64,000 nt of DNA, taken from contig NZ_JASJOU010000012.1 in assembly GCF_030068605.1 (NCBI RefSeq), positions 124,001 to 188,000 of the forward strand. The letters are read 5' to 3'. This DNA comes from Xanthocytophaga agilis. GTDB lineage: Bacteria > Bacteroidota > Bacteroidia > Cytophagales > 172606-1. Made by a program: the position numbers and the translations under genes. Below the pieces are notes generated by a model. That model ran no database searches. It was not told the origin of the DNA and was given only the letters and a program-made list of their open reading frames with translations. Shown here one piece after another: positions 1-64,000 of this stretch. The first letter of the stretch is position 1, and the number at the start of each line of letters is the position of its first letter.

Positions 1-593
1 ACCTCTCTGGGTGAAAAATCACCTTCTGGTCCGATCAGGATACAGTATCGTTGATTGGGTTTGGCTATTTCCGAAAGATAGTATTTTTTCTGTTCATCCA
101 GATAGCCTATAAACTTCTGATCCCAGAGGTCTGTTTTAGTAACGAATTTTTCAAAAGGAATGATATCTTGTATTTCGGGTAATTGTGCTTTCAGAGATTG
201 TTTCATCGCTGAAACACAGATTTTTTCCAGTCGATCTGTTTTGAAATGCTTTCGTTCAGAATGATCACACTGAATAAAGCTAATTGTATCAATGCCCAGT
301 TCCACACATTTCTCGACCAGCCATTCTGTTCGGTCTGGATTTTTGGTGGGTGCTACTGCTACATGAATGAAATAATCCCGTTTTCCATAATCCGACTGAT
401 GTTGCATTATCTGAAAGCGAGGTTTTTTTAAATCAGATGAGACAATTTTAGTAGTATATAAGTTGCCTTTCCCATCTGTTATATGTATGAATTCACCAGT
501 CTCTAGTCGTAATACCTTTAAGGCGTGACGCGTTTCTTCTTCTGGTAATAGGGGTGAATCTGTTGTAAAATCAGGTGCGTAAAAAAGTAACAC
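1..593 (-). CDS. rsmE: 16S rRNA m3U1498 methyltransferase RsmE (3' end cut by window edge)
   Basis: SAM-dependent SPOUT methyltransferase that modifies U1498 of 16S rRNA. The minus-strand frame opens with GTG at 593-591 and runs off the window start after about 197 codons; the family is usually 230-250 residues, so roughly the last 40 are missing. Visible family features are the start LFYAPDF, the HALKVLR segment of the PUA-like N-terminal domain, NPDRTEWLVEKCVELGID, and the SAM-site motif LIGPEGDFSPRE near the cut. No in-frame ATG lies upstream, so the GTG start is preferred. A TACCTTTG box at 624-631 on this strand fits a promoter. Identity is secure from the motifs; only the C-terminus is unseen. 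Confidence 0.9.
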   Translation of the reverse strand, partial: MLLFYAPDFTTDSPLLPEEETRHALKVLRLETGEFIHITDGKGNLYTTKIVSSDLKKPRFQIMQHQSDYGKRDYFIHVAVAPTKNPDRTEWLVEKCVELGIDTISFIQCDHSERKHFKTDRLEKICVSAMKQSLKAQLPEIQDIIPFEKFVTKTDLWDQKFIGYLDEQKKYYLSEIAKPNQRYCILIGPEGDFSPRE

Positions 594-623
594 AGGCGCT
601 TAAATGTTTGTTGTTTACCTGTC

Positions 624-631
624 CAAAGGTA
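624..631 (-). promoter_or_regulatory. candidate -7 box (TAnnTTTG) for rsmE
   Basis: On the minus strand this reads TACCTTTG, the Bacteroidota primary-sigma -7 consensus, about 30 bases before the rsmE GTG. No well-spaced TTG -33 element is evident, so confidence is limited. Confidence 0.4.
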
Positions 632-686
632 CGATTTTCATACAAGAAAGCTATTTTTGAGAAAGTTGATAATAGTTTGTAATGTA

Positions 687-1028
687 TTACATTAGCTCTA
701 ATCCTGGATCCCAGAATACTTTTTTGAAATTCTGCACCTGATTATCTTTTACCTCAATGCCTTCAGCCTCTAATAAAGACTGCATTCTGTCTGGCTTACC
801 AAAAAAGTGCAGGCCTGTAAGGACGCCTTTATGATTGACAACCCTATGTGCAGGCACATCATCAATTGAATGAGCTGCATTCATAGCCCAGCCTACCATT
901 CGTGCCGAACGTTTGGCCCCCAAATATTCTGCGATAGCGCCATAGGTAGTCACCCTGCCAGCTGGTACTAATCGCACTACCTCATATACATAATCAAAGA
1001 AATTCTTCTTCTTATCTTGTATGTCCAT
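687..1028 (-). CDS. alkyltransferase-like protein (ATL, MGMT DNA-binding domain)
   Basis: A 113-residue protein made only of the helix-turn-helix DNA-binding domain of O6-alkylguanine-DNA alkyltransferase. The motif VPAGRVTTYGAIA, the arginine-finger segment SARMVGWAMN and the helix end are present. The acceptor motif, PCHR in true MGMT, reads PAHRVVNHKG (Ala60). The alkyl-accepting cysteine is therefore missing and the protein cannot act as a suicide repair enzyme. Known ATLs bind O6-alkylguanine and hand the lesion to nucleotide excision repair; that role is inferred here. ATG start, single-gene unit between rsmE and the divergent MFS gene. Confidence 0.88.
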   Translation of the reverse strand: MDIQDKKKNFFDYVYEVVRLVPAGRVTTYGAIAEYLGAKRSARMVGWAMNAAHSIDDVPAHRVVNHKGVLTGLHFFGKPDRMQSLLEAEGIEVKDNQVQNFKKVFWDPGLELM

Positions 1029-1179
1029 TTTGATTCGTATTTTGATTAAGCCAAAATCTTTCAGAGACTTTGTAAATGATCACAATTTAACCAATAAATA
1101 ATATGCCTGGATTTGAATCTCCAAAATTCATTCGCACTTTCACAAATTCACCTGTTCTTTAACAACATATCATTCTTCT

Positions 1180-2469
1180 ATGCAATCATCCCGTTTCTGG
1201 CAAACTACTACAGCGGTTGGCCTTTTCATTGGATATAGTGGTTATTATCTATGTAGGTCTAATCTGGCAGTAGCTACTCCTTTGATTATACAGGAATTTG
1301 GAGATCAGGGCATTGACAAAGAAATGATGGGCAAAATAGCTTCGGCTGGGGTGATTGCCTATGCTATTGGAAAGGTAATCAATGGATTGATAGGAGATGC
1401 AATAGGGGGAAAGCGTGTTTTCTTATTCGGAATGATTGCCTCTGTGCTAGCCACCATTTTATTTGGTTTAGGAGGAGGAATTCTGGTTTTTTTTGTGGCT
1501 GTAGTATTTAATCGGGCTGTGCAATCAATGGGATGGGGCGGATTAGTTAAAATTACAGCACACTGGTTTTCATATCGGAATTATGGGAAAGTTATGGGCT
1601 TATTAAGCCTGAGCTATTTATTTGGAGATATTGTCGCCAAATTATGGCTGGGCCAGTTAATCCGGTGGGGGCTAACCTGGCAGGAGTTATTTTTTGTGGC
1701 AGGAGGGACCTTGTTTCTCATTGCGCTATTTTGTCTGTGGGCTGTCAAAAATGATCCGGAGAGTATGGGATTTGATGCTCCTGAGGTTAACCCAAATAGT
1801 TTATTGAAGGACGATAGTAATGAAAAAAAAGCTTCGCTGGGAGAAATTCTTCGGACCTATTTTAGTAGTCTCTCTTTTATTCTGCTTCTGATTATGTCAT
1901 TTGGCCTGACTGCTATTCGGGAAGCTTTTAACTTCTGGTTGCCTACCTATTTGTTTGAAGTTGCTGACTTATCAGAAGGGGCTGCTTCCCAATTCAGTTC
2001 ATTATATCCTGTATTTGGTATGATATCTATACTTGCAGCAGGTTTTTTGTCAGATTCTGCATTGCGAGGTAAACGAAGTATTCTAATCCTGCTAGGATGT
2101 GTACCTATGACATTTGTCCTTATCTTGATGGCTGCTGATTTAAAAGGACAGATTGTACCTCTAATTCTTTCTTCTTTAATAGGTTTATTACTGCTTGGTC
2201 CTTACTCTTTTCTGGCAGGTGCTATGTCTATGGATCTGGGAGGGCGCAAAGGTTCTGCAACTGCTGTTGGATTGGTAGACGGCGTAGGCTATCTGGGAGG
2301 AACGCTTTCGGTTTGGCTGACTGGACGTCTGGCGCAATACAACGGTTGGAATAGTGCCTTTTGGGTGCTTGCCGTTATTACAGCATTAACAGCCATTGCT
2401 GCTGGTATTTTTTACTGGACTCAAGAGCGACAGAAGACAACTGAAATGGCTTATTCAGGGGAGAATTAA
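1180..2469 (+). CDS. MFS transporter, organophosphate:phosphate antiporter (GlpT/UhpT-like) family
   Basis: A 429-residue, 12-helix major facilitator protein of the inner membrane. The first helix carries GYSGYYLCRSNLAVATP, matching the GYxxYYLxRxN signature of the OPA family (GlpT, UhpT, PgtP). A motif-A-like loop around GDAIGGKRVFLFG follows helix 2. Family members exchange phosphate for glycerol-3-phosphate or hexose phosphates; the actual substrate cannot be read here and no sensor gene (UhpABC type) is adjacent. ATG start; no close neighbour on the same strand, so it is probably transcribed alone. Confidence 0.85.
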   Translation: MQSSRFWQTTTAVGLFIGYSGYYLCRSNLAVATPLIIQEFGDQGIDKEMMGKIASAGVIAYAIGKVINGLIGDAIGGKRVFLFGMIASVLATILFGLGGGILVFFVAVVFNRAVQSMGWGGLVKITAHWFSYRNYGKVMGLLSLSYLFGDIVAKLWLGQLIRWGLTWQELFFVAGGTLFLIALFCLWAVKNDPESMGFDAPEVNPNSLLKDDSNEKKASLGEILRTYFSSLSFILLLIMSFGLTAIREAFNFWLPTYLFEVADLSEGAASQFSSLYPVFGMISILAAGFLSDSALRGKRSILILLGCVPMTFVLILMAADLKGQIVPLILSSLIGLLLLGPYSFLAGAMSMDLGGRKGSATAVGLVDGVGYLGGTLSVWLTGRLAQYNGWNSAFWVLAVITALTAIAAGIFYWTQERQKTTEMAYSGEN

Positions 2470-2506
2470 TCACACCTTAATGGAATTATCCGGATAAAAT
2501 TAGAAG

Positions 2507-3619
2507 TCAAAATACATTTCCGTGTGTTTGGCTAACTAAAAAACGAGCAAGAGGAGGCAGTGTTTTTAGAAAATGAACAGACATTGCTGTGAGCCGTTCA
2601 TTGCCAAAAAGTTTTTGTAGATTACGCCCTATCCATACTCTTTTGGCAAATAATTTATTCCATTGCTGAGTATAAGTAGCCTCCAATTTTTCACGAGGCC
2701 ATTTTTGTTCATCTGCTATAAGCAGTAAACCTGATAAAAGTTTAGCAGAATGGATTGCCATTGCCATCCCATTGCCACAGAGAGGTGTAATCATTCCTGC
2801 GGTATCGCCGGACATTAAAATATGATTTTCAACAGCTGTTTTTGGTGCAAACGATATCTCATTAATTACTTCAGGTTTTTCAAATAGAAACTTGGAATTG
2901 CTGAATATCTGACAAAGAAAAGGATTCTTTTGTACAATGCTTCTTTCCATCTCTTCGATGGATCCGCTTTTTTTTACGTTCTCACGAGTTGTGAGGTAGC
3001 AAAGATTGTATTTGTCTCCTTCAACAGCACTCAAACCACAATAACCATCTTTAAAATTATGAAGGGCTATGTAATTTGCTGGGAAGTCGGTCTGGATGTG
3101 ATACTTTACACCAACATATGGAGATCGTTTATGTATGTAGCTACGATTTAATTGTTTATCCAGCTTTGCTCGCTTACCATAGGCTCCAATCACGAATCGA
3201 GCTGTATAACTGGTGTGGTCTGATAAAGTGACAGAGAAAGTGTCACTTGAAAAGATCACATCTTCCACACTTGTGCCAGTAATTATTGTAACTTGTGATT
3301 GTAGTGCTTTGAGATAGAGGTTATAATCAAGTGTATAACGGCTAATCCCAAATCCGCCCATATCTAAAGGCATGGAAAGCAGTGTACCGTTAGGCGCTGA
3401 AACCTGTAAATGGTTGATAGAAGAAGCTCCCCATTCCGTTGGATTAATATCTAGAGATGCTAAAAAAGGAAGTGTTTCATTGGAAATATATTCTCCACAT
3501 ACTCTGTGAAACGGATAGGTTTTCCGCTCTATTAATACTATTTTTTTTCCTGCTTTACTTAATACAATTGCATTAATCAACCCTGCTAAGCCACCTCCAA
3601 TAATAAGAACATCATACAT
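2507..3619 (-). CDS. FAD-dependent oxidoreductase, geranylgeranyl-reductase/halogenase-like
   Basis: A 370-residue flavoprotein. The N-terminal dinucleotide-binding motif IIGGGLAGLINAI, the segment RVCGEYISNETLP and the second FAD motif LMSGDTAGMITPLCGNGMA define the group that includes geranylgeranyl reductases, flavin halogenases and related monooxygenases. In Bacteroidota such proteins often sit in flexirubin or polyketide gene clusters, but no pigment gene is adjacent here, so the substrate is unknown. The C-terminus lacks a membrane anchor. ATG start. The gene is convergent with the MFS gene and divergent from the phosphate transporter gene. Confidence 0.75.
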   Translation of the reverse strand: MYDVLIIGGGLAGLINAIVLSKAGKKIVLIERKTYPFHRVCGEYISNETLPFLASLDINPTEWGASSINHLQVSAPNGTLLSMPLDMGGFGISRYTLDYNLYLKALQSQVTIITGTSVEDVIFSSDTFSVTLSDHTSYTARFVIGAYGKRAKLDKQLNRSYIHKRSPYVGVKYHIQTDFPANYIALHNFKDGYCGLSAVEGDKYNLCYLTTRENVKKSGSIEEMERSIVQKNPFLCQIFSNSKFLFEKPEVINEISFAPKTAVENHILMSGDTAGMITPLCGNGMAMAIHSAKLLSGLLLIADEQKWPREKLEATYTQQWNKLFAKRVWIGRNLQKLFGNERLTAMSVHFLKTLPPLARFLVSQTHGNVF

Positions 3620-3822
3620 AACTTTTTATTACACTACTAAAGAATTACCTTACCCGAAAATTAAGATAAAAACCATTGAATAATACTATGTTTAGTAGAG
3701 ATAATTATTTAACTAAACTTAAAAAACTGCAGAACTTAAGTTACAGACAATGATTTAACATTACGATAACAATACCCTGTAAAACTTCACTTATCTTGCA
3801 AAAGAAAACACGTTAATTATTT

Positions 3823-5205
3823 ATGTTTGGATTAGAAGTCGGATTATTAATTCTCCTCTTGTTTTGTCTGTTCTGCGCCTGTGCTTTTGAGTTTGTCAAC
3901 GGATTCCACGACACTGCCAATGCTGTAGCTACCGTTATTTATACCAACTCTCTTCAACCCTGGACGGCTGTTACTTGGTCTGGTATCTGTAATTTTGTAG
4001 GAGTGCTCACGGGTGGTATTGCTGTTGCTATGGGTATTGTTAATTTGTTACCTACCAATCTTCTCATCGATCAAAATGTCTGGCACAATGTGGCCATGAT
4101 TCTGGCCTTACTATTCAGTGCGATTATCTGGAATCTGGGAACCTGGTATTTTGGTTTGCCTGCTTCAAGCTCACATACATTGATTGGCTCAATCTTGGGA
4201 GTAGGTCTTGCCTTTGGTTTAATGAATAACTCTGTTGAGTCTGTCAACTGGGGAAAAGCTGGCGAAATTGGTTTGTCTTTGTTGATTTCTCCTTTGTTTG
4301 GTTTTAGCATAACAATTGTTCTAATGTACATCTTGCGAAGAACGGTAGAGAACAAAGCAATATTTAAAGAGCCACCTAAAAAGCAGGCTCCTCCTTTATG
4401 GATTCGTATTATTCTCATTATCACCTGTACATTAGTAAGCTTTTTTCATGGTTCCAATGATGGCCAAAAAGGTGTAGGTCTGGTCATGTTAATTCTAATT
4501 AGTATTGTTCCTCTACGTTTTGCTATTGACAGCCGCCTGGATAAAAAAGAACTGCACACTCATGCTGCTTCACTACATGTATTAGTATCCAGTTTAGATA
4601 CCACACGTTTGTCAAAAGAAGCGAAAGAAGCTATTACATTGGTTTCAAAAGAATTGGGAGAAATGGAACAGGCCATTCCAACAAAAGCAAATGAAGACAT
4701 CGCTCCTGAAAAGAAACTTGAAATACGCAGAGATATCCTGTTGATCAATAAGCAAACAAGTATCATTAAGAAAGAGGTTGGACAAGAGGATACAAAAGCT
4801 ATTGAGAAGGATATGGAGCGATTAAATGCTTTTACCAATTATGCCCCAACCTGGGTTACAGTGATGATTTCTATCTCACTTGGCTTAGGAACTATGATTG
4901 GTTGGAAAAGGATTGTTAGAACCATTGGTGAAAAAATTGGAAAGAGCCATTTGACATATGCACAAGGTGCATCCTCTGAATTAGTTGCTGCAAGTACAAT
5001 AGGATTGGCTACAGGTTTGGGATTACCTGTAAGTACTACGCACGTTTTGTCATCAGGTATTGCAGGAAGTATGGTAGCCAGCAATGGTATCAAAAACCTT
5101 CAGCCTAAAACTATCCGGAATATTGCAATGGCCTGGATACTAACATTACCTGTAAGTATCTTCTTATCTGCAACCTTGTATGTGATTTTCCGTTGGATAT
5201 TATAA
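3823..5205 (+). CDS. inorganic phosphate transporter, PiT family
   Basis: A 460-residue inner-membrane phosphate:cation symporter. Both inverted PiT repeats are visible: GFHDTANAVATVIYT near residue 30 with SSSHTLIGSILGVGLAFG, and SFFHGSNDGQKGVGL near residue 210 with PVSTTHVLSSGIAGSMVA near residue 400. The loop between the halves (about residues 240-340) is long, charged and helical, with many Lys and Glu and a PhoU-like look. PiT proteins in other Bacteroidota carry or neighbour PhoU modules, so a built-in regulatory loop is plausible (inference). ATG start at 3823. A strong stem-loop follows the stop codon. Confidence 0.92.
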   Translation: MFGLEVGLLILLLFCLFCACAFEFVNGFHDTANAVATVIYTNSLQPWTAVTWSGICNFVGVLTGGIAVAMGIVNLLPTNLLIDQNVWHNVAMILALLFSAIIWNLGTWYFGLPASSSHTLIGSILGVGLAFGLMNNSVESVNWGKAGEIGLSLLISPLFGFSITIVLMYILRRTVENKAIFKEPPKKQAPPLWIRIILIITCTLVSFFHGSNDGQKGVGLVMLILISIVPLRFAIDSRLDKKELHTHAASLHVLVSSLDTTRLSKEAKEAITLVSKELGEMEQAIPTKANEDIAPEKKLEIRRDILLINKQTSIIKKEVGQEDTKAIEKDMERLNAFTNYAPTWVTVMISISLGLGTMIGWKRIVRTIGEKIGKSHLTYAQGASSELVAASTIGLATGLGLPVSTTHVLSSGIAGSMVASNGIKNLQPKTIRNIAMAWILTLPVSIFLSATLYVIFRWIL

Positions 5206-5231
5206 TAGAACTCCAGTCTATCTTCTATAAT

Positions 5232-5267
5232 AAAAAATGCCCTGATAAGAGAATCAGGGCATTTTTT
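5232..5267. terminator. bidirectional intrinsic terminator between the PiT transporter and kdsC-like genes
   Basis: Perfect inverted repeat (arms 5232-5246 and 5253-5267) around AATGCCCTGAT with a 6-base loop. The arms begin and end in A6/T6 runs, so both converging transcripts get a stem followed by a U tract. Confidence 0.9.
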
Positions 5268-5286
5268 GTGTCTGAATAGTATCTTA

Positions 5287-5988
5287 TCAGGTACTTACTG
5301 TGACAATCTGGTTGTTTTCTTTGGTATACAATGTAGTAATACGTTGGTTTCTTCCATCGAAATAGGTAGCATATTCTTCTGAGAATTGAGATCGTTTCGC
5401 AACAACTTCTTCAAAATTACCCTGAAGGCCAAGTATTAACTCACTCATCTCCCGAACGCTATGCATTTCATTGGTACTGGCATAATCAGCCAGATCTCTG
5501 TTTTTTACATAAGTAGCAAATAACGGGGCTGTATTTCTTTTTACCATTAACCGAAGACCTACTACTGCCGCAACGGAGAGATCTAATACATCATCAAATA
5601 CAAAGGCTACTTCCTCAGGTTTTAGATTATAAGTTTGAAGTAAATGTTGAAGTGCCTCTCCTTTATTCTTTATTCGAAAATATACTGCATCAAAATGTTC
5701 TCGCTGAGCAAGTGCAATGCTGGAAAGGTTTTTTTCGCCAGTCATAATTCCTACAAAGGCATATTCCTGAGCATGGCGAAGCCAATGGCCAAATCGTAAT
5801 AGATTAACCCCCATTGAGTCAAGTTCAGAAAACGGACTGCTTCCATCCGGAAACTTACTTCCATCTGTAAATACGCCATCCCAGTCGAAAAGATAGGCGC
5901 GAATTTTAGATACTTTCTGGATCAGTATTTCCGGAGAAGTGAAAACTTCTCCTCCATTTGCTGTAAATAAAGAGAGAATTGGATGCAT
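5287..5988 (-). CDS. kdsC: KdsC-like HAD phosphatase (3-deoxy-D-manno-octulosonate 8-phosphate phosphatase)
   Basis: HAD-superfamily hydrolase with KdsC features. The nucleophile motif is LFDWDGVFTDG, motif II is GIMTGEKN, the conserved lysine is in IKNKGEAL, and motif III is VAFVFDDVLDLSVAAVVGL. The tail VREMSELILG also follows KdsC. KdsC releases phosphate from Kdo-8-phosphate, the product of KdsA encoded 2 kb upstream in the same direction. Canonical KdsC has about 180 residues; this one has about 50 extra C-terminal residues and an N-terminal extension. The frame is open to an ATG at 6042, but a TATCTTTG promoter box covers that ATG, so I place the start at 5988. A paralogous HAD sugar phosphatase is the main alternative. 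Confidence 0.78.
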   Translation of the reverse strand: MHPILSLFTANGGEVFTSPEILIQKVSKIRAYLFDWDGVFTDGSKFPDGSSPFSELDSMGVNLLRFGHWLRHAQEYAFVGIMTGEKNLSSIALAQREHFDAVYFRIKNKGEALQHLLQTYNLKPEEVAFVFDDVLDLSVAAVVGLRLMVKRNTAPLFATYVKNRDLADYASTNEMHSVREMSELILGLQGNFEEVVAKRSQFSEEYATYFDGRNQRITTLYTKENNQIVTVST

Positions 5989-6039
5989 AGAGTGTATATA
6001 AACAAAAAAGAGGAAAGAACGAAAGTACATACCAGATTG

Positions 6040-6047
6040 CAAAGATA
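6040..6047 (-). promoter_or_regulatory. candidate internal promoter -7 box for kdsC-like gene
   Basis: Minus strand reads TATCTTTG, matching TAnnTTTG. It overlaps the upstream in-frame ATG at 6042, which would then not be transcribed; this supports translation from 5988. No clear -33 TTG was found. Confidence 0.4.
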
Positions 6048-6102
6048 CTACAGGTGTGTACTTTCTTCTTTTCTCTTTTATATAATAATAGATCTCAGAT
6101 TC

Positions 6103-7125
6103 TTAGATCAGATCCCACTTTGCCATATCCTGGATATCCAGCATACCCACTACCTGATCATTATCTGTAACAATGATTGTGTCGATTTGCTTTTCTTTAA
6201 AGATAGCCAGTGCTTCATTCAATAATGCATCTGCAGGAATAGTAGTTGGAGTCTTATATTCAAACGCAGACATTTTCTGGCTCATTAAGTTTTTACCATT
6301 AGATGCCAACTGGCGACGCAGATCTCCATCTGTAAAGATACCTAGCAAACGACCATCCTCTTTCATCACGCTAACAGCACCAAAACCAGACTGAGTCATT
6401 TGTACTACAGCATCCAATACTTCATCATGCAGTTTCACAACAGGATTTTTATCACTGATGATATCACGAACCCGCATAGTAACCAGACGAGTATGTTCAA
6501 AGAACTGTTGTGTACCTACTGTTGTAAAGTTATTGTCAGTTAAGATTTTCATTAACTTCCATGGTACAGTAATAGTATGGCAGCCCAGTTCGATAGCATT
6601 ACGTACGTGTTCAGTATTACGTACAGAGGAGAACATTACTTTAGCATCAGAACCATAGTAGTTGATCATATCCACACACTCACGGATCAATTTCAGGGCA
6701 TCATACCCCTGATCCTGCATCCGGCCTGCCAGTACACAAACATAGTTCGCTCCAGCTGTCATCGCCATATATGCTTGCTGAATAGTATATACCAGGTGCA
6801 CATTGACCATCATACCACGATCACGCAGTGCTTTACAAGCTTTTACACCTTCCAGAGAAACTGGAATTTTAAATACCGTTTTAGCTGGATCAAGCCCCAG
6901 TGCTAATTGGCGTTCTGCATCTTTAATGATTTCGTCTGCTGTGCTACCCAACGCTTCAATCTGCAATACAGGCACAATTTTCGAAAGATTTACAATCATT
7001 GCATCTACATCCGTAACACCTTCACGGTGCATGAAAGTGGGAGTAGTTGTAAGGCCGGTCAGAAAGCCTAATTTCATCCCGGTTTCAATCTCTTTTAAGT
7101 CAGCAGAATCTAAGTATAATTCCAT
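6103..7125 (-). CDS. transaldolase/fructose-6-phosphate-aldolase domain fused to a KdsD-type CBS pair
   Basis: A 340-residue chimera. Residues 1-215 are a TalC/FSA-type TIM barrel: start MELYLDSADLKEIE, Schiff-base lysine K86 in VFKIPVSLEG, and GR in the segment after strand 5. Active-site positions depart from E. coli FSA: TTNP is TTTP (T28), T109 is His110, and the APY stretch with Tyr131 is C130-V131-L132. Residues 218-340 are two CBS domains, the first with GIFTDGDLRR (262-271), a signature of the CBS pair of arabinose-5-phosphate isomerase KdsD. The usual SIS isomerase domain is absent. It lies between kdsC-like and kdsA genes, so a role in supplying or controlling arabinose-5-phosphate for Kdo is inferred. 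Enzymatic activity is unproven. Confidence 0.85.
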   Translation of the reverse strand: MELYLDSADLKEIETGMKLGFLTGLTTTPTFMHREGVTDVDAMIVNLSKIVPVLQIEALGSTADEIIKDAERQLALGLDPAKTVFKIPVSLEGVKACKALRDRGMMVNVHLVYTIQQAYMAMTAGANYVCVLAGRMQDQGYDALKLIRECVDMINYYGSDAKVMFSSVRNTEHVRNAIELGCHTITVPWKLMKILTDNNFTTVGTQQFFEHTRLVTMRVRDIISDKNPVVKLHDEVLDAVVQMTQSGFGAVSVMKEDGRLLGIFTDGDLRRQLASNGKNLMSQKMSAFEYKTPTTIPADALLNEALAIFKEKQIDTIIVTDNDQVVGMLDIQDMAKWDLI

Positions 7126-7193
7126 AGAGAAATAATTAACAAATAGTGATTTTTATAAATAATAGAGTGTTTTGCTTATTCCAGCATTGTTTT

Positions 7194-7787
7194 TCAGGTA
7201 GATAACAGTTTAGCAAAATAGGTTGTCATCCAGCGGGGCAAAGTTGGGGATTTTGATTTGATTTTTCCTAATTCTGCATACAAAACAATTCTGGGTGTTG
7301 AAATAATAGAGTTATCAATAAAAAGAAACCGATCAAATTTGGCAAAATGGTGATGTACATGAGTTATACCACCATTGAAATTAAGCTCAATACTGCCTGT
7401 ATCTACATCATGCCCACCTTTTTCTACCCGTAAGGCAACCCTGCGTATACTTTCTGCAATAGAACCTATTCCCATATAAAACATATTGATCTCATAACCC
7501 TGTTTCTGAAACGCTAATGGCAAATCTATGCTACTTGGAAATGTAAAGTTGGTTTCATAGGCAAAGTCTTCGTGTTTTTCCAGCGCATCTGACCATCTCT
7601 TTTCAAATTCTCTGGCGGCAAGATGTTGTATTTGTTCCCAGGGAATAGCTTTGTATTTTAGACTTAATTCTTTTTGAAGAAGATCTCCATCAAATACATC
7701 TATATTGGCATTGACAAGCCATTTGGATAAAACACTTTTCCCTGCTCCATTTGGTCCTGCAATAACATAGAGTTGTGGTTTATCCAT
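7194..7787 (-). CDS. zeta-toxin-like P-loop kinase
   Basis: A 197-residue P-loop protein. The Walker A motif is VIAGPNGAGKSVLSK at residues 8-22, followed by FDGDLLQ, YETNFTFPSS and RVEKGGHDV. These match the zeta-toxin/UDP-N-acetylglucosamine kinase family, including the conserved Asp after strand 2 and the RV-x2-GGH-x-V stretch. Zeta toxins phosphorylate UDP-GlcNAc and block wall synthesis; chromosomal homologues may have other substrates. Its start overlaps the end of the small upstream gene by 8 bases, typical of translational coupling in toxin-antitoxin pairs. It sits inside the Kdo gene run, 68 bases before the transaldolase-CBS gene. Confidence 0.8.
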   Translation of the reverse strand: MDKPQLYVIAGPNGAGKSVLSKWLVNANIDVFDGDLLQKELSLKYKAIPWEQIQHLAAREFEKRWSDALEKHEDFAYETNFTFPSSIDLPLAFQKQGYEINMFYMGIGSIAESIRRVALRVEKGGHDVDTGSIELNFNGGITHVHHHFAKFDRFLFIDNSIISTPRIVLYAELGKIKSKSPTLPRWMTTYFAKLLST

Positions 7788-8028
7788 TTAGCACACGTAC
7801 TACTGATTCTTTTCGGGTGTAAATATTAAAATGAATCAGGTGTTTGCTTCCATCTGCATATTCATTCACAAAATGAAATTCAGATTCACAACAGGTAGTA
7901 TCTATGTAGGAAACAGGTAATCCTTTTTCGAATAACTCTTGTTTTATAGCAAGAACAGCAGGCAATAGCCTTTCTGTAAATTCACTTTCCGTTAATTCCC
8001 AGATGGGTTTGGATTCCTGCATATTCAT
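7780..8028 (-). CDS. small hypothetical protein, candidate partner/antitoxin of the zeta-like kinase
   Basis: An 82-residue acidic protein with no motif I recognise. It has a helical N-terminus (ELTESEFTERLLPAVLAIKQELFEKG) interrupted by a CC pair at residues 45-46, then a beta-rich C-terminus. It overlaps the downstream zeta-like gene by 8 bases and starts 51 bases after kdsA. Position and size suggest an antitoxin or accessory subunit (inference only). It does not obviously resemble the epsilon antitoxin. The ATG start at 8028 is preceded by an AT-rich leader. Confidence 0.65.
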   Translation of the reverse strand: MNMQESKPIWELTESEFTERLLPAVLAIKQELFEKGLPVSYIDTTCCESEFHFVNEYADGSKHLIHFNIYTRKESVVRVLNG

Positions 8029-8079
8029 ATAAAATAAGTGATTGTTTGAAAAAGGATTACACCTTACTATTTGATATGA

Positions 8080-8925
8080 TTAAACAGTAACTGCTTGTCT
8101 GTATTTTACCTCTACTTCATGTAGTTCAATCAAAGGCTTCAGAAACTCTTCCAGTTCATATACGCTCAACTGACTAGCTGCATCACAAAGTGCATGAGAC
8201 GGATCAGGATGTGTTTCAATGAAAACACCATCTACACCAGCTGCTACACCAGCACGGGCAATCGTTGGCATTACCGGACGATTTCCGCCTTTTGGATCTG
8301 CACTTGGGATACCATATTTACGGATAGAGTGAGTAATGTCGAAAACAACAGGGAATCCGGTTTGGCGCATGAAATAGAAAGAACGAGGATCTACTACCAT
8401 GTCATTGTAGCCAAATGTATACCCACGTTCAGTAAGGATAATCTGGTCATTTCCTGAGTCTACCGCTTTTTGAGCAGGTTTGCCCATGTTATCAGGAGCA
8501 AGAAACTGTCCGTGTTTAATATTGATTACTTTACCAGTCTTGGCAGCAGCTACCATCAGGTCAGTTTGCATACACAGATAAGCAGGAATCTGAATTATAT
8601 CCAGTACTTCTGCTGCTTTCAATACTTGTTCCGGATAGTGAACATCAGACAGAAGTGGAAAACCAAATTCTTCTTTGACTTTGGCCAGTACTTCCAGACC
8701 TTTTTCCAGACCTGGACCTGTATAATAATCCAGAGAGCTGCGGTTATCTTTCTGATAAGAAGATTTAAAAATTAATGGGATGTTCAGCTTTTCAGTTACC
8801 TCTTTTAGTTTCTCAGCTGTACGCATCATAATGCTTTCATCTTCAATCACACAGGGACCAGAGATCAGGAATAATTGATCACTACCACATTCGATATCCG
8901 CCACTTTAACAATTTTCTTGCTCAT
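8080..8925 (-). CDS. kdsA: 3-deoxy-8-phosphooctulonate synthase (KdsA)
   Basis: Condenses phosphoenolpyruvate and D-arabinose-5-phosphate into Kdo-8-phosphate for lipopolysaccharide inner core. At 281 residues it has normal length, with LFLISGPCVIEDE, KSSYQKDNRSS, GFPLLSDVHYPEQ, IQIPAYLCMQTDL, NIKHGQFLAP and FIETHPDPSHALCDAAS all present. Cys25 in GPCV sits where metal-independent enzymes have Asn, which puts this enzyme in the metal-dependent class. It is the first gene of the minus-strand run that leads to the zeta-like pair, the transaldolase-CBS chimera and the kdsC-like gene. The start is ATG at 8925. Confidence 0.97.
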   Translation of the reverse strand: MSKKIVKVADIECGSDQLFLISGPCVIEDESIMMRTAEKLKEVTEKLNIPLIFKSSYQKDNRSSLDYYTGPGLEKGLEVLAKVKEEFGFPLLSDVHYPEQVLKAAEVLDIIQIPAYLCMQTDLMVAAAKTGKVINIKHGQFLAPDNMGKPAQKAVDSGNDQIILTERGYTFGYNDMVVDPRSFYFMRQTGFPVVFDITHSIRKYGIPSADPKGGNRPVMPTIARAGVAAGVDGVFIETHPDPSHALCDAASQLSVYELEEFLKPLIELHEVEVKYRQAVTV

Positions 8926-9095
8926 AATTCTTTATAATGATAAATGTGTATGTAAACTATATCTTATCAAAACGACAATGTAAGCACTTTTGTGCCCTCT
9001 TAATCAGAATTTTGCTTTTCGGGCACGAATTTCTGTTTTTCTCACCGATAAAACAAAATTATAGCCAACTTATCGTTTACGGGTTTTTCAATTCT

Positions 9096-9103
9096 TACTT
9101 TTG
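9096..9103 (+). promoter_or_regulatory. candidate -7 box for the TonB-dependent receptor gene
   Basis: TACTTTTG matches TAnnTTTG, 40 bases before the receptor ATG in the divergent kdsA/receptor spacer. No TTG at the expected upstream distance was seen. Confidence 0.4.
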
Positions 9104-9142
9104 GTATACTTTTTTGAGCTATTATAAAAACCACAAACTACT

Positions 9143-11236
9143 ATGAGGTTAAAAACGATACTATTTACGCTTTTCTTATCAATAGGTTTTATCTATGCCA
9201 AAGGGCAGGATGTAATAAAAGGATCAGTCTCCCAAGAGAGATCTCAATTGAGTGATACGGTTGCCTTGAGTCAGGTTACAGTAGTCGGATATCAAAATAA
9301 CAGATCTTTATTGGAGACGCCTGCTACAATTGGGGTGCTGAAGAATACAGATCTTCAACGTTTCTCAAATACTTCTTTTGTTTCTGCTGTGAATACACTC
9401 CCTGGTGTACGTATGGAAGAACGGTCTCCTGGTAGCTATCGGTTTTCGGTACGTGGTAGTCTGGTTCGCTCTCCATTTGGAATTCGCAATGTGAAATTTT
9501 ACTGGAATGACATTCCCTTTACAGATGCAGGAGGAAATACATATTTGAATCTGATGGATTTCAATGCTATTGGAGCTATGGAGATCATTAAAGGGCCAGG
9601 AGGAAGCTTATACGGAGCAGGAACAGGTGGGACCGCATTGTTACAAAGTCCGGTTGCTGCACAAGGTACTACTATACAGTTAGGATCTATCGCTGGCAGT
9701 TATGGCTTGTTTGGAGTACATACCATGGTACAATCGGGGTCTGAAAAAATGAATGCAACAGCTTTGTATGCACATCAGGAATCAGATGGATACCGAAAAC
9801 AAACCGCCATGCGTCGGGATATGGTTAGCCTGAGTACTAGATTCTTTAGCAGTGAAAACCGCACAATTTCAGTAAATACCTTTTATAGTGATTTGTATTA
9901 TCAAACACCTGGAGGTTTGACCAAAGCACAAATGGATGCAGATCCGCGTCAGGCAAGGCCAGCTGCTGGAGTAAATAAAGGGGCTGAGGAGCAAAAAGCA
10001 GCTGTTTTTAACAAAACATTTAACCTCGGGGTATCTCAGGAATATGATTTTAACGCCAACTGGACTAATAAAACATCTGTATACGGAACCATTACACAGT
10101 TTGAGAATCCTACACTACGGAATTACGATAAACGAACTGAGCAGGGATTTGGAGGCCGCACAGTAACACAGTACCGTTTCGGAGGAGAGGCTATAAAAGG
10201 TAAAATCGTATTTGGGGGAGAGTTTCAATATGGATATACAGGCTTGCAAACCTATGGAAATCGGAATGGAAAAGTAGACACACTACAATATAATGATGAA
10301 ATTCGGGTAAATCAGTATACTATCTTTGCTCAGACAGAACTGGATTTGCCACATCATTTTTTTCTGACAATAGGAGGGAGTTATAACAAACAGAACTATA
10401 ATTTATTGCGATTCTATCCCGAAAACTCAGGTCCACAAAACCGACACTTTAATCCTATCTTTCTTCCAAGAGTAGCATTACTGAAACAATTAAATTCGAA
10501 TCTGTCTGTATTTGGAAGTATTAGTTATGGATATTCTACACCAACCACAGACGAAATTCGACCTTCTACAGCCGCTTTTAATACTTCTCTGAATCCAGAA
10601 AAAGGGATAAATTATGAGATAGGCACACGTGGTAGTATACTAGGAGATATTTTAACCTTTGATATTACAGCGTTTTCATTTGGACTACATGAAACCATTG
10701 TAAGTCGTCGGACTGAGGCTGGAGCAGACTTCTATACAAACTCAGGTAAGACATCCCAGCAAGGTATTGAAAGCCGGATTGTTTTTCAACCACATATTCT
10801 CCAAAATGCTTTTGCCTCAACCAGAGTCTGGACATCATATACATACAATGATTTTCGATTCAAAGAGTATGTCCAAAGCAGTACAGATCTGAGTGGAAAG
10901 CAACTTACGGGCATTGCTCCAAATATCGTAGTCACGGGTTTGGATCTGGTTTCTACTATGGGTTTGTATTTAAATGCAACATTTAATTATACCGATAAAC
11001 TTCCAGTAGACGATGCTAATACTTTTTTTGCAGCAGGATATAAACTTCTAGGAGGCCGATTGGGTTTTATGAAAGATATCAAACATTTTAATCTTAACGT
11101 CTTTGGTGGGGTGGATAATTTGTTAGATGAAAAATATAGCCTGGGAAATGATTTAAATGCAGTTGGCAACCGTTTTTATAATCCTGCTCCTGGTCGAAAC
11201 TTCTACGGCGGACTTACATTAAAGTATAAAATATAG
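9143..11236 (+). CDS. TonB-dependent outer-membrane receptor
   Basis: A 697-residue outer-membrane active transporter. It has a signal peptide (MRLKTILFTLFLSIGFIYAKG), a TonB-box-like region before QVTVVGYQ, a plug domain (PGVRMEERSPGSYRFSVRG, MEIIKGPGGSLYGAGTGG) and a long barrel ending in an aromatic-rich C-terminal strand (NFYGGLTLKYKI). There is no N-terminal carboxypeptidase-like domain and no SusD partner, so it looks like a siderophore/FecA-type receptor rather than a SusC glycan system. The ligand is unknown. ATG start; a terminator follows immediately, so it is monocistronic. Confidence 0.92.
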   Translation: MRLKTILFTLFLSIGFIYAKGQDVIKGSVSQERSQLSDTVALSQVTVVGYQNNRSLLETPATIGVLKNTDLQRFSNTSFVSAVNTLPGVRMEERSPGSYRFSVRGSLVRSPFGIRNVKFYWNDIPFTDAGGNTYLNLMDFNAIGAMEIIKGPGGSLYGAGTGGTALLQSPVAAQGTTIQLGSIAGSYGLFGVHTMVQSGSEKMNATALYAHQESDGYRKQTAMRRDMVSLSTRFFSSENRTISVNTFYSDLYYQTPGGLTKAQMDADPRQARPAAGVNKGAEEQKAAVFNKTFNLGVSQEYDFNANWTNKTSVYGTITQFENPTLRNYDKRTEQGFGGRTVTQYRFGGEAIKGKIVFGGEFQYGYTGLQTYGNRNGKVDTLQYNDEIRVNQYTIFAQTELDLPHHFFLTIGGSYNKQNYNLLRFYPENSGPQNRHFNPIFLPRVALLKQLNSNLSVFGSISYGYSTPTTDEIRPSTAAFNTSLNPEKGINYEIGTRGSILGDILTFDITAFSFGLHETIVSRRTEAGADFYTNSGKTSQQGIESRIVFQPHILQNAFASTRVWTSYTYNDFRFKEYVQSSTDLSGKQLTGIAPNIVVTGLDLVSTMGLYLNATFNYTDKLPVDDANTFFAAGYKLLGGRLGFMKDIKHFNLNVFGGVDNLLDEKYSLGNDLNAVGNRFYNPAPGRNFYGGLTLKYKI

Positions 11237-11258
11237 GTGTTCTTGCTGAACCTTTTGG

Positions 11259-11295
11259 GTAATCCCAGTAGCTTGTGCAAAACAAGTTACTGGGA
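11259..11295 (+). terminator. intrinsic terminator after the TonB receptor gene
   Basis: Fifteen-base stem (11259-11273 with 11281-11295, one G-T pair) with a 7-base loop, followed by TTTTTA. Confidence 0.88.
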
Positions 11296-11386
11296 TTTTT
11301 TATTTCTACTAGTTTCCTATTCCTATACAAATCAGAAGTCGTTAGACAAAAATCTGTAACTTGCCTGCCCATTCCTGCATTGTATT

Positions 11387-12643
11387 ATGGCTGAAAAACG
11401 TACCTCTGCTTTACTTTTTATATTCATTACTCTACTTATAGATGTTATTGGAATAGGTATTATCATTCCTGTAGTACCCAAACTAATCCAGCAAATGACA
11501 GGAGGCAGTGTTAGTGATGCCTCTGAATATGGAGGGTGGTTATTATTTGCCTATTCTATTATGCAGTTTCTTTTTTCGCCTGTACTGGGTGGCTTAAGCG
11601 ATAAGTATGGTCGGCGTCCAGTGCTTTTAGCTTCTTTATTTGGATTTGGGATCGACTATCTGCTATTGGGTTTTGCGCCTAATTTAGGTTGGCTTTTTGC
11701 TGGACGACTAATTGCAGGAATAACGGGTGCTAGCTTTACAACAGCTGGAGCGTATATCGCTGACATCAGTAAACCAGAAGAACGTGCACAAAACTTTGGG
11801 ATGATTGGGGCTGCTTTTGGGCTCGGATTTATTATTGGTCCTGCAGTTGGAGGAATATTAGGTCATTATGGCCCTCGGGTACCTTTCTTTGTTGCTGCCG
11901 GACTCAGCTTACTGAACTGGTTATATGGATACTTTATCCTACCAGAATCTTTGAAAGAAGAAAATCGCCGGGAATTTGACTGGAAAAGAGCCAATCCGGT
12001 AGGATCATTGCTACAATTACAACGTTACCCTATAATTATTAGTATGTTCGCATCGTTTGTGTGTATCTCTCTGGCAGGACATGCTACACAAAGTACATGG
12101 ACTTATTACACGATGGAAAAATTTAAATGGGAAGAAGATTGGGTAGGATATTCACTAAGCTTTGTTGGGTTAATGGTTGCCATTGTGCAGGGGGGACTCA
12201 ATCGGATTCTTATTCCTAAATTAGGATCCAAGCTGTCTGTATATATTGGGTTAGGGTTTTATGTCATAGGGTTTACCTGTTTTGCTTTTGCTTCAGAAGG
12301 ATGGATGATGTTTGCGTTTATGGTGCCTTTCGCGTTAGGTGGACTAGCCGGACCTTCTTTACAGGGAATTATGTCCGGACAGGTGCCTCCCAATGAACAG
12401 GGCGAATTACAGGGAGCACTTACTGGTCTAATCAGTGTGACTTCAATTATTGGCCCTTTGCTGATGACCTACTTATTTGGCTATTTTACAAGTTCGCAGG
12501 CACCTGTATATTTTCCAGGAGCTCCTTTTATCATGGGAGCGGGTTTGACAGTATTAAGTATTATATTGGCTATTAATCCTTTATCTAAAATCAAAGACAA
12601 CATACTCTTTGGCAGTGATAACACTGAACAACCAAAGCACTAG
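11387..12643 (+). CDS. MFS efflux transporter, TetA-like (TCR family)
   Basis: A 418-residue, 12-helix drug:proton antiporter-like protein. Helix 1 reads [19 protein letters not shown], the loop 2-3 motif A is [14 protein letters not shown], and helix 5 has the antiporter motif C region [12 protein letters not shown]. This is the pattern of class-A tetracycline efflux pumps. Many Bacteroidota carry such chromosomal homologues without proven resistance, so the substrate is open. ATG start; porZ begins about 50 bases after its stop, which may allow read-through. Confidence 0.87.
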
Positions 12644-12694
12644 TGATACAGAAGATAAGGATACTGTTCTCATTATTATTTTATTTTTTTTATT

Positions 12695-14947
12695 GTGTAT
12701 CGCAGAATATTCCTTCTCATTGTTGTAACTGAATGGATCTTCCATACAGCTTTTTCACAGGATATACCTATTGGTACATGGCGGACTCATGCTTCATATC
12801 AGTCTGCAAAGACGTTGGCTATTGCACGAAATACTGTATATGCAGGAAGTACAGGTAGCTTTTTTTCCTATGATAGTGAAACTACTCAACTACAGACTTT
12901 ATCAAAGCTGGATGGCTTTAGCAATACCTCTATTAGCAAGCTGGCATATGATACTCAAACGGGTACATTAATTGTTGCATACAATGATGGCATTATTGAC
13001 CTGCTTCAGGGCACTGAGCTATATACCATCACTTCTATTGCATCTTCGATCAGTATTACTACCAGCAAACAGAATAATCATATACTGATAAATAACAAGT
13101 TAGCCTATCTGGCATATGACTTTGGTGTGGTAGTGGTAGATCTTTTGTCGCATCAGATAAAAGAAACCTATCAGAATCTGGGAGTGAACGGAGCTACTCT
13201 CGCCATTTATGGAACGGCTATTTTGAATACAAAGATCTATCTGGCTACTGCCAGTGGAGTACTTTTTGCCCCACAAACAGGCGTTAACTTACTGGATTTT
13301 ACCAGTTGGAACCGCATTTCTACCTCAGAAGGTGTTCCTGCTGGAGCTGCTACAATGATAGCTGTATTTGCTAATCAGATTTATGCCGTTTATGCTACCA
13401 ATGAGATTTTTAAATTAGCTAATGAGAAGTGGTCAAAGGCAATAGAACTGCCTCAGAGTAAGCCTTTGTTTCTGAAGGTTTCTCAACAAAAGTTATTGGT
13501 CGGATATCCACAAAAAATAGTTGTGTGGAATGGACAAGCTGCTATAACATTGGCACATTCATTAATCTTATACCCTTTGGATGCTGAGTATACTTCCAGT
13601 GGCACTGTCTGGATTGCAGATGTTGTAAGTGGATTGTTGGGTAATGAAAAAGGTGACTTTCAACAATATGCTCCCAGCGGAACAATTCCAGGACCTTTTC
13701 AACGGCTGGAACATTGGGATAGTGAGATTGTTGCATTGCCGGGTGGTTACACAAACAGTTACACAGCAAAACAGGATACGGCTGGATTCAGTGTCTTCAC
13801 TTCCAGTGGTTGGCAGAACTATATTTCACGATCCAATGATGTACCAAGACGTATTCCTGCTACAAAAGATCTGATCACTTCAACATACAATCCTGTTAAT
13901 CAAACGTATTATGTCGCTTCTTTTGGAGAGGGTATTCTTGTCAAAAGTCCTGATAGCAACTGGCAGCGGTTGAGCGAGAATGGAGCACCACCTGCTTCAG
14001 CCAAAGTGACAGGAATGACAGTGGATACAAATGGAACATTGTGGGTTCTGATATACGGTGCATTTTCAGGTGAGCCTTCATTCTATGCAAGAACTGTAGA
14101 GGGTATCTGGAAAGCATATACCTTCAGTATTTTTGCTGCGCGACAAGCGCTTTCATTCGTAATGGATGACTATCAATATTTCTGGATGCAACTATCTTCT
14201 GGAGGATTATGGGTTTTTGATCCTGCTAATAATCGCGGGAAACTATTGTCGACCACTACTGGTCAGGGGGGATTACCCAATGCCAGTGTGTATGCAGTAG
14301 CTAAGGATTCGCTGGGGCAGATATGGGTGGGTACTGGAAGAGGTGCAGCCTATTTTTTCAACCCATGGGAAGTATTTGAAAGCCAATCAATAGATGCTAT
14401 AACGCCTGTATACGACGGTCGGCAGGTACTTCGGGATGAGGTAGTGACCAGTATCTATATTGATGGTGGCAACCGCAAGTGGTTCGGGTCACAAAATGGT
14501 GCCTGGCTTTTTGATGCAGACATCACTAGTCAGCTGGCACATTTTACAAGTGCCACTACACCATTGCTATCAGATAATATTGTGGATATAGAAATACAAC
14601 CTATAACTGGTGAAGTATTTTTTGCCACAGATGTTGGGTTGATCTCCTACAGAGGTACAGCTACAGCTGCTACAGCAACCCATAATCATGTTAAGGTATT
14701 TCCTAATCCTGTACGTCCGGGTTTTTCCGGAACAGTTGGTATTTCAGGACTAGCAGCAAATTGCATTGTGAAGATTACAGATATGGCTGGTCGCTTGGTA
14801 TATCAGACGCGTGCCAATGGAGGGACTGCTATCTGGAATGTACAAAACTATAAAGGCCAGCGAGCGAGTTCCGGGATGTATCTGATCTTTTCGTCAAGTG
14901 ATGATGGAACCGAAAAATTTGTAACCAAGATCGCCGTTATAGAATAA
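12695..14947 (+). CDS. porZ: PorZ-like type IX secretion beta-propeller protein
   Basis: A 750-residue exported protein. A signal peptide (RRIFLLIVVTEWIFHTAFSQD) precedes two beta-propellers built of short WD-like units such as GTWRTHASYQSAKTLAI, SKLDGFSNTSISKLAYD, GLPNASVYAVAKDSLGQIWVG and GGNRKWFGSQNGAW. The last 85 residues (KVFPNPVRPG, ITDMAGRLVYQ, SSGMYLI, KFVTKIAV) form a type IX sorting-type C-terminal domain. In Porphyromonas PorZ is a cell-surface T9SS component that delivers anionic lipopolysaccharide to the attachment complex. The start is a GTG at 12695; I saw no in-frame ATG before the signal peptide. recO follows, a neighbourhood I recall from other Bacteroidota. Confidence 0.85.
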   Translation: MYRRIFLLIVVTEWIFHTAFSQDIPIGTWRTHASYQSAKTLAIARNTVYAGSTGSFFSYDSETTQLQTLSKLDGFSNTSISKLAYDTQTGTLIVAYNDGIIDLLQGTELYTITSIASSISITTSKQNNHILINNKLAYLAYDFGVVVVDLLSHQIKETYQNLGVNGATLAIYGTAILNTKIYLATASGVLFAPQTGVNLLDFTSWNRISTSEGVPAGAATMIAVFANQIYAVYATNEIFKLANEKWSKAIELPQSKPLFLKVSQQKLLVGYPQKIVVWNGQAAITLAHSLILYPLDAEYTSSGTVWIADVVSGLLGNEKGDFQQYAPSGTIPGPFQRLEHWDSEIVALPGGYTNSYTAKQDTAGFSVFTSSGWQNYISRSNDVPRRIPATKDLITSTYNPVNQTYYVASFGEGILVKSPDSNWQRLSENGAPPASAKVTGMTVDTNGTLWVLIYGAFSGEPSFYARTVEGIWKAYTFSIFAARQALSFVMDDYQYFWMQLSSGGLWVFDPANNRGKLLSTTTGQGGLPNASVYAVAKDSLGQIWVGTGRGAAYFFNPWEVFESQSIDAITPVYDGRQVLRDEVVTSIYIDGGNRKWFGSQNGAWLFDADITSQLAHFTSATTPLLSDNIVDIEIQPITGEVFFATDVGLISYRGTATAATATHNHVKVFPNPVRPGFSGTVGISGLAANCIVKITDMAGRLVYQTRANGGTAIWNVQNYKGQRASSGMYLIFSSSDDGTEKFVTKIAVIE

Positions 14948-14960
14948 ATCGCGATTTATT
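14943..14960. other. perfect 18-bp palindrome over the porZ stop codon
   Basis: AATAAATCGCGATTTATT is its own reverse complement and includes the TAA stop of porZ at 14945-14947. It could be a short stem-loop or a protein-binding site. There is no T tract immediately after it. Confidence 0.6.
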
Positions 14961-15072
14961 TCGTAATTTTAAGGTTAGTGTGTTATAATAGGATATAGAA
15001 GTATGATGAAAAGTATCTTGGCAGGAAGCTATATCCAACTATTCTATTTATTAAAATTCAGGAATTGATATT

Positions 15073-15762
15073 ATGCTTTTTAAGACTCGTGGCATTGTCA
15101 TCAACTATATTCGATTTAAGGAAACTTCCATTATTATAAAGATTTATACAGAGGAGTTTGGACTTCAAACCTATATAGAAAATGGAGCAAGAAGTTCAAA
15201 AGGGAAAAACAAGATGGCATTGTTTCAGCCACTTACTTTGCTTGACCTGGTAGTATATCATCGTGAGGGCGGAAACATTATGAGGCTTTCAGAGATCAAA
15301 TGTTGTGATCCACTTACAGATGTGCCCTATAATTTTGTAAAGTCAGGCATTGCCTTATTTATGAGTGAGGTTTTTAACAAAGCTCTGAAAGAAGAAAGTA
15401 GTAATGAGTCTCTGTTTGAATTTCTGTACCAATCAATTCTGTATCTGGATCAGCAAACAGAACATTATGAAAACTTCCCTATTCAGTTTCTGTTAAGTTT
15501 TGCACAATATCTTGGGTTTGCACCTTCCGAAGCACGGGAGGTATTTGCCCAGATAGAAGAGTTTCAGTTATTAGATTATGCCAAAGAAGATGAAGAACGA
15601 TTTGATAAACTAATTGAATCTCCCTATCATAAACATGTACCCCTTACCAATGGGCAGAGAAGACGTATTCTTGAATATGTACTTCTGTTTTATCGGTTAC
15701 ATGTCGACAATTTTGGTGAATTACGCTCTGTTTCCGTCTTGCGTGAAATGTTGGTTGGGTAA
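15073..15762 (+). CDS. recO: DNA repair protein RecO
   Basis: Recombination mediator that, with RecR, loads RecA on SSB-coated DNA. The 229-residue protein has the OB-fold start (FKTRGIVINYIRFKETSIIIKIYTEEFG), the segment NGARSSKGKNKMALFQPLTLLDLVVY, and a helical C-terminal part (FPIQFLLSFAQYLGFAPSEA). The zinc-binding cysteines of some RecO proteins are absent, as in many Bacteroidota homologues. ATG start at 15073, 125 bases after porZ. Three hairpins follow the stop. Confidence 0.93.
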   Translation: MLFKTRGIVINYIRFKETSIIIKIYTEEFGLQTYIENGARSSKGKNKMALFQPLTLLDLVVYHREGGNIMRLSEIKCCDPLTDVPYNFVKSGIALFMSEVFNKALKEESSNESLFEFLYQSILYLDQQTEHYENFPIQFLLSFAQYLGFAPSEAREVFAQIEEFQLLDYAKEDEERFDKLIESPYHKHVPLTNGQRRRILEYVLLFYRLHVDNFGELRSVSVLREMLVG

Positions 15763-15931
15763 AATGGAGTAGGTCCAGGTTTTGTTCAATTCACTACTGA
15801 GTGGAAGATTATCACTGGAGTTGTACTCAAATTTTTTTCTGCGTTCTCAAAATCTGATTTCTACTCAGAAGAAAAAATATCACACCACTGATCAAATTTG
15901 AAAAATATCAGAATATTCATTACGGCCCTGA

Positions 15932-15959
15932 ATTATCAGAGTTCTGATAATTTTTTTGT
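15932..15959 (+). terminator. intrinsic terminator after recO
   Basis: Ten-base inverted repeat AATTATCAGA/TCTGATAATT followed by a run of seven T. It lies 170 bases after the recO stop. Confidence 0.75.
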
Positions 15960-16049
15960 TTGACTGGAAGTCCGGTCAAAAATTCTGATGAACAGAACTT
16001 TGTTCATCAATGGATTGGATATATTAAAATGATAGTCTTGCAAAACAAA

Positions 16050-16076
16050 AACTCCTGCTATAGTAACGCAGGAGTT
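16050..16076 (-). terminator. intrinsic terminator of the NamZ-like gene
   Basis: AACTCCTGC (16050-16058) pairs with GCAGGAGTT (16068-16076). Read on the minus strand the stem is followed by TTTTGTTTTG. Confidence 0.85.
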
Positions 16077-16103
16077 CAAAGTACTAATCAAAATAACTCT
16101 TCG

Positions 16104-17336
16104 TTATTTATCCGGATACAAAAGATATTTCTTGCGAATGGTGGCATATTTCTGCAAATCACTTTGCCAGGTAGCCCGGATTTGTTCTTCAGTCATACCT
16201 GCCAGAATCTGTTTTTTCAGTTCTTCACTTCCTGCCAGCAAATCAAAGTGTTTGGTGGTTAGAAAGAACTTGTTTTTATCTGGAGTCATGTTGTAAAAGT
16301 CAAGAAGATACTTTAGGGTCAAGTGACGCGTAGTATCTTGCCGATAATCCTTACCATAACATAATTGGTTTTCATGAGGTGGATTTTTAACAATTGCAGT
16401 TGTTTTGGGTGTGAATGTAAAAGATCCATAGATAGGATTTGGCGCTCCTGCTACCTGAAATGAAAAATCAGTTCCACGACCTAGACTAATAGTAGTTCCT
16501 TCAAAGAAGCAGATAGAAGGATACAAACGAATAGACGCTTCAGTGGGTAAACCAGGAGAAGGGCGTACAGGTAATACATAAGGGGTTTGATGAGTATAAC
16601 CTTTCACCTGTATTACCTTTAGATCGCATTTAACGTTGTTAGCAAGCCATCCTTCTCCATTGATCATCTGAGCCAGTTCACCTACTGTGAGGCCATGCAC
16701 TACAGGAATTTGGTGCATACCAATGAATGACTTAAAGGCAGGTTTTAGTACAGGCCCATCAAAGTAATGTCCATTAGGATTGGGGCGATCCAGTATCAGA
16801 CACTTTTTTTTGTTTTCTGCACACGCTTCCATTACATAGTGCATAGTACTAATGTATGTATAAAACCGGGCTCCTACATCCTGAATATCAAATATGACTA
16901 CATCTACATCCTTAAGTTGTTCAGGCGAGGGTTTCTTATTTTTCCCATAAATAGAAATAAGTGGCAGACCCGTTTTTTTGTCTATTGTATTACTTACATG
17001 TTCGCCGGCATCTGCATCTCCTCGAAACCCGTGCTCAGGTGCGAATATCTTTACAATATTTATTTTTTGGCTCAATAGTGTGTCTGCCAGATGGGTTTTG
17101 CCTACCAGAGAGGTGTGGTTTACAACCAGCGCCACTCTCTTCCCTTTTAAGTCTGCGATATACTCCTTGAATTGTTCTGCTCCTGTCTGAAGCGCTAAAA
17201 CAGGTTTCTGGTTTACGGTAGAAGAAGGTTTTCTGACAGAAGTTTGCGAACTAACAGATGGCGAATGACAGGCGGTAGTTAAGATAAGCAGGCCTGTCAG
17301 GAGCGGTTGGTACGAAATAAACGACAATGAAAACAT
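16104..17336 (-). CDS. DUF1343 exo-beta-N-acetylmuramidase (NamZ-like) lipoprotein
   Basis: Cell-envelope hydrolase of the DUF1343 family, whose studied member NamZ removes terminal MurNAc during peptidoglycan recycling. Visible signatures are GKRVALVVNHTS, IFAPEHGFRGDADAGEHV, DVVIFDIQDVGARFYTYIS, ILDRPNPNGHYFDGP, GLPTEASIRLYPS and EGTTISLGRGTDFSFQ. The N-terminus ends in LILTTACHS, a lipobox, so it should be a lipoprotein. The frame is open to an ATG at 17414, but a TACTTTTG box at 17382-17389 on this strand lies inside that extension, so I prefer the ATG at 17336. It has its own terminator. Confidence 0.88.
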   Translation of the reverse strand: MFSLSFISYQPLLTGLLILTTACHSPSVSSQTSVRKPSSTVNQKPVLALQTGAEQFKEYIADLKGKRVALVVNHTSLVGKTHLADTLLSQKINIVKIFAPEHGFRGDADAGEHVSNTIDKKTGLPLISIYGKNKKPSPEQLKDVDVVIFDIQDVGARFYTYISTMHYVMEACAENKKKCLILDRPNPNGHYFDGPVLKPAFKSFIGMHQIPVVHGLTVGELAQMINGEGWLANNVKCDLKVIQVKGYTHQTPYVLPVRPSPGLPTEASIRLYPSICFFEGTTISLGRGTDFSFQVAGAPNPIYGSFTFTPKTTAIVKNPPHENQLCYGKDYRQDTTRHLTLKYLLDFYNMTPDKNKFFLTTKHFDLLAGSEELKKQILAGMTEEQIRATWQSDLQKYATIRKKYLLYPDK

Positions 17337-17569
17337 AAGAAAATACAATGATTTGAGATGCGGGAAAATACGCCGTTTATACAAAAGTAGCGAATTCAAT
17401 CGAATCCTATCCATTGTTTATTTGATAAAAGCAATGTAACATTGGAGAAAAAACAGGGTGATTTACGTAATATGGATGTAATCCCATGTCTGTATTTTGT
17501 CTTTGGTGTAACATGATTTTGTCAGGTGACGGTATGGAATCATGTGAAAAAGTATAAACTATTACTATT

Positions 17570-18787
17570 ATGAATATTGCGGCCTTTATTTCTGCCAGGA
17601 TCAGACATACAGAAGGACAATCCTTTTCTGCTACCGTAGCAAAAATTGGAGTAGCCAGTGTTGCACTGGGACTAGCCGTAATGATTATCTCTTTTGCTAT
17701 ACTGGGAGGTTTTAAACGGGAAATCTATCAGAAGATTTTCAGCTTTGGGGGGCATCTGCAGGTATCCGAGTTTTCAATGAATCGATCCTACGAAGAGCCA
17801 CCCATTACAATCAATACAGACCTGTACAAAAATTATAAGAATATTCCAGAGGTTGCTCATATACAAGGTGTTACTCAAAAGGCTGCCCTTATAAAAACAG
17901 ATACTGAGGTGCAGGGGGTCGTCATGAAAGGAGTAGGATCTGACTTTGATCTACCTATGTTTGCTCCCAATCTGCGTGAAGGGAATTTTATACAATGGAA
18001 AGATACCAGTTTTTCCCGTGATATTGTGCTCAGCCATAAATTGGCCCGTCAGCTTAAACTGAAGATAAATGATGAAGTGCTGGTATATTTTATGCAAAAT
18101 CCTCCACGAGTGCGTAAACTCCGGGTAAGTGGTATTTATGAGACGGGAATGGAAGAATTTGATGATAATACTGTATTCTGTGATATAAATCTTCTGCGTC
18201 GTATTAATGACTGGAGCCGTGATCAGGTAAGTACCTATGAGATATTTCTGAAGGACTTTACTGATATGGAAACTGGTACCAAGAAAGTATTTGACAAGAT
18301 GGAGTACTCCATGAATCTGGTCAAAATCACTGATAAATACAATCAGATTTTTGAGTGGCTGCTTTTGTTAAACCGAAATGTTACTATCTTCCTTGCCTTA
18401 ATATTATTTGTGGCATGCTTTAACATGGTGGCAATTTTACTGATTTTAATTATGGAACGTACTCAAATGATAGGTTTATTGAAAGCTGTTGGAGCACGCA
18501 ACCTGAAAATTCAGGAGATTTTTTTATGGGGAGGATTACGGCTTATCGGTATGGGAATGCTATGGGGCAATCTGATAGGAATAGGCTTTTGTGCCCTTCA
18601 ATATTTTTTCAAAATCATACCCTTGGATCCGGAAACCTATTATATGAGCACTGTACCCATTCAGTGGGATTTTCCTTTGATTCTTTTGCTGAATGCTGTA
18701 GTACTGGTTTTGGTGCTGGGCATATTAGTTATCCCAACACTTGTCATTACCCGAATTAATCCTGTAAAAGCAATCCGGTTTGATTAG
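17570..18787 (+). CDS. LolC/LolE-like ABC transporter permease (FtsX/MacB fold)
   Basis: A 405-residue inner-membrane protein with one N-terminal helix (about residues 28-50, KIGVASVALGLAVMIISFAI), a periplasmic MacB-like core of about 220 residues, then three C-terminal helices. The cytosolic loop MERTQMIGLLKAVGARNLKIQ is typical of LolC/E permeases that release lipoproteins from the inner membrane. No ATPase (LolD) gene is next to it, so the partner must be encoded elsewhere. ATG at 17570. The next gene begins 12-24 bases after the stop and is probably co-transcribed. Confidence 0.88.
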   Translation: MNIAAFISARIRHTEGQSFSATVAKIGVASVALGLAVMIISFAILGGFKREIYQKIFSFGGHLQVSEFSMNRSYEEPPITINTDLYKNYKNIPEVAHIQGVTQKAALIKTDTEVQGVVMKGVGSDFDLPMFAPNLREGNFIQWKDTSFSRDIVLSHKLARQLKLKINDEVLVYFMQNPPRVRKLRVSGIYETGMEEFDDNTVFCDINLLRRINDWSRDQVSTYEIFLKDFTDMETGTKKVFDKMEYSMNLVKITDKYNQIFEWLLLLNRNVTIFLALILFVACFNMVAILLILIMERTQMIGLLKAVGARNLKIQEIFLWGGLRLIGMGMLWGNLIGIGFCALQYFFKIIPLDPETYYMSTVPIQWDFPLILLLNAVVLVLVLGILVIPTLVITRINPVKAIRFD

Positions 18788-18811
18788 TCTCTCAATCTGT
18801 TGAAAAAATGT

Positions 18812-19441
18812 ATGCAGCGAATACGTTGGTTTCTATGGGTCTTGTGCATGCCACTGTCTGTATCTGCTTATACAGATATGGTTGTAGGTAAAAGAGATAC
18901 CATGAAATTCATTAAAGTACATTTTTTGTATGGATCAAAGCCCAAAAAGGAATTTAAGTTCTTGGAAAAGAAATGGTTTGGAGGGATGCATGGTGGCCAT
19001 GTAAGTATAGAAACAGATAGCATAGTAACTGGATTTGGCCCTAAAGGAAAATTTCATGTTTTTGGGTACAAAAAGAACTTTCATAGTCATTTTTTCTCTC
19101 AGGGAATGCTGGAGTGGATGGATGATTCTGTTGGGATGAAATATGTATCTGTTACTATTCCTTTAACCTTGATACAATACCAAAAATTAGATTCTATCCA
19201 TAAAACTTATCAGAACTCACCACCTTATGATTACGCTTTTGTTGGAATGCGATGTGCTGCCGCTACCTATCATATCCTAAGCCAGTTGGATCTGGTGCCT
19301 GTTCGTGGCCATCATAGAATGGTAATCAACTATTTCTATCCCAAATTGCTTCGAAAACGCATTTTAAAGCTAGCTGTTGAAAAGAAGTATGCAATTCATC
19401 GGCAATCCGGAAGAATAACCCGTAAATGGGAAAAGGATTAA
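18812..19441 (+). CDS. exported protein, candidate permuted papain-fold (YiiX-like) hydrolase
   Basis: About 209 residues with a signal peptide (MQRIRWFLWVLCMPLSVSA). No exact family was recognised. The order of conserved-looking residues, GGHVSIETDSIVTGF near residue 55 followed by YDYAFVGMRCAAATYHIL near residue 140, resembles YiiX/YaeF-type circularly permuted NlpC/P60 enzymes, where a histidine precedes a cysteine. If right, it would be a periplasmic thiol hydrolase acting on peptides or lipids (inference). A TTG at 18800, closer to the upstream stop, is an alternative start. It is probably in an operon with the LolC/E-like permease gene. Confidence 0.65.
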   Translation: MQRIRWFLWVLCMPLSVSAYTDMVVGKRDTMKFIKVHFLYGSKPKKEFKFLEKKWFGGMHGGHVSIETDSIVTGFGPKGKFHVFGYKKNFHSHFFSQGMLEWMDDSVGMKYVSVTIPLTLIQYQKLDSIHKTYQNSPPYDYAFVGMRCAAATYHILSQLDLVPVRGHHRMVINYFYPKLLRKRILKLAVEKKYAIHRQSGRITRKWEKD

Positions 19442-19456
19442 TAGCTTAGTGTGGAT

Positions 19457-19924
19457 TTACTGTTTTTTCTGCATATATAGCTGATGTAGTTCTGTAAGAA
19501 GAGGTGAGAGGCTAGGAAGAGTATCAGACAATGTAAAATTAATTGTATACACTTTGTTGTTAAGTTGTACCTCCAGCCATTCATTGCCACCAACCTTACA
19601 ATCTGTGCAGGAAATATGATGAGACAATAAAGCTAATTGTTGTGTGTCGATCTTGTTTAGTAACTGATTCCAGATTACAGGATCTGTTTTCCAAGTGTAA
19701 GTAATAATCTTTTGTCCGTTGTTACTGATACGCTTTAGAGAAGATACCGATTGTTCAACAGACAGTTCTCCTGTGCAATATCCCATACATTCTGTGTAGC
19801 TTGTACCATTACGAATCACAATATTTGCCTGTTCACTATAAAACTGAACAGAAGTATCATGGTCTTTTTCACAGGCACCAAAGAGAGGAAGGACAAGGAG
19901 CCATTCTACATGCCATTTTCTCAT
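19457..19924 (-). CDS. small cysteine-rich lipoprotein of unknown function
   Basis: A 155-residue protein with a lipoprotein signal (RKWHVEWLLVLPLFGACEK, cleavage before the Cys). The mature part has four more cysteines in two pairs, ECMGYC and SCTDC, which suggests two disulfides or a metal site. Two-thirds of the sequence reads as beta strands (TITYTWK, EWLEVQLNNKVYTINF). No family recognised. It converges with the papain-like gene with only 15 bases between stops and stands divergent from the DUF1460 gene. Confidence 0.7.
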   Translation of the reverse strand: MRKWHVEWLLVLPLFGACEKDHDTSVQFYSEQANIVIRNGTSYTECMGYCTGELSVEQSVSSLKRISNNGQKIITYTWKTDPVIWNQLLNKIDTQQLALLSHHISCTDCKVGGNEWLEVQLNNKVYTINFTLSDTLPSLSPLLTELHQLYMQKKQ

Positions 19925-20040
19925 ACAACTTGGGGATTATTTACAGGAATAAGACACATTAAATATAGAAATGGTTGCAGTCTATAGAACATTATACTAG
20001 AAATACTACTTTTAGAGATTCGATCAACGATCTATATTTT

Positions 20041-20895
20041 ATGTTAAAGACTATTTATGCCTATATACTCCTGGCTTTTTCTTTTGTCTCTGTATCATTA
20101 AACGCACAAACTACAGTTATTGTACAAGAGACTGATCAAAAAACTATAACAGAAATTGTTTCCCATCGTGACTCCTTAATTACCAAGGATCTTCCAATAC
20201 GTATGGTTGCCATTGGTAAAATGCTGATAGGTAAACCATATGTTGCGAAGACACTGGAAACAGGTAAGGAAGAACAGTTGGTCGTGAATCTGCGGGGCTT
20301 TGATTGTACAACTTTTCTAGAAACAACACTGACACTAGCAAAACTTGTACAAATGGACAACCAGGATTTTACAGCCTATTGCCAGACATTAACAACTATC
20401 CGGTATCGTGGTGGGGAATCTGGAAAGTATACTAACCGGTTACACTATCTCACAGAATGGTTATCAGAAAAACAGAGAAGGGGGGAAATGGAGGACATTA
20501 CGCAAAAACTGGGTGGTGTTCCCTATGAGAAGAAGATTGATTTTATGACAACTCATCCACAAGCTTATGTACAGCTAGCAGATAAACAAAACCTCGAAGC
20601 TCTTCAAGTCGTAGAAAGAAATCTGAATACACAAAAGCATTATTACATTCCAAAAGCATCCGTTGGGAAGATCGAATCTCAATTGCAGGATGGAGATATT
20701 ATTGCCTTTACTACTAATATCAAAGGTTTGGATGTAGTGCATGTAGGCTTAGCCATTCGCAAAGGAAACCATGCTTATTTGCTGCATGCTTCGTCAGACC
20801 AGAAAAAAGTGGCTATAAGTACAGTACCAGTAGGGCAATATATTCTGAAAAATGCTGGGCAGAGTGGGATTATAGTTGCAAGACCACGACAGTGA
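20041..20895 (+). CDS. DUF1460 family N-acetylmuramoyl-L-alanine amidase-like lipid/peptidoglycan hydrolase
   Basis: A 284-residue exported enzyme of the DUF1460 family (NlpC/P60-like fold), whose studied relatives cleave the amide between MurNAc and L-alanine. The catalytic cysteine is in NLRGFDCTTFLETTLTLAKL; the histidine is in DVVHVGLAI. A signal peptide (LKTIYAYILLAFSFVSVSLNAQ) follows an ATG at 20041; the frame extends upstream to 19975, but the extension would mask the signal peptide. Together with the NamZ-like gene 3 kb away this gives two wall-recycling enzymes in the region. Confidence 0.85.
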   Translation: MLKTIYAYILLAFSFVSVSLNAQTTVIVQETDQKTITEIVSHRDSLITKDLPIRMVAIGKMLIGKPYVAKTLETGKEEQLVVNLRGFDCTTFLETTLTLAKLVQMDNQDFTAYCQTLTTIRYRGGESGKYTNRLHYLTEWLSEKQRRGEMEDITQKLGGVPYEKKIDFMTTHPQAYVQLADKQNLEALQVVERNLNTQKHYYIPKASVGKIESQLQDGDIIAFTTNIKGLDVVHVGLAIRKGNHAYLLHASSDQKKVAISTVPVGQYILKNAGQSGIIVARPRQ

Positions 20896-21012
20896 TGATT
20901 TCCCGAAATCAAGGCAATACACGAAAGTTATTGTCGTTTAAAAAAGATACTATTTTATCTGTTATCCAAGTTGCATTTTATAAAAGAAGAAAATAGTGGG
21001 TCCTCTGTAAAA

Positions 21013-21029
21013 TAAGAGGTTGTCTAAAT
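21013..21029 (+). repeat. 17-bp dispersed repeat, copy 1
   Basis: TAAGAGGTTGTCTAAAT, identical to 24994-25010; the 11-base core AGAGGTTGTCT recurs at 50606-50616. It lies in the leader of the next gene. It resembles insertion-sequence end fragments, but no transposase is nearby. Confidence 0.55.
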
Positions 21030-21056
21030 TAGTATTAAATAAGCGAACCTAAAAAT

Positions 21057-23171
21057 ATGCGAAAAATAGTTTTATTCTGTAGTGTTGCCTTTTTCTCCTG
21101 CCTTCTTTCCATGGCCCAGGTGGTTAACCCTGCCAATAAGAAGTTTAATGTTTATAAAATTGATATCAATCCTAATGCTACCAAAGAAGGAATCCGAGGT
21201 ATTGCGGTGTTATTTAGTTGTGAGTTTCTGATTTCAGATGCTGAGTACAATGGTATGAAAGATAAGCAGGGCAAAGTACGTATGACATTCTATGCTGGTA
21301 TTCGTGACGCCAGCAATGAGCCTGTTTATCAAGCGTATGATTTTCCGGGTTATAAGAAATCCAGTAACTATGTTGGTGTCCACTTTGCTGATGAAACTGT
21401 GCTAATGCCTCAAAACAAAGCACAGGGCTTACGAAATACAGGAATTGAGTTATTTATCCCATTTACGAGTACGGCATTGCCCGAAGGAGCAAGCAATATA
21501 ACCTTCGCATTGAATGCCTATAATGAAAAAGCAGGGCGTTTTGAAAATATTCATACTCAGAAGGTGGCTATTACCAAGCCTGCTACCTATGCAGTTACAT
21601 TACAGCCGCAGCAAATTGCCGTAATAGATAAAGCAGGAAAGCGTTACGAGGTTAGGCAGTTGGAACAAGACATCTTTGCACTGCCAGGGTCTAAAAAGGA
21701 AGCAAAAGATATTACCGCCTTTGCCAATGTGGATCTGAAAGACGAATTGCAGTTTACTTACTGTGAAGGAGACGTTATTCGGTTAAAACTTCAGAAAAGT
21801 ATTGAGACCGGACTGATCCGATTAAATAAAACGCGGGTATTGCGTACTAAAGATGGCAAGCCGCTTCCATCCTTTGATAATGTAGCTGGAATAACCGGAG
21901 AATGGACTTTTGATACTAAAGCTGTTAAGACTACCTCTCTGAAAAACAATGGAGTAGAAATAGTGTTGGGCATTGAAAAATATAAAATTCCTGCGGTACA
22001 GCTATCTGCTTTCAAAGTTAATCCTTTTTCCACCCATGAAGGAGTGACCGGTACCAGTATAACATTTGACTATAAAGCAACTGTGGGAAGTAGCCTGCCT
22101 CCATTAACTGCCTGGTTGACCTATCAGCCCAGAAATACAGAAGAGATTGTAAATATCCGTAATGGCAAAGTAATTAGTGGACAGGCAAAGCTTGATTCAA
22201 CCGGATTGCTTACCTTGAGCAAGTCATCTACAGGTGGAAAGATGGAGGTATTTTATCCTGCCTATCAGATTTTATTACAGGATCCTAATGTCCGCCAGCA
22301 GCCTGCCAAACAATTTTCATTACAAATTCACCTGGCCAACAACCCATACGTTATAGCCCGTAAGGAGGCCAAAACAGATCTGACCATACAAACAGTACGG
22401 GAAGCAGTATTACCTACTTTGTTAAAGTTGAAAGATACGTTAGTTGGTGGAGTCAATGGCGTTACTCTTTCACTTCCCTATACACTTCCCAAACTCTATT
22501 TCGATACCCGAGAACAGAAAGTCCTGGAAATTATAGATGGAGGTAAAGAAAATAAAGTAGCAGAACTGTTTCGGAAAATAACTGTACTAAATGAGGATGT
22601 AAAACGAATCAATCCCAATGCAAAAACTGCTGTAACTTATCAGATCAGTAAACCACAAAGTGCAATCAAAGTTTTCTTGCCGTACACGTCGTTGAATAAA
22701 GTGGAAGAGAAGCCATTGCCTTTTCGTATCTCCCTGAATATTACAGATGGTACTAACAAAGTAACTGCAGGTGAGAGTATCGCGTCCATTCAGTATCAGG
22801 TTGATCGTAGTAAGCTGCGATTTGTATCAGTAGGGATTGCCAATATAAAGTTAAAAGAAGCAAATACAGGTGATATTGCCTGGCGTATCCGGTCCAAGGA
22901 CAAAATTCTATATGAATCAAAATTAATTCCTGCTGATAAGTTGATAGAGAATCTATACACAGATGCCTTCTACATACATGAAGATGACAAACTGATGGTG
23001 GAAATGTTAAAAGGAAAGAATGCTGAGAATCTCAAGGTGGCTGTTAGTTGGGAAAAACCAGTAAAAAGTCTGACTTCTGGTGAGCAAATTACTCTGGAGC
23101 CTTCCAAACTGCCTAACAATACAGATGATGGCGACACAAAGAGTTTAACGATAACATACACAGCTCAATAG
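21057..23171 (+). CDS. large exported protein of unknown function
   Basis: A 704-residue protein with a clear signal peptide (RKIVLFCSVAFFSCLLSMAQ). No known domain recognised. It reads as a chain of beta-sandwich units. The start INPNATKEGIRGIAVLFSCEF resembles VNPFSTHEGVTGTSITFDY near residue 323, suggesting an internal duplication. It has no lipobox and no sorting-type C-terminus, so it is probably periplasmic. ATG start at 21057; a strong terminator follows, so it is a single-gene unit. Confidence 0.75.
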   Translation: MRKIVLFCSVAFFSCLLSMAQVVNPANKKFNVYKIDINPNATKEGIRGIAVLFSCEFLISDAEYNGMKDKQGKVRMTFYAGIRDASNEPVYQAYDFPGYKKSSNYVGVHFADETVLMPQNKAQGLRNTGIELFIPFTSTALPEGASNITFALNAYNEKAGRFENIHTQKVAITKPATYAVTLQPQQIAVIDKAGKRYEVRQLEQDIFALPGSKKEAKDITAFANVDLKDELQFTYCEGDVIRLKLQKSIETGLIRLNKTRVLRTKDGKPLPSFDNVAGITGEWTFDTKAVKTTSLKNNGVEIVLGIEKYKIPAVQLSAFKVNPFSTHEGVTGTSITFDYKATVGSSLPPLTAWLTYQPRNTEEIVNIRNGKVISGQAKLDSTGLLTLSKSSTGGKMEVFYPAYQILLQDPNVRQQPAKQFSLQIHLANNPYVIARKEAKTDLTIQTVREAVLPTLLKLKDTLVGGVNGVTLSLPYTLPKLYFDTREQKVLEIIDGGKENKVAELFRKITVLNEDVKRINPNAKTAVTYQISKPQSAIKVFLPYTSLNKVEEKPLPFRISLNITDGTNKVTAGESIASIQYQVDRSKLRFVSVGIANIKLKEANTGDIAWRIRSKDKILYESKLIPADKLIENLYTDAFYIHEDDKLMVEMLKGKNAENLKVAVSWEKPVKSLTSGEQITLEPSKLPNNTDDGDTKSLTITYTAQ

Positions 23172-23177
23172 AGTAAC

Positions 23178-23214
23178 AAAAAAGCCTCTTACTTTCAGAG
23201 TAAGGGGCTTTTTT
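23178..23214. terminator. bidirectional intrinsic terminator
   Basis: Sixteen-base inverted repeat (23178-23193 with 23199-23214) AAAAAAGCCTCTTACT with a 5-base loop and T6 tail. It separates the unknown exported gene from the converging DUF4097 operon. Confidence 0.9.
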
Positions 23215-23235
23215 ATGAGTAAATGTTGTTATGTT

Positions 23236-23973
23236 TTATTTCTTTCGGAGATAAATATTTCCACTGATAGTTTTTAGCACAAGCTTTTCTCCACCATTGT
23301 TTAACTTCAGATCCCGGTCATATTGACCTCCTACACGACTGAGTTCTCCATTTTTTGCTTGAGGAGACTCCAATGCAAGATTTGTGTATACATCACCTGT
23401 AATGGTATGAAGACTAAAATCACATTTTGTAGTTGCTGCGGTCTTTAAATCTATTTTTCCACTGATAGTTTCCAGTCGGTATTTTCCTTTCAGATAGTCT
23501 ACCAATACATTTCCACTGATTGTTTTAACCAATAAAGCTGCTTGTTCAGGAATATAGATATCATAATCGATTATAATAAACACCTGTGGCCCCGAAGATA
23601 TGTAGACTTTATTTTCATCATCCCAGAATCTATTGTCTCCATAATAATTTCCTCTACTATCACTTTGTACGTTTGTAGGGACCGTAGAAATAAGTTTCAG
23701 ATCTTTAATGTTTCCTTTTATCTCAATCTGAGAATCTTTTGTAGTAGAGGACTCCAATACAAAATTGTCATTATTCGCATTATTGTTAATGTTGACAGAT
23801 ACCATGATGCCAATTTCATTTTTATCCCATGTTTTTATATGAATGTCTGAGGCATACTTAAGATTCAGATATATCTCTTTCCCATTCGTATAAGGAAACG
23901 TTTTTTCTACTTTCTTCTGAGCTGCCAGAGGAAGTGAACAGATAAGAAATAACAGGTAGAAGATTGTTTTCAT
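23236..23973 (-). CDS. DUF4097-type beta-helix envelope protein (second copy)
   Basis: A 245-residue exported protein with signal peptide (KTIFYLLFLICSLPLAAQ). The mature part repeats short strands with the pattern hhhKTISGNhhh: VKTISGNVLVDYLKG, LETISGKIDLKT, LHTITGDVYTNL, LKTISGNIYLRKK. These are the right-handed beta-helix repeats of DUF4097/DUF2807 proteins. It is last in the ECF sigma operon, 106 bases after its paralogue, and both end in (Y/F)LRKK. Function is not established; such proteins usually lie next to anti-sigma genes. Confidence 0.8.
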   Translation of the reverse strand: MKTIFYLLFLICSLPLAAQKKVEKTFPYTNGKEIYLNLKYASDIHIKTWDKNEIGIMVSVNINNNANNDNFVLESSTTKDSQIEIKGNIKDLKLISTVPTNVQSDSRGNYYGDNRFWDDENKVYISSGPQVFIIIDYDIYIPEQAALLVKTISGNVLVDYLKGKYRLETISGKIDLKTAATTKCDFSLHTITGDVYTNLALESPQAKNGELSRVGGQYDRDLKLNNGGEKLVLKTISGNIYLRKK

Positions 23974-24079
23974 AGATAGAGCGAATGTATACGACCAGAC
24001 AGAGATGTGGTGTGCTTAACTGTCTGGTTGTATGGATTATATAAGTGATAAAGATATCTTCCTGGATGGTGATAATCTG

Positions 24080-24859
24080 TTATTTCTTTTTGCGCAGAAA
24101 TACATTCTTGTAAGGAGACTCCAGATGTACTTCTACACCACCGCCATTGATTGAACCTGTTACAGTATGGCTGCTGATCTTTTCCAAATCGTCTTCTGAT
24201 GAGGAGGGAGAGGATGATTTTACATCAAAATCTGTATAAATATCGCCATAACTTGATTCCATGCGCAGATTAGCTTTTGTATCAGAAGGGAGAGTTACAT
24301 CCAGGTTATTGTAAGTAGCCACAATAGATATCGGTTTATCCTGATTGATCTTATCAAAAACGGCTTTGACTTTACCATATGTGGCATTTAACACAACAGG
24401 TCCGGTCACATTAGCCATTGCGACAGATGCGTATTCACTTTTAATCTCCAACTCGGATTTAAAGTTGCTAACTGTAATGTCTTTTGCAGACCATCCGGAT
24501 GACTGTATGATCACATTCATCTTTTCAGGAATAAGAATTTTTACGTTATGATTTTTATTGGAAACACCTCTAACTACTACAGTGCCATTACTTTCCTGTA
24601 TGTTCAGGCAATATCCATTGGTATTATCACTGATACCATCTCCGGAAATAAGTTTCAGCCCCTCTGTTCCTTCTTCATTTGTAAAACACTTGGTTCCTGT
24701 AACAATAATGTCTTTCCCTGTATGTCCTTCGACTGTAATATGTCCATGAATAGTTCCAATTTTAACTTTGTTGGCTGATTTTACTTCAAATTTAAAATCC
24801 TGTGCATAGCTAAGGACGGGAGCAGCAAGGAGAGTAAGGATAATGATAAACTTTTTCAT
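24080..24859 (-). CDS. DUF4097-type beta-helix envelope protein (first copy)
   Basis: About 259 residues, exported (KKFIIILTLLAAPVLSYAQD). Strand repeats such as GTIHGHITVEGHTGKDIIV, SELEIKSEYASVAMANV, VNLNATYGKVKA-like segments and MESSYGDIYTDFDV fit DUF4097. The frame extends upstream to 24958, but that would bury the signal peptide, so the ATG at 24859 is preferred. It shares the C-terminal FLRKKK ending and the gene order with the second copy. The gene begins 146 bases after the anti-sigma stop. Confidence 0.8.
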   Translation of the reverse strand: MKKFIIILTLLAAPVLSYAQDFKFEVKSANKVKIGTIHGHITVEGHTGKDIIVTGTKCFTNEEGTEGLKLISGDGISDNTNGYCLNIQESNGTVVVRGVSNKNHNVKILIPEKMNVIIQSSGWSAKDITVSNFKSELEIKSEYASVAMANVTGPVVLNATYGKVKAVFDKINQDKPISIVATYNNLDVTLPSDTKANLRMESSYGDIYTDFDVKSSSPSSSEDDLEKISSHTVTGSINGGGVEVHLESPYKNVFLRKKK

Positions 24860-24993
24860 AGTTGTTTGATCTTGTTTAGTCGATAATGGAATAGTTAATA
24901 GAGTCATTTTGATAATAATGAATAAGTAGTGATTGGATAATAATCTATTGGCCTGCATAAAAAATGCAGGTTTACTTCTAAGAACTTACTTTC

Positions 24994-25010
24994 TAAGAGG
25001 TTGTCTAAAT
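24994..25010 (+). repeat. 17-bp dispersed repeat, copy 2
   Basis: Identical to 21013-21029 and in the same orientation. It overlaps the stop codon (25005-25007, minus strand) of the anti-sigma gene. Confidence 0.55.
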
Positions 25011-25763
25011 AGACTGAAGTTCTTTGCGTATACTCTCCTTAATGTTTTGTGGAATAGGTTCTTTTTTCAGAAAATCTTCGATGGCTGGTTTTGCTTTTTT
25101 ATCTTTCATGGCAATCATGATGTTGATCAGAGCAATCTTTACAGAAGGATCTTCCTGTTTTTTAATAGATTCAATCAGTGCAGTTCGTGCTTTGGAAACA
25201 TCTTTGAATGTAAATAAGGCATTGGCTGCTGCCAGACGGACATTGGAATTTTCATCTGTATTAAGGGTTTCAATCAAAGCGTCAATTACTTCCGGACTTT
25301 TTTCTTTCATGTCATACACATAGTTCACTCCCTTGATGCGTTCACTGGCGGATGTTTGCTTAAGTTGTGATACTACAACTGTTTCCCGAAGTTTCTTCAT
25401 CTCATTCTGCAAATCTGAAAGCTGTGGCTGACCGGATGGATTTTGTTTGCCACTGTAGAATCCTATCACAAACAATGTCACTCCAGCTGCAATACCTGCT
25501 GCCCATTGCCAATAGGCCATTCGTGGTTTAAGAGCAAGGACACGTGCTTCAGTTTGTATTTTGCGAGATAATTGAGCATCAAAATCTTCGCTTAGTTCCT
25601 CTTCCTTTTTCCATTCAGAAAACAAGCTAAATTGATCTTTGTATATAGCCAGATGTGCAGGAATATCTTTTGTTGTTGTGAAATACTCTTTTAACCTGCG
25701 TTCTTCGGCGATAGTAGTTTCGCCTTCCCAGTATTTCTCCAGTAGTGCTTCAATAACTTCCAT
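25005..25763 (-). CDS. anti-sigma factor-like membrane protein with HEAT repeats
   Basis: A 252-residue protein with three parts. Residues 1-80 are an anti-sigma-like helical start (EALLEKYWEGETTIAEERRLKEY). One membrane helix follows near residue 85 (WQWAAGIAAGVTLFVIGFY). The periplasmic part then has about three HEAT-like repeats (SNVRLAAANALFTFKD, DPSVKIALINIMIAMKDKKA). The gene overlaps the upstream ECF sigma gene by 14 bases, so the two are translationally coupled. It is inferred to hold the sigma factor at the membrane until an envelope signal acts on the HEAT domain. Confidence 0.8.
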   Translation of the reverse strand: MEVIEALLEKYWEGETTIAEERRLKEYFTTTKDIPAHLAIYKDQFSLFSEWKKEEELSEDFDAQLSRKIQTEARVLALKPRMAYWQWAAGIAAGVTLFVIGFYSGKQNPSGQPQLSDLQNEMKKLRETVVVSQLKQTSASERIKGVNYVYDMKEKSPEVIDALIETLNTDENSNVRLAAANALFTFKDVSKARTALIESIKKQEDPSVKIALINIMIAMKDKKAKPAIEDFLKKEPIPQNIKESIRKELQSI

Positions 25764-26271
25764 GTATGTTCAATTGTATTAAGGTTTCTCGAAGTTTTTT
25801 TCGGGCGCGACACAGATTTACACGTACGTAGGCTTCATCTCGCTGAATAATTTCTGCAATTTCACTGAGTTCATATTCTTCAATATCTCTCAGCTGTAGT
25901 ACAATGCGTTGTGTTGCTGGCAATTGTTCAATGATTTTCTCAATCAGTTTTTTGGTATCCTGAAGCTCAAATTTCTTGTCAGGCAATAGGGTAGAGGGCA
26001 TGGTAACTACATGGTCACTGTGATCCTCAATGGACGAGAAATAATTCTTCTTGGATCGTAGCTTTCCCAGACACATATTTTTAGTGATCTGCATAGCCAG
26101 TGCTTCCACACTGTTATATGTGTCAAGTCGTTCGCGGATGTCCCACAATCGCATAAAAACATCCTGAACAATATCTTCCGCATCTGCCGAACTGCCCATG
26201 AATCGTTTGGCGAAACGGAAGAGTTTGTTTTTACTGGGAAGAACGCTCTGTTTGAAGTTTAGTAAGTCCAT
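25750..26271 (-). CDS. ECF-type RNA polymerase sigma factor
   Basis: A 173-residue sigma-70 family protein with region 2 (MGSSADAEDIVQDVFMRLWD) and region 4 (LPATQRIVLQLRDIEEYELS, then RVNLCRARKKLRE) and nothing between them beyond a linker, which is the ECF architecture. It heads the operon sigma, anti-sigma, DUF4097, DUF4097. Autoregulation is usual for such operons; no promoter motif could be assigned with confidence. The ATG start is at 26271. Confidence 0.92.
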   Translation of the reverse strand: MDLLNFKQSVLPSKNKLFRFAKRFMGSSADAEDIVQDVFMRLWDIRERLDTYNSVEALAMQITKNMCLGKLRSKKNYFSSIEDHSDHVVTMPSTLLPDKKFELQDTKKLIEKIIEQLPATQRIVLQLRDIEEYELSEIAEIIQRDEAYVRVNLCRARKKLRETLIQLNIHGSY

Positions 26272-26340
26272 TTATATTGCCTTTCATAGTGTATGATACA
26301 AAATCAGATTGTTTGTTACAGGTAAAGTGAAAAAAATAAT

Positions 26341-26384
26341 AAGAAGTTATATGTGAGCAGTTTGTAGCTCATATATAACTTCTT
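26341..26384. terminator. long stem-loop upstream of the ECF sigma gene
   Basis: Eighteen-base arms (26341-26358 with 26367-26384, one G-T pair) around AAGAAGTTATATGTGAGC with an 8-base loop. Read on the minus strand it is followed by ATTATTTTTTC. It may be a second terminator for the upstream lipoprotein transcript or a leader element of the sigma operon. Confidence 0.65.
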
Positions 26385-26416
26385 ATGTAGAGGTATAGAA
26401 GGGGTTAAAATAAAAA

Positions 26417-26445
26417 ATCCATCCAACATAAAATGTTGGACGGAT
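26417..26445 (-). terminator. intrinsic terminator of the lipoprotein gene at 26470
   Basis: ATCC-ATCCAACAT pairs with ATGTTGGA-CGGAT across a 3-base loop; on the minus strand it ends in TTTTTTATTTTA. Confidence 0.85.
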
Positions 26446-26469
26446 AAAAGATAAACGATCAGTTATGTT

Positions 26470-26901
26470 TTATTGCTTGATGGCAACCGCTGTACATTGG
26501 TCGCTGCCTAAGTCTGTTATAGTAGCATTATAGTCGATTGTTAGTTTGCCACCACTAAGAGTACCACTACCTGAGATTGTTACAGTAATGGGTTCACCCT
26601 GATATTGGCCAGTAAACTCCTGAGAAGGAATTGTAATTTTATTTCCAGCTACAGTTGCTGTAGCATTGACACCTGGATAATAAAAATCCTTAATTTCAAC
26701 TTCATTGTCGTCAAATCCCGCAGAAATGACAATTTCATACTCATATGGACTTCCGCTACATGTTTCTGTAAGATCAAATGTTCCCAGAAACTTATTTCGG
26801 TTTGCTTCCGGATCCGGATCATTTTTTTTACAGGAGCTCAGCAATGTAACTCCTAAGATAAAGAGAACCAATAATGGACGAAGGATGAAAGACGTTTTCA
26901 T
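26470..26901 (-). CDS. small lipoprotein, paralogue A (lipocalin-like)
   Basis: A 143-residue lipoprotein: KTSFILRPLLVLFILGVTLLSSCKK has a lipobox ending in LLSSC. The mature part starts NDPDPEANRNKFLGTFDLTETC and continues as about eight beta strands (VTISGSGTLSGGKLTIDYNATI) with a final cysteine in SDQCTAV, so one disulfide is likely. The fold resembles small lipocalin-like proteins common in Bacteroidota. The upstream in-frame ATG at 26949 would spoil the signal, so 26901 is chosen. It is paralogous to the next gene. Confidence 0.75.
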   Translation of the reverse strand: MKTSFILRPLLVLFILGVTLLSSCKKNDPDPEANRNKFLGTFDLTETCSGSPYEYEIVISAGFDDNEVEIKDFYYPGVNATATVAGNKITIPSQEFTGQYQGEPITVTISGSGTLSGGKLTIDYNATITDLGSDQCTAVAIKQ

Positions 26902-27072
26902 TGTGTAGTGTTTAGAATAGTAGTTGATTTGTTTGATGTACCAAAACAACTACTTTTTGGAGAGGTTCTCAATCCAGTGTTGAATCTACCTACATAAACA
27001 GTACATTAGTTGAGGAAAATGCCTGATGAATCGTAGAAGATAGAATAAGCTCCTGAAAAGGAGCTTATTAAA

Positions 27073-27109
27073 AATAAACAATAATTGTAGATTGAAATTA
27101 TTGTTTATT
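27073..27109 (-). terminator. AT-only stem-loop terminator of lipoprotein paralogue B
   Basis: Fourteen-base arms (27073-27086 with 27096-27109) AATAAACAATAATT with a 9-base loop. It overlaps the stop codon and is followed on the minus strand by TTTAATAAG. A second GC-richer hairpin with a GAAA loop lies at 27044-27069. Confidence 0.65.
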
Positions 27110-27526
27110 GCCAATTGCTGTACATTCATCTATAGATGAATCATTAAACGTCACTTTGTAGTGAATTGTTAATTTGTTGTCATTTAAAGTGCCATTCCCG
27201 CTGATAGTAAAAGATCCGTCTTCTTCAAATGGATCCAGGACTTCCTGAGAAGGAATAGTAAGAGTGTTTCCGGAGATAGTTGCCTTTATTACGGTAAGTG
27301 GAAGATACAAATCCTCTATTTCAATTTCATTATGGGCCGTTCCCGAAGCTATAAATAATCCAACCTCTAAACTCAGATCGCCACAGGTTTCAATGAGTTC
27401 ATATGAGCCTAAAAATTTCTCCCGATCAACTTTAGGGTCAGGATCATGTTTTTTACAGGAGCTAAATAGGGCTGCTCCGATCATGAAGCATGCCAGAAGA
27501 GAACGGAAAATGTGAAGCGTTTTCAT
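27098..27526 (-). CDS. small lipoprotein, paralogue B (lipocalin-like)
   Basis: A 142-residue lipoprotein related to its neighbour. Both have the lipobox end (L)FSSCKK/LSSCKK, then DPDP-x3-R-x-KFLG and an ETC cysteine. Both have TISGxGTL-x-(D/G)-x-KLTI-Y in the body, and an acidic loop with a second cysteine (DECTAIGNKQ). The start ATG at 27526 follows a discarded upstream extension to 27562. Tandem duplication beside an ECF operon suggests envelope-stress or surface variation roles; this is a guess from position only. Confidence 0.75.
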   Translation of the reverse strand: MKTLHIFRSLLACFMIGAALFSSCKKHDPDPKVDREKFLGSYELIETCGDLSLEVGLFIASGTAHNEIEIEDLYLPLTVIKATISGNTLTIPSQEVLDPFEEDGSFTISGNGTLNDNKLTIHYKVTFNDSSIDECTAIGNKQ

Positions 27527-27815
27527 AGTTAAGTGTTTTGTAGAAAATTTTATATGTTTCAAAACAATACTTTCTTGGTTGTGGAATCAATTGATTGTAT
27601 GCTGATTAGGTGAGAATTCTATATTGATCGGGGAAAATGTTTGTTGAGCTGTAGTATCATCGTTGATTACTAAATCTTAGATTAGCCTTACTTATGTGAC
27701 TTCTAGATTAACCTTGATACTATCAATAACTTTCTAGCTAGTATCTTCTTACAAAAGGCCTTCATCCATTTTTTTTTCCGTTTATACCCACATTCGTGCA
27801 ACTTTCCTTTACCTA

Positions 27816-27846
27816 TTGTAATCTTATTAGTAAAAAATTAACTTTC
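27816..27846 (+). promoter_or_regulatory. promoter of the NtrC-type regulator gene, apparently leaderless
   Basis: TTG at 27816-27818, a 20-base spacer, then TAACTTTC at 27839-27846, close to TTG-N19-TAnnTTTG. The ATG at 27851 lies where transcription should start, so the mRNA would have little or no leader. Confidence 0.55.
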
Positions 27847-27850
27847 GTAC

Positions 27851-29233
27851 ATGGAAACCAAAACTGGAAAGATACTAGTCGTAGACGATGATACCGACGT
27901 GCTTAGTGCAGCACGACTTTTTTTAAAACGCCATTTTCTTCATGTAGATGTTGAAAGTAATCCAGAAAGTATACCATACCTGATTAATAATGATCGGTAT
28001 GACGTGATTTTGCTGGATATGAATTTTACTAAAGATATTGGAAGTGGAAAAGAAGGGTTTTATTGGTTAGATCGTATACTGGAAATAGATCCGGCAGCAG
28101 TGGTTGTGCTTATAACAGCATATGGGGATGTTGAAATGGCTGTTCGAGCTATTAAAGACGGTGCTACAGATTTTGTGTTGAAGCCATGGGAAAATGAGAA
28201 ATTGCTGGCTACACTAATTTCTGCCATGCGGTTACGCCAGTCACGTGAAGAAACAGCTACGTTAAAAGCAAAACAAAAAGGCCTGAATCAGGCACAAACT
28301 TCTTATACCTCGGATATCATCGGGCAAAGTCCAGCTATGCTTCGTGTGTATGAAGCAATTGATCGAGTAGCTGAAACAGATGCTAATGTATTGATACTTG
28401 GTGAAAATGGTACAGGAAAAGAACTTATTGCCAGAGCTTTACATCGGAAGTCTAAACGTACCGATGAGCCATTTGTTTCAGTTGATTTGGGTGCGATTAG
28501 TGAAACATTATTCGAAAGCGAATTATTCGGTCATACGAAAGGTTCTTTTACAGATGCCAAAGAAGATAGAGCCGGACGTTTCGAAACAGCTTCTGGAGGA
28601 TCTATATTTTTAGATGAAATTGGAAACCTGTCTCTCCCTTTACAAGCCAAATTGCTTACTGTTTTACAAAGTCGTACTGTAACACGGGTAGGATCAAATA
28701 AACCCAAAACCATTGATGTACGTTTGATTTCTGCTACCAATATGCCTGTATATGATATGGTAAAGAATAAAACATTTCGTCAGGATTTGTTATATCGTAT
28801 CAATACAATAGAAATTCACCTTCCTCCTTTACGGGAACGCCAGGAAGACCTGGTTCCATTGGCTGAGTATTATCTTCAACTGTATCGTAAAAAGTACAAC
28901 AGATCTGTCAACACCCTGAGTCCAGCATTATTGAAGCGTATGCAAAAATATCATTGGCCAGGAAATGTGCGCGAACTGCAACATGCTATTGAACGAGCTG
29001 TGATTATGGCTCAGGGATCAGCATTGCAGCCAGAGGACTTTTTCTTTAGCAATGGGCATGAAGTACCTCAGGATGAAGAGAGTGCATTAGATGCTATGCC
29101 ATTAGATGAAATGGAAAAAATGCTGATTCGGAAAGCCTTGAAGAAACACAATGGCAATATTACAGAAGCAGCTCAGGAATTGGGTCTCACTCGTTCTTCT
29201 CTGTATCGTCGTCTGGAGAAATATGGACTATAA
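27851..29233 (+). CDS. NtrC-family sigma54-type response regulator
   Basis: A 460-residue regulator with three parts. A receiver domain (residues 6-130) has VDDDTDV and LLDMNF and the conserved Lys in VLKPWEN. An AAA+ domain has Walker A LGENGTGKELIARAL and the Walker B region SGGSIFLDEIGNL. A C-terminal Fis-type helix-turn-helix reads GNITEAAQELGLTRSSLYRRL. The sigma54 contact loop, GAFTGA in the textbook form, reads GSFTDA. The kinase gene follows 127 bases later, forming a two-component pair. Targets are unknown. Confidence 0.93.
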   Translation: METKTGKILVVDDDTDVLSAARLFLKRHFLHVDVESNPESIPYLINNDRYDVILLDMNFTKDIGSGKEGFYWLDRILEIDPAAVVVLITAYGDVEMAVRAIKDGATDFVLKPWENEKLLATLISAMRLRQSREETATLKAKQKGLNQAQTSYTSDIIGQSPAMLRVYEAIDRVAETDANVLILGENGTGKELIARALHRKSKRTDEPFVSVDLGAISETLFESELFGHTKGSFTDAKEDRAGRFETASGGSIFLDEIGNLSLPLQAKLLTVLQSRTVTRVGSNKPKTIDVRLISATNMPVYDMVKNKTFRQDLLYRINTIEIHLPPLRERQEDLVPLAEYYLQLYRKKYNRSVNTLSPALLKRMQKYHWPGNVRELQHAIERAVIMAQGSALQPEDFFFSNGHEVPQDEESALDAMPLDEMEKMLIRKALKKHNGNITEAAQELGLTRSSLYRRLEKYGL

Positions 29234-29360
29234 TATAGTAACTTTGTCTAATCCGGAGTTCAGTGAATGAGATGAAGATATATCTCCAGAAAAGATTTTA
29301 CCCATTTCAAGCATACAGCTCTGAACAAGAGTAACTTTAGCGTATCTATCATTTCATTAA

Positions 29361-30713
29361 TTGCATTACGGCGTGTTCAGAACTTTTAGTGCTGGTCTTA
29401 TTATTCGGGTTCTGGCGTTGGTTGGGGCCATTTTTGCCAGTTGTTATACATTTCTGTTTTCTTTTAACTACCTGGTGGCGGTAGCCTTTCTGTTATTGAT
29501 ATCATTACAAACGTATAATCTGTATTTCTATGTTGATGGTACAAACCGAAAACTAATCCGGTTTCTGGAGTCAGTGAGATGGTCTGATTTTTCTATTGGT
29601 TTTGCAGCAGATAACAAACTGGGTTATAGCTTTCGGGTTCTGAATCAGCAATTCAATGAGGTGTTAGATGCATTCCGGCAGGCACGTGCAGAAAGAGAGG
29701 CTAACTTACAATACCTTAATGCAGTAGTTCATCACGTAAGTGTTGGATTATTGGCCTTTGATACAGAAGGTAATGTAGAACTTGTAAATAATGCAGCATT
29801 AAAATTATTAGGAATTTATCGGTTACGGACTTTAAGTGACCTTCAGAAAACACATCCCGAGCTTGTAGATCTGGTTCAAAAACTCCGATCTCAGAATAAT
29901 GGCCTATACCAGACTCCCAGTGAGCAACAACTCTCCGTATATGCAACCGTAATACGTCTTCGTGGTAAAACAATCAAATTAGTATCCTTACAGAATATCC
30001 AGTCAGAATTGCAACAGAAAGAATTGGAAGCCTGGCAAAATCTGACACGGGTGTTACGTCATGAAATTATGAACTCTATTACTCCCATTACCTCACTGAT
30101 TGCAACTATGCAGGATATTGTGACGTATGATCTGGATGTGAATTCTAATAATAGCGAAGCTGTAGGTGATCTTAAGGAAGCGCTACGAACAATTGAAAAC
30201 AGAAGTGTTGGCTTACTGAATTTTGTCAATGCCTATCGTAATTTTACCAATATACCTAAGCCTGATCTGGCAGAAATGCAGGTTAGAGAATTAGTTGGGA
30301 GTATTGTACAGCTTATGCAAACTGATGCAAAGAATGCTGGGGTAAATCTTTCTTTTGAGATACAACCTGCCGATTTATCTGTATTGGCAGATAATGAACA
30401 GATTGAAATGGTGTTGATTAACCTTATCAAGAATGCCGTAGAGGCTTTATCCGGAAAAGAAGAGGCTTTTATACAAATAAGAGGGTATAAGGATGAAAAT
30501 CAGCAAGTTTCTATCGACATCACAGACAATGGGCCTGGTATCATTCCAGAAGCTTTGGAAAAAATCTTTATTCCATTTTATACTACCAAGAAAACAGGCT
30601 CAGGTATTGGTCTTAGTTTATCCAGACAGATTATGCAAATGCATGGAGGCCTATTAAAGGTTGCTTCAGAAGTAAATGAAGGAACTACCTTTACCTTAAA
30701 GTTTAATAGCTGA
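29361..30713 (+). CDS. sensor histidine kinase paired with the NtrC-type regulator
   Basis: About 450 residues. Two membrane helices lie within the first 55 residues with almost no periplasmic loop. A PAS-like domain follows (about 105-205, NAVVHHVSVGLLAFDTEGNV). The phosphoacceptor is His234 in LRHEIMNSITPITSL, and the HATPase domain has N box INLIKNAVEAL, DNGPGI and GSGIGLSLSRQI. The HEIMNS type is typical of NtrY-like kinases that sense internal signals. No ATG opens the frame: TTG at 29361 or GTG at 29373 are the candidates. The stop codon is inside a long stem-loop. Confidence 0.9.
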   Translation: MHYGVFRTFSAGLIIRVLALVGAIFASCYTFLFSFNYLVAVAFLLLISLQTYNLYFYVDGTNRKLIRFLESVRWSDFSIGFAADNKLGYSFRVLNQQFNEVLDAFRQARAEREANLQYLNAVVHHVSVGLLAFDTEGNVELVNNAALKLLGIYRLRTLSDLQKTHPELVDLVQKLRSQNNGLYQTPSEQQLSVYATVIRLRGKTIKLVSLQNIQSELQQKELEAWQNLTRVLRHEIMNSITPITSLIATMQDIVTYDLDVNSNNSEAVGDLKEALRTIENRSVGLLNFVNAYRNFTNIPKPDLAEMQVRELVGSIVQLMQTDAKNAGVNLSFEIQPADLSVLADNEQIEMVLINLIKNAVEALSGKEEAFIQIRGYKDENQQVSIDITDNGPGIIPEALEKIFIPFYTTKKTGSGIGLSLSRQIMQMHGGLLKVASEVNEGTTFTLKFNS

Positions 30714-30750
30714 TACATGGAGGGTAAGTAAACTTACCTTCCATGTATCA
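30711..30750. terminator. convergent stem-loop between kinase and DUF5672 genes
   Basis: Eighteen-base arms (30711-30728 with 30733-30750, one G-T pair) starting at the TGA stop of the kinase gene, loop TAAA. It lacks a long T tract, so it may act as an mRNA end stabiliser as much as a terminator. Confidence 0.7.
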
Positions 30751-30753
30751 GGT

Positions 30754-31554
30754 TTATGCGATTTCCGATAGTTTGGTCTGCATTACTCGTTCCAAATGAG
30801 CTTTCCAAAAAGAATAGCCATATGCTTTCCATCCATGACATCCCATAGGTAACTCGCTTAAGTCGTTTACAAATGGTTCAAAGTCAGGAGCTTTTTCACT
30901 AGGTAATTCAATGGCGAACTTATGAGCAACTTTTTCCGGAGCTACTCTAAAAAATGGATTCATTTGTGGCAACCGAAGGCTCCAGAATAAATCTTCCGTA
31001 TAAACAATAGATGTATTCTTAATAACATATGAAAATCTACGGCTGTTTTTATAAAAGGAATTAACCTTTCTTAAGGAAAACCCTCCATTTTGTGCAGGAA
31101 AGCGTGGAATCATCCCAAATCTGCGCAGTAATTTTAGAAGAGAAGAGGATTGAATATATTCTTCGACAAAAGACTTGTTATAAATTACTGCTCCTATATA
31201 GTCATAGCCTAGCTTACACCAAGGTTCGAGTTCGGCCTTAAATGCAAAAGAGTCAAGATGAGCGAGTAAGATATATTCGTAATTCAAAAAACGTTCATAA
31301 AAATGAGGTGACACCAATAAACGTATGTATTGTTGATAACCTTTCCATGTAAATCGTTCAAAAGAGAAGTTAGTATGGCCTTGCTCTTTTCCAATCTGTT
31401 CATAGAAGCTTGTATCCAGGCCCTCTTGCGTCATAAATATAATAGGATACGACTCAAACAATCGGAAATAATAGCTCAATACCTGAGTTTCATCAGCATT
31501 AGGTTGTAACTCATATATAGGTATTACGACTGCCACTAATTTCTGCTTTTCCAT
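30754..31554 (-). CDS. DUF5672 family glycosyltransferase-like protein
   Basis: A 266-residue cytosolic protein. The start KLVAVVIPIYE, the middle FERFTWKGYQQYIRLL, EYILLAHLDSFAF and LGYDYIGAVIYN, and the later NGGFSLRKVNSFY fit DUF5672, a glycosyltransferase-like family found beside surface polysaccharide genes. LDSF would be the counterpart of the DxD region. An ATG at 31602 is in frame, but the protein start at MEKQKL (31554) fits family length better. No polysaccharide cluster is adjacent, so its acceptor is unknown. Confidence 0.75.
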   Translation of the reverse strand: MEKQKLVAVVIPIYELQPNADETQVLSYYFRLFESYPIIFMTQEGLDTSFYEQIGKEQGHTNFSFERFTWKGYQQYIRLLVSPHFYERFLNYEYILLAHLDSFAFKAELEPWCKLGYDYIGAVIYNKSFVEEYIQSSSLLKLLRRFGMIPRFPAQNGGFSLRKVNSFYKNSRRFSYVIKNTSIVYTEDLFWSLRLPQMNPFFRVAPEKVAHKFAIELPSEKAPDFEPFVNDLSELPMGCHGWKAYGYSFWKAHLERVMQTKLSEIA

Positions 31555-31602
31555 GTATTCAGAAGGTTGTATGGTAGTTATGAAAACAATTAAGGGAAAC
31601 AA

Positions 31603-32049
31603 GAAAGGGCTGTGTATTTAATCTTTTTATCCTTCTTAATTTTACTTATTTGGGATTAATTTGCCAAGTAACAGAAATATTTAATTTATGCAGCCACTAC
31701 AAAAAAGATGTACTTGATAGCTTATTGGTATAGTTCAGTCATATAGTACAGATGCTTTAATCAACAGAGAATGAAACCACATAACTAACATTATGCACTC
31801 TTTTAACTACAAACTTTAAAATCAAATCCGAAACCTATTAAGAAAATCAAATATTCTTATTATAAGACAGGAGTTTGTATCTTTTTATTAATAAAAAAAA
31901 GGAAATTATGTAAACAGTTTTGTAGCGAAATTATACATCAAAATGCGTATTCTCTTAATAAATACTATCATTCTTAATGATATGGAAAAAGTGATGCTTC
32001 TTGTGTTGATTTTAACTAACCTTTGCCAGATTGTTAAATAGACCGAAAG
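31603..32049. other. 450-bp AT-rich spacer without visible gene
   Basis: No open frame with protein-like composition, tRNA-like or repeat structure was found on either strand between the DUF5672 gene and the metK terminator. Sequence is very AT-rich. It should contain the promoter of the minus-strand DUF5672 gene, but no clear TAnnTTTG box was assigned. Confidence 0.5.
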
Positions 32050-32085
32050 ATAAAGCCCTATAACATTACTGTCATAGGGCTTTAT
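32050..32085 (-). terminator. stem-loop after metK
   Basis: ATAAAGCCCTAT (32050-32061) pairs with ATAGGGCTTTAT (32074-32085) across 12 bases of loop. It follows the metK stop on the minus strand. Confidence 0.75.
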
Positions 32086-32107
32086 AAAAAGAATAATAGA
32101 CTTTATC

Positions 32108-33364
32108 TTAAATATTAAAAGCTGCTTTTACGTTATCTACATAATCCAGTTTTTCCCAGGTAAATAATTCAACCTCTTTCTCTAGTTTTTTACCTTCTGG
32201 TGAAACAAATACCTTAGTTATCTTCTTTGGTTCACGTCCCATATGGCCATAGGCAGCTGTTTCAGAGTAAATAGGATTACGTAGTTTAAGACGAGTTTCT
32301 ATTGCATAGGGGCGCAGATCAAAAATCTCTTCTACCTTTTTGGCAATTTCTCCATCTGTTAAACCTACTTTAGCAGTTCCATAAGTGTTGATATACAAAC
32401 CGCAAGGTTTTGCTACTCCAATCGCATAAGATACCTGCACCAGTACCTCATCACACAAACCGGCAGCTACCAGGTTTTTAGCAATGTGACGGGTTGCATA
32501 AGCAGCACTACGATCTACTTTGGAAGGATCTTTTCCAGAGAATGCACCACCACCATGAGCACCTTTTCCACCATAGGTATCAACAATAATCTTACGACCT
32601 GTCAGACCAGTATCTCCGTGAGGACCTCCGATCACAAACTTACCAGTAGGGTTAATATGGTATGTGATCTCATCAGTAAACAATTTCTGAAGTTCTGGCT
32701 TTAATTTTGCCTTCACACGAGGAATAACAATGTTAACTACATCCTGACGAATCTTTTTAAGCATTTCCTCGTCTGAACCAAAATCATCGTGTTGAGTAGA
32801 AACAACAATCGTATCGATACGCTGAGGCTGATTATCATCAGAATATTCAATCGTTACCTGAGACTTTGCGTCCGGACGCAGATAAGGCATTAGAGAAAGC
32901 TCATAATTACGGATATAACTCATTTCCTGAAGGATCTTGTGAGCTAAGTCCAATGCAAGAGGCATATAGTTTTCGGTCTCTTTTGTGGCATAACCAAACA
33001 TCATACCTTGGTCGCCAGCGCCTTGATCTTCAGGATTTTTTCTTTCAACACCCTGGTTGATATCAGGAGATTGCTCATGAATTGCTGAGAATATACCACA
33101 GGAGTTTGCTTCAAACATATATTCACTCTTGGTATATCCAATACGGCGGATTACCTCTCTAGCAATAGTTTGTACATCCAGATATGTTTTTGATTTTACT
33201 TCCCCTGCCAGTACTACTTGTCCAGTTGTTACCAATGTTTCACAAGCAACTTTGGATGTTTCATCAAAAGCTAAAAAATGATCAATAAGTGCGTCAGATA
33301 TCTGGTCGGCAACTTTATCTGGATGTCCTTCAGAAACCGACTCGGAAGTGAATAGATACGGCAT
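32108..33364 (-). CDS. metK: S-adenosylmethionine synthase (MetK)
   Basis: Makes S-adenosylmethionine from methionine and ATP. The 418-residue protein has all hallmark segments: [32 protein letters not shown], the P-loop-like [19 protein letters not shown], and the His of GHMGREPK. Length is slightly above the usual 385-400 because of a short insertion near residues 155-190. ATG at 33364. The 200-base leader upstream showed no SAM riboswitch I could recognise. Single-gene unit with its own terminator. Confidence 0.97.
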
Positions 33365-33567
33365 AGGTAATTAATAAAAGAATTTAAGAATGAAAGAATT
33401 ACAAAAATTAAGTTAAAATGTATGTAAGAGCGGGTTCGTCTTAGTAATTGTAAGAAAGTAATTTCAAACAAGGATACAAATGCTACTTACGAAGTATATG
33501 TGTTATTAAATTCTTACAAATCTAAGAGTATTTTTGGGAAAAATAAAAGCGCATATATGCTAGGCAT

Positions 33568-34767
33568 TTAAAATAAAATATCAATAGCCGCTTTGGTAAA
33601 AGTTGCCATAGGAACAGTTGACATAAGCCTCAGTTCTTCCGTAAATTTTGATTGTTCATCAAGAAAGTCAAAGATTCGTTCAATAGGATTATGCTGGTAT
33701 AACTGAGTAAAGAACTTAGCTCCAGAATACCGTTTTTTTGTTAGTACATTCAATAGAATACTATCATATAAATGGAAGCGACTAGGCATATGTGTTGATT
33801 TGGTCAATGGTTCTACGCCAGTCTCCAGATTTCGAACTATAGTTTGCAGGTATCTTTGTGTACGGGCAAATGTGTAACCTGTTGCCGGACGTACATACCC
33901 TCCTGAAGTTCCAATTCTAATAATAGTATTATTTATCTGGGTTGTTATTTTACTATCACTCATAGGAATTATTCCAAACTCTTCTTCTTCTATGGTATAT
34001 GCATCCAGACCTAATGTGTCTTTCAGATATTTTTTCAGTTCCACAGTATATTGTTCATCAGTTAGTATCTGGGAAGAGAAGATTGTAAACTCAATCAGTG
34101 CTTTTGTTTTACTGAAGGGTAGTATGTAGAAAAAACGGGCTGCGTCCCCATGTTGATTGATCCGGAAATCATGTAATGTAGCACAAGATTCATCAAAGTG
34201 GGGAGTGGGTGTAGTAATAACCCAGCCTTTGAAATGCTGTAAGAGAAAATGATTGCCTCGTTTGGTGAAATCAGGTTGAAAAGTACTATCAAAAATATAG
34301 GCTGCAGTAAAGGAAGCGTCCGGCGTTTGTACAATTGCTCCCTTATCAGTAGTGTTTATGGCAAGAATATCTTGTTGTATGAATGTAATATTAGGATGAT
34401 CTGTTAATTGATTCCATATATAGTGATAAAAGTCAGCTCCTCTGATCATTTTGTAGAAGTAGCTATTCAGATGAAACCGTTTGAAAAAATCATCCCCAAA
34501 AAAATCTAATTTTTGCCATTTCCTATAGATTATTTTCTCAAATGGATTTTGTTCTCCTCTTTCCCAAAAGCACCAGGTTCTGTCATTGTAAGTCTTTTGT
34601 TCTTTATCCAGAATCAAAATCTTCTTATTGTTTAACACATTTGATTGACTTAGATAATAAGCCAGACTAAGCCCTGCCATACCACCACCTGCAATAAGGT
34701 AGTCAAAATGAGTAGTTGGATTTATGCTTATATCAGGATACACAAATAGATTTTCTTTTAAATTCAA
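33568..34767 (-). CDS. crtY: lycopene beta-cyclase (CrtY family)
   Basis: A 399-residue flavoprotein that closes the ends of lycopene to beta-carotene. The dinucleotide motif is YLIAGGGMAGLSLAYYLS; NDRTWCFWE, FFYILPFSKTKALIEFT and IGTSGGYVRPATGYTFART are characteristic of CrtY-type cyclases. Other carotenoid genes (crtB, crtI, crtZ) are not in the window. It starts 32 bases after the stop of a histidine kinase gene on the same strand, so the two are probably co-transcribed. A weak TAACTTTA box in the gap might also give a separate start. Confidence 0.9.
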   Translation of the reverse strand: MNLKENLFVYPDISINPTTHFDYLIAGGGMAGLSLAYYLSQSNVLNNKKILILDKEQKTYNDRTWCFWERGEQNPFEKIIYRKWQKLDFFGDDFFKRFHLNSYFYKMIRGADFYHYIWNQLTDHPNITFIQQDILAINTTDKGAIVQTPDASFTAAYIFDSTFQPDFTKRGNHFLLQHFKGWVITTPTPHFDESCATLHDFRINQHGDAARFFYILPFSKTKALIEFTIFSSQILTDEQYTVELKKYLKDTLGLDAYTIEEEEFGIIPMSDSKITTQINNTIIRIGTSGGYVRPATGYTFARTQRYLQTIVRNLETGVEPLTKSTHMPSRFHLYDSILLNVLTKKRYSGAKFFTQLYQHNPIERIFDFLDEQSKFTEELRLMSTVPMATFTKAAIDILF

Positions 34768-34799
34768 TGTTATCTGAATTGTTCAGTAAAGTTATACTT

Positions 34800-36140
34800 T
34801 TATCTGCCTAGTTTAGGCAAAGAAAAAGTAAATACAGATCCTTTGCCTGGCTCACTGGTTACACGTATAGTACCATTATTTTTCTCTAGAAGTTCCATGC
34901 AAAGTATCAATCCAAGTCCTGAACCTTTCTCATTGGATGTTCCCAGTGTAGTAAAATGATTACCTAACTGAAAAAGTTTATTAGTTGTTTCTGTGTTCAT
35001 TCCTATACCATTATCAGCGACTGATATTTCTACTTGTTCAGGTGTTTCAGTTGCTAATATTTTAACAGTGCCTGCCTGATTGGTAAACTTAATTGCATTG
35101 ACAAGAAGATTTCTCAATACCATCATAATCATTTGATCATCTGCAAACGCATATGTTCTGGGCGATACCTGATTCTTTATTACAATGGCTTTATCTGCAG
35201 CCATTGTAGCAATCTGTGCTACGCTTTCGTTGGTGAGATTATACAAATCTACAGGTGCTGGCATAAAATCAAGACGCCCCATCTGAAACTTTGCCCAGCT
35301 AAGCAAGTTCTCCAGTAATTTTTGTAGGTTCTGAGCTGCTTTATGCAGATGCAATGTCATTGATTTTTGATCTGCTTCGGCCAGATTCGGTTCCAACAGA
35401 AATTCAGAAAGGCGAACAATATTAGAAGTTGGTCCTCTTAAATCATGACTAATAATTGAAAAGAATTTATCCTTATTCAGATTTAATTCTGTGAGATTGG
35501 ATTCCACCTTGAGACGTTCTTCTCTATCCCGGAAGAATATAAATAAACTGACTATACCAAAAAGCAAGGCAATGCTTGCAGATACAATATTTAAGTAAAG
35601 CGATCTTTTCTGTTGATTGATAGCCGCTCTACGGAAATTATCCATTTTAAGCGTTTCTAATTCTACTAGCTGAGCAGCAGTCTCTTTTATTCTGGATGTA
35701 TATACAGAATCTGTTGGAGTGTTTTTCTTACTACTTCGATTCTGTTTTATCTTTTCCCAGCGATCTGTTATCAATTCTCCCAAAGTTGTAATATTTACTG
35801 TCTGATAGGGATCTGTTACAACAAAGAGAGCAATAGTATCAATTATATTTTCAACATTCTGATAGTCAATACTGTCATTTGGTGTATTATATGTGTAAGC
35901 TACACGTCCTGCTTCGTTTAGAAGAATAGTATGTACCAACGTTTCCGTATTATTTATTACTTGTTGCGATGCCATCATTTTTTCCAGATCGCCATCCTGG
36001 TTATAGAAACTTTTGTAGCTAAGATGCAACACAACAGCCAGAATAACTGTCACTATTAACAGTACAACAAGTATAAGACGATTCTTAGGAGGATTTTTTA
36101 CAGATATGGATTTATTAAAAATTTCTGTTATTTTTTTCAT
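34800..36140 (-). CDS. membrane sensor histidine kinase upstream of crtY
   Basis: A 446-residue kinase. Helix 1 (residues 22-43, RLILVVLLIVTVILAVVLHL) and helix 2 (about 185-207, LYLNIVSASIALLFGIVSLF) flank a roughly 140-residue periplasmic helical domain resembling CHASE3-type sensors. The phosphoacceptor is in FFSIISHDLRGPTSNIVRL; the HATPase has NLLVNAIKFTN, DNGIGM and GSGLGLILCMELL. There is no response regulator gene beside it. Proximity to crtY suggests co-expression with pigment formation, but the signal is unknown. Confidence 0.88.
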   Translation of the reverse strand: MKKITEIFNKSISVKNPPKNRLILVVLLIVTVILAVVLHLSYKSFYNQDGDLEKMMASQQVINNTETLVHTILLNEAGRVAYTYNTPNDSIDYQNVENIIDTIALFVVTDPYQTVNITTLGELITDRWEKIKQNRSSKKNTPTDSVYTSRIKETAAQLVELETLKMDNFRRAAINQQKRSLYLNIVSASIALLFGIVSLFIFFRDREERLKVESNLTELNLNKDKFFSIISHDLRGPTSNIVRLSEFLLEPNLAEADQKSMTLHLHKAAQNLQKLLENLLSWAKFQMGRLDFMPAPVDLYNLTNESVAQIATMAADKAIVIKNQVSPRTYAFADDQMIMMVLRNLLVNAIKFTNQAGTVKILATETPEQVEISVADNGIGMNTETTNKLFQLGNHFTTLGTSNEKGSGLGLILCMELLEKNNGTIRVTSEPGKGSVFTFSLPKLGR

Positions 36141-36439
36141 TATTCTCTGCTATCGAAATAAGTATTCTTAAAAATACATTTAATTACAAGCCAATAGCTG
36201 TGCAAAACATGACATTACCTTACATTTTACAGAGAAGTTGTGAGTTAAGTGCTTAATCAAAAATAGAATATTTACAAACTAGAAACAAATAGACAATCTA
36301 TTGAGAATGAAAGTGATAAAAATATAGTTGCTTTTTTGAATAGTACTTCCGTTTTACCTGTTTAGAGTATATTTTCTTTTCTTATTAATTTTGATATCAT
36401 AAATAGAATCTAACCTACACCTACATTTTTTTTGTAAAT

Positions 36440-36946
36440 ATGAAAGCAACAGATTTTCCCAATATAATTATAAGAAAGGGTACACCTGAAGATATTCCAT
36501 CCATGTTGAAGCTAGTCAAAGAATTAGCTGAATTCGAAAAGGCCCCACATGAAGTAGAAAATACAAAAGAGAAAATGCTGGAAGATGGTTTTGGACCACA
36601 ACCAATATATGGATTGATTGTGGCAGAGCTAGAGAAGGAAATAGTGGGTATTTCTGTATATTATTTCAGATATTCTACATGGAAAGGAAAGCGATTATAT
36701 CTGGAAGATATTATTGTGACAGAGCCACATCGGGGAAAAAAAATAGGACGTATGTTATTTAATGCGACCATGCAGGTTTCAATGGATACACACTGTAATG
36801 GAATGTTATGGCAGGTATTAGACTGGAATACTCCTGCCATTGAATTTTACAAGAAGTACAATGCACATTTTGATGGAGAATGGATTAACTGTAGTCTTAG
36901 CAAGTGGCAAATTCAAGAACAGCTTTCCTCTGCAAAGCATGAATAA
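36440..36946 (+). CDS. GNAT N-acetyltransferase, diamine acetyltransferase-like
   Basis: A 168-residue acetyltransferase. It has the GNAT core with the acetyl-CoA loop EPHRGKKIGRMLFNATM and the strand-4 segment RLYLEDIIVTEP. The overall pattern IIIRKGTPEDIPSMLKLVKELAEFEKAP and the end WQVLDWNTPAIEFYKKYNA match the SAT1/thialysine acetyltransferase branch that acetylates small polyamine-like substrates. The exact substrate is not readable. ATG start; it stands alone, with a 300-base AT-rich leader shared with the divergent kinase gene. Confidence 0.85.
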   Translation: MKATDFPNIIIRKGTPEDIPSMLKLVKELAEFEKAPHEVENTKEKMLEDGFGPQPIYGLIVAELEKEIVGISVYYFRYSTWKGKRLYLEDIIVTEPHRGKKIGRMLFNATMQVSMDTHCNGMLWQVLDWNTPAIEFYKKYNAHFDGEWINCSLSKWQIQEQLSSAKHE

Positions 36947-37128
36947 ACAAAGAGTATTGTCGTTAGACTATTCCAAGTTTGCCAAATAATAGATGTTTTT
37001 TTTAATTTTGTCGTTGTTAATAAAATATTTTTGCATTGATAGGTTGCTGTTAGTCAATAGAGTATTTGTACTTAAACAAAGAATAAGGTTTGGAAACAGA
37101 ATACTACCTGGTTTTATTTTGCGTTATT

Positions 37129-37161
37129 CTAAAATAGTTAGAATAAAATATGTTATTTTTG
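37129..37161 (+). promoter_or_regulatory. promoter of the Lrp-type regulator gene
   Basis: TTG at 37129-37131, 22-base spacer, then TATTTTTG at 37154-37161, matching the Bacteroidota consensus. A second TATTTTTG lies upstream at 37026-37033. The leader to the ATG at 37255 would be about 85 bases. Confidence 0.55.
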
Positions 37162-37254
37162 CATAAGTAAAGATTTGTTTATAAGCAAATTTTAATTTTA
37201 TAAAGAAAAAATTATATAACTAATTCCAGGTACCAAATTTTATTTTTTCACTCC

Positions 37255-37731
37255 ATGGCTTTCAAACTTGATCAGATAGACCGTAAAATACTTGAAATTT
37301 TACAGGCTAATGCCAAAATTACAAATGCACAACTTTCCAAAGAGATAGGCCTTTCTCCAGCGCCAACACTCGAAAGAGTTAAGAAACTCGAAACAGCCGG
37401 ACTAATACGAAGCTACCATGCCCAATTAGATACAGAGAAAATAGGCTTAGGCGTTACCACTTTTGTACAGGTAACTCTTGTTGGCCATAGAAAGTCATAT
37501 ATTGATGCTTTCGTACGTAAAATCAGTGATATTGACGAGATTATAGAATGTCACCATATTACAGGTAGCGGCGATTTTCTATTAAAAGTAATTACAAAGG
37601 ATATCCCTTCTTATCAAAAGCTGATGCTGGAGAAGGTCAACGAAATCGAAGAAGTAGATAGTACACAGTCAATGGTGATTCTGTCTACCTTTAAGAATAG
37701 CAAAGTGCTGCCTATTCCGCCTGATAAGTAA
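37255..37731 (+). CDS. Lrp/AsnC family transcriptional regulator
   Basis: A 158-residue regulator with an N-terminal winged helix (DQIDRKILEILQANAKITNAQLSKEIGLSPAPTLERVKKLE) written here only as its family pattern, and a C-terminal RAM ligand-binding domain (ECHHITGSGDFLLKVI, STFKNSKVLPIPP). Lrp family proteins respond to amino acids and often control their own gene. The long leader with two TATTTTTG boxes fits this. The NUDIX gene starts 60 bases later on the same strand and may be co-transcribed. Confidence 0.93.
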   Translation: MAFKLDQIDRKILEILQANAKITNAQLSKEIGLSPAPTLERVKKLETAGLIRSYHAQLDTEKIGLGVTTFVQVTLVGHRKSYIDAFVRKISDIDEIIECHHITGSGDFLLKVITKDIPSYQKLMLEKVNEIEEVDSTQSMVILSTFKNSKVLPIPPDK

Positions 37732-37790
37732 TAACCCTTATAGAGTTCCCTAGTCTGATAAAAAAATATTTTTTAATCAGATACTTATCT

Positions 37791-38375
37791 TTGTTTTCAA
37801 CTTCAAACATTTTACCTCTTTTGACTACACCAGATCCTCAACCATGGAAGGTACTGGCATCCGAGTATATTGCCAAAGAGCCTTGGTTTACTGTTCGTAA
37901 AGAAAAAGTAGAAATGCCGAATGGCAGTCAGATCGCATCGTATTATGTATCTGAGTTTCCGGATTGGGTCAATGTAATTGCCATTACAAAAGATCAAAAG
38001 ATAGTGCTTGTAAAACAATACAGGCATGGAATAGGTAAAGTAAGTTATGAGCTTTGTGCAGGTGTGTGTGATCCAACGGATCAGTCTCCGTTAGAAAGTG
38101 CTCAACGTGAGTTGATGGAAGAGACAGGATATGGAGGAGGTATCTGGCAGGAGTGGATGGTAATATGCCCTAATCCAAGTATACAAACAAATTTCACGCA
38201 TTGCTTTCTGGCAACAGATGTAGAATGGCTTCAGGACCCAACATTGGAGCATACGGAAGATATAACGGTGCATCTGCTTACTAAGCAGAACGTGAGAGAT
38301 CTGTTAAACAACAATGAAATTTTACAGGCACTGATGGCTGCTCCTCTCTGGAAATATCTGGCGTTATTTCCTTAA
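37791..38375 (+). CDS. NUDIX hydrolase (ADP-ribose pyrophosphatase-like)
   Basis: About 194 residues. The NUDIX box reads GVCDPTDQSPLESAQRELMEETG with the REx2EE core intact; two less critical positions of the box differ (Gly to Val and Glu to Gln). The preceding strand VKQYRHGIGKVSYEL and the general layout resemble ADP-ribose/nucleoside-diphosphate-sugar hydrolases. No ATG opens the frame: TTG at 37791 is the first candidate and TTG at 37821 the second. A TATCTTTG promoter-like box at 37786-37793 overlaps the first, favouring the later start. Confidence 0.82.
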   Translation: MFSTSNILPLLTTPDPQPWKVLASEYIAKEPWFTVRKEKVEMPNGSQIASYYVSEFPDWVNVIAITKDQKIVLVKQYRHGIGKVSYELCAGVCDPTDQSPLESAQRELMEETGYGGGIWQEWMVICPNPSIQTNFTHCFLATDVEWLQDPTLEHTEDITVHLLTKQNVRDLLNNNEILQALMAAPLWKYLALFP

Positions 38376-38380
38376 AGTGT

Positions 38381-38424
38381 AAAAGAAAATAGGCAATACT
38401 TGGTAGTATCGCCTATTTTCTTTT
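38381..38424. terminator. bidirectional terminator between NUDIX and TPR genes
   Basis: Nineteen-base arms (38381-38399 with 38406-38424, one mismatch) AAAAGAAAATAGGC... with a 6-base loop. It overlaps the last codons of the converging TPR gene. Confidence 0.85.
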
Positions 38425-39624
38425 CTGTCTACGTTCTTCTTTTCTCAGCTCTTTTTCTTGTTTCTGTATATCTTTCAGATATCTCTCTGCTTCTTTACGC
38501 TGATCTGATTTCTTTTCTGCTCTTTTAACAACTACCTCCAGGTATTTCTTTGCTTCAGGCAAATTCTCCTCTTTATAATAGATCTTGCCAAGTGTAATCA
38601 ATGCACTATGATAGTAGGCGCTTTCATAAGCCTTTGATAATTCAGAATATGCAATAGCCTTTTTAAACAGTGATTTTGCTACTTCTGTATTTTTGTGCAA
38701 CTGGTATTCGATATATCCCAAATAATAGCTTGCATACCTTCCGCTTACTGCTTCGTAACCTGGCATATTCTGATCAATCTTTTCCAATATACTTCTCGAT
38801 TCTTTTTCTACTTCTGGTATACGTCCCTGTGCATAGGCACTACGTGCATAATAGCGGTGGAAATAGGCGTTATCAGGAAACGTCTCATGTAGGTATTTCG
38901 AAAGCTCATAGGCTTTTTGTAGCTGATTTTCCACACTATAAATCCTCATCAGATGATATTGGGCTTCCGTTCGGGTATAAAAAGCGTTGTTGGAAACTTC
39001 TTTCAATTGCTTGATTCCTTCCTCTTTATTTCCTTTTGGAAATAGCCAAAGGATAGTTTTCAGAGCTGGAAAGTTTTCAGGGATCCAGTCTCTATAGTAG
39101 TTATAAAGTCCATCGCCAAACAAGAATTCCGGGCTAAGGTCTCCTTTGGAACGAGACTTCTCAAGGTATTTTAATGCATTTCTGGACGCCCAAGCCGCTT
39201 TTCCCCAATCTTTCCGGTCAGAATATAATCTACCTTTAAATGCATAGGCCGCAGCAAGGAAGAAGGATGCTTCTGTATTTTCCTCATTTTCTTCATAGAG
39301 CTTATCGGCCTTGGTAATAGAGGTATCCATATAAGCCAAAAATGTTTGGTCGTATTCTTCATTGTCTTCGTTAGGCATGATTTTCCACCAAGTGCTTAAA
39401 CCCATGAGGAAATAGGGAAGTGGATGGTCAGGATATTTAAACTTGAACCAGCGGAATTCAGACTCAGCTTCGGCAAATTTGAAATTATACATATTGTTTA
39501 CTGCATGAGTCGAAACAACCTGCATATCCATGTTTTCCAACAAGATTGGTGGACCTACATTTTTCTGGGCAAGTACTATGCAGGAATAGACCAAGGCAAT
39601 AAGGGTAACAGTAAGCTTTTTCAT
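38413..39624 (-). CDS. exported tetratricopeptide-repeat protein
   Basis: A 403-residue protein with a signal peptide (KKLTVTLIALVYSCIVLAQ). The mature part consists of helical TPR units, for example NAYFHRYYARSAYAQGRIPEV, YASYYLGYIEYQLHKNTEVAKSLFKKAIAY-like pairs and ALITLGKIYYKEENLPEAKKYL. It ends in a highly basic tail (EERRQKRK). Periplasmic TPR scaffolds are common in Bacteroidota envelope assembly, but no partner is evident here. ATG start; single-gene unit. Confidence 0.82.
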   Translation of the reverse strand: MKKLTVTLIALVYSCIVLAQKNVGPPILLENMDMQVVSTHAVNNMYNFKFAEAESEFRWFKFKYPDHPLPYFLMGLSTWWKIMPNEDNEEYDQTFLAYMDTSITKADKLYEENEENTEASFFLAAAYAFKGRLYSDRKDWGKAAWASRNALKYLEKSRSKGDLSPEFLFGDGLYNYYRDWIPENFPALKTILWLFPKGNKEEGIKQLKEVSNNAFYTRTEAQYHLMRIYSVENQLQKAYELSKYLHETFPDNAYFHRYYARSAYAQGRIPEVEKESRSILEKIDQNMPGYEAVSGRYASYYLGYIEYQLHKNTEVAKSLFKKAIAYSELSKAYESAYYHSALITLGKIYYKEENLPEAKKYLEVVVKRAEKKSDQRKEAERYLKDIQKQEKELRKEERRQKRK

Positions 39625-39822
39625 TGTCTGATTTTTCTAGATCTCTCGCAATAATCGTACTACAATTATACATATAAAAAATTGTAAAAGCTTTATGTAA
39701 TATTTCGCCGTTATTTTGTGTGTTTCAATTAGTTGTAAAAAAAATAAAGATTTATGTTTACTTTTAATCTATTTCATATACTAATATATGATACTGAAAA
39801 TCTGATAGTTATAAAATTTAAC

Positions 39823-39852
39823 TTGTTTTGTTTTTAGTTTTAACTACCTTTG
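39823..39852 (+). promoter_or_regulatory. consensus Bacteroidota promoter upstream of the pyrophosphatase-like gene
   Basis: TTG at 39823-39825, exactly 19 bases of spacer, TACCTTTG at 39845-39852. This is the clearest TTG-N19-TAnnTTTG match in the window. The leader to the ATG at 39925 would be about 65 bases. Confidence 0.7.
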
Positions 39853-39924
39853 CAACCGAAAACTTGCCTTTGTCAATTATGTAATAATTGAAGGCGATTT
39901 GTTCAAATAGTTTTTTTCTACTTT

Positions 39925-41154
39925 ATGCGTAACAACCTAAGTAATGAAATCGCTGTATTGCTCAACGTCATTTTTGGTCGTTCTGGTTCGTTGGCAACGT
40001 TGCGTACTCCGTTTTCTGTAGCTGTAACGCAGAAACCTTTCCGCCCCAATTTTAAGATGTGGGCGGCTCGTTCGTACAAACCACTTACGGTATTTGTATT
40101 GTCCGCGTTGGTACTGCTTCTTTGTTATGTTAAAGCTGGTTTTGAGATTTTGAGTGTGGCTCAAACCGCTATCATGGCAGGAGCAGGTTGTATTATTTTA
40201 AGTATACTGCTGAGTCCGGAATGGACCAGAAAGGCAGTTATTAAATTTGCCAAAAGTGCCCTTTCTTTATCCTTGCAGTTATCTCCCAGCAAGGCATTTT
40301 CACATGTAGGCAGTCTGATTATTAGTATGAATGGTTTGATGTTGGTATATGCCAACCATCATAGCCAGTTTGCATGGACAGTTTATCCTACATTGTCTTT
40401 ACTTGGTGGATTTGCATTAGGTAGTTCTGCTATTATGCTATTGATAAATGCATTGGATCGGGAAGATATACATAAGCCAGCAATGGTGCGTTCCGAGGTA
40501 TTGAAGAAAGCACACCATCTGGGAGTAATGCCTGAAAGAATGGACGTTCTTGGCGGTGCTGTAGTAGCAGGAATACTTCTGGGTACAACTCTTGTCGAAA
40601 TAAATACATCCAATATGGATGATTTAAGCCTTACAGCAGGTGTTGTTTGGCTACCAGTAGTATTGGCATGGTGTGGCATATGTACATCTGTTGTGATGGG
40701 TTATGTGCTAAAACATGCAGATCTTCCTGCTGCTATTAAACGTATACTGAATGTTTTGGTAATGATGGTAGTAGCATATACATCTGTTGTAACCATGATG
40801 CCTGCCTATTGGGTGGTAGAAGGAAAAGAAATTCTATCATCTGAAATCTTTCTTGCTGCTGGTATAGGTACTATTGGTAGTTTTCTTTTATGGGAAGCTA
40901 ACTATGCCTATCAGTGGTTACGTACCCATTATTATGATTGGGTAATAAACAAGCTGCAAAAAGAATTCTGGTATTTACGTCCGCTACGTCATCTGTTTCG
41001 TATTATTTGTCTTACTATTCCAGTTATACTAATTGGATGGTTTATGAAACAGGCATTCGACCATGTTGGCTTATATGGAATTATAATTGCAACAATTGCA
41101 TTGTTGTCTAATCTAAATGTGCAGTTGCCATTCAAAAGAACGATCACAATTTGA
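39925..41154 (+). CDS. truncated membrane-pyrophosphatase-like protein lacking catalytic motifs
   Basis: A 409-residue protein with about ten membrane helices. Several stretches follow the order of ion-pumping pyrophosphatase (HppA): GGFALGSSAIMLLINAL resembles GFSLGASSIALFARV; GVVWLPVVLAWCGICTSVVMGYVL resembles the FPL-x-A-x-GI-x-ASI helix; and VGLYGIIIATIALLS resembles GLYGIAxAAxGMLS. The protein ends right after that segment, before the position of the DAYGPISDNAGG motif, and the first two acidic motifs are missing. It would therefore be catalytically dead and about 60 percent of normal length. It has its own strong promoter and terminator and an intact frame, which suggests a working protein rather than decay. 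Homology is inferred by eye. Confidence 0.6.
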   Translation: MRNNLSNEIAVLLNVIFGRSGSLATLRTPFSVAVTQKPFRPNFKMWAARSYKPLTVFVLSALVLLLCYVKAGFEILSVAQTAIMAGAGCIILSILLSPEWTRKAVIKFAKSALSLSLQLSPSKAFSHVGSLIISMNGLMLVYANHHSQFAWTVYPTLSLLGGFALGSSAIMLLINALDREDIHKPAMVRSEVLKKAHHLGVMPERMDVLGGAVVAGILLGTTLVEINTSNMDDLSLTAGVVWLPVVLAWCGICTSVVMGYVLKHADLPAAIKRILNVLVMMVVAYTSVVTMMPAYWVVEGKEILSSEIFLAAGIGTIGSFLLWEANYAYQWLRTHYYDWVINKLQKEFWYLRPLRHLFRIICLTIPVILIGWFMKQAFDHVGLYGIIIATIALLSNLNVQLPFKRTITI

Positions 41155-41175
41155 TTTCAATTCACACTCATTTTA

Positions 41176-41209
41176 TAAATAGCGGGCAAAATTATTTGTC
41201 CGCTATTTA
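41176..41209 (+). terminator. terminator of the pyrophosphatase-like gene, overlapping the hpt promoter
   Basis: Fifteen-base arms (41176-41190 with 41195-41209, one G-T pair) TAAATAGCGGGCAAA with loop ATTA, followed by TATTTTTG. Confidence 0.85.
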
Positions 41210-41217
41210 TATTTTTG
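41210..41217 (+). promoter_or_regulatory. candidate -7 box of hpt inside the terminator tail
   Basis: TATTTTTG matches TAnnTTTG and directly follows the terminator stem. The hpt ATG is 25 bases downstream. Confidence 0.45.
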
Positions 41218-41242
41218 CACCTTCATTCAATCCTCCTATTTT

Positions 41243-41782
41243 ATGGTGCAGATCAAAGACAAGCAATTTGACATCTATATTCCTGAAAGTCGCATTCTGG
41301 AACGAGTTTCGGAATTGTCAAATCAATTGAACCAGGAATATGCTACCAAAGAACCAGTTTTTATTTCAGTACTGAATGGTTCTTTTATGTTTGCTGCAGA
41401 TCTGATGAAAAGAATTTCTATTGCCTGTCATATCTCATTTATGCGGGTTAGTTCGTATGAATCTACTCAAAGTACAGGAAAGATTACCGAAATCATTGGC
41501 CTTCAAGAGAGTATTAAAGGTCGTCATGTAGTTATTGTAGAAGACATTGTTGATACAGCATTAACTATGTCACAGTTACTGGTTCAACTAAAACAGCACG
41601 AACCTGCATCATTAGAAGTCGCTACACTCTTATGCAAACGTGAAGCCATGCAGAAAGATATAAAGTTAAAGTATGTTGGCTTTGACATTCCCAATGCATT
41701 TGTGGTAGGTTATGGCCTGGATTATGATGGCTTGGGCAGAAATCTGCCAGATTTATATGTAGTAAAAGAGGAAGACTTCTAA
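41243..41782 (+). CDS. hpt: hypoxanthine phosphoribosyltransferase
   Basis: Purine salvage enzyme that joins hypoxanthine or guanine to PRPP. The 179-residue protein has the flexible-loop region MRVSSYESTQSTGKI, the PRPP-binding motif VVIVEDIVDTALTM and the base-binding end VGFDIPNAFVVGYGLDYDGLGRNLPDLYVV. The usual DTG-L-T of the PRPP loop reads DTALT, with Gly replaced by Ala; this is a small variation. ATG start at 41243; a terminator follows. Confidence 0.95.
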   Translation: MVQIKDKQFDIYIPESRILERVSELSNQLNQEYATKEPVFISVLNGSFMFAADLMKRISIACHISFMRVSSYESTQSTGKITEIIGLQESIKGRHVVIVEDIVDTALTMSQLLVQLKQHEPASLEVATLLCKREAMQKDIKLKYVGFDIPNAFVVGYGLDYDGLGRNLPDLYVVKEEDF

Positions 41783-41788
41783 TCTCTC

Positions 41789-41817
41789 AGCTGTTCTATC
41801 AGATAAATAGAACAGCT
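41789..41817 (+). terminator. intrinsic terminator after hpt
   Basis: Eleven-base arms AGCTGTTCTAT/ATAGAACAGCT with a 7-base loop and TTTAGTTT tail, 7 bases after the hpt stop. Confidence 0.85.
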
Positions 41818-41910
41818 TTAGTTTAAGGTCTATAAAGGACTACTTTACAGATAGCTTCTGACTGCTAACCAGCTTCTGATTTATCTATTCTAAAATCACT
41901 GTTTTTCATG

Positions 41911-41918
41911 TATCTTTG
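41911..41918 (+). promoter_or_regulatory. candidate -7 box of smc
   Basis: TATCTTTG matches TAnnTTTG, about 110 bases before the smc ATG. No clear -33 TTG is present. Confidence 0.4.
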
Positions 41919-42028
41919 AATAAATTTAAAGAGGTAGAACCAGGGTTCTCAAGACTCTTCTCATTAGGAAATAACTCAGCGCAGTAAATTCAAAATCAAG
42001 AGAAACCAGTAAACAGCGATTAACCTAA

Positions 42029-45000
42029 ATGCAGTTACATCAGTTAGAGATCAAAGGATTCAAAAGTTTTGCAGATAAGGTTCTCATCAATTTTGATAAT
42101 GGTATTACAGGCATTGTTGGACCAAATGGATGTGGAAAGTCAAATGTAGTCGATGCTATTCGCTGGGTGTTAGGTGAACAAAAGACGAAGAATCTCCGAT
42201 CTGAAAAGATGGAGAATGTTATCTTTAATGGGACAAAGCGCCGAAAACCTCTGCAAATGGCAGAAGTATCCCTGACTTTTAATAACACCAAAAACATTCT
42301 GCCCACTGAATACTCTCAAGTCACAATCAGCCGTCGTTATTATCGTGTAGGGGAAAGTGAATATTTGCTCAATGGGGTTCCCTGTCGCTTGAAAGATATC
42401 AATAACCTGTTTATGGATACAGGTATTGGTCCTGACAGCTATGCGATCATTGAGTTGAAGATGGTGGATGAAATTCTCAATGATAAAGATAACTCACGAC
42501 GTGGATTGTTTGAAGAGGCAGCCGGTATCTCAAAGTTTAAAGTTCGTAAAAAAGAGACACTGAAAAAACTGGAAGATACAGATGGTGATCTGGAACGGGT
42601 AGAAGACCTACTTCATGAAATTACCAAAAATATGAAGTCTCTGGAGCGCCAGGCCCGCCAGGCTGAAGAATATTTCCAGATCAAAAATAAATACAAGAGT
42701 TATAGTGTAGCATTGGCTCATCAGTCTGTAAGTCGTTTTCAGGAAACACTGGATAAGTTAAAAGGGCAGTTGGATGCTGAAAGTGAAAAGCGTATACGGG
42801 TGCAGGCAGAAACAGCTCAAAAGGATGCTGGTATTGAAAAGCTGAAAGCTGATTTGTTAAACAAGGAGAAACTACTGGCATCACGTCAAAAAGCCTTGAA
42901 TGAACATGTAAACCTGATCCGGCAACATGAAAGTGAAAAGAAAATTAAGAATGAACGCTTAAAGTTCCTGACAGACAAAGCACATTCGTTACGAAATCAG
43001 ATTACAGAAGGACAACGCCAAAAGACAGAGGCCGAAGAGAAGATTACAAGACTGGAAGCAGAAAAACAAGGAATTGAAAGACAGGCCAATGAACTTATTG
43101 CTCAAGTGGCAGAACTAAAAAGTGAATACGAAGCACAAAAGGTAGCTACTGCTGAACTACAGCAACAGCTTACCAGCAAAAATGCTGCATTCCGCCAACG
43201 GCAGGATGAATTGTTTTCGTTGACAAAATCACTTGATATCAAGCAGGTTCAGATCTCAACCATTAAACAGGAGTTGGAGAAAACAACTTCTGACAATGCT
43301 GCGCAAACGGCTGATCTGGAAGCTATGGCAACCACATTAGGTGAAGCAAATATGCAACTCCGCCAGAAGATGGACGAATTGCAGCAGACTCAGCAGGAGA
43401 TTGAAAGTATACAGGATCAACTGGACTCGCTGGAAACTGAGAATGAGTCTATTCGCCAGGAACAGATCACTGCACAACGGCAGCTGGATGCAAAGCAGAA
43501 TGAATATAATCTGACCAAGTCAATGGTGGATAGCCTGGAAGGTTTTCCTGAGGCTGTACAGTTTTTAAGTAAAAATCCGAAATGGGATAAAAAAACGCCA
43601 TTGGTATCGGATATCATTGCCTGTCCGGATCAGTATCGTGTGGCTCTGGAAAATTACCTGGAAGTGGTTCTGAACTACTATGTGGTGGAAACATCGGAAA
43701 CTGCTTTCTCTGCCATTGCCTTATTAAGCGAAGCTGGCAAAGGTAAGGCTAACTTCTTTATTCTGGAAAAACTTCAGAATGCAACCTATCAGAAGCCGGA
43801 TGCTATAGGGCTTCCTGATGGAGCTGTTTCTGTGCTGGATATTGTAGAGTATGATAGTCGTTATCAAAAACTGGCTGAACATCTGCTGGGAAATGTATTT
43901 ATTGTTCCAGACCTTGCCATTATATCTAATAGTACTGGTAATCTTATCTTTCTTACAGAAAGTGGAAAGGTGATTAATCGTTCAGTAAGTATATCAGGTG
44001 GATCAGTAGGATTATTTGAAGGAAAACGGATCGGACGTGCTAAAAACCTGGAAAAGCTTCAGGATGAAATAGAGAAACTTCGATATACTATCGATAAAAT
44101 AATAACCCGCCAATCAGACCAAAAAATTGCCAGAGAAGAGTTGCTGGTACGCAAAAATAGTATCCAACGCAAGGTGCAATCACTTCAGTCAGAGATTAAT
44201 GATCTTAACCGTCAGCAGATTACCTTAAAAGCTCGTCAGGAACAACTGACACTTATGTTACAGAACCAGTCTTTGCGACGGGAAGATTTTCTGAATCAGC
44301 TGGAAACATTAACGGAAGAACTAGCTATATCTCGTCCTCAAACGGAAGCGAAACAAGCTGAACTCCGTGAAGTGGAACGGCAGATTATGGATCTGAACGA
44401 GGAACTGACATCACAGAATGAACAAACTTCTGTAAAGTCCAATGCCTATAATACTGAAAATATCCGACTGATTCAGCAGCAAAACCGGCTGAATAGCATG
44501 GAACAGGAAATTCGTTTCTCTGAGGATACACTAAGAAATAGCCAGTTTCGCCTTCAGAATAATCAGAATGAACTGGAACGTACAGAAACAGATATTTCGA
44601 CGCTAACTGAGGCAGAGGAAGTAGGGGATGAGGAACTGGTTGAGATGTACAAAGAGAAAGAGGCGATTGAAGCAGGGCTAAATGAAGCAGAAAGAGATTA
44701 TTATGCCTCAAGAGGGGAAATTGATAAAACAGAAAAAGAAGTTCGTGATCTGACAAGACAACGTGAACTGGCAGATAGCCTAACTATGGAGTTGCAAGGG
44801 AAACGAAATGAAACGCAACTACAGATTACAGCTATTAAAGATCGTTTGTCTGTTGAGTTCAATGTTAATCTGGATGCACCTGAAGAACCTTTAGAGGAAG
44901 TAGTAGAGCAGGAAGCAAAAGAACCACAAATAGATGAGAATGGAAATCCGGTTGTTTCAGAAGAACCTAAACCTGCGGCTTCTAAAAGCAAGATTGGTAA

Positions 45001-45706
45001 AACCTGGAATTTTGAAGAAGCAAGAACTTTGTTTGGAGAGCGTGAAGACGAACTTCGTACCCGGGTGAATGAATTAAAAGCTCGTCTGGATCGCCTGGGA
45101 CCTATCAATCCAATGGCACTAGAGGCGTATGAAGAAATCAAACAACGGTTTGACTTTATAAACGGACAGAAAAATGATCTGCTAAATGCGAAGAATTCCT
45201 TGCTGGCTACCATTTCGGAGATAGATACAGTTGCCAGAGAAACATTTATGACTGCATTTACAACTATTCGGGAGCATTTTATCCGTGTATTCCGTTCGTT
45301 GTTCTCAGATGAAGATACCTGTGACCTGAAACTGGTCGATCCGGAAAATCCATTGGATTCCAGCATTGATATCATTGCCAGACCAAAAGGCAAGCGTCCT
45401 TTGACAATCAATCAGCTTTCTGGTGGAGAGAAAACATTAACAGCTATCTCACTGTTGTTTGCTATCTACCTGTTAAAGCCTGCGCCGTTTTGTATCTTTG
45501 ATGAGGTAGATGCCCCACTGGATGATGCCAATATTGATAAGTTCAACAATATCATCCGTAGGTTTGCCAATGAATCACAGTTTATCATTGTGACACACAA
45601 TAAACGTACAATGGCATCCACTGATGTGGTTTATGGTATAACTCAAACAGAGGATGATACAGGGGTATCTAAAGTGGTTCCTGTAGATTTAAGGGCTTTG
45701 GCATAA
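42029..45706 (+). CDS. smc: chromosome segregation protein SMC
   Basis: A 1225-residue SMC ATPase that shapes and segregates the chromosome with ScpA/ScpB. The Walker A motif is GIVGPNGCGKSNVVDAIRW at the N-terminus. Long coiled coils (about residues 170-500 and 670-1000) surround a hinge (about 520-670, EGFPEAVQFLSKNPKW to SGGSVGLFEG). The C-terminal head has signature LSGGEKTLTAISLLF and Walker B FCIFDEVDAPLDDAN. A charged insertion rich in Glu and Pro near residue 950-990 (EEPLEEVVEQEAKEPQID) interrupts the second coil. Start ATG at 42029. Confidence 0.97.
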   Translation: MQLHQLEIKGFKSFADKVLINFDNGITGIVGPNGCGKSNVVDAIRWVLGEQKTKNLRSEKMENVIFNGTKRRKPLQMAEVSLTFNNTKNILPTEYSQVTISRRYYRVGESEYLLNGVPCRLKDINNLFMDTGIGPDSYAIIELKMVDEILNDKDNSRRGLFEEAAGISKFKVRKKETLKKLEDTDGDLERVEDLLHEITKNMKSLERQARQAEEYFQIKNKYKSYSVALAHQSVSRFQETLDKLKGQLDAESEKRIRVQAETAQKDAGIEKLKADLLNKEKLLASRQKALNEHVNLIRQHESEKKIKNERLKFLTDKAHSLRNQITEGQRQKTEAEEKITRLEAEKQGIERQANELIAQVAELKSEYEAQKVATAELQQQLTSKNAAFRQRQDELFSLTKSLDIKQVQISTIKQELEKTTSDNAAQTADLEAMATTLGEANMQLRQKMDELQQTQQEIESIQDQLDSLETENESIRQEQITAQRQLDAKQNEYNLTKSMVDSLEGFPEAVQFLSKNPKWDKKTPLVSDIIACPDQYRVALENYLEVVLNYYVVETSETAFSAIALLSEAGKGKANFFILEKLQNATYQKPDAIGLPDGAVSVLDIVEYDSRYQKLAEHLLGNVFIVPDLAIISNSTGNLIFLTESGKVINRSVSISGGSVGLFEGKRIGRAKNLEKLQDEIEKLRYTIDKIITRQSDQKIAREELLVRKNSIQRKVQSLQSEINDLNRQQITLKARQEQLTLMLQNQSLRREDFLNQLETLTEELAISRPQTEAKQAELREVERQIMDLNEELTSQNEQTSVKSNAYNTENIRLIQQQNRLNSMEQEIRFSEDTLRNSQFRLQNNQNELERTETDISTLTEAEEVGDEELVEMYKEKEAIEAGLNEAERDYYASRGEIDKTEKEVRDLTRQRELADSLTMELQGKRNETQLQITAIKDRLSVEFNVNLDAPEEPLEEVVEQEAKEPQIDENGNPVVSEEPKPAASKSKIGKTWNFEEARTLFGEREDELRTRVNELKARLDRLGPINPMALEAYEEIKQRFDFINGQKNDLLNAKNSLLATISEIDTVARETFMTAFTTIREHFIRVFRSLFSDEDTCDLKLVDPENPLDSSIDIIARPKGKRPLTINQLSGGEKTLTAISLLFAIYLLKPAPFCIFDEVDAPLDDANIDKFNNIIRRFANESQFIIVTHNKRTMASTDVVYGITQTEDDTGVSKVVPVDLRALA

Positions 45707-45752
45707 ATAAAGGTTTTATAGAAAAAGTACACAATACGTTTACCTTTGGTGA

Positions 45753-45796
45753 AAATGGTTAATAATAGATTGTTTTTTGTCTATTGTTAACCATTT
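45753..45796 (+). promoter_or_regulatory. 17-bp stem-loop directly before the start of the small exported gene
   Basis: AAATGGTTAATAATAGA (45753-45769) pairs with TCTATTGTTAACCATTT (45780-45796), one G-T pair, 10-base loop. It lies between a TACCTTTG box (45741-45748) and the ATG at 45807, so it could end smc transcripts, or fold in the leader of the next gene. Confidence 0.6.
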
Positions 45797-45806
45797 GTCT
45801 TTTATT

Positions 45807-46307
45807 ATGCGTAGAGTTATTTGTATTTTATTCGTGTTTCTTTGTTTTGCATACGTTGGTTTTGCTCAGGATTTCTCAAATCTGAAAAACTATTCGTTAT
45901 CTGCAAAAGAAGACTTTAAGAAAGCAGAGTCAGTAGTGCTTGAATGTAGTAAATATCTTGTAAGTCATCCCTTGAGTGAAACAGACCTTAATAGATTGTA
46001 TGCCGTCCAGTTCATTATGCGATGGATGGAAGGTACGCCTGATTTTAGTTTTTCACTGGATGAAACAGCGGTGAAACTATCAAAGAGTAATACGGCTCTG
46101 CTAGGAATATATTTGGGAGAAATGAGTCAGCTTGCCATTCAGAATCCGGAGATGAGTAAAGATGCAAAACAGATAAAACTGAATGCCATAACTTCTGTAC
46201 TGACTTACTGTGAAGACTCTTCCAATAGTGTAAAACTTGATAAAGAACTGAAGAAGCTTATTGACGCAAAAAATAAAGGAAAGTTGAAAGAGTATTTAAA
46301 AGTTTAG
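45807..46307 (+). CDS. small exported protein of unknown function
   Basis: A 166-residue protein with a signal peptide (RRVICILFVFLCFAYVGFAQD). The mature part is mostly helical, with the pattern KEDFKKAESVVLECSKYLVSHPL then LNRLYAVQFIMRWMEGTPDFSF, and a lysine-rich end (KKLIDAKNKGKLKEYLKV). No family recognised with certainty. The frame is open from 45777, but the signal peptide sets the start at the ATG 45807. A TACCTTTG box at 45741 gives it a promoter separate from smc. Confidence 0.75.
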   Translation: MRRVICILFVFLCFAYVGFAQDFSNLKNYSLSAKEDFKKAESVVLECSKYLVSHPLSETDLNRLYAVQFIMRWMEGTPDFSFSLDETAVKLSKSNTALLGIYLGEMSQLAIQNPEMSKDAKQIKLNAITSVLTYCEDSSNSVKLDKELKKLIDAKNKGKLKEYLKV

Positions 46308-46371
46308 TTAAGACAACAGAAGTCTCCTTTGAGGAGTTTTCTAAGCTATTTTCAATGATACATATACACCC

Positions 46372-46400
46372 ATCCCTCTTTCAGCCTATGTTAGAGGGAT
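46372..46400. terminator. stem-loop between converging genes
   Basis: ATCCCTCT/AGAGGGAT with a 13-base loop followed by TTGTTTTA; about 65 bases after the small exported gene. Confidence 0.65.
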
Positions 46401-46458
46401 TTGTTTTATAACACTATTTAGGAGAATGGGTATTTTGAACGCTTTACTTGAGACTTAT

Positions 46459-47175
46459 CTATAGGCCAACTCGTTCATCTACAGAAGAAAGAGAAGATGT
46501 AATGGTTATCCTGGAAAAATTTGTGCTATGGTGAGATGGAACAACAGCACCACTGTTTCGGGTAACGTAAACAAATGGAATGAAACGAGTTGTTGTTTCT
46601 GTCGGTTTGGGTAAAGATAGCGTTGTACGTTTCAGAGCCTTTTGTATTGTAGTTTCTTTCTGAAAATCGGCTTGCTTTATTTGTTTGACAAAGTATAGAG
46701 CTTTGAATAGTTCAAAGTCCATAAACTCATACTGCTCTTCCTGCTCAAGTCTCTTCCAGATATCATAGGCTGCCTTGGCACGGATACGCACCTGGTCACG
46801 TTTTAGTTCTTTGAGAATATATTTAGCTGCATTGTCTTTATCCTTTTTCTTTTCCAGCACAGCCAGATGATACTCATTGCGTTTGTATTGGGCATTGACC
46901 TCTTTATACTCTTTCTCTGCTTTTTTGAGTTGTTTGTCTCGTTCTTTGGAGGCAGGTTGAGCTTCCAGTTCCGCTTTTTGTTGAGTGGCATGAGCCAGTA
47001 GGGTAATGAGAAGAGTCTGGTTAGCAAGTGATTGCTCCTCATCTTTTTGAATGGCTTTGATACGTTTCAATAGATGGTGAAGCTGCTCATTTAAACGAGC
47101 TTCATGCGCCAATAGACGGTGGTATTCAGATTTATATTTGCGAATTGCAGTTTTGTTTGTATGATATTTTGGCAT
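46459..47175 (-). CDS. coiled-coil protein of unknown function
   Basis: A 238-residue, very basic protein. Residues 8-180 are an almost unbroken helical coil rich in Lys, Glu and Gln (for example EAQPASKERDKQLKKAEKEY); the last 50 residues are Ser/Thr-rich and look disordered. There is no signal peptide, membrane helix or recognised domain. The start ATG at 47175 follows a 230-base AT-rich region. Charge and coil suggest a nucleic-acid- or scaffold-binding role, but this is weak inference. Confidence 0.65.
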   Translation of the reverse strand: MPKYHTNKTAIRKYKSEYHRLLAHEARLNEQLHHLLKRIKAIQKDEEQSLANQTLLITLLAHATQQKAELEAQPASKERDKQLKKAEKEYKEVNAQYKRNEYHLAVLEKKKDKDNAAKYILKELKRDQVRIRAKAAYDIWKRLEQEEQYEFMDFELFKALYFVKQIKQADFQKETTIQKALKRTTLSLPKPTETTTRFIPFVYVTRNSGAVVPSHHSTNFSRITITSSLSSVDERVGL

Positions 47176-47421
47176 AAAATAGTTTCTCTGGTAATTAAGT
47201 TGTAGTGAATTATTGTGTTACAATATACATAAAAAATACGTGTGAATGAAGTGAGTGTGAAATAAAATATGTTAAGGAATGACAAGTTTACAATCAATAG
47301 AATATAGCTTTTGAGTGTGCATTAAAACGAGGATAGGACTTTGTTTTGAGCACTATATTTTATAATTAGAGTTAACTTTCATCAGATAGTATTAATCAAG
47401 CCATTGCTTATAACCTCATAC

Positions 47422-48996
47422 ATGATTCAATTCTTCTACGAACAGTCTGATAAGATTCTTCAACAAACCCTTACACATATTGGCTTAACCTTCCTAGCAT
47501 TACTGGTTGCATTAGTTATTGGGGTTCCTTTGGGTTGCTGGATTAGCCATAAACCTAGAGTAGCATCCATTGTGATAGGTTTTACTGGAATTTTACAAAC
47601 TGTACCCAGCATTGCTTTACTAGGTATTCTTATTCCTGTGTTAGGAATAGGAGTGAAGCCTGCTATTTTTGCTTTGTTTCTGTATGCCTTGCTTCCGATT
47701 GTACGAAATACGTATGTGGGTATCAGAGAAGTAGACGCCTCTGTTAGAGATGCTGCATTGGGACTGGGTATGAACCAATGGCAAATTCTAACCAAAGTTG
47801 AAATTCCCCTGGCAATGCCCGTAATCTTTGCAGGCATACGTACAGCAACAGTTATTAATGTAGGTGTAGCTACACTAGCTGCTTATGTAGCTGCAGGTGG
47901 ATTGGGTGAATTTATTTTTGGAGGCATTGCACTTAACAACTCAGCCATGATTATGGCAGGGGCGATTCCTGCAGCCTTATTGGCTGTTTTATTTGATGGC
48001 TTGCTGGGATGGTTGCAAAAACGCACAGATTACAAAACACATAAGTTTGCAAAGTCAGGTCTAAAAATAAGTAGCTGGATAGTGGTAGGCATAATACTTC
48101 TGTCTGCACTCTATATAATCCCTAAAACAAAACAAACCCGTTTACTAGCAGGCTTTGCTCATGAGTTTGCTGGACGTGATGATGGTTACCCGGGACTAAT
48201 AAAAACATATAGATTATCGATTAGTAATCTGCTGCTGGACCAGTCTCTCATGTATGAGGCTATTTTTCATGAGAACGTAGATGTAATCAGCGGGTACTCC
48301 ACAGACGGACGTATCAAAGCTTATCACTTGCGTGTGCTGGAAGATGACAAGCAGGCCTTTCCTCCTTATCAGGCTGCCTGGGTAGTAAGAAGACAAACGC
48401 TGGTAAAATATCCTCAGCTACAAGCTGTATTGAGGGTGTTTGCACATTCGATCAATGATTCTGTTATGACAGCTCTCAACTATGAGGTAGATTACCTGCA
48501 CAAATTACCTGCTGAGGTTGCCAAACAGTTTATACAGAAACAAAAACAATTTCATCTAGAAAAAAGTATAGGGCCCGAAGGAACTATCATTATTGGTTCC
48601 AAAGTTTTTTCAGAGCAATACATTCTGGCTGAACTCTTAAAGCAGTTAATCGAAGGCTACACAAATCTGGAGGTAGTTACCAAAACTGGTTTGGGAGGAA
48701 CTAAGATTTGTTTTGATGCACTGAAAGCCGGAGCCATCGATTTATATCCCGAATACACAGGAACAGGCTTACTCGTTATTTTACAACCAGAAAACCAGAA
48801 ACTGGATTCTCTTAAAGGAGATCCTACAAAAGTATATACATATGTTGCTCAGGAGTTTAAAAAGAGATATGAGTTGGAATGGCAAAAGCCTATTGGATTT
48901 AATAATGCCTATGCCTTAATGATGCGGGAAGCAGAAAGTAAAAAGCTACATATACAAACCATCTCTGAGTTACAAAGATACCTCATGTCTGGAAAA
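47422..48996 (+). CDS. compatible-solute ABC permease fused to a circularly permuted binding domain
   Basis: About 525 residues. The N-terminal 200 are a glycine betaine/choline-type permease (OpuAB/OpuCB family) with helices such as LTFLALLVALVIGVPLGCWI and EAA-loop region DASVRDAALGLGMNQWQIL. After a further helix comes the substrate-binding part, but in swapped order. First comes the half normally C-terminal (48139-48552: EFAGRDDGYPGLIKTY, GYSTDGRIKAY, VLEDDKQAFPPY, NYEVDYLHK). Then comes the normally N-terminal half (48586-48996: IIGSKVFSEQYILAELL, TKTGLGGTK, IDLYPEYTGTGL, GFNNAYALMMRE). The frame begins with TTG at 47404; ATG at 47422 is preferred. The ATPase subunit is not nearby. Confidence 0.85.
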
Positions 48997-49087
48997 TAAA
49001 TTATATGTACAAGTAATCGGCGACTATTGATTGATATTATAGTGGAATAGACTTTGACAGTTTCGAATTTTTGATAACCTATTTTTT

Positions 49088-49588
49088 ATGATTGCTTGTC
49101 TTGATGTTGACTACCGGGATGACCACGCTGCGGTAGCTTGCTTGCTCTTTACTTCTTGGACGGATGAAACGGAAGCCCAGCAGATTAGTAAGCGTATTGA
49201 TGATGTCGCACCTTATGTATCTGGTGAATTCTATAAACGTGAATTACCTTGTCTGCTTGCTGTACTTGAACCTATAGCTGAAACACTGACCACTGTTGTC
49301 ATTGACGGATACGTATATCTTGCTCCCGAAAAGAAAGGCTTAGGAGGATATCTGTTTCATGCATTGAATCAAGAGATTCCAGTTGTGGGAGTTGCCAAAA
49401 CCAGATTTCACGAAGCTCCTGCTGTTGCTGTACTACGAGGTGATAGTCAGAATCCCTTATTTGTCACATCCGCTGGACTGGATATACAACAGGCAGGTGA
49501 GTATATAAAACAGATGCACGGTGAATTTAGATTACCTACTTTACTTAAAAAAGTAGATCGGTTATGTCGGGATGCTGTTTTTGCGTAA
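49088..49588 (+). CDS. endonuclease V-family protein, short form
   Basis: A 166-residue member of the endonuclease V fold, which cuts next to deaminated bases such as inosine. Catalytic-type residues seen: Asp in CLDVDYRDD (residue 6), Glu in FYKRELPCLL (52), Asp in VVIDGYVYL (73), plus VVGVAKTRF (Lys104). The usual enzyme is 220-240 residues and reads DGHG where this reads DGYV. It lacks the N-terminal extension and starts almost at the first strand. It may be a diverged subgroup with other substrates. Start ATG at 49088; the deacylase gene follows after 36 bases. Confidence 0.75.
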   Translation: MIACLDVDYRDDHAAVACLLFTSWTDETEAQQISKRIDDVAPYVSGEFYKRELPCLLAVLEPIAETLTTVVIDGYVYLAPEKKGLGGYLFHALNQEIPVVGVAKTRFHEAPAVAVLRGDSQNPLFVTSAGLDIQQAGEYIKQMHGEFRLPTLLKKVDRLCRDAVFA

Positions 49589-49624
49589 TCTTGTGGCATC
49601 TAAGATTTTCTTTGATATAATTCC

Positions 49625-50560
49625 ATGTCTGACATCTACATTTACAATACACCTGTTCCTGTAGGGAAAGCTGTTTCTATTAAGATTCCTATTGCACGGC
49701 TGCCATCACATACATTGATTGAACTGCCCGTATATGTATTTCGTGGCAAGACAGATGGTCCTGGTTTGTTATTAACTGCTGGAATTCATGGTGATGAAAT
49801 TAATGGAATAGAGATAGTGAGGCGGCTTATCAATGAGAATTACCTCATGCCTGACATTGGAACTGTAATAGCCATCCCGTTGGTCAATGTATATGGATTT
49901 ATTTTCAATTCCCGTAATCTGCCAGATGGAAAAGATCTGAATCGTTGTTTTCCAGGATCTGCCAATGGGTCACTTGCTAATCGCATGGCGCACATTCTTA
50001 TGACAGAGATTTTACCTCATGTGCACCATGGGGTTGACTTTCATACAGGAGGTGATCGGATAGCTAACTTTCCTCAGATTCGTTGCAATCTGGATCATGT
50101 AAAGAACAAAGAGTTAGCGTCAGCTTTTGGAGCCCCCTTTATTGTCAATACTGAATTAATTGATAAATCATTTCGTAAAGAAGCCTTAAAAACAGGCAAA
50201 TCAATTCTGGTTTTTGAAGGTGGTGAATCACTGCGACTGGATGAGCATGCTATTGCCGAAGGAAAAGCAGGTGTAAGGAGAATCATGCACTATCTGAAAA
50301 TGCGAGACCAGGAAGAGAAAAAACAGATTCCAATTACTATTAAAAGTACTACCTGGATGAGGACCAAAGATTCCGGTATTTTTAATCCATTTGTCATTTC
50401 AGGCTCTAAAGTTGTAAAAAATCAGCCTTTGGCAACTATTACAGATCCATATGGTGAGTCTCAGGTAACAATTAAGAGTCCTTATGATGGATATATTATT
50501 GGCTTGAACAATATGCCAGTTGTAAACTCTGGTGATGCTCTTATTCATGTCGGAAAATAA
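49625..50560 (+). CDS. succinylglutamate desuccinylase/aspartoacylase-family metallo-deacylase
   Basis: A 311-residue M14-like zinc enzyme. Zinc ligands and neighbours: GIHGDEINGIEIVRRL (His and Glu), and a later His in HHGVDFHTGG; the Arg/Asn pair NSRNLPDGKDLNRCFPG binds the substrate carboxylate. The last 65 residues (TKDSGIFNPFVISGSKVVKN, TIKSPYDGYIIGLN) form a small barrel-like domain resembling biotinyl/lipoyl carriers, common in this subfamily. The substrate is an N-acyl amino acid or similar. Start ATG at 49625, probably in an operon with the endonuclease V-like gene. Confidence 0.88.
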   Translation: MSDIYIYNTPVPVGKAVSIKIPIARLPSHTLIELPVYVFRGKTDGPGLLLTAGIHGDEINGIEIVRRLINENYLMPDIGTVIAIPLVNVYGFIFNSRNLPDGKDLNRCFPGSANGSLANRMAHILMTEILPHVHHGVDFHTGGDRIANFPQIRCNLDHVKNKELASAFGAPFIVNTELIDKSFRKEALKTGKSILVFEGGESLRLDEHAIAEGKAGVRRIMHYLKMRDQEEKKQIPITIKSTTWMRTKDSGIFNPFVISGSKVVKNQPLATITDPYGESQVTIKSPYDGYIIGLNNMPVVNSGDALIHVGK

Positions 50561-51097
50561 ATCATTCTCAGATCTGCTTATGAAAAAGCTGGCTTCTTGT
50601 CTGATAGAGGTTGTCTCAACTGTTCGTAAAGAAGCTCAACGAGCAGTTTTTGTAGATAACTTTAATTAACTATGAATTGAAAAACAGGTGCAGATAGAAT
50701 ACAAAAGATGCCTTTGTAGCCCTTACAAAATGATTTATACAGCCTCTTAAATTCTTTTAAAATTTTTTCTGCCAATAAATCTTTTGCTTTGAGAGAGTTT
50801 CCTTCCTAAAAACCTATTATTTTTTCTTTCTTATATTATAATTGTCTAGGTTTGTTCTAAAATTGAATGAAAACTTAACTGATTCATACATTGTTTAATC
50901 TGTACAAACGCTTTAGCAATTATGCTATAATAGAGCGTTTTGTAGCTTTGCATAAAATTAAGCTATTTTAAGATAAAAGTGGATTAGTTATCAGTTGTTT
51001 ACCTTTTATTCAGAGATTCCATTTCAGGTAAAAGGGCATTTAAATAGATAAATATACATTCTAATATCATCTCTCAGAAAACTAGTGTTTTGTAATC
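50561..51097. other. 537-bp spacer before sucA
   Basis: No coding frame seen. It contains a degenerate copy of the dispersed repeat (TAGAGGTTGTCTCAA at 50605-50619) and, 120 bases later, ACAGCCTCTTA (50739-50749), the inverted form of a related core, like the two ends of a small lost element. A TAGCTTTG box at 50943-50950 may serve sucA. Confidence 0.45.
50943..50950 (+). promoter_or_regulatory. candidate -7 box of the sucAB operon
   Basis: TAGCTTTG matches TAnnTTTG, 148 bases before the sucA ATG. The -33 element is unclear. Confidence 0.4.
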
Positions 51098-53842
51098 ATG
51101 GATAAATATTCTTACATCGCCAATGCGCATGGTGCGTATATTGACGAACTCTATCGGGCATACAAAGAAAATCCTGACTCGGTAGATACCAGCTGGCAAA
51201 AATTCTTTGAAGGATTTGAGTTCTCTAATCAATATGGAGGGAACGGCAATGGAACCGCAGTTAATGGTACAACTAAGACAGGAACAGATGTAAATATACA
51301 GAAAGAGATTGCAGTTCGAAATCTGATTCATGGCTATCGTATGCGCGGGCACTTAAAATCAGATACCAATCCTGTTCGTCAGCGTCGGGATCGTAAGCCT
51401 ATGCTGGATCTGAAAGATTTTGGTTTGACGGATGCCGATCTGGATACCACATTTGAAGCCGCCAGAGAAGTATTAGGTGCACCAGCAACGTTACGGAAGC
51501 TGGTTGAATCCCTGAAAAAGATTTATGAAGGAAAGATTGGATTTGAGTTTATGTATATTCGTGAGCCTGAGGTTCTGGAATATTTCAAAGGGAAAGTAGA
51601 AAAAGAAGCGCTTGCGTTTACCTTATCTCTGGATGAGAAGAAACGTATTCTTACCAAGCTGAATGAGGCAGTTGTGTTCGAAAACTTCCTGCATACAAAA
51701 TATATTGGTCAGAAACGTTTTTCACTGGAAGGTGGAGAAACTACAATTCCTGCTTTGGATGCGATTATCAGTGAGACTGCGGAACAAGGCGTAAATGAGG
51801 TAATCATTGGGATGGCTCACCGGGGTCGTTTAAATATCCTGGCCAATATCATGGGTAAAACCTATGAAAATATCTTTAACGAATTTGAAGGCGCTTATAC
51901 ACCTGACCTGACTATGGGCGATGGTGATGTGAAATACCACATGGGATATGCCTCTCAGATCGAAACGCCAAAAGGAAAGAAAGTTCAGTTAAAACTAGCT
52001 CCTAATCCCTCTCACCTGGAAGCAGTTAACCCTGTAGTAGAAGGATATTCCCGTGCAAAAGCCGATGTTCTGTATCAGAGTGACTATGATAAGGTATTGC
52101 CTATATTAATTCACGGTGATGCTGCTGTGGCAGGACAGGGAATTGTGTATGAGGTAACTCAGATGTCTGCACTACCAGGGTATTATACAGGTGGAACTAT
52201 TCACTTTGTGATTAACAACCAGGTTGGTTTCACTACTGACTTTGAAGATGCACGTTCCAGCATCTATTGTACAGATGTAGCTAAAATTGTAGACGCACCT
52301 GTATTACATGTAAATGGTGATGATCCGGAAGCAGTAGTATTTTGTGCTAAGCTGGCTGCTGATTATCGTCAGCGCTTTAACCGGGATATCTTTATTGATA
52401 TGGTGTGTTATCGTCGTCATGGTCATAATGAATCTGACGAACCGAAATTTACACAACCAACTTTATATAACGTTATTTCCAAACATCCTAACCCACGTGA
52501 AATCTATAACAAACAGTTGATTACACGGGGTGATGTAGATGCAAAGCTTGCGGAGAAGATGGATGAAGAGTTCCGCAACATGCTACAGGATCGTTTAAAT
52601 ATGGTTAAGCAGAAGCCTCTGCCATATTACTATCAGAAAAATGAAGAAGCCTGGAATGCATTGCGCAGATCAGCTCAGGAGGATTTCGATAAGTCTCCGG
52701 AAACAGGTATAAGTCTGGATGTAATAGAAAAAGTTGGTCAGAAATTAGTAAATATTCCTGCAGATTTCCGTCCGTTAAAACAGATTGAGAAGTTGTTGAA
52801 AGAAAGAAAGGAAATGTTCTTTGAGAAAAAACAACTGAACTGGGCAGCTGCAGAACTATTGGCATATGGTTCTATTCTGGCAGAAGGAAAGATTGTTCGT
52901 TTAAGTGGACAGGATGTACAGCGTGGTACTTTCAGCCATCGTCATGCTGTGTTGCATGATGCTGAAACCAATCAGGCATATAACAACCTTGACTTTACAG
53001 CAGAAGGAAAAAATAAATTCATGATTTATAATTCCTTGTTGTCTGAATATGGTGTACTTGGTTTTGAATTTGGCTATGCTATGGCAAACCCCAATGCACT
53101 GGTTCTTTGGGAAGCCCAGTTTGGCGATTTTGCTAACGGTGCACAGGTAATGATTGATCAGTTCATTGCTCCATCTGAAACCAAGTGGCAACGTATGAAT
53201 GGGTTGGTAATGCTACTGCCACACGGCTACGAGGGACAGGGGCCAGAGCACTCAAATGCTCGTCCGGAACGCTTCCTGCAACTAGCTGCTGAAAATAATA
53301 TCGTAGTAGCAAACGTTACGCAACCAGCCAACTTCTTCCATTTATTGCGTCGTCAGCTGGCATGGGAGTTCCGCAAACCATTGATTGTAATGTCTCCAAA
53401 ATCAATGTTACGTCATCCATTGGCTGTATCACCGCTGGAAGAGTTTACAACTGGAAGCTTTAAAGAGGTAATTGCAGATACTCAGGCAGATCCTAAAAAA
53501 GTGAAGAAAGTTTTATTGTGTTCTGGTAAGCTGTATTATGAATTGTATGAGGCTCGTCAGGAACAAAAACGTGATGATATTGCTATCATAGCATTGGAGC
53601 AGTTGCATCCATTCCCAGCCAAGCAGGTACATAATTTGTTGATGCAGTACGACAAAAAAGCTAAAATCTGCTGGGTACAGGAAGAACCTGAGAACATGGG
53701 ATACTGGTCATATGTAATGCGTACATATAAATATGTGGCTATGGAAGTGATTGCTCGTAAAGCAAGTGCTTCGCCTGCTACAGGATACGCTAAAGTACAT
53801 GCTCAGGAACAAGCAGATATTATCAAAAGAGCTCTTTCATAA
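51098..53842 (+). CDS. sucA: 2-oxoglutarate dehydrogenase E1 component
   Basis: Thiamine-diphosphate enzyme that decarboxylates 2-oxoglutarate in the TCA cycle. The 914-residue protein starts with the typical SYIANAHGAYIDELYRAYKE, carries GMAHRGRLNILANIMGK, the substrate loop NPSHLEAVNPVVEG, the TPP segment HGDAAVAGQGIVYEVTQM and FVINNQVGFTT, and the end WVQEEPENMGYWSYV. All parts of a full E1o are present. It is followed 41 bases later by the E2 gene, forming an operon. Confidence 0.97.
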   Translation: MDKYSYIANAHGAYIDELYRAYKENPDSVDTSWQKFFEGFEFSNQYGGNGNGTAVNGTTKTGTDVNIQKEIAVRNLIHGYRMRGHLKSDTNPVRQRRDRKPMLDLKDFGLTDADLDTTFEAAREVLGAPATLRKLVESLKKIYEGKIGFEFMYIREPEVLEYFKGKVEKEALAFTLSLDEKKRILTKLNEAVVFENFLHTKYIGQKRFSLEGGETTIPALDAIISETAEQGVNEVIIGMAHRGRLNILANIMGKTYENIFNEFEGAYTPDLTMGDGDVKYHMGYASQIETPKGKKVQLKLAPNPSHLEAVNPVVEGYSRAKADVLYQSDYDKVLPILIHGDAAVAGQGIVYEVTQMSALPGYYTGGTIHFVINNQVGFTTDFEDARSSIYCTDVAKIVDAPVLHVNGDDPEAVVFCAKLAADYRQRFNRDIFIDMVCYRRHGHNESDEPKFTQPTLYNVISKHPNPREIYNKQLITRGDVDAKLAEKMDEEFRNMLQDRLNMVKQKPLPYYYQKNEEAWNALRRSAQEDFDKSPETGISLDVIEKVGQKLVNIPADFRPLKQIEKLLKERKEMFFEKKQLNWAAAELLAYGSILAEGKIVRLSGQDVQRGTFSHRHAVLHDAETNQAYNNLDFTAEGKNKFMIYNSLLSEYGVLGFEFGYAMANPNALVLWEAQFGDFANGAQVMIDQFIAPSETKWQRMNGLVMLLPHGYEGQGPEHSNARPERFLQLAAENNIVVANVTQPANFFHLLRRQLAWEFRKPLIVMSPKSMLRHPLAVSPLEEFTTGSFKEVIADTQADPKKVKKVLLCSGKLYYELYEARQEQKRDDIAIIALEQLHPFPAKQVHNLLMQYDKKAKICWVQEEPENMGYWSYVMRTYKYVAMEVIARKASASPATGYAKVHAQEQADIIKRALS

Positions 53843-53882
53843 CTATTTTTAAGAAACCTAATCATTCTATATTATATTCTTT

Positions 53883-55436
53883 ATGGCTTTAGACATCAAA
53901 ATACCTGCTGTCGGTGAATCTATTTCGGAAGTAACTATTTCGAAATGGAACAAGAAAGATGGCGAGACTGTACAAATGGATGAAGTTCTTTGTGAACTGG
54001 AATCTGATAAAGCGACCTTTGAATTAAATGCCCCTGCTGCGGGTGTATTACATATTGTAGTTCAGGAAGGTGAAACCATTGCGATTGATACTTTGATTGC
54101 TCGTATTGATGAAGCCAATGGACAACCAAAAACTTCTACACCAACTGCTCAGACTACAACTCCTGCTGAAGAAGTGAAGCCAGCTGCGGCCACAGGACAA
54201 ACAGTAGAGATGAAAGTACCTACTGTTGGAGAGTCAATTACGGAAGTAACAATAGGAACATGGCATAAAAACGATGGAGATCAGGTGCAATTAAATGACC
54301 TGCTTTGCGAAATCGAGTCTGATAAAGCTACTTTTGAACTGACAGCTGAACAGGCGGGAACATTGCGTATTGTAGCTACACAGGGAACAACTTTGCCTAT
54401 TGGTGGTTTGATTTGTAAAATTGAAGTAACCGCAGGTGGCGCACAACCCGTAAGCCAGGCTACGGCTACTCCTTCACAGCCTGTACCTGCTACTCAGACT
54501 GCTCCATCCGGAGATAAAACATATGCAACAGGTACACCTTCACCAGCTGCTAATAAAATTCTGGCAGAAAAAGGTGTTAAACCTGAAGATGTTCAGGGTA
54601 CAGGTGTTGATGGTCGCATCACAAAAAATGATGCTGTGAATGCTCAGAAGCCGGTAGCAGCCAACAATGCGCAACCGTCGGTATCCAAGCCAGCTGAAAA
54701 AACTTCGGCTCCAAAACAACCTGTTGTAAGTGGAGAGCGTAGCGACCGTCGTGAGAAAATGACGTCTTTGCGTAAAACTGTAGCTCGTCGTCTGGTAGCT
54801 GTAAAAAATGAGACCGCTATGTTAACTACATTCAATGAAGTTGACATGAAGCCAATCATGGACTTACGCGCTAAATACAAAGATAAATTTAAAGAAAAAC
54901 ATAGTGTTGGGTTAGGCTTTATGTCATTCTTTACCAAAGCATGTTGTGTGGCTTTGCAGGAATGGCCAGCGGTAAACGCTATGATCGACGGAGATGAAAT
55001 CGTATACCACCAGTATGCTGATATTTCAATCGCTGTATCTTCTCCCCGTGGTTTGGTAGTACCAATTATTCGGAATGCAGAACAAATGAGTTTTGCAGAG
55101 ATCGAAGCGGAGATTGTACGTTTAGCTGGTAAAGCAAAAGAAAATAAACTGACAATTGATGATATGACAGGTGGAACATTTACTATCACCAATGGTGGTA
55201 TTTTCGGTTCTATGTTGTCAACTCCAATCATCAATGCTCCTCAGACTGCTATTCTGGGTATGCACAACATTGTGGAACGTCCTGTAGTAGTAGATGGACA
55301 AATTGTGATACGCCCTATTATGTATCTGGCATTGAGTTACGATCACCGTATTATTGATGGACGTGAGGCTGTAAGCTTCCTGGTACGTGTAAAACAACTC
55401 CTTGAAGATCCTACTCGCTTATTATTAGAAGTCTAA
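53883..55436 (+). CDS. sucB: 2-oxoglutarate dehydrogenase E2 (dihydrolipoyl succinyltransferase) with two lipoyl domains
   Basis: A 517-residue E2. There are two lipoyl domains (residues about 3-77 and 109-182), each with the lipoyl lysine in [10 protein letters not shown] linker rich in Ala, Pro and Thr follows, then a peripheral-subunit-binding domain ([25 protein letters not shown]). The C-terminal catalytic domain ends with [15 protein letters not shown] (active His and Asp). E. coli SucB has only one lipoyl domain. The first domain begins [15 protein letters not shown], the second [13 protein letters not shown]-like, showing duplication. Start ATG at 53883; a terminator lies after the stop. 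Confidence 0.95.
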
Positions 55437-55453
55437 CAGATAGGCTGCTTTTG

Positions 55454-55486
55454 AGCCATACAAGATTACTATAATCTTGTATGGCT
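55454..55486 (+). terminator. intrinsic terminator after sucB
   Basis: Fifteen-base perfect arms AGCCATACAAGATTA (55454-55468) and TAATCTTGTATGGCT (55472-55486), 3-base loop, then TGATTTTTCT. Confidence 0.9.
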
Positions 55487-55520
55487 TGATTTTTCTGTAC
55501 TATTCCCTCCTTTTGATAAG

Positions 55521-56396
55521 ATGAAATATTTCTTATTGCCTTGCCTTATTATTCTATATCTGTTTCTGGCTACTTCCTGTAGTGAAGATCGTGACACATT
55601 GAGTCGTTCCTGGCGAATCATGAAGGTAGAAATGAAAGAGATAGAACTCAAACATAATGGCAGGAAGGATGTTCAGTTAAATAATCTAAATATTCAGGGT
55701 AGGCTCGATTCCATTTTTAAGAATACTCACATTCGTTTATACGAAAGAGGAGAGTATGCTATCCTTTTTCAGGGAGGAGACTATGTATCTAAAAATTGGC
55801 TCTATGACTATAAGACAGAACAGATAACTCTTGTAGGACATACACCTATGCAGGAATATGTTTTGAAAAAAATAGATTCAGGAAAGGATTGGATGCAAGT
55901 GGAATTAACCTTACCCAGAGATTTTAGTATAACAGCTGAATTTCCTGAATTCATAATAGGGAAAGTATCCTTATTATTTTCTGAAGATCACAAGTATGAA
56001 GAAGGAGAGACAGATTTATTAGAGCCTCATAGAAATGAATGGCGGATAAAACCTCTCAAAAAAGCTTCAAAGGAAGATATTAGAAAGCGACTAGTTGATC
56101 ATTTATCTTATATACTGGATTATTTTCAACTGATCGAAGATAAACAGCAAAGCTATTTTGATACCCGTCTTTTGCAGTCACCATTGAAATTTTACAGTCA
56201 TGGCTTGGGAGTAGCTTCTTCCAGCAATTTGCCTGAGCGATGGTCAAATACATTTTATGATCAGGAAGATGCTATCACAGCACAGAAAATGTTGGGAGAT
56301 GCGCTTGATAGTACAGGCGATTATCCCAAAGGAAAAACCTTTATAGAAGAATACAGGAAGGTGATAGAAAAAATGCGGCTGTATTTAGAAAACTGA
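55521..56396 (+). CDS. lipoprotein of unknown function between sucB and lpd
   Basis: A 291-residue lipoprotein: KYFLLPCLIILYLFLATSCSED has a lipobox ending in ATSC. The mature part begins with a lipocalin-like/DUF-type strand set (SRSWRIMKVEMKEIELKHNG, LYERGEYAILFQGGDYVSKNW) and finishes with a long helical region (EDIRKRLVDHLSYILDYFQL, FIEEYRKVIEKMRLYLEN). No family recognised. It lies between E2 and E3 of the oxoglutarate complex but behind the sucB terminator, so it is probably not part of that operon. Confidence 0.72.
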   Translation: MKYFLLPCLIILYLFLATSCSEDRDTLSRSWRIMKVEMKEIELKHNGRKDVQLNNLNIQGRLDSIFKNTHIRLYERGEYAILFQGGDYVSKNWLYDYKTEQITLVGHTPMQEYVLKKIDSGKDWMQVELTLPRDFSITAEFPEFIIGKVSLLFSEDHKYEEGETDLLEPHRNEWRIKPLKKASKEDIRKRLVDHLSYILDYFQLIEDKQQSYFDTRLLQSPLKFYSHGLGVASSSNLPERWSNTFYDQEDAITAQKMLGDALDSTGDYPKGKTFIEEYRKVIEKMRLYLEN

Positions 56397-56474
56397 AAGG
56401 ATTTTTCTAATAAAAACATATTATTTTTACGAGATTTGTTCATTCTTACATTCTACATTTTTAATTAAAAACAT

Positions 56475-57875
56475 ATGGATTTTGATGTAATTGTTATCGG
56501 CTCCGGACCAGGAGGATATATTGCGGCTATCCGTTGTGCTCAATTAGGCATGAAAACGGCTATTATTGAAAAGTACTCAGCATTAGGTGGTACCTGTTTA
56601 AATGTAGGATGTATTCCTTCCAAAGCATTACTTGATTCTTCAGAACATTATTATAATGCAGCTCATTCATTTGCTCAGCATGGAATCTCTATTAAAGACA
56701 TGCAACTGGATTTTGGACAAATGATCAAAAGAAAAGAAGAAGTGGTTGGACAGATGACCAAGGGAGTAGAGTTTCTGATGAACAAAAACAAAATTACTAC
56801 TTATATAGGGTTTGGGTCTTTTGTAGATAAGAATACTGTAAAAGTAAAATCTAATGATGGACAGGAACAACAGATCTCTGCTAAAAATATCATCATTGCG
56901 ACAGGGTCAAAACCGTCGTCATTTCCAAGCATGCCAATTGATAAAAAACGGGTTATCTCTTCTACAGAAGCGTTGAAATTACCTGAAGTCCCCAAACACC
57001 TGATCGTGATTGGTGCTGGTGTGATTGGTGCCGAGCTAGGCTCTGTATATGCTCGTTTGGGTGCTAAAGTGAGTTTTGTAGAGTTTGCCGCTTCTATGAT
57101 TCCAACCATGGATGGCACAATGGGCAAAGAGTTACAGAAATCAATGCGTAAACTAGGTGCAGATTTCTACTTCAGTCATAAAGTAACTTCTGTAGAAAAC
57201 AAAGGAGACAGTGTAGTTGTACGTGCTGAGAATAACAAGGGAGGATTGCTGGAACTGGAAGGGGATTATTGCCTGGTATCTGTAGGACGTCGTCCTTATA
57301 CAGATGGTCTGGAACTTGAAAAAGCAGGATTGAAAACGGATGAAAGAGGCCGAATCGCTGTAAATGATCATCTTCAGACAGAAGTTTCCAATATCTATGC
57401 TATTGGAGATGTGATTCGTGGTGCTATGCTGGCACATAAAGCGGAAGAAGAAGGTGTATTTGTGGCAGAAACAATTGCAGGACAACATCCACATATCAAT
57501 TATCTTCTGATACCTGGAGTAGTCTATACATGGCCGGAAGTGGCAGCAGTAGGATATACTGAGGAAGAATTGAAAACAAACGGCACTCCTTATAAAGCAG
57601 GTACTTTTCCATTCAAAGCTTTAGGCAGAGCCCGTGCCAGCATGGATACCGATGGTTTGGTAAAAGTATTGGCTCATGCGGAGACTGACGAAATCCTAGG
57701 CGTACATATGATAGGTGCTCGTGTAGCAGACATGATAGCAGAAGCTGTAGTAGCTATGGAGTTTAGAGCTGCTGCAGAAGATGTAGGTATCATGTCTCAT
57801 GCTCACCCAACATACACAGAAGCATTTAAAGAAGCTTGTCTGGCTGCAACTGGAAATCGCGCACTAAATATTTGA
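56475..57875 (+). CDS. lpd: dihydrolipoyl dehydrogenase (E3)
   Basis: A 466-residue flavoprotein that reoxidises the lipoyl groups of E2. FAD motif VIGSGPGGYIAAIRCAQLG, redox-active disulfide in GGTCLNVGCIPSKALLDSS, NAD motif VIGAGVIGAELGSVYARLG, FAD-contact YAIGDVIRGAMLAHKA, and the C-terminal His-Glu pair in MSHAHPTYTEAFKEA. All are typical. With sucA and sucB upstream, the locus encodes the three activities of 2-oxoglutarate dehydrogenase, with one lipoprotein gene between E2 and E3. ATG at 56475; a strong terminator follows. Confidence 0.97.
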   Translation: MDFDVIVIGSGPGGYIAAIRCAQLGMKTAIIEKYSALGGTCLNVGCIPSKALLDSSEHYYNAAHSFAQHGISIKDMQLDFGQMIKRKEEVVGQMTKGVEFLMNKNKITTYIGFGSFVDKNTVKVKSNDGQEQQISAKNIIIATGSKPSSFPSMPIDKKRVISSTEALKLPEVPKHLIVIGAGVIGAELGSVYARLGAKVSFVEFAASMIPTMDGTMGKELQKSMRKLGADFYFSHKVTSVENKGDSVVVRAENNKGGLLELEGDYCLVSVGRRPYTDGLELEKAGLKTDERGRIAVNDHLQTEVSNIYAIGDVIRGAMLAHKAEEEGVFVAETIAGQHPHINYLLIPGVVYTWPEVAAVGYTEEELKTNGTPYKAGTFPFKALGRARASMDTDGLVKVLAHAETDEILGVHMIGARVADMIAEAVVAMEFRAAAEDVGIMSHAHPTYTEAFKEACLAATGNRALNI

Positions 57876-57979
57876 TTTTCAAAACTGTATCTTTTCTATG
57901 AGAGAGATTTTTCTGATAGTTCGGGACAGTTGTTAACAGTAGCAAAAAAGTTTTCCGTGTAAGAAACTTCTTCTTTTTG

Positions 57980-58015
57980 AAACAGGTAAGCTATTCTGAT
58001 ATAGCTTACCTGTTT
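57980..58015 (+). terminator. intrinsic terminator after lpd
   Basis: Fifteen-base arms AAACAGGTAAGCTAT/ATAGCTTACCTGTTT with a 6-base loop and T7 tail, about 105 bases after the stop. Confidence 0.9.
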
Positions 58016-58315
58016 TTTTATTTGTGACTAAGTTGTTGATTTTCATTGATTTATATTGATCAGTGCCGGTTGGTGGCCTTGAGAGTTGCAATTAGCAGGA
58101 GTTAGGACTTTACTTTTTAATAAGCTGAGTTTGTTTGTTTTAGCAAACAATAAGAGAGCCGTTTCACTTTTTGGTGATATTGATAAGGCAAACTTACACG
58201 TTTCAAAGCCCCTGATTTTAAGGACAGATTACTATTATCTAAATAATAATGATATTTCGGATAGGAAAGAAAATTATGAGCTATATAATATCAAAATCAA
58301 CTGTTTCAGTCTGTC
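58016..58315. other. 300-bp leader region before the HAMP-GAF gene
   Basis: A TTG-started frame (58086-58319) ends on the ATG of the next gene but has no protein-like pattern, so I treat the region as untranslated leader. A small inverted repeat (TTGTTTG/CAAACAA) lies near 58130-58150. No TAnnTTTG box was assigned. Confidence 0.4.
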
Positions 58316-59962
58316 ATGAATATTAGAGATTTGTCTATTCGGAAAAAGTTAATTGGAGGGTTCTCACTGCTTACAATTATGTTTGTTGTCAATGCAGTGA
58401 TCAGTCTTTGGACACTAAACAAAAGCGCTTCTATTATTCAACATAATATTGAAGTAGCTGATCCTTCAACGTTGGCGTTAAGAGATTTGCGGAATGTTAT
58501 TATCAGTTCCAAAGGATATATCACTAACTGGATCTATCAGCAAAGTAACCAGGAAGATAAAGATGCACTGAAACAGTTGCAGGCAACAGCCTATCCGAAA
58601 GTAAAAGAAAGTATTAACTCTCTGAAAAAGCATTGGCCTAAAGCTCAGCAGAATTTGGTTGATAGTGTATTAGCTCAATACGATACTGTAGAGATAAAAG
58701 AAAAGCAAATCATGACAGATTTGGCTGATTTCGAAGATTACGAGAAAGATGGCGGTATTGTTAAGTTTAATGCAACCACAATTCTTGAAACAGAGGTATT
58801 ACCAATCTCTCAGAAAGCGCTTGAGATGTTGAACCGGGTTATTGTTGATAAGGGGAAAGAGGCTGTATTGTCAGATGAAGATTTATTAGGAAACTTCTCT
58901 TCTGTAAGACAGGTTGTGATGATTTCAGCTCTTATCGTTATCCTTTTTGCTATAATTGCAACAATTGTATTAAGCCGTGATATAGTACTTCCTATTAATT
59001 ATGTACGAGGTATTATTCAAAAACTTAGTCTGGGTGAACTTCCTGAGAAACAAAATCGCAAATTTAACCGGGATGAAGTGGGCGAAATGGCTGATGCGGT
59101 AGAAAAACTGGCAAATGGTTTGAGAGAAACGTCATTGTTTGCTGAAAATATCGGGAAAGGCAATTATAAAGTAGAGCACCAGCCATTGAGTGATAAAGAC
59201 GTATTGGGTAACTCTTTGATTAATATGAGAGATAACCTGAAACGTGTAGCCGAAGAAGATAAACGTCGTAACTGGGCTACAGAAGGCTTGGCGAAGTTTG
59301 GAGATGTATTACGCAAAAACACATCAGATCTGGATGAATTGTGTGATCAGATTATTTCTGGCCTGGTAAAATATACTAATGCAAATCAGGGTGGTCTTTA
59401 TATTATTAACGACGAAATACAGGGTGTTGAGCCTTATCTGGAATTAAAAGCATGTTATGCATGGGATAAAAAGAAATATCTTGAACAAAAGATTTATCCA
59501 GGTGAAGGTTTAGCAGGACAGGTTTGGCAGGAAGGTGAGTATGTATATATGACAGAAGTACCTACCAATTATATCACAATTACTTCTGGTCTTGGAGAAG
59601 CAAATCCTCGTAGTATTCTGATTGTACCTTTGAAAGTAAACGATCAGGTATATGGAGTATTGGAGATTGCGTCATTCAATGATTTTGCAGACTTCGAAAT
59701 TGAATTTATTGAGAAGATGGCAGAAAGCATTGCTTCTACACTTTCTTCTACTAAAGTAAATATTCGCACACAAAAGCTCCTTCAGGAATCAACTATTCTT
59801 ACAGAGCAAATGCGTAGTCAGGAAGAAGAGATGCGTCAGAACATGGAAGAACTAATGGCTACTCAGGAAGAGATGGAGCGTAAACAACACGAATCTGCTC
59901 AACGTGAAGAAGAATTACTGGCAGAAGTTGAGTCGCTTAAATCTGAAATACAGAGAAGATAA
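58316..59962 (+). CDS. membrane HAMP-GAF signalling protein without output domain
   Basis: A 548-residue protein. Helix 1 (residues 10-32, KLIGGFSLLTIMFVVNAVIS), a periplasmic four-helix-bundle-type sensor of about 150 residues, helix 2 (about 200-220, VVMISALIVILFAIIATIV), HAMP (to about 275), a GAF domain (about 335-480, LCDQIISGLVKYTNANQGGLY to VYGVLEIASFNDF) and a long C-terminal coil (EMRQNMEELMATQEEMERKQ). It lacks histidine-kinase, cyclase and MCP signalling domains, so it must pass the signal to a partner. A terminator follows. Confidence 0.85.
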   Translation: MNIRDLSIRKKLIGGFSLLTIMFVVNAVISLWTLNKSASIIQHNIEVADPSTLALRDLRNVIISSKGYITNWIYQQSNQEDKDALKQLQATAYPKVKESINSLKKHWPKAQQNLVDSVLAQYDTVEIKEKQIMTDLADFEDYEKDGGIVKFNATTILETEVLPISQKALEMLNRVIVDKGKEAVLSDEDLLGNFSSVRQVVMISALIVILFAIIATIVLSRDIVLPINYVRGIIQKLSLGELPEKQNRKFNRDEVGEMADAVEKLANGLRETSLFAENIGKGNYKVEHQPLSDKDVLGNSLINMRDNLKRVAEEDKRRNWATEGLAKFGDVLRKNTSDLDELCDQIISGLVKYTNANQGGLYIINDEIQGVEPYLELKACYAWDKKKYLEQKIYPGEGLAGQVWQEGEYVYMTEVPTNYITITSGLGEANPRSILIVPLKVNDQVYGVLEIASFNDFADFEIEFIEKMAESIASTLSSTKVNIRTQKLLQESTILTEQMRSQEEEMRQNMEELMATQEEMERKQHESAQREEELLAEVESLKSEIQRR

Positions 59963-59982
59963 AGCTTTAAATATCGATATTG

Positions 59983-60008
59983 AAAGCGTGGGAGTTATCT
60001 CACGCTTT
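59983..60008 (+). terminator. intrinsic terminator after the HAMP-GAF gene
   Basis: AAAGCGTG pairs with CACGCTTT (extra G-T and A-T pairs inside) followed by a T7 tail; 20 bases after the stop. Confidence 0.85.
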
Positions 60009-60090
60009 TTTTGTTTTTACATATTCATACACATGAGTGAGAAAACATACTATTTTCGCAGTCTATTTATTGGCTAAACTGATCATATAT

Positions 60091-60753
60091 ATGAAGTATA
60101 TCTGTGGAATCTTTGTGGGTTTTTGTGTTGGTTTGGTAGCTTGTAATACCGGGACCAAACTGGATAATAAAAAAATTGCGGAAGAGATGAAAAGCCGGAA
60201 GGTAATGCACATCACACCTATTCAGCTGACAGAAAATACTTTTCGGGAAGGTAAAAAGACAGCAAATTGGTTAGATAAGCGATTGCTAAACCAATTAGAA
60301 AGATTTCCTGACAAAGAAGATCTTGTTAAATGGGGTTCTGTCTGCAATCTTCGGTTGCTAGGAGTAGATTCGTTGAAAAAACAGTATGGTATAACTATTC
60401 AACGGTTAGCACTACGAAATAGCCCGGAAAGACTGGCTGTAAGCAAAACTGCTTTGCAAGTGTGGGATGCCTATCGTTATAATGCAGAGAAAAAACTACC
60501 AATGGATGCGAATGTGCAACAAGAAGATGCGATATATATGTTATATTCTCAACCTGTAATATTGGCTTCTACAACCTGCCTTCAATGTCATGGTACGGTT
60601 GGGAAAGAACTAAATAGAAAAGACTTTGAAGCATTAAAAGCTTCTTATCCCTCTATGGATAGCTTGACAAACTATACATTGAATGAACCTATTGGAATAT
60701 GGAATGTTTTATTCCCTAAAAACAGGCTGGCACAGCCAATGGATATAAAATAA
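60091..60753 (+). CDS. c-type haem lipoprotein, DUF3365/Tll0287-like
   Basis: A 220-residue lipoprotein (KYICGIFVGFCVGLVACNTG, lipobox LVAC). A single haem-binding motif CLQCH sits in STTCLQCHGTVGKELN near residue 167, and the general helix pattern agrees with the DUF3365 (Tll0287-like) family of cytochrome-like sensors. The frame opens at 60037, but the ATG at 60091 gives the proper signal. Redox role inferred from the haem motif. It lies alone between a terminator and the OmpH-like gene; its neighbour upstream is the HAMP-GAF sensor, which may be functionally linked (guess). Confidence 0.75.
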   Translation: MKYICGIFVGFCVGLVACNTGTKLDNKKIAEEMKSRKVMHITPIQLTENTFREGKKTANWLDKRLLNQLERFPDKEDLVKWGSVCNLRLLGVDSLKKQYGITIQRLALRNSPERLAVSKTALQVWDAYRYNAEKKLPMDANVQQEDAIYMLYSQPVILASTTCLQCHGTVGKELNRKDFEALKASYPSMDSLTNYTLNEPIGIWNVLFPKNRLAQPMDIK

Positions 60754-60819
60754 TCCCTACTAACTGATTTCTCTTGACGAGTTCAGTTGTTCAAATTCTG
60801 ATTTTTGCGTTTGTCTCTT

Positions 60820-60827
60820 TATCTTTG
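60820..60827 (+). promoter_or_regulatory. candidate -7 box of the OmpH-like gene
   Basis: TATCTTTG, about 75 bases before the ATG at 60903; -33 element not clear. Confidence 0.4.
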
Positions 60828-60902
60828 AACAGTTTTAAACTTTATTCTTTTCCTGTAATGCATTTGCATGCGGATACTACACTATTCTAAAAAATATTGC
60901 TC

Positions 60903-61514
60903 ATGAAAAATTTATCACTTGCATTAAACATTGTTTTGTTGGTTGCGGTTGCGGTCTTATACTTTTTACACTTTAAAAAATCAGATACTTCCGGGCAAGG
61001 AGCTAAATTGGTAGATTTAAAGAAAGATACGCTGTCTTCTGCCGCTGCGGCTGAAATTGCGTATGTAAACACAGATACTCTTATGGCCAAATATGAGTAC
61101 TATAAAACTACATTGGATAATCTGAAAAGCCGTAGAGAGAAAATGGAGCAGGAAGTAAATGGAAGAGCTCGTTCATTGCAAAATGAAGTAGCAGCTTACC
61201 AGAGAAAAGGTAATTCTATGAGTGTAGAGCAACTACAGGCTGCTGAGCAAAACCTTCGCATGAAAGATGCTGAATTAAGACAGTATAGCGAAAAGCTAGC
61301 TAACGATCTGGCCAAAGAAGAGCAACAGAAAACAGATGAGTTGCTGGAAAGAATCTCTGAGTATCTGAAAAAATACACTAAAGGAAAGCCTTATAAGTAT
61401 GTATTTGCCTATACTAAAGGGGCAAGTGCTATTTTATATGCACAGAACAATCTTGATATTACACAGGAAGTATTGGATGGCTTAAATACGGAATACAAGG
61501 CAACACAAAAGTAA
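60903..61514 (+). CDS. OmpH/Skp family periplasmic chaperone-like protein
   Basis: A 203-residue protein with an N-terminal helix (LSLALNIVLLVAVAVLYFLHF) that looks like an uncleaved anchor, then AYVNTDTLMAKYEYYKTTLD and a central coiled coil (residues about 75-150) before a short beta end (YKYVFAYTKGASAILYAQNN, DITQEVLDGLN). This is the layout of Skp/OmpH, which carries outer-membrane proteins across the periplasm. Skp usually has a cleaved signal peptide; the anchor seen here is common in Bacteroidota. The frame begins at 60897 (TTG), but ATG at 60903 is favoured. Confidence 0.85.
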   Translation: MKNLSLALNIVLLVAVAVLYFLHFKKSDTSGQGAKLVDLKKDTLSSAAAAEIAYVNTDTLMAKYEYYKTTLDNLKSRREKMEQEVNGRARSLQNEVAAYQRKGNSMSVEQLQAAEQNLRMKDAELRQYSEKLANDLAKEEQQKTDELLERISEYLKKYTKGKPYKYVFAYTKGASAILYAQNNLDITQEVLDGLNTEYKATQK

Positions 61515-61518
61515 AATG

Positions 61519-61554
61519 AAAAGAGGCTGTTTCATAAAAGAAACAGCCTCTTTT
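61519..61554. terminator. bidirectional terminator after the OmpH-like gene
   Basis: Fifteen-base perfect arms AAAAGAGGCTGTTTC/GAAACAGCCTCTTTT, 6-base loop; A and T runs on both sides suit both converging genes. Confidence 0.92.
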
Positions 61555-61557
61555 GTT

Positions 61558-64000
61558 TCAAACAATTTTAACATCCAGAAGCTCTCCCAGTTCTGTGAAG
61601 TACTTTAGCCATCGTTGAGCTGAAGAATCTCCTTTCCTTGCCAGATCCCGCATTTCTCCATAATAACGGTTGCCGACAAAGAAATAGATATTTTGTGATA
61701 TCCATAGGTCTAATGTCATTGGAAATTGTTTTAGCTCACGCATCCACTCCGCCAGGTATTTTACCTGATCCAGACTAGGAGTAGACTCCAGCTCTTTCAT
61801 AAGGAGATTTAATCGTTTTACGGCCGTAAAACCAACTGTATCCGGATTAGGTTTGATATGCCACCGTTTTACTTCCTTAGCTAGCCTTCTCATCTCATCC
61901 ATATTGGGGCGCTCAGATTCAAACAAATCCCGCAGATTGGCTTGTACTACTACCTCAACAGTTGTTTTAAATACGCCTGGTAGGGACGAATCTGTCGTAT
62001 TCATCAGATTCATCATATGATAATTATGCTCATAGATTTGTCTGAATGAGTTTTCGATAGATTCCAGTGTGTTTTGAGTAATCTTTTTTAATACTCTGTG
62101 TTGGTCATCTTTTGAGAGATAAGGAAGAGAAAATAGCTCCGTACCGAAAAACTGATCCATGGAATGAATGACTTCTCCTATGTGTCCAAGAGAAAAAAGC
62201 TCCCGAACGACCCTATGCATTTCCATAAATTCTTCAGAGGGCATATTTTCCCGTGCATGGGCAATAATTGTTTGCTGGCCCAGATATAATACGGCAAAGC
62301 TCACTACACTTTCTTCCATTGTCAGTGTAGAGATTACTTTTGTTATTCCAAGTGCTAGCTTCTGAAGTCCAGCTTCCAGCCGATCGTATACTTCACTTTC
62401 AAAAATATAACTGTTAGCAGTTTGATGATCTGGCTCCTCTTCAAAAAGGGAAATGATAGCTTGCTGTGCACAAACCCGGGTCATTGTCAGTCGTGCAGGT
62501 TTTACTTTTCGTTCATAGATAACTGCTGCATTTCCAAGTTCAGACACATTACTCGGAACTAATAAGAGTTTTTCCAGAAATTTTTGCTCCAATAAGGAAG
62601 GTGTATTTTTAGGCTGTATTTCTTCTGCCAACTGGATGGCTCTACTGGCATATTGTAAAATTTGTATAGTCTCAATTCCGGATACTTCATCAAAGAACCA
62701 CCCACAACTGGTATACATCAGCATTGCCTGACGCTGCATTTCAAGTAGCTTTACAAATACTATTTTATCTGCCTGACTAGTGTTTGGGCTCAGATGTGTT
62801 GTGAGAAACTTGTGTAGTGACTCCTGTGACCGATTGAGAATTACATCAATATATTTGTTCCGGATATCCCAGGGATCTTTGACGAAGGTTGCCATTGCTT
62901 TGGTATACAAAGGAATTAATTCATCGCGTAACCAATCAAGTGCTTGTCGTAGTGGCGCTCTCCACTCCTGATTCCATTGAGGATTACCTCCGGAATTACA
63001 TCCACAATTGTTTCGCCACCGTTCTACTCCGTGCACACAACTCCATGAACTGTTCTCAAAGATCTGAACTTCCTGTGTAGGAGGGAATTTATCCAAAAAT
63101 TCGCCGTAGTTAGTAACTCTGGCTAGATTGTGGGTTTCAATATGAGTCATGCAGTAGGCTAGTGCCATGTCTCCATGGCGGTGATGATGTCCATAGCTTT
63201 CACCGTCCGTTGCAATATGTACCATCTGAGCTGATTCCTGATCATGTTCAGGAAATGCCTGTACCAAACGATCTGCAAAATGTTTGCCGTTTTTAAGCAA
63301 ACCTTTGAAGGCTACATCCTGGGATACCAATCCATCATAAAAGAATAGCACAATAGATCTTCCAGAAGGAAGGCGACATAAGTAAGGAATACGAGGATTA
63401 ATTCGATCTCCCGATACATCAGTCCAGTGTTCAGTACCTATAACTCGTACAGATTTGGCCTGGCGAGGTGCCAGTATGGTAAATCTGATATTATTTTCAG
63501 CAAGAATTTCTAGTGTTTTTGTATCAACTGCCGTTTCTGCAAGCCATATGCCCTCAGGCTTTCGCTGAAACCGATACTCGAAATCACGTATACCCCAGAT
63601 TACCTGTGTGCGTTTATCTTCGTCATTGGCTAGAGGCATTATTATATGATTGTATACCTGTGCCAGGGCTGAGCCATGTCCTGAGAAATTATCTAAACTT
63701 TCTTTGTCTGCCTGGAGAATAGCCTGGTAGGCCTCTGGATCTTGTTGCTCCAGCCAAGAAAGTAGGGTAGGGCCAAAGTTGAAACTAATACGTGAGTAAT
63801 TATTAATAATATCTACAATATCCTGATCTTGTCCAAGTATACGGGAGGCTGTATTAGCGGCATAGCACTCATATGTAATGCGTTCATTCCAATCATGGAA
63901 GGGAAATGCGGAATCTTGAGTTTCTATTGCTTCCAGCCAGGGATTTTCACGGGGTGGCTGATAAAAATGGCCATGTATGCAAATGTATTTTTGTTTGTGA
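61558..64000 (-). CDS. GH57-family, DUF3536 glycoside hydrolase-like protein (5' end outside window)
   Basis: The minus-strand frame remains open to the window end, so about 814 codons are visible and only the very start is missing. Region 1 reads CIHGHFYQPPRENPWLEAIE; the nucleophile region is KPEGIWLAETAVD; the acid/base region is VHIATDGESYGHHHRHGDMA; FSGHGSALAQVYNHIIMPLA also matches GH57. The remaining 450 residues form the helical DUF3536 part. GH57 enzymes act on alpha-glucans (amylase, branching); the substrate here is unknown. An ATG at 63639 is internal and not the real start. Confidence 0.88.
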   Translation of the reverse strand, partial: HKQKYICIHGHFYQPPRENPWLEAIETQDSAFPFHDWNERITYECYAANTASRILGQDQDIVDIINNYSRISFNFGPTLLSWLEQQDPEAYQAILQADKESLDNFSGHGSALAQVYNHIIMPLANDEDKRTQVIWGIRDFEYRFQRKPEGIWLAETAVDTKTLEILAENNIRFTILAPRQAKSVRVIGTEHWTDVSGDRINPRIPYLCRLPSGRSIVLFFYDGLVSQDVAFKGLLKNGKHFADRLVQAFPEHDQESAQMVHIATDGESYGHHHRHGDMALAYCMTHIETHNLARVTNYGEFLDKFPPTQEVQIFENSSWSCVHGVERWRNNCGCNSGGNPQWNQEWRAPLRQALDWLRDELIPLYTKAMATFVKDPWDIRNKYIDVILNRSQESLHKFLTTHLSPNTSQADKIVFVKLLEMQRQAMLMYTSCGWFFDEVSGIETIQILQYASRAIQLAEEIQPKNTPSLLEQKFLEKLLLVPSNVSELGNAAVIYERKVKPARLTMTRVCAQQAIISLFEEEPDHQTANSYIFESEVYDRLEAGLQKLALGITKVISTLTMEESVVSFAVLYLGQQTIIAHARENMPSEEFMEMHRVVRELFSLGHIGEVIHSMDQFFGTELFSLPYLSKDDQHRVLKKITQNTLESIENSFRQIYEHNYHMMNLMNTTDSSLPGVFKTTVEVVVQANLRDLFESERPNMDEMRRLAKEVKRWHIKPNPDTVGFTAVKRLNLLMKELESTPSLDQVKYLAEWMRELKQFPMTLDLWISQNIYFFVGNRYYGEMRDLARKGDSSAQRWLKYFTELGELLDVKIV

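Follow-up and report, generated by a model that had tools for sequence, protein, structure and literature searches.

The usual arabinose 5-phosphate (A5P) isomerase, KdsD, seems to be missing from many Bacteroidota, which instead carry a protein in which a TalC/FSA-type aldolase barrel is fused to a KdsD-type CBS pair. This fusion very probably takes over from KdsD the supply of A5P to KdsA, a role assigned because no KdsD was found in the Xanthocytophaga agilis assembly, because the fusion and KdsD exclude and exchange with each other among genomes, and because the fusion is linked to Kdo genes. Kdo is a lipopolysaccharide (LPS) component, A5P is its starting sugar, and the formation of A5P, for which KdsD is taken as the bacterial route, is the first committed step to Kdo.

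Kdo locus and domain architecture of the fusion

In the window, which is the whole 64,000-nucleotide stretch of X. agilis DNA analyzed here, a Kdo locus lies on the minus strand with genes in the order kdsA, a zeta-toxin-like kinase gene, the fusion gene, and a kdsC-like HAD gene. These genes and the two parts of the fusion are as follows.

8080..8925 (-), KdsA (Kdo-8-phosphate synthase) of the fusion-linked clade, passing the equivalog cutoff (345 versus 314 bits)
7194..7787 (-), zeta-toxin-like kinase (Pfam), its gene flanked by kdsA and the fusion gene
6103..7125 (-), fusion of a TAL/FSA barrel (residues 1 to 211) and a KdsD-type CBS pair (residues 215 to 336), the proposed A5P-forming enzyme
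6493..7125 (-), transaldolase/FSA-like TIM barrel of the fusion, with Schiff-base lysine K86 and pocket residues T28, H110, C130, and L132 (Pfam, alignment, and Foldseek)
6118..6483 (-), CBS pair of the fusion; by sequence profile, the solved structures closest to it are the A5P isomerase CBS pairs 4o9k, 3k2v, and 3fna
5287..6042 (-), divergent KdsC-like HAD phosphatase, the genome's best KdsC candidate (54.5 versus a cutoff of 208 bits and 41.5 versus a cutoff of 107 bits)

The fusion is a single ATG frame of 340 amino acids, and it joins the barrel containing K86 to a CBS pair with the motif GIFTDGDLRR, as an earlier sequence-only reading of this DNA had claimed. Residues 3 to 211 match Pfam TAL_FSA (PF00923) with 110 bits against a gathering score of 27, which makes the barrel a member of that superfamily. 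Two CBS stretches are recognized by Pfam with 65 bits. The KdsD/KpsF model TIGR00393 matches residues 215 to 329 with 66 bits against a curated cutoff of 203.7 bits, and the match covers only model positions 153 to 267, the CBS half; the SIS isomerase domain is absent, and the TAL_FSA barrel stands in its stead. The fusion also scores below the FSA equivalog model TIGR00875, with 144 bits against a cutoff of 245.95. The protein is neither a KdsD, having no SIS domain and scoring under the KdsD cutoff, nor a canonical FSA, scoring under the equivalog cutoff and having a changed donor pocket.

The structure was predicted, as the sequence-only reading had suggested. The AlphaFold2 model is confident, with a mean pLDDT of 88.6, but its pTM is 0.59, so the placement of the barrel relative to the CBS pair is uncertain and their packing was not used. 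In Foldseek searches, the solved structures nearest to the whole model were the TalC-type transaldolases 1vpx and 3r8r, with the FSA 1l6w at rank 39, and the model of the CBS part alone retrieved the A5P isomerase CBS pairs 4o9k and 3k2v at ranks 1 to 4 and 3fna at rank 7. The same three were the top three solved structures in a profile search by sequence. In addition, a profile built from 30 KdsD proteins scored the fusion CBS pairs (the best ten and that of the window) at about 77 to 83 bits and the other CBS proteins of the genome at no more than 38 bits. By both profile and fold, the CBS pair of the fusion is therefore of the KdsD type.

Two genome sets were used for comparison, namely, a survey set of 98 genomes, comprising the X. 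agilis genome and 97 relatives, and a peptide pattern scan of named genomes that gave at least 549 relatives, of which the best 80 were kept (the named loci). The fusion frame is neither a chance join nor an assembly error of a single genome, because it is carried by 38 of the 98 survey genomes at identities of 55 to 100% (as split or cut pieces in G005 and G055) and all of the best 80 named loci have such a frame. The locus of Xanthocytophaga flavus (L078) is nearly identical to that of the window, with identities of 100% for the fusion and 99% for KdsA.

The position of the fusion between kdsC-like and kdsA genes had been recognized correctly from the sequence, the intervening kinase gene having gone unmentioned. 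A relative of this kinase occurs near the fusion in 2 of the 80 named loci (the best 80 of at least 549), and the kinase is outside the conserved module. An 82-amino-acid frame (7780-8028, minus strand), read by eye, overlaps the start of the kinase frame, and the two, lying between kdsA and the fusion, resemble a two-gene unit; there is a weak PADLOC match to AriA (E 0.0008). The HAD phosphatase is far below both KdsC cutoffs listed above, and its second-best family is KDN 9-phosphatase (46.8 bits; cutoff, 180). No KdsC over the cutoff was found in the genome, where this HAD is the best match, and it perhaps represents a divergent KdsC family.

Search for KdsD in the X. agilis genome

The X. 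agilis assembly comprises 9.77 Mb in 66 contigs, with a completeness of 100 and a contamination of 0.98. The sequence-only reading had counted a normal kdsD in this genome as part of a result that would speak against its proposal; a profile search of the assembly found no KdsD over the cutoff, the best matches covering the CBS half only. Weak matches to the SIS half of the KdsD model (E 0.01 and 0.03) were GlmS and GmhA. The SIS proteins of the genome with E values below 0.01 are GlmS, which was read from two SIS stretches in a 620-amino-acid frame that was not run against families, GmhA, which is over its equivalog cutoff, MurQ, which is over its cutoff, and a Pgi/Pmi-like protein, which is over the cutoff of one of six models. 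We rejected the idea of a hidden A5P isomerase consisting of a SIS domain only, since the SIS matches with E values below 0.01 are taken up by these four proteins; two further matches, with E values of 0.6 and 0.8, were taken as chance. Neither a SIS-CBS KdsD nor another unassigned SIS isomerase was thus found in the genome, and this, together with the mutual exclusion described below (bar two genomes), supports the earlier suggestion that the SIS domain of KdsD has been replaced.

Later steps of the pathway are represented. KdsB is over its cutoff with 210 bits, and a Pfam Glycos_transf_N protein, read as WaaA, is over its cutoff with 146 bits. Because KdsA, KdsB, and a WaaA-type protein are present without KdsD, some A5P maker is required, and the sole candidate found is the fusion. 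The genome also contains two stand-alone TalC-type genes, and the fusion therefore need not be the transaldolase of the cell.

Distribution of the fusion and KdsD among genomes

In the survey set, KdsD is over the cutoff in 47 genomes and KdsA in 79. The 79 KdsA-positive genomes divide into 33 with the fusion only, 44 with KdsD only, 2 with both, and none with neither. The two genomes with both (G003 and G007) each have two kdsA genes, one adjoining the fusion and the other adjoining KdsD in G003 and lying 5.6 kb from KdsD in G007. Of the 19 genomes without KdsA over the cutoff, 15 have neither protein, 3 have the fusion (G002 and G033, which show partial kdsA genes, and G005, which is 75% complete), and 1 has KdsD (G017, which is 88% complete). 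The exclusion has a Fisher's P value of 3e-20, a statistic that ignores relatedness, and more telling is that 7 of the 22 families (f1, f4, f8, f10, f18, f19, and f20) hold both states. The fusion and KdsD look exchangeable. In a wider sample of the phylum, the fusion is rare, being found in 6 of 395 genomes, X. agilis included. The three fusion genomes of this sample that lie outside the order (G185, G379, and G471) have no KdsD over the cutoff and have KdsA at most 0.7 kb from the fusion. No plasmid-borne copies of the fusion were found at an E value of 1e-40.

Gene neighborhoods of the fusion

The best 80 of the at least 549 relatives come from Xanthocytophaga, Runella, Siphonobacter, Raineya, Thermonema, Thermoflexibacter, Chryseolinea, and many Bacteroidota bins. 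Two bins labeled Deltaproteobacteria (L149 and L157) carry the fusion with kdsA and a HAD gene, and L149 also has kdsB and a distant WaaA-like gene; these cases represent gene transfer or misbinning. A Kdo or Kdo8N gene lies in the fetched flank (up to 6 kb, often less) in 63 of the 80 named loci and within 200 bp on the same strand in 60 of them, and all 158 matches to such neighbors are on the strand of the fusion. The neighbors include KdsA (52 loci), HAD (51), KdsB (17), KdnA (16), KdnB (16), and WaaA (5). The sequence-only reading had also held that wide occurrence away from Kdo genes would count against it, and such loci are a minority; linkage stands in the 63 loci, and no Kdo or Kdo8N gene was seen in the fetched flanks of the other 17 (Runella and others). 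Loci of the latter kind include L080 to L089, which are mostly from Runella and among which several flanks are short. In the survey genome G016, kdsA is on a different contig from the fusion.

The names KdnA and KdnB derive from a single representative of each, whose near solved relatives are 5k8b (E 1e-127) for KdnA and 5k8c (E 1e-126) for KdnB. These enzymes presumably make 8-amino-Kdo from Kdo, i.e., they act after Kdo is made. KdnA- and KdnB-like genes are present in the fusion loci L107, L119, L124, L140, and others, which predicts 8-amino-Kdo in the LPS of these organisms.

The loci without a Kdo neighbor, together with the TalC-like fold of the barrel, would suit a regulator or an ordinary transaldolase of the pentose phosphate pathway, with A5P being made by an unrecognized enzyme. 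We consider this explanation quite improbable, because stand-alone TalC-type genes with the ordinary pocket are present in X. agilis and in fusion-bearing relatives, all 33 KdsA-positive genomes without KdsD have the fusion, and the search of SIS proteins in X. agilis left no isomerase unassigned.

Fusion-linked KdsA clade and exchange of partners

A KdsA tree was built with 41 sequences chosen from 81 over the cutoff. One clade (support, 100/100) contains all 18 fusion-linked sequences and 2 KdsD-linked sequences, and the other 21 KdsD-linked sequences are placed apart. The two KdsD-linked members of the clade, from G034 and G062, are sister to the sequence of the fusion-bearing G016 of the same family. 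Neither genome has the fusion, and both have a KdsD over the cutoff that is located elsewhere than kdsA. Their kdsA is followed directly by a HAD gene whose product is 48% (G034) and 47% (G062) identical to that of the window, and in G034, kdsB is next. Thus, a KdsA-HAD module of the fusion type pairs with either partner. In a comparison of 28 chosen positions, the clade is uniform for A61D, F117Y, K139H, and Q205R (E. coli numbering) against E. coli and nearly all the other sequences. G034 and G062 share all four changes, and these residues therefore do not follow the partner.

These data bear on the possibility that the sugar of the module is a different one, with the barrel producing another aldose phosphate for use by a divergent KdsA and the KdsC-like HAD. 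The separate KdsA clade with its four uniform changes and the HAD that misses the KdsC cutoffs and has KDN 9-phosphatase as its second-best family speak for such a sugar. However, G034 and G062 combine a KdsA of this clade, including the four residues, with KdsD, the window KdsA passes the equivalog cutoff, KdsB and the WaaA-type family pass theirs, and the KdnA and KdnB present in addition at some loci have Kdo itself as their substrate. A different sugar is accordingly improbable, and both partners most likely deliver the same compound, A5P. The exchange of the KdsA-HAD module is the strongest evidence for this, and its base is two related genomes, that is, one event.

Active site of the barrel

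In the alignment, K86 of the fusion falls on a lysine in both E. coli FsaA and TalB; we take these to be the Schiff-base lysines K85 and K132, respectively. E57, K86, N108, R135, S167, and R169 are invariant in 30 of 30 aligned fusions and in 80 of 80 named fusions, two sets that overlap. D6 and T28 are invariant in the 30 aligned fusions, which alone count for these two positions, since the peptide patterns of the named-genome scan cover them. The Schiff-base lysine and the catalytic Asp/Glu of the TAL/FSA superfamily (K86, D6, and E57) are therefore present in all 30 aligned fusions.

The donor pocket that FSA and the transaldolases have (N28, T109, S/A129, and F/Y131 in FsaA numbering) is changed. 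From FsaA to the fusion (window numbering), the changes are N28 to T28, T109 to H110, Y131 to L132, and A129, which is S in TalC, to C130; the first, second, and third had been read correctly from the sequence, and that at C130 is additional. H110 and L132 are invariant in all 30 aligned and all 80 named fusions, and C130 is present in all 30 aligned fusions and in 77 of the 80 named ones, the other 3 having T. The 21 usable stand-alone TalC proteins have N28, T110, S130, and F132, and H110 is absent from all of the 21 TalC proteins, FsaA, and TalB compared. In the barrel tree, the 30 fusions are on one side of a branch, and the 21 TalC proteins and FsaA are on the other side (SH-aLRT, 100), with FsaA on a very long branch whose position is unsure.

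N28 presumably contacts the C1 hydroxyl of dihydroxyacetone. Contacts to the extra CH2OH group of dihydroxyacetone are lost by the changes of N28 to T and of S/A to C130, which fits a donor that lacks that group. In FsaA, the substitution A129S, introduced so that residue 129 would bond the C1 hydroxyl of dihydroxyacetone, is described as tuning the donor preference toward dihydroxyacetone (PMC3962088), and the double substitution L107Y:A129G is reported to increase the efficiency of glycolaldehyde self-addition by more than 3 orders of magnitude (PMC10079672).

Proposed reaction and regulation

We infer that the product of the fusion is A5P and propose, more cautiously, a donor, an acceptor, a role for each residue, and a ligand of the CBS pair. 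By class I aldol chemistry, K86 would form a Schiff base with glycolaldehyde, the resulting enamine would add to glyceraldehyde 3-phosphate (GAP) held by R135, S167, and R169, and A5P would be released to KdsA. The CBS pair, being of the KdsD type, most likely makes the enzyme subject to feedback from an end product; CMP-Kdo is the probable ligand, as we also take it to be in 4o9k. Addition of glycolaldehyde to GAP is, in our estimate, a little short of an even chance as the chemistry of the fusion. The whole picture of a natural aldolase route to Kdo, in which an A5P synthase dedicated to joining glycolaldehyde with GAP would be under the control of the CBS sensor taken from the isomerase that it replaced, is put forward tentatively. 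To our knowledge, the formation of A5P from glycolaldehyde and GAP is known only from an FSA side activity and from synthetic pathways. FsaA and FsaB are reported to give A5P from these two substrates (PMC6298115). When E. coli with an FsaA variant was fed 13C2-glycolaldehyde, Kdo, identified by mass only, was nearly 100% M+2, which the authors attribute to endogenous FsaA/FsaB or the variant catalyzing the reaction of glycolaldehyde with GAP (PMC10079672).

Several points count against the aldol reading. H110 could serve isomerase chemistry, 17 of the 80 named loci have no Kdo gene in the flank, and the fusion occurs in only 6 of the 395 genomes of the phylum sample. That the fusion and KdsD have been exchanged in several families speaks for a substrate that is universally present, for instance a pentose phosphate. 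We know of no glycolaldehyde source of the needed size; FolB releases glycolaldehyde in folate amounts only, by our estimate. No gene for such a source was recognized among the 22 most frequent neighbor groups (within 4.5 kb in the 80 loci), of which the searches named the Kdo and Kdn groups only. Transketolase leakage was rejected as a source, as its one-substrate reaction is described as giving erythrulose and not free glycolaldehyde (PMC7403953).

With no sufficient natural glycolaldehyde source found, direct conversion of a pentose phosphate to A5P is a close rival. The barrel would act as a ribulose-5-phosphate isomerase or a ribose-5-phosphate 2-epimerase under CBS feedback control, and the isomerase, by analogy with triosephosphate isomerase, might proceed through an enediol by means of K86, H110, and E57. 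Such an enzyme would take over from KdsD directly and like for like, using a substrate generally available in cells, and this reading accords with the swap of the two proteins in several families, with the lack of a recurrent neighbor recognized as a glycolaldehyde source (although most of the 22 groups are not annotated), and with the T-to-H110 change, which is the most drastic one in the pocket and is found in 30 of 30 and 80 of 80 fusions. On the other hand, we know of no TAL/FSA member that isomerizes sugars, and the aldol set D6, K86, E57, R135, and S167 is fully kept, beyond the needs of an isomerase. Isomerization of ribulose 5-phosphate through a Schiff base would stall as an Amadori amine and is rejected on chemical grounds, which leaves the enediol route, for which K86 would need a new role. 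The pentose phosphate conversion is thus a real possibility that we regard as on balance doubtful, and any other A5P-forming chemistry is scarcely credible. If the aldol route holds, it would be the natural counterpart of the FSA side activity and of the synthetic pathways, and it would imply an unrecognized glycolaldehyde flux in many Bacteroidota.

Comparison with known systems

Among open-licence papers, as represented by titles and the beginnings of abstracts, none describing this fusion or a KdsD gap in Bacteroidetes was found. On the genome evidence, a known pathway step would be carried out in the place of KdsD by a nonhomologous, retooled aldolase barrel. Extending through many genera of Bacteroidota, such a replacement would close a gap in their metabolic reconstructions, give the transaldolase family a further function, and provide a case of a regulatory domain that is retained when its catalytic partner is swapped, and it points to an unrecognized way of making and controlling A5P.

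The fusion resembles the SIS-CBS proteins KdsD, KpsF, and GutQ in the type of its CBS pair and very probably, by exclusion and exchange, in its place in the Kdo pathway, whereas it has no SIS domain and its catalytic part is an unrelated TIM barrel. With the TalC-type transaldolases and FSA (FsaA, 3r8r, 1vpx, and 1l6w), it shares the fold, the Schiff-base lysine, and the acid-base and phosphate site residues, and it differs from them in T28, H110, L132, and, nearly always, C130, in the fused CBS pair, and in its position on the opposite side of the barrel tree. The Kdo8N loci with KdnA and KdnB overlap with the fusion loci in part, each gene being present in 16 of the 80 and not seen in most flanks. 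The synthetic assimilation of glycolaldehyde through FSA to A5P has the same net reaction as that proposed here for the fusion (PMC6298115 and PMC10079672). However, the FSA route is engineered or incidental, whereas that of the fusion would be a dedicated and regulated biosynthetic step and, if the aldol chemistry holds, would offer a natural catalyst for a reaction that designers of synthetic pathways use.
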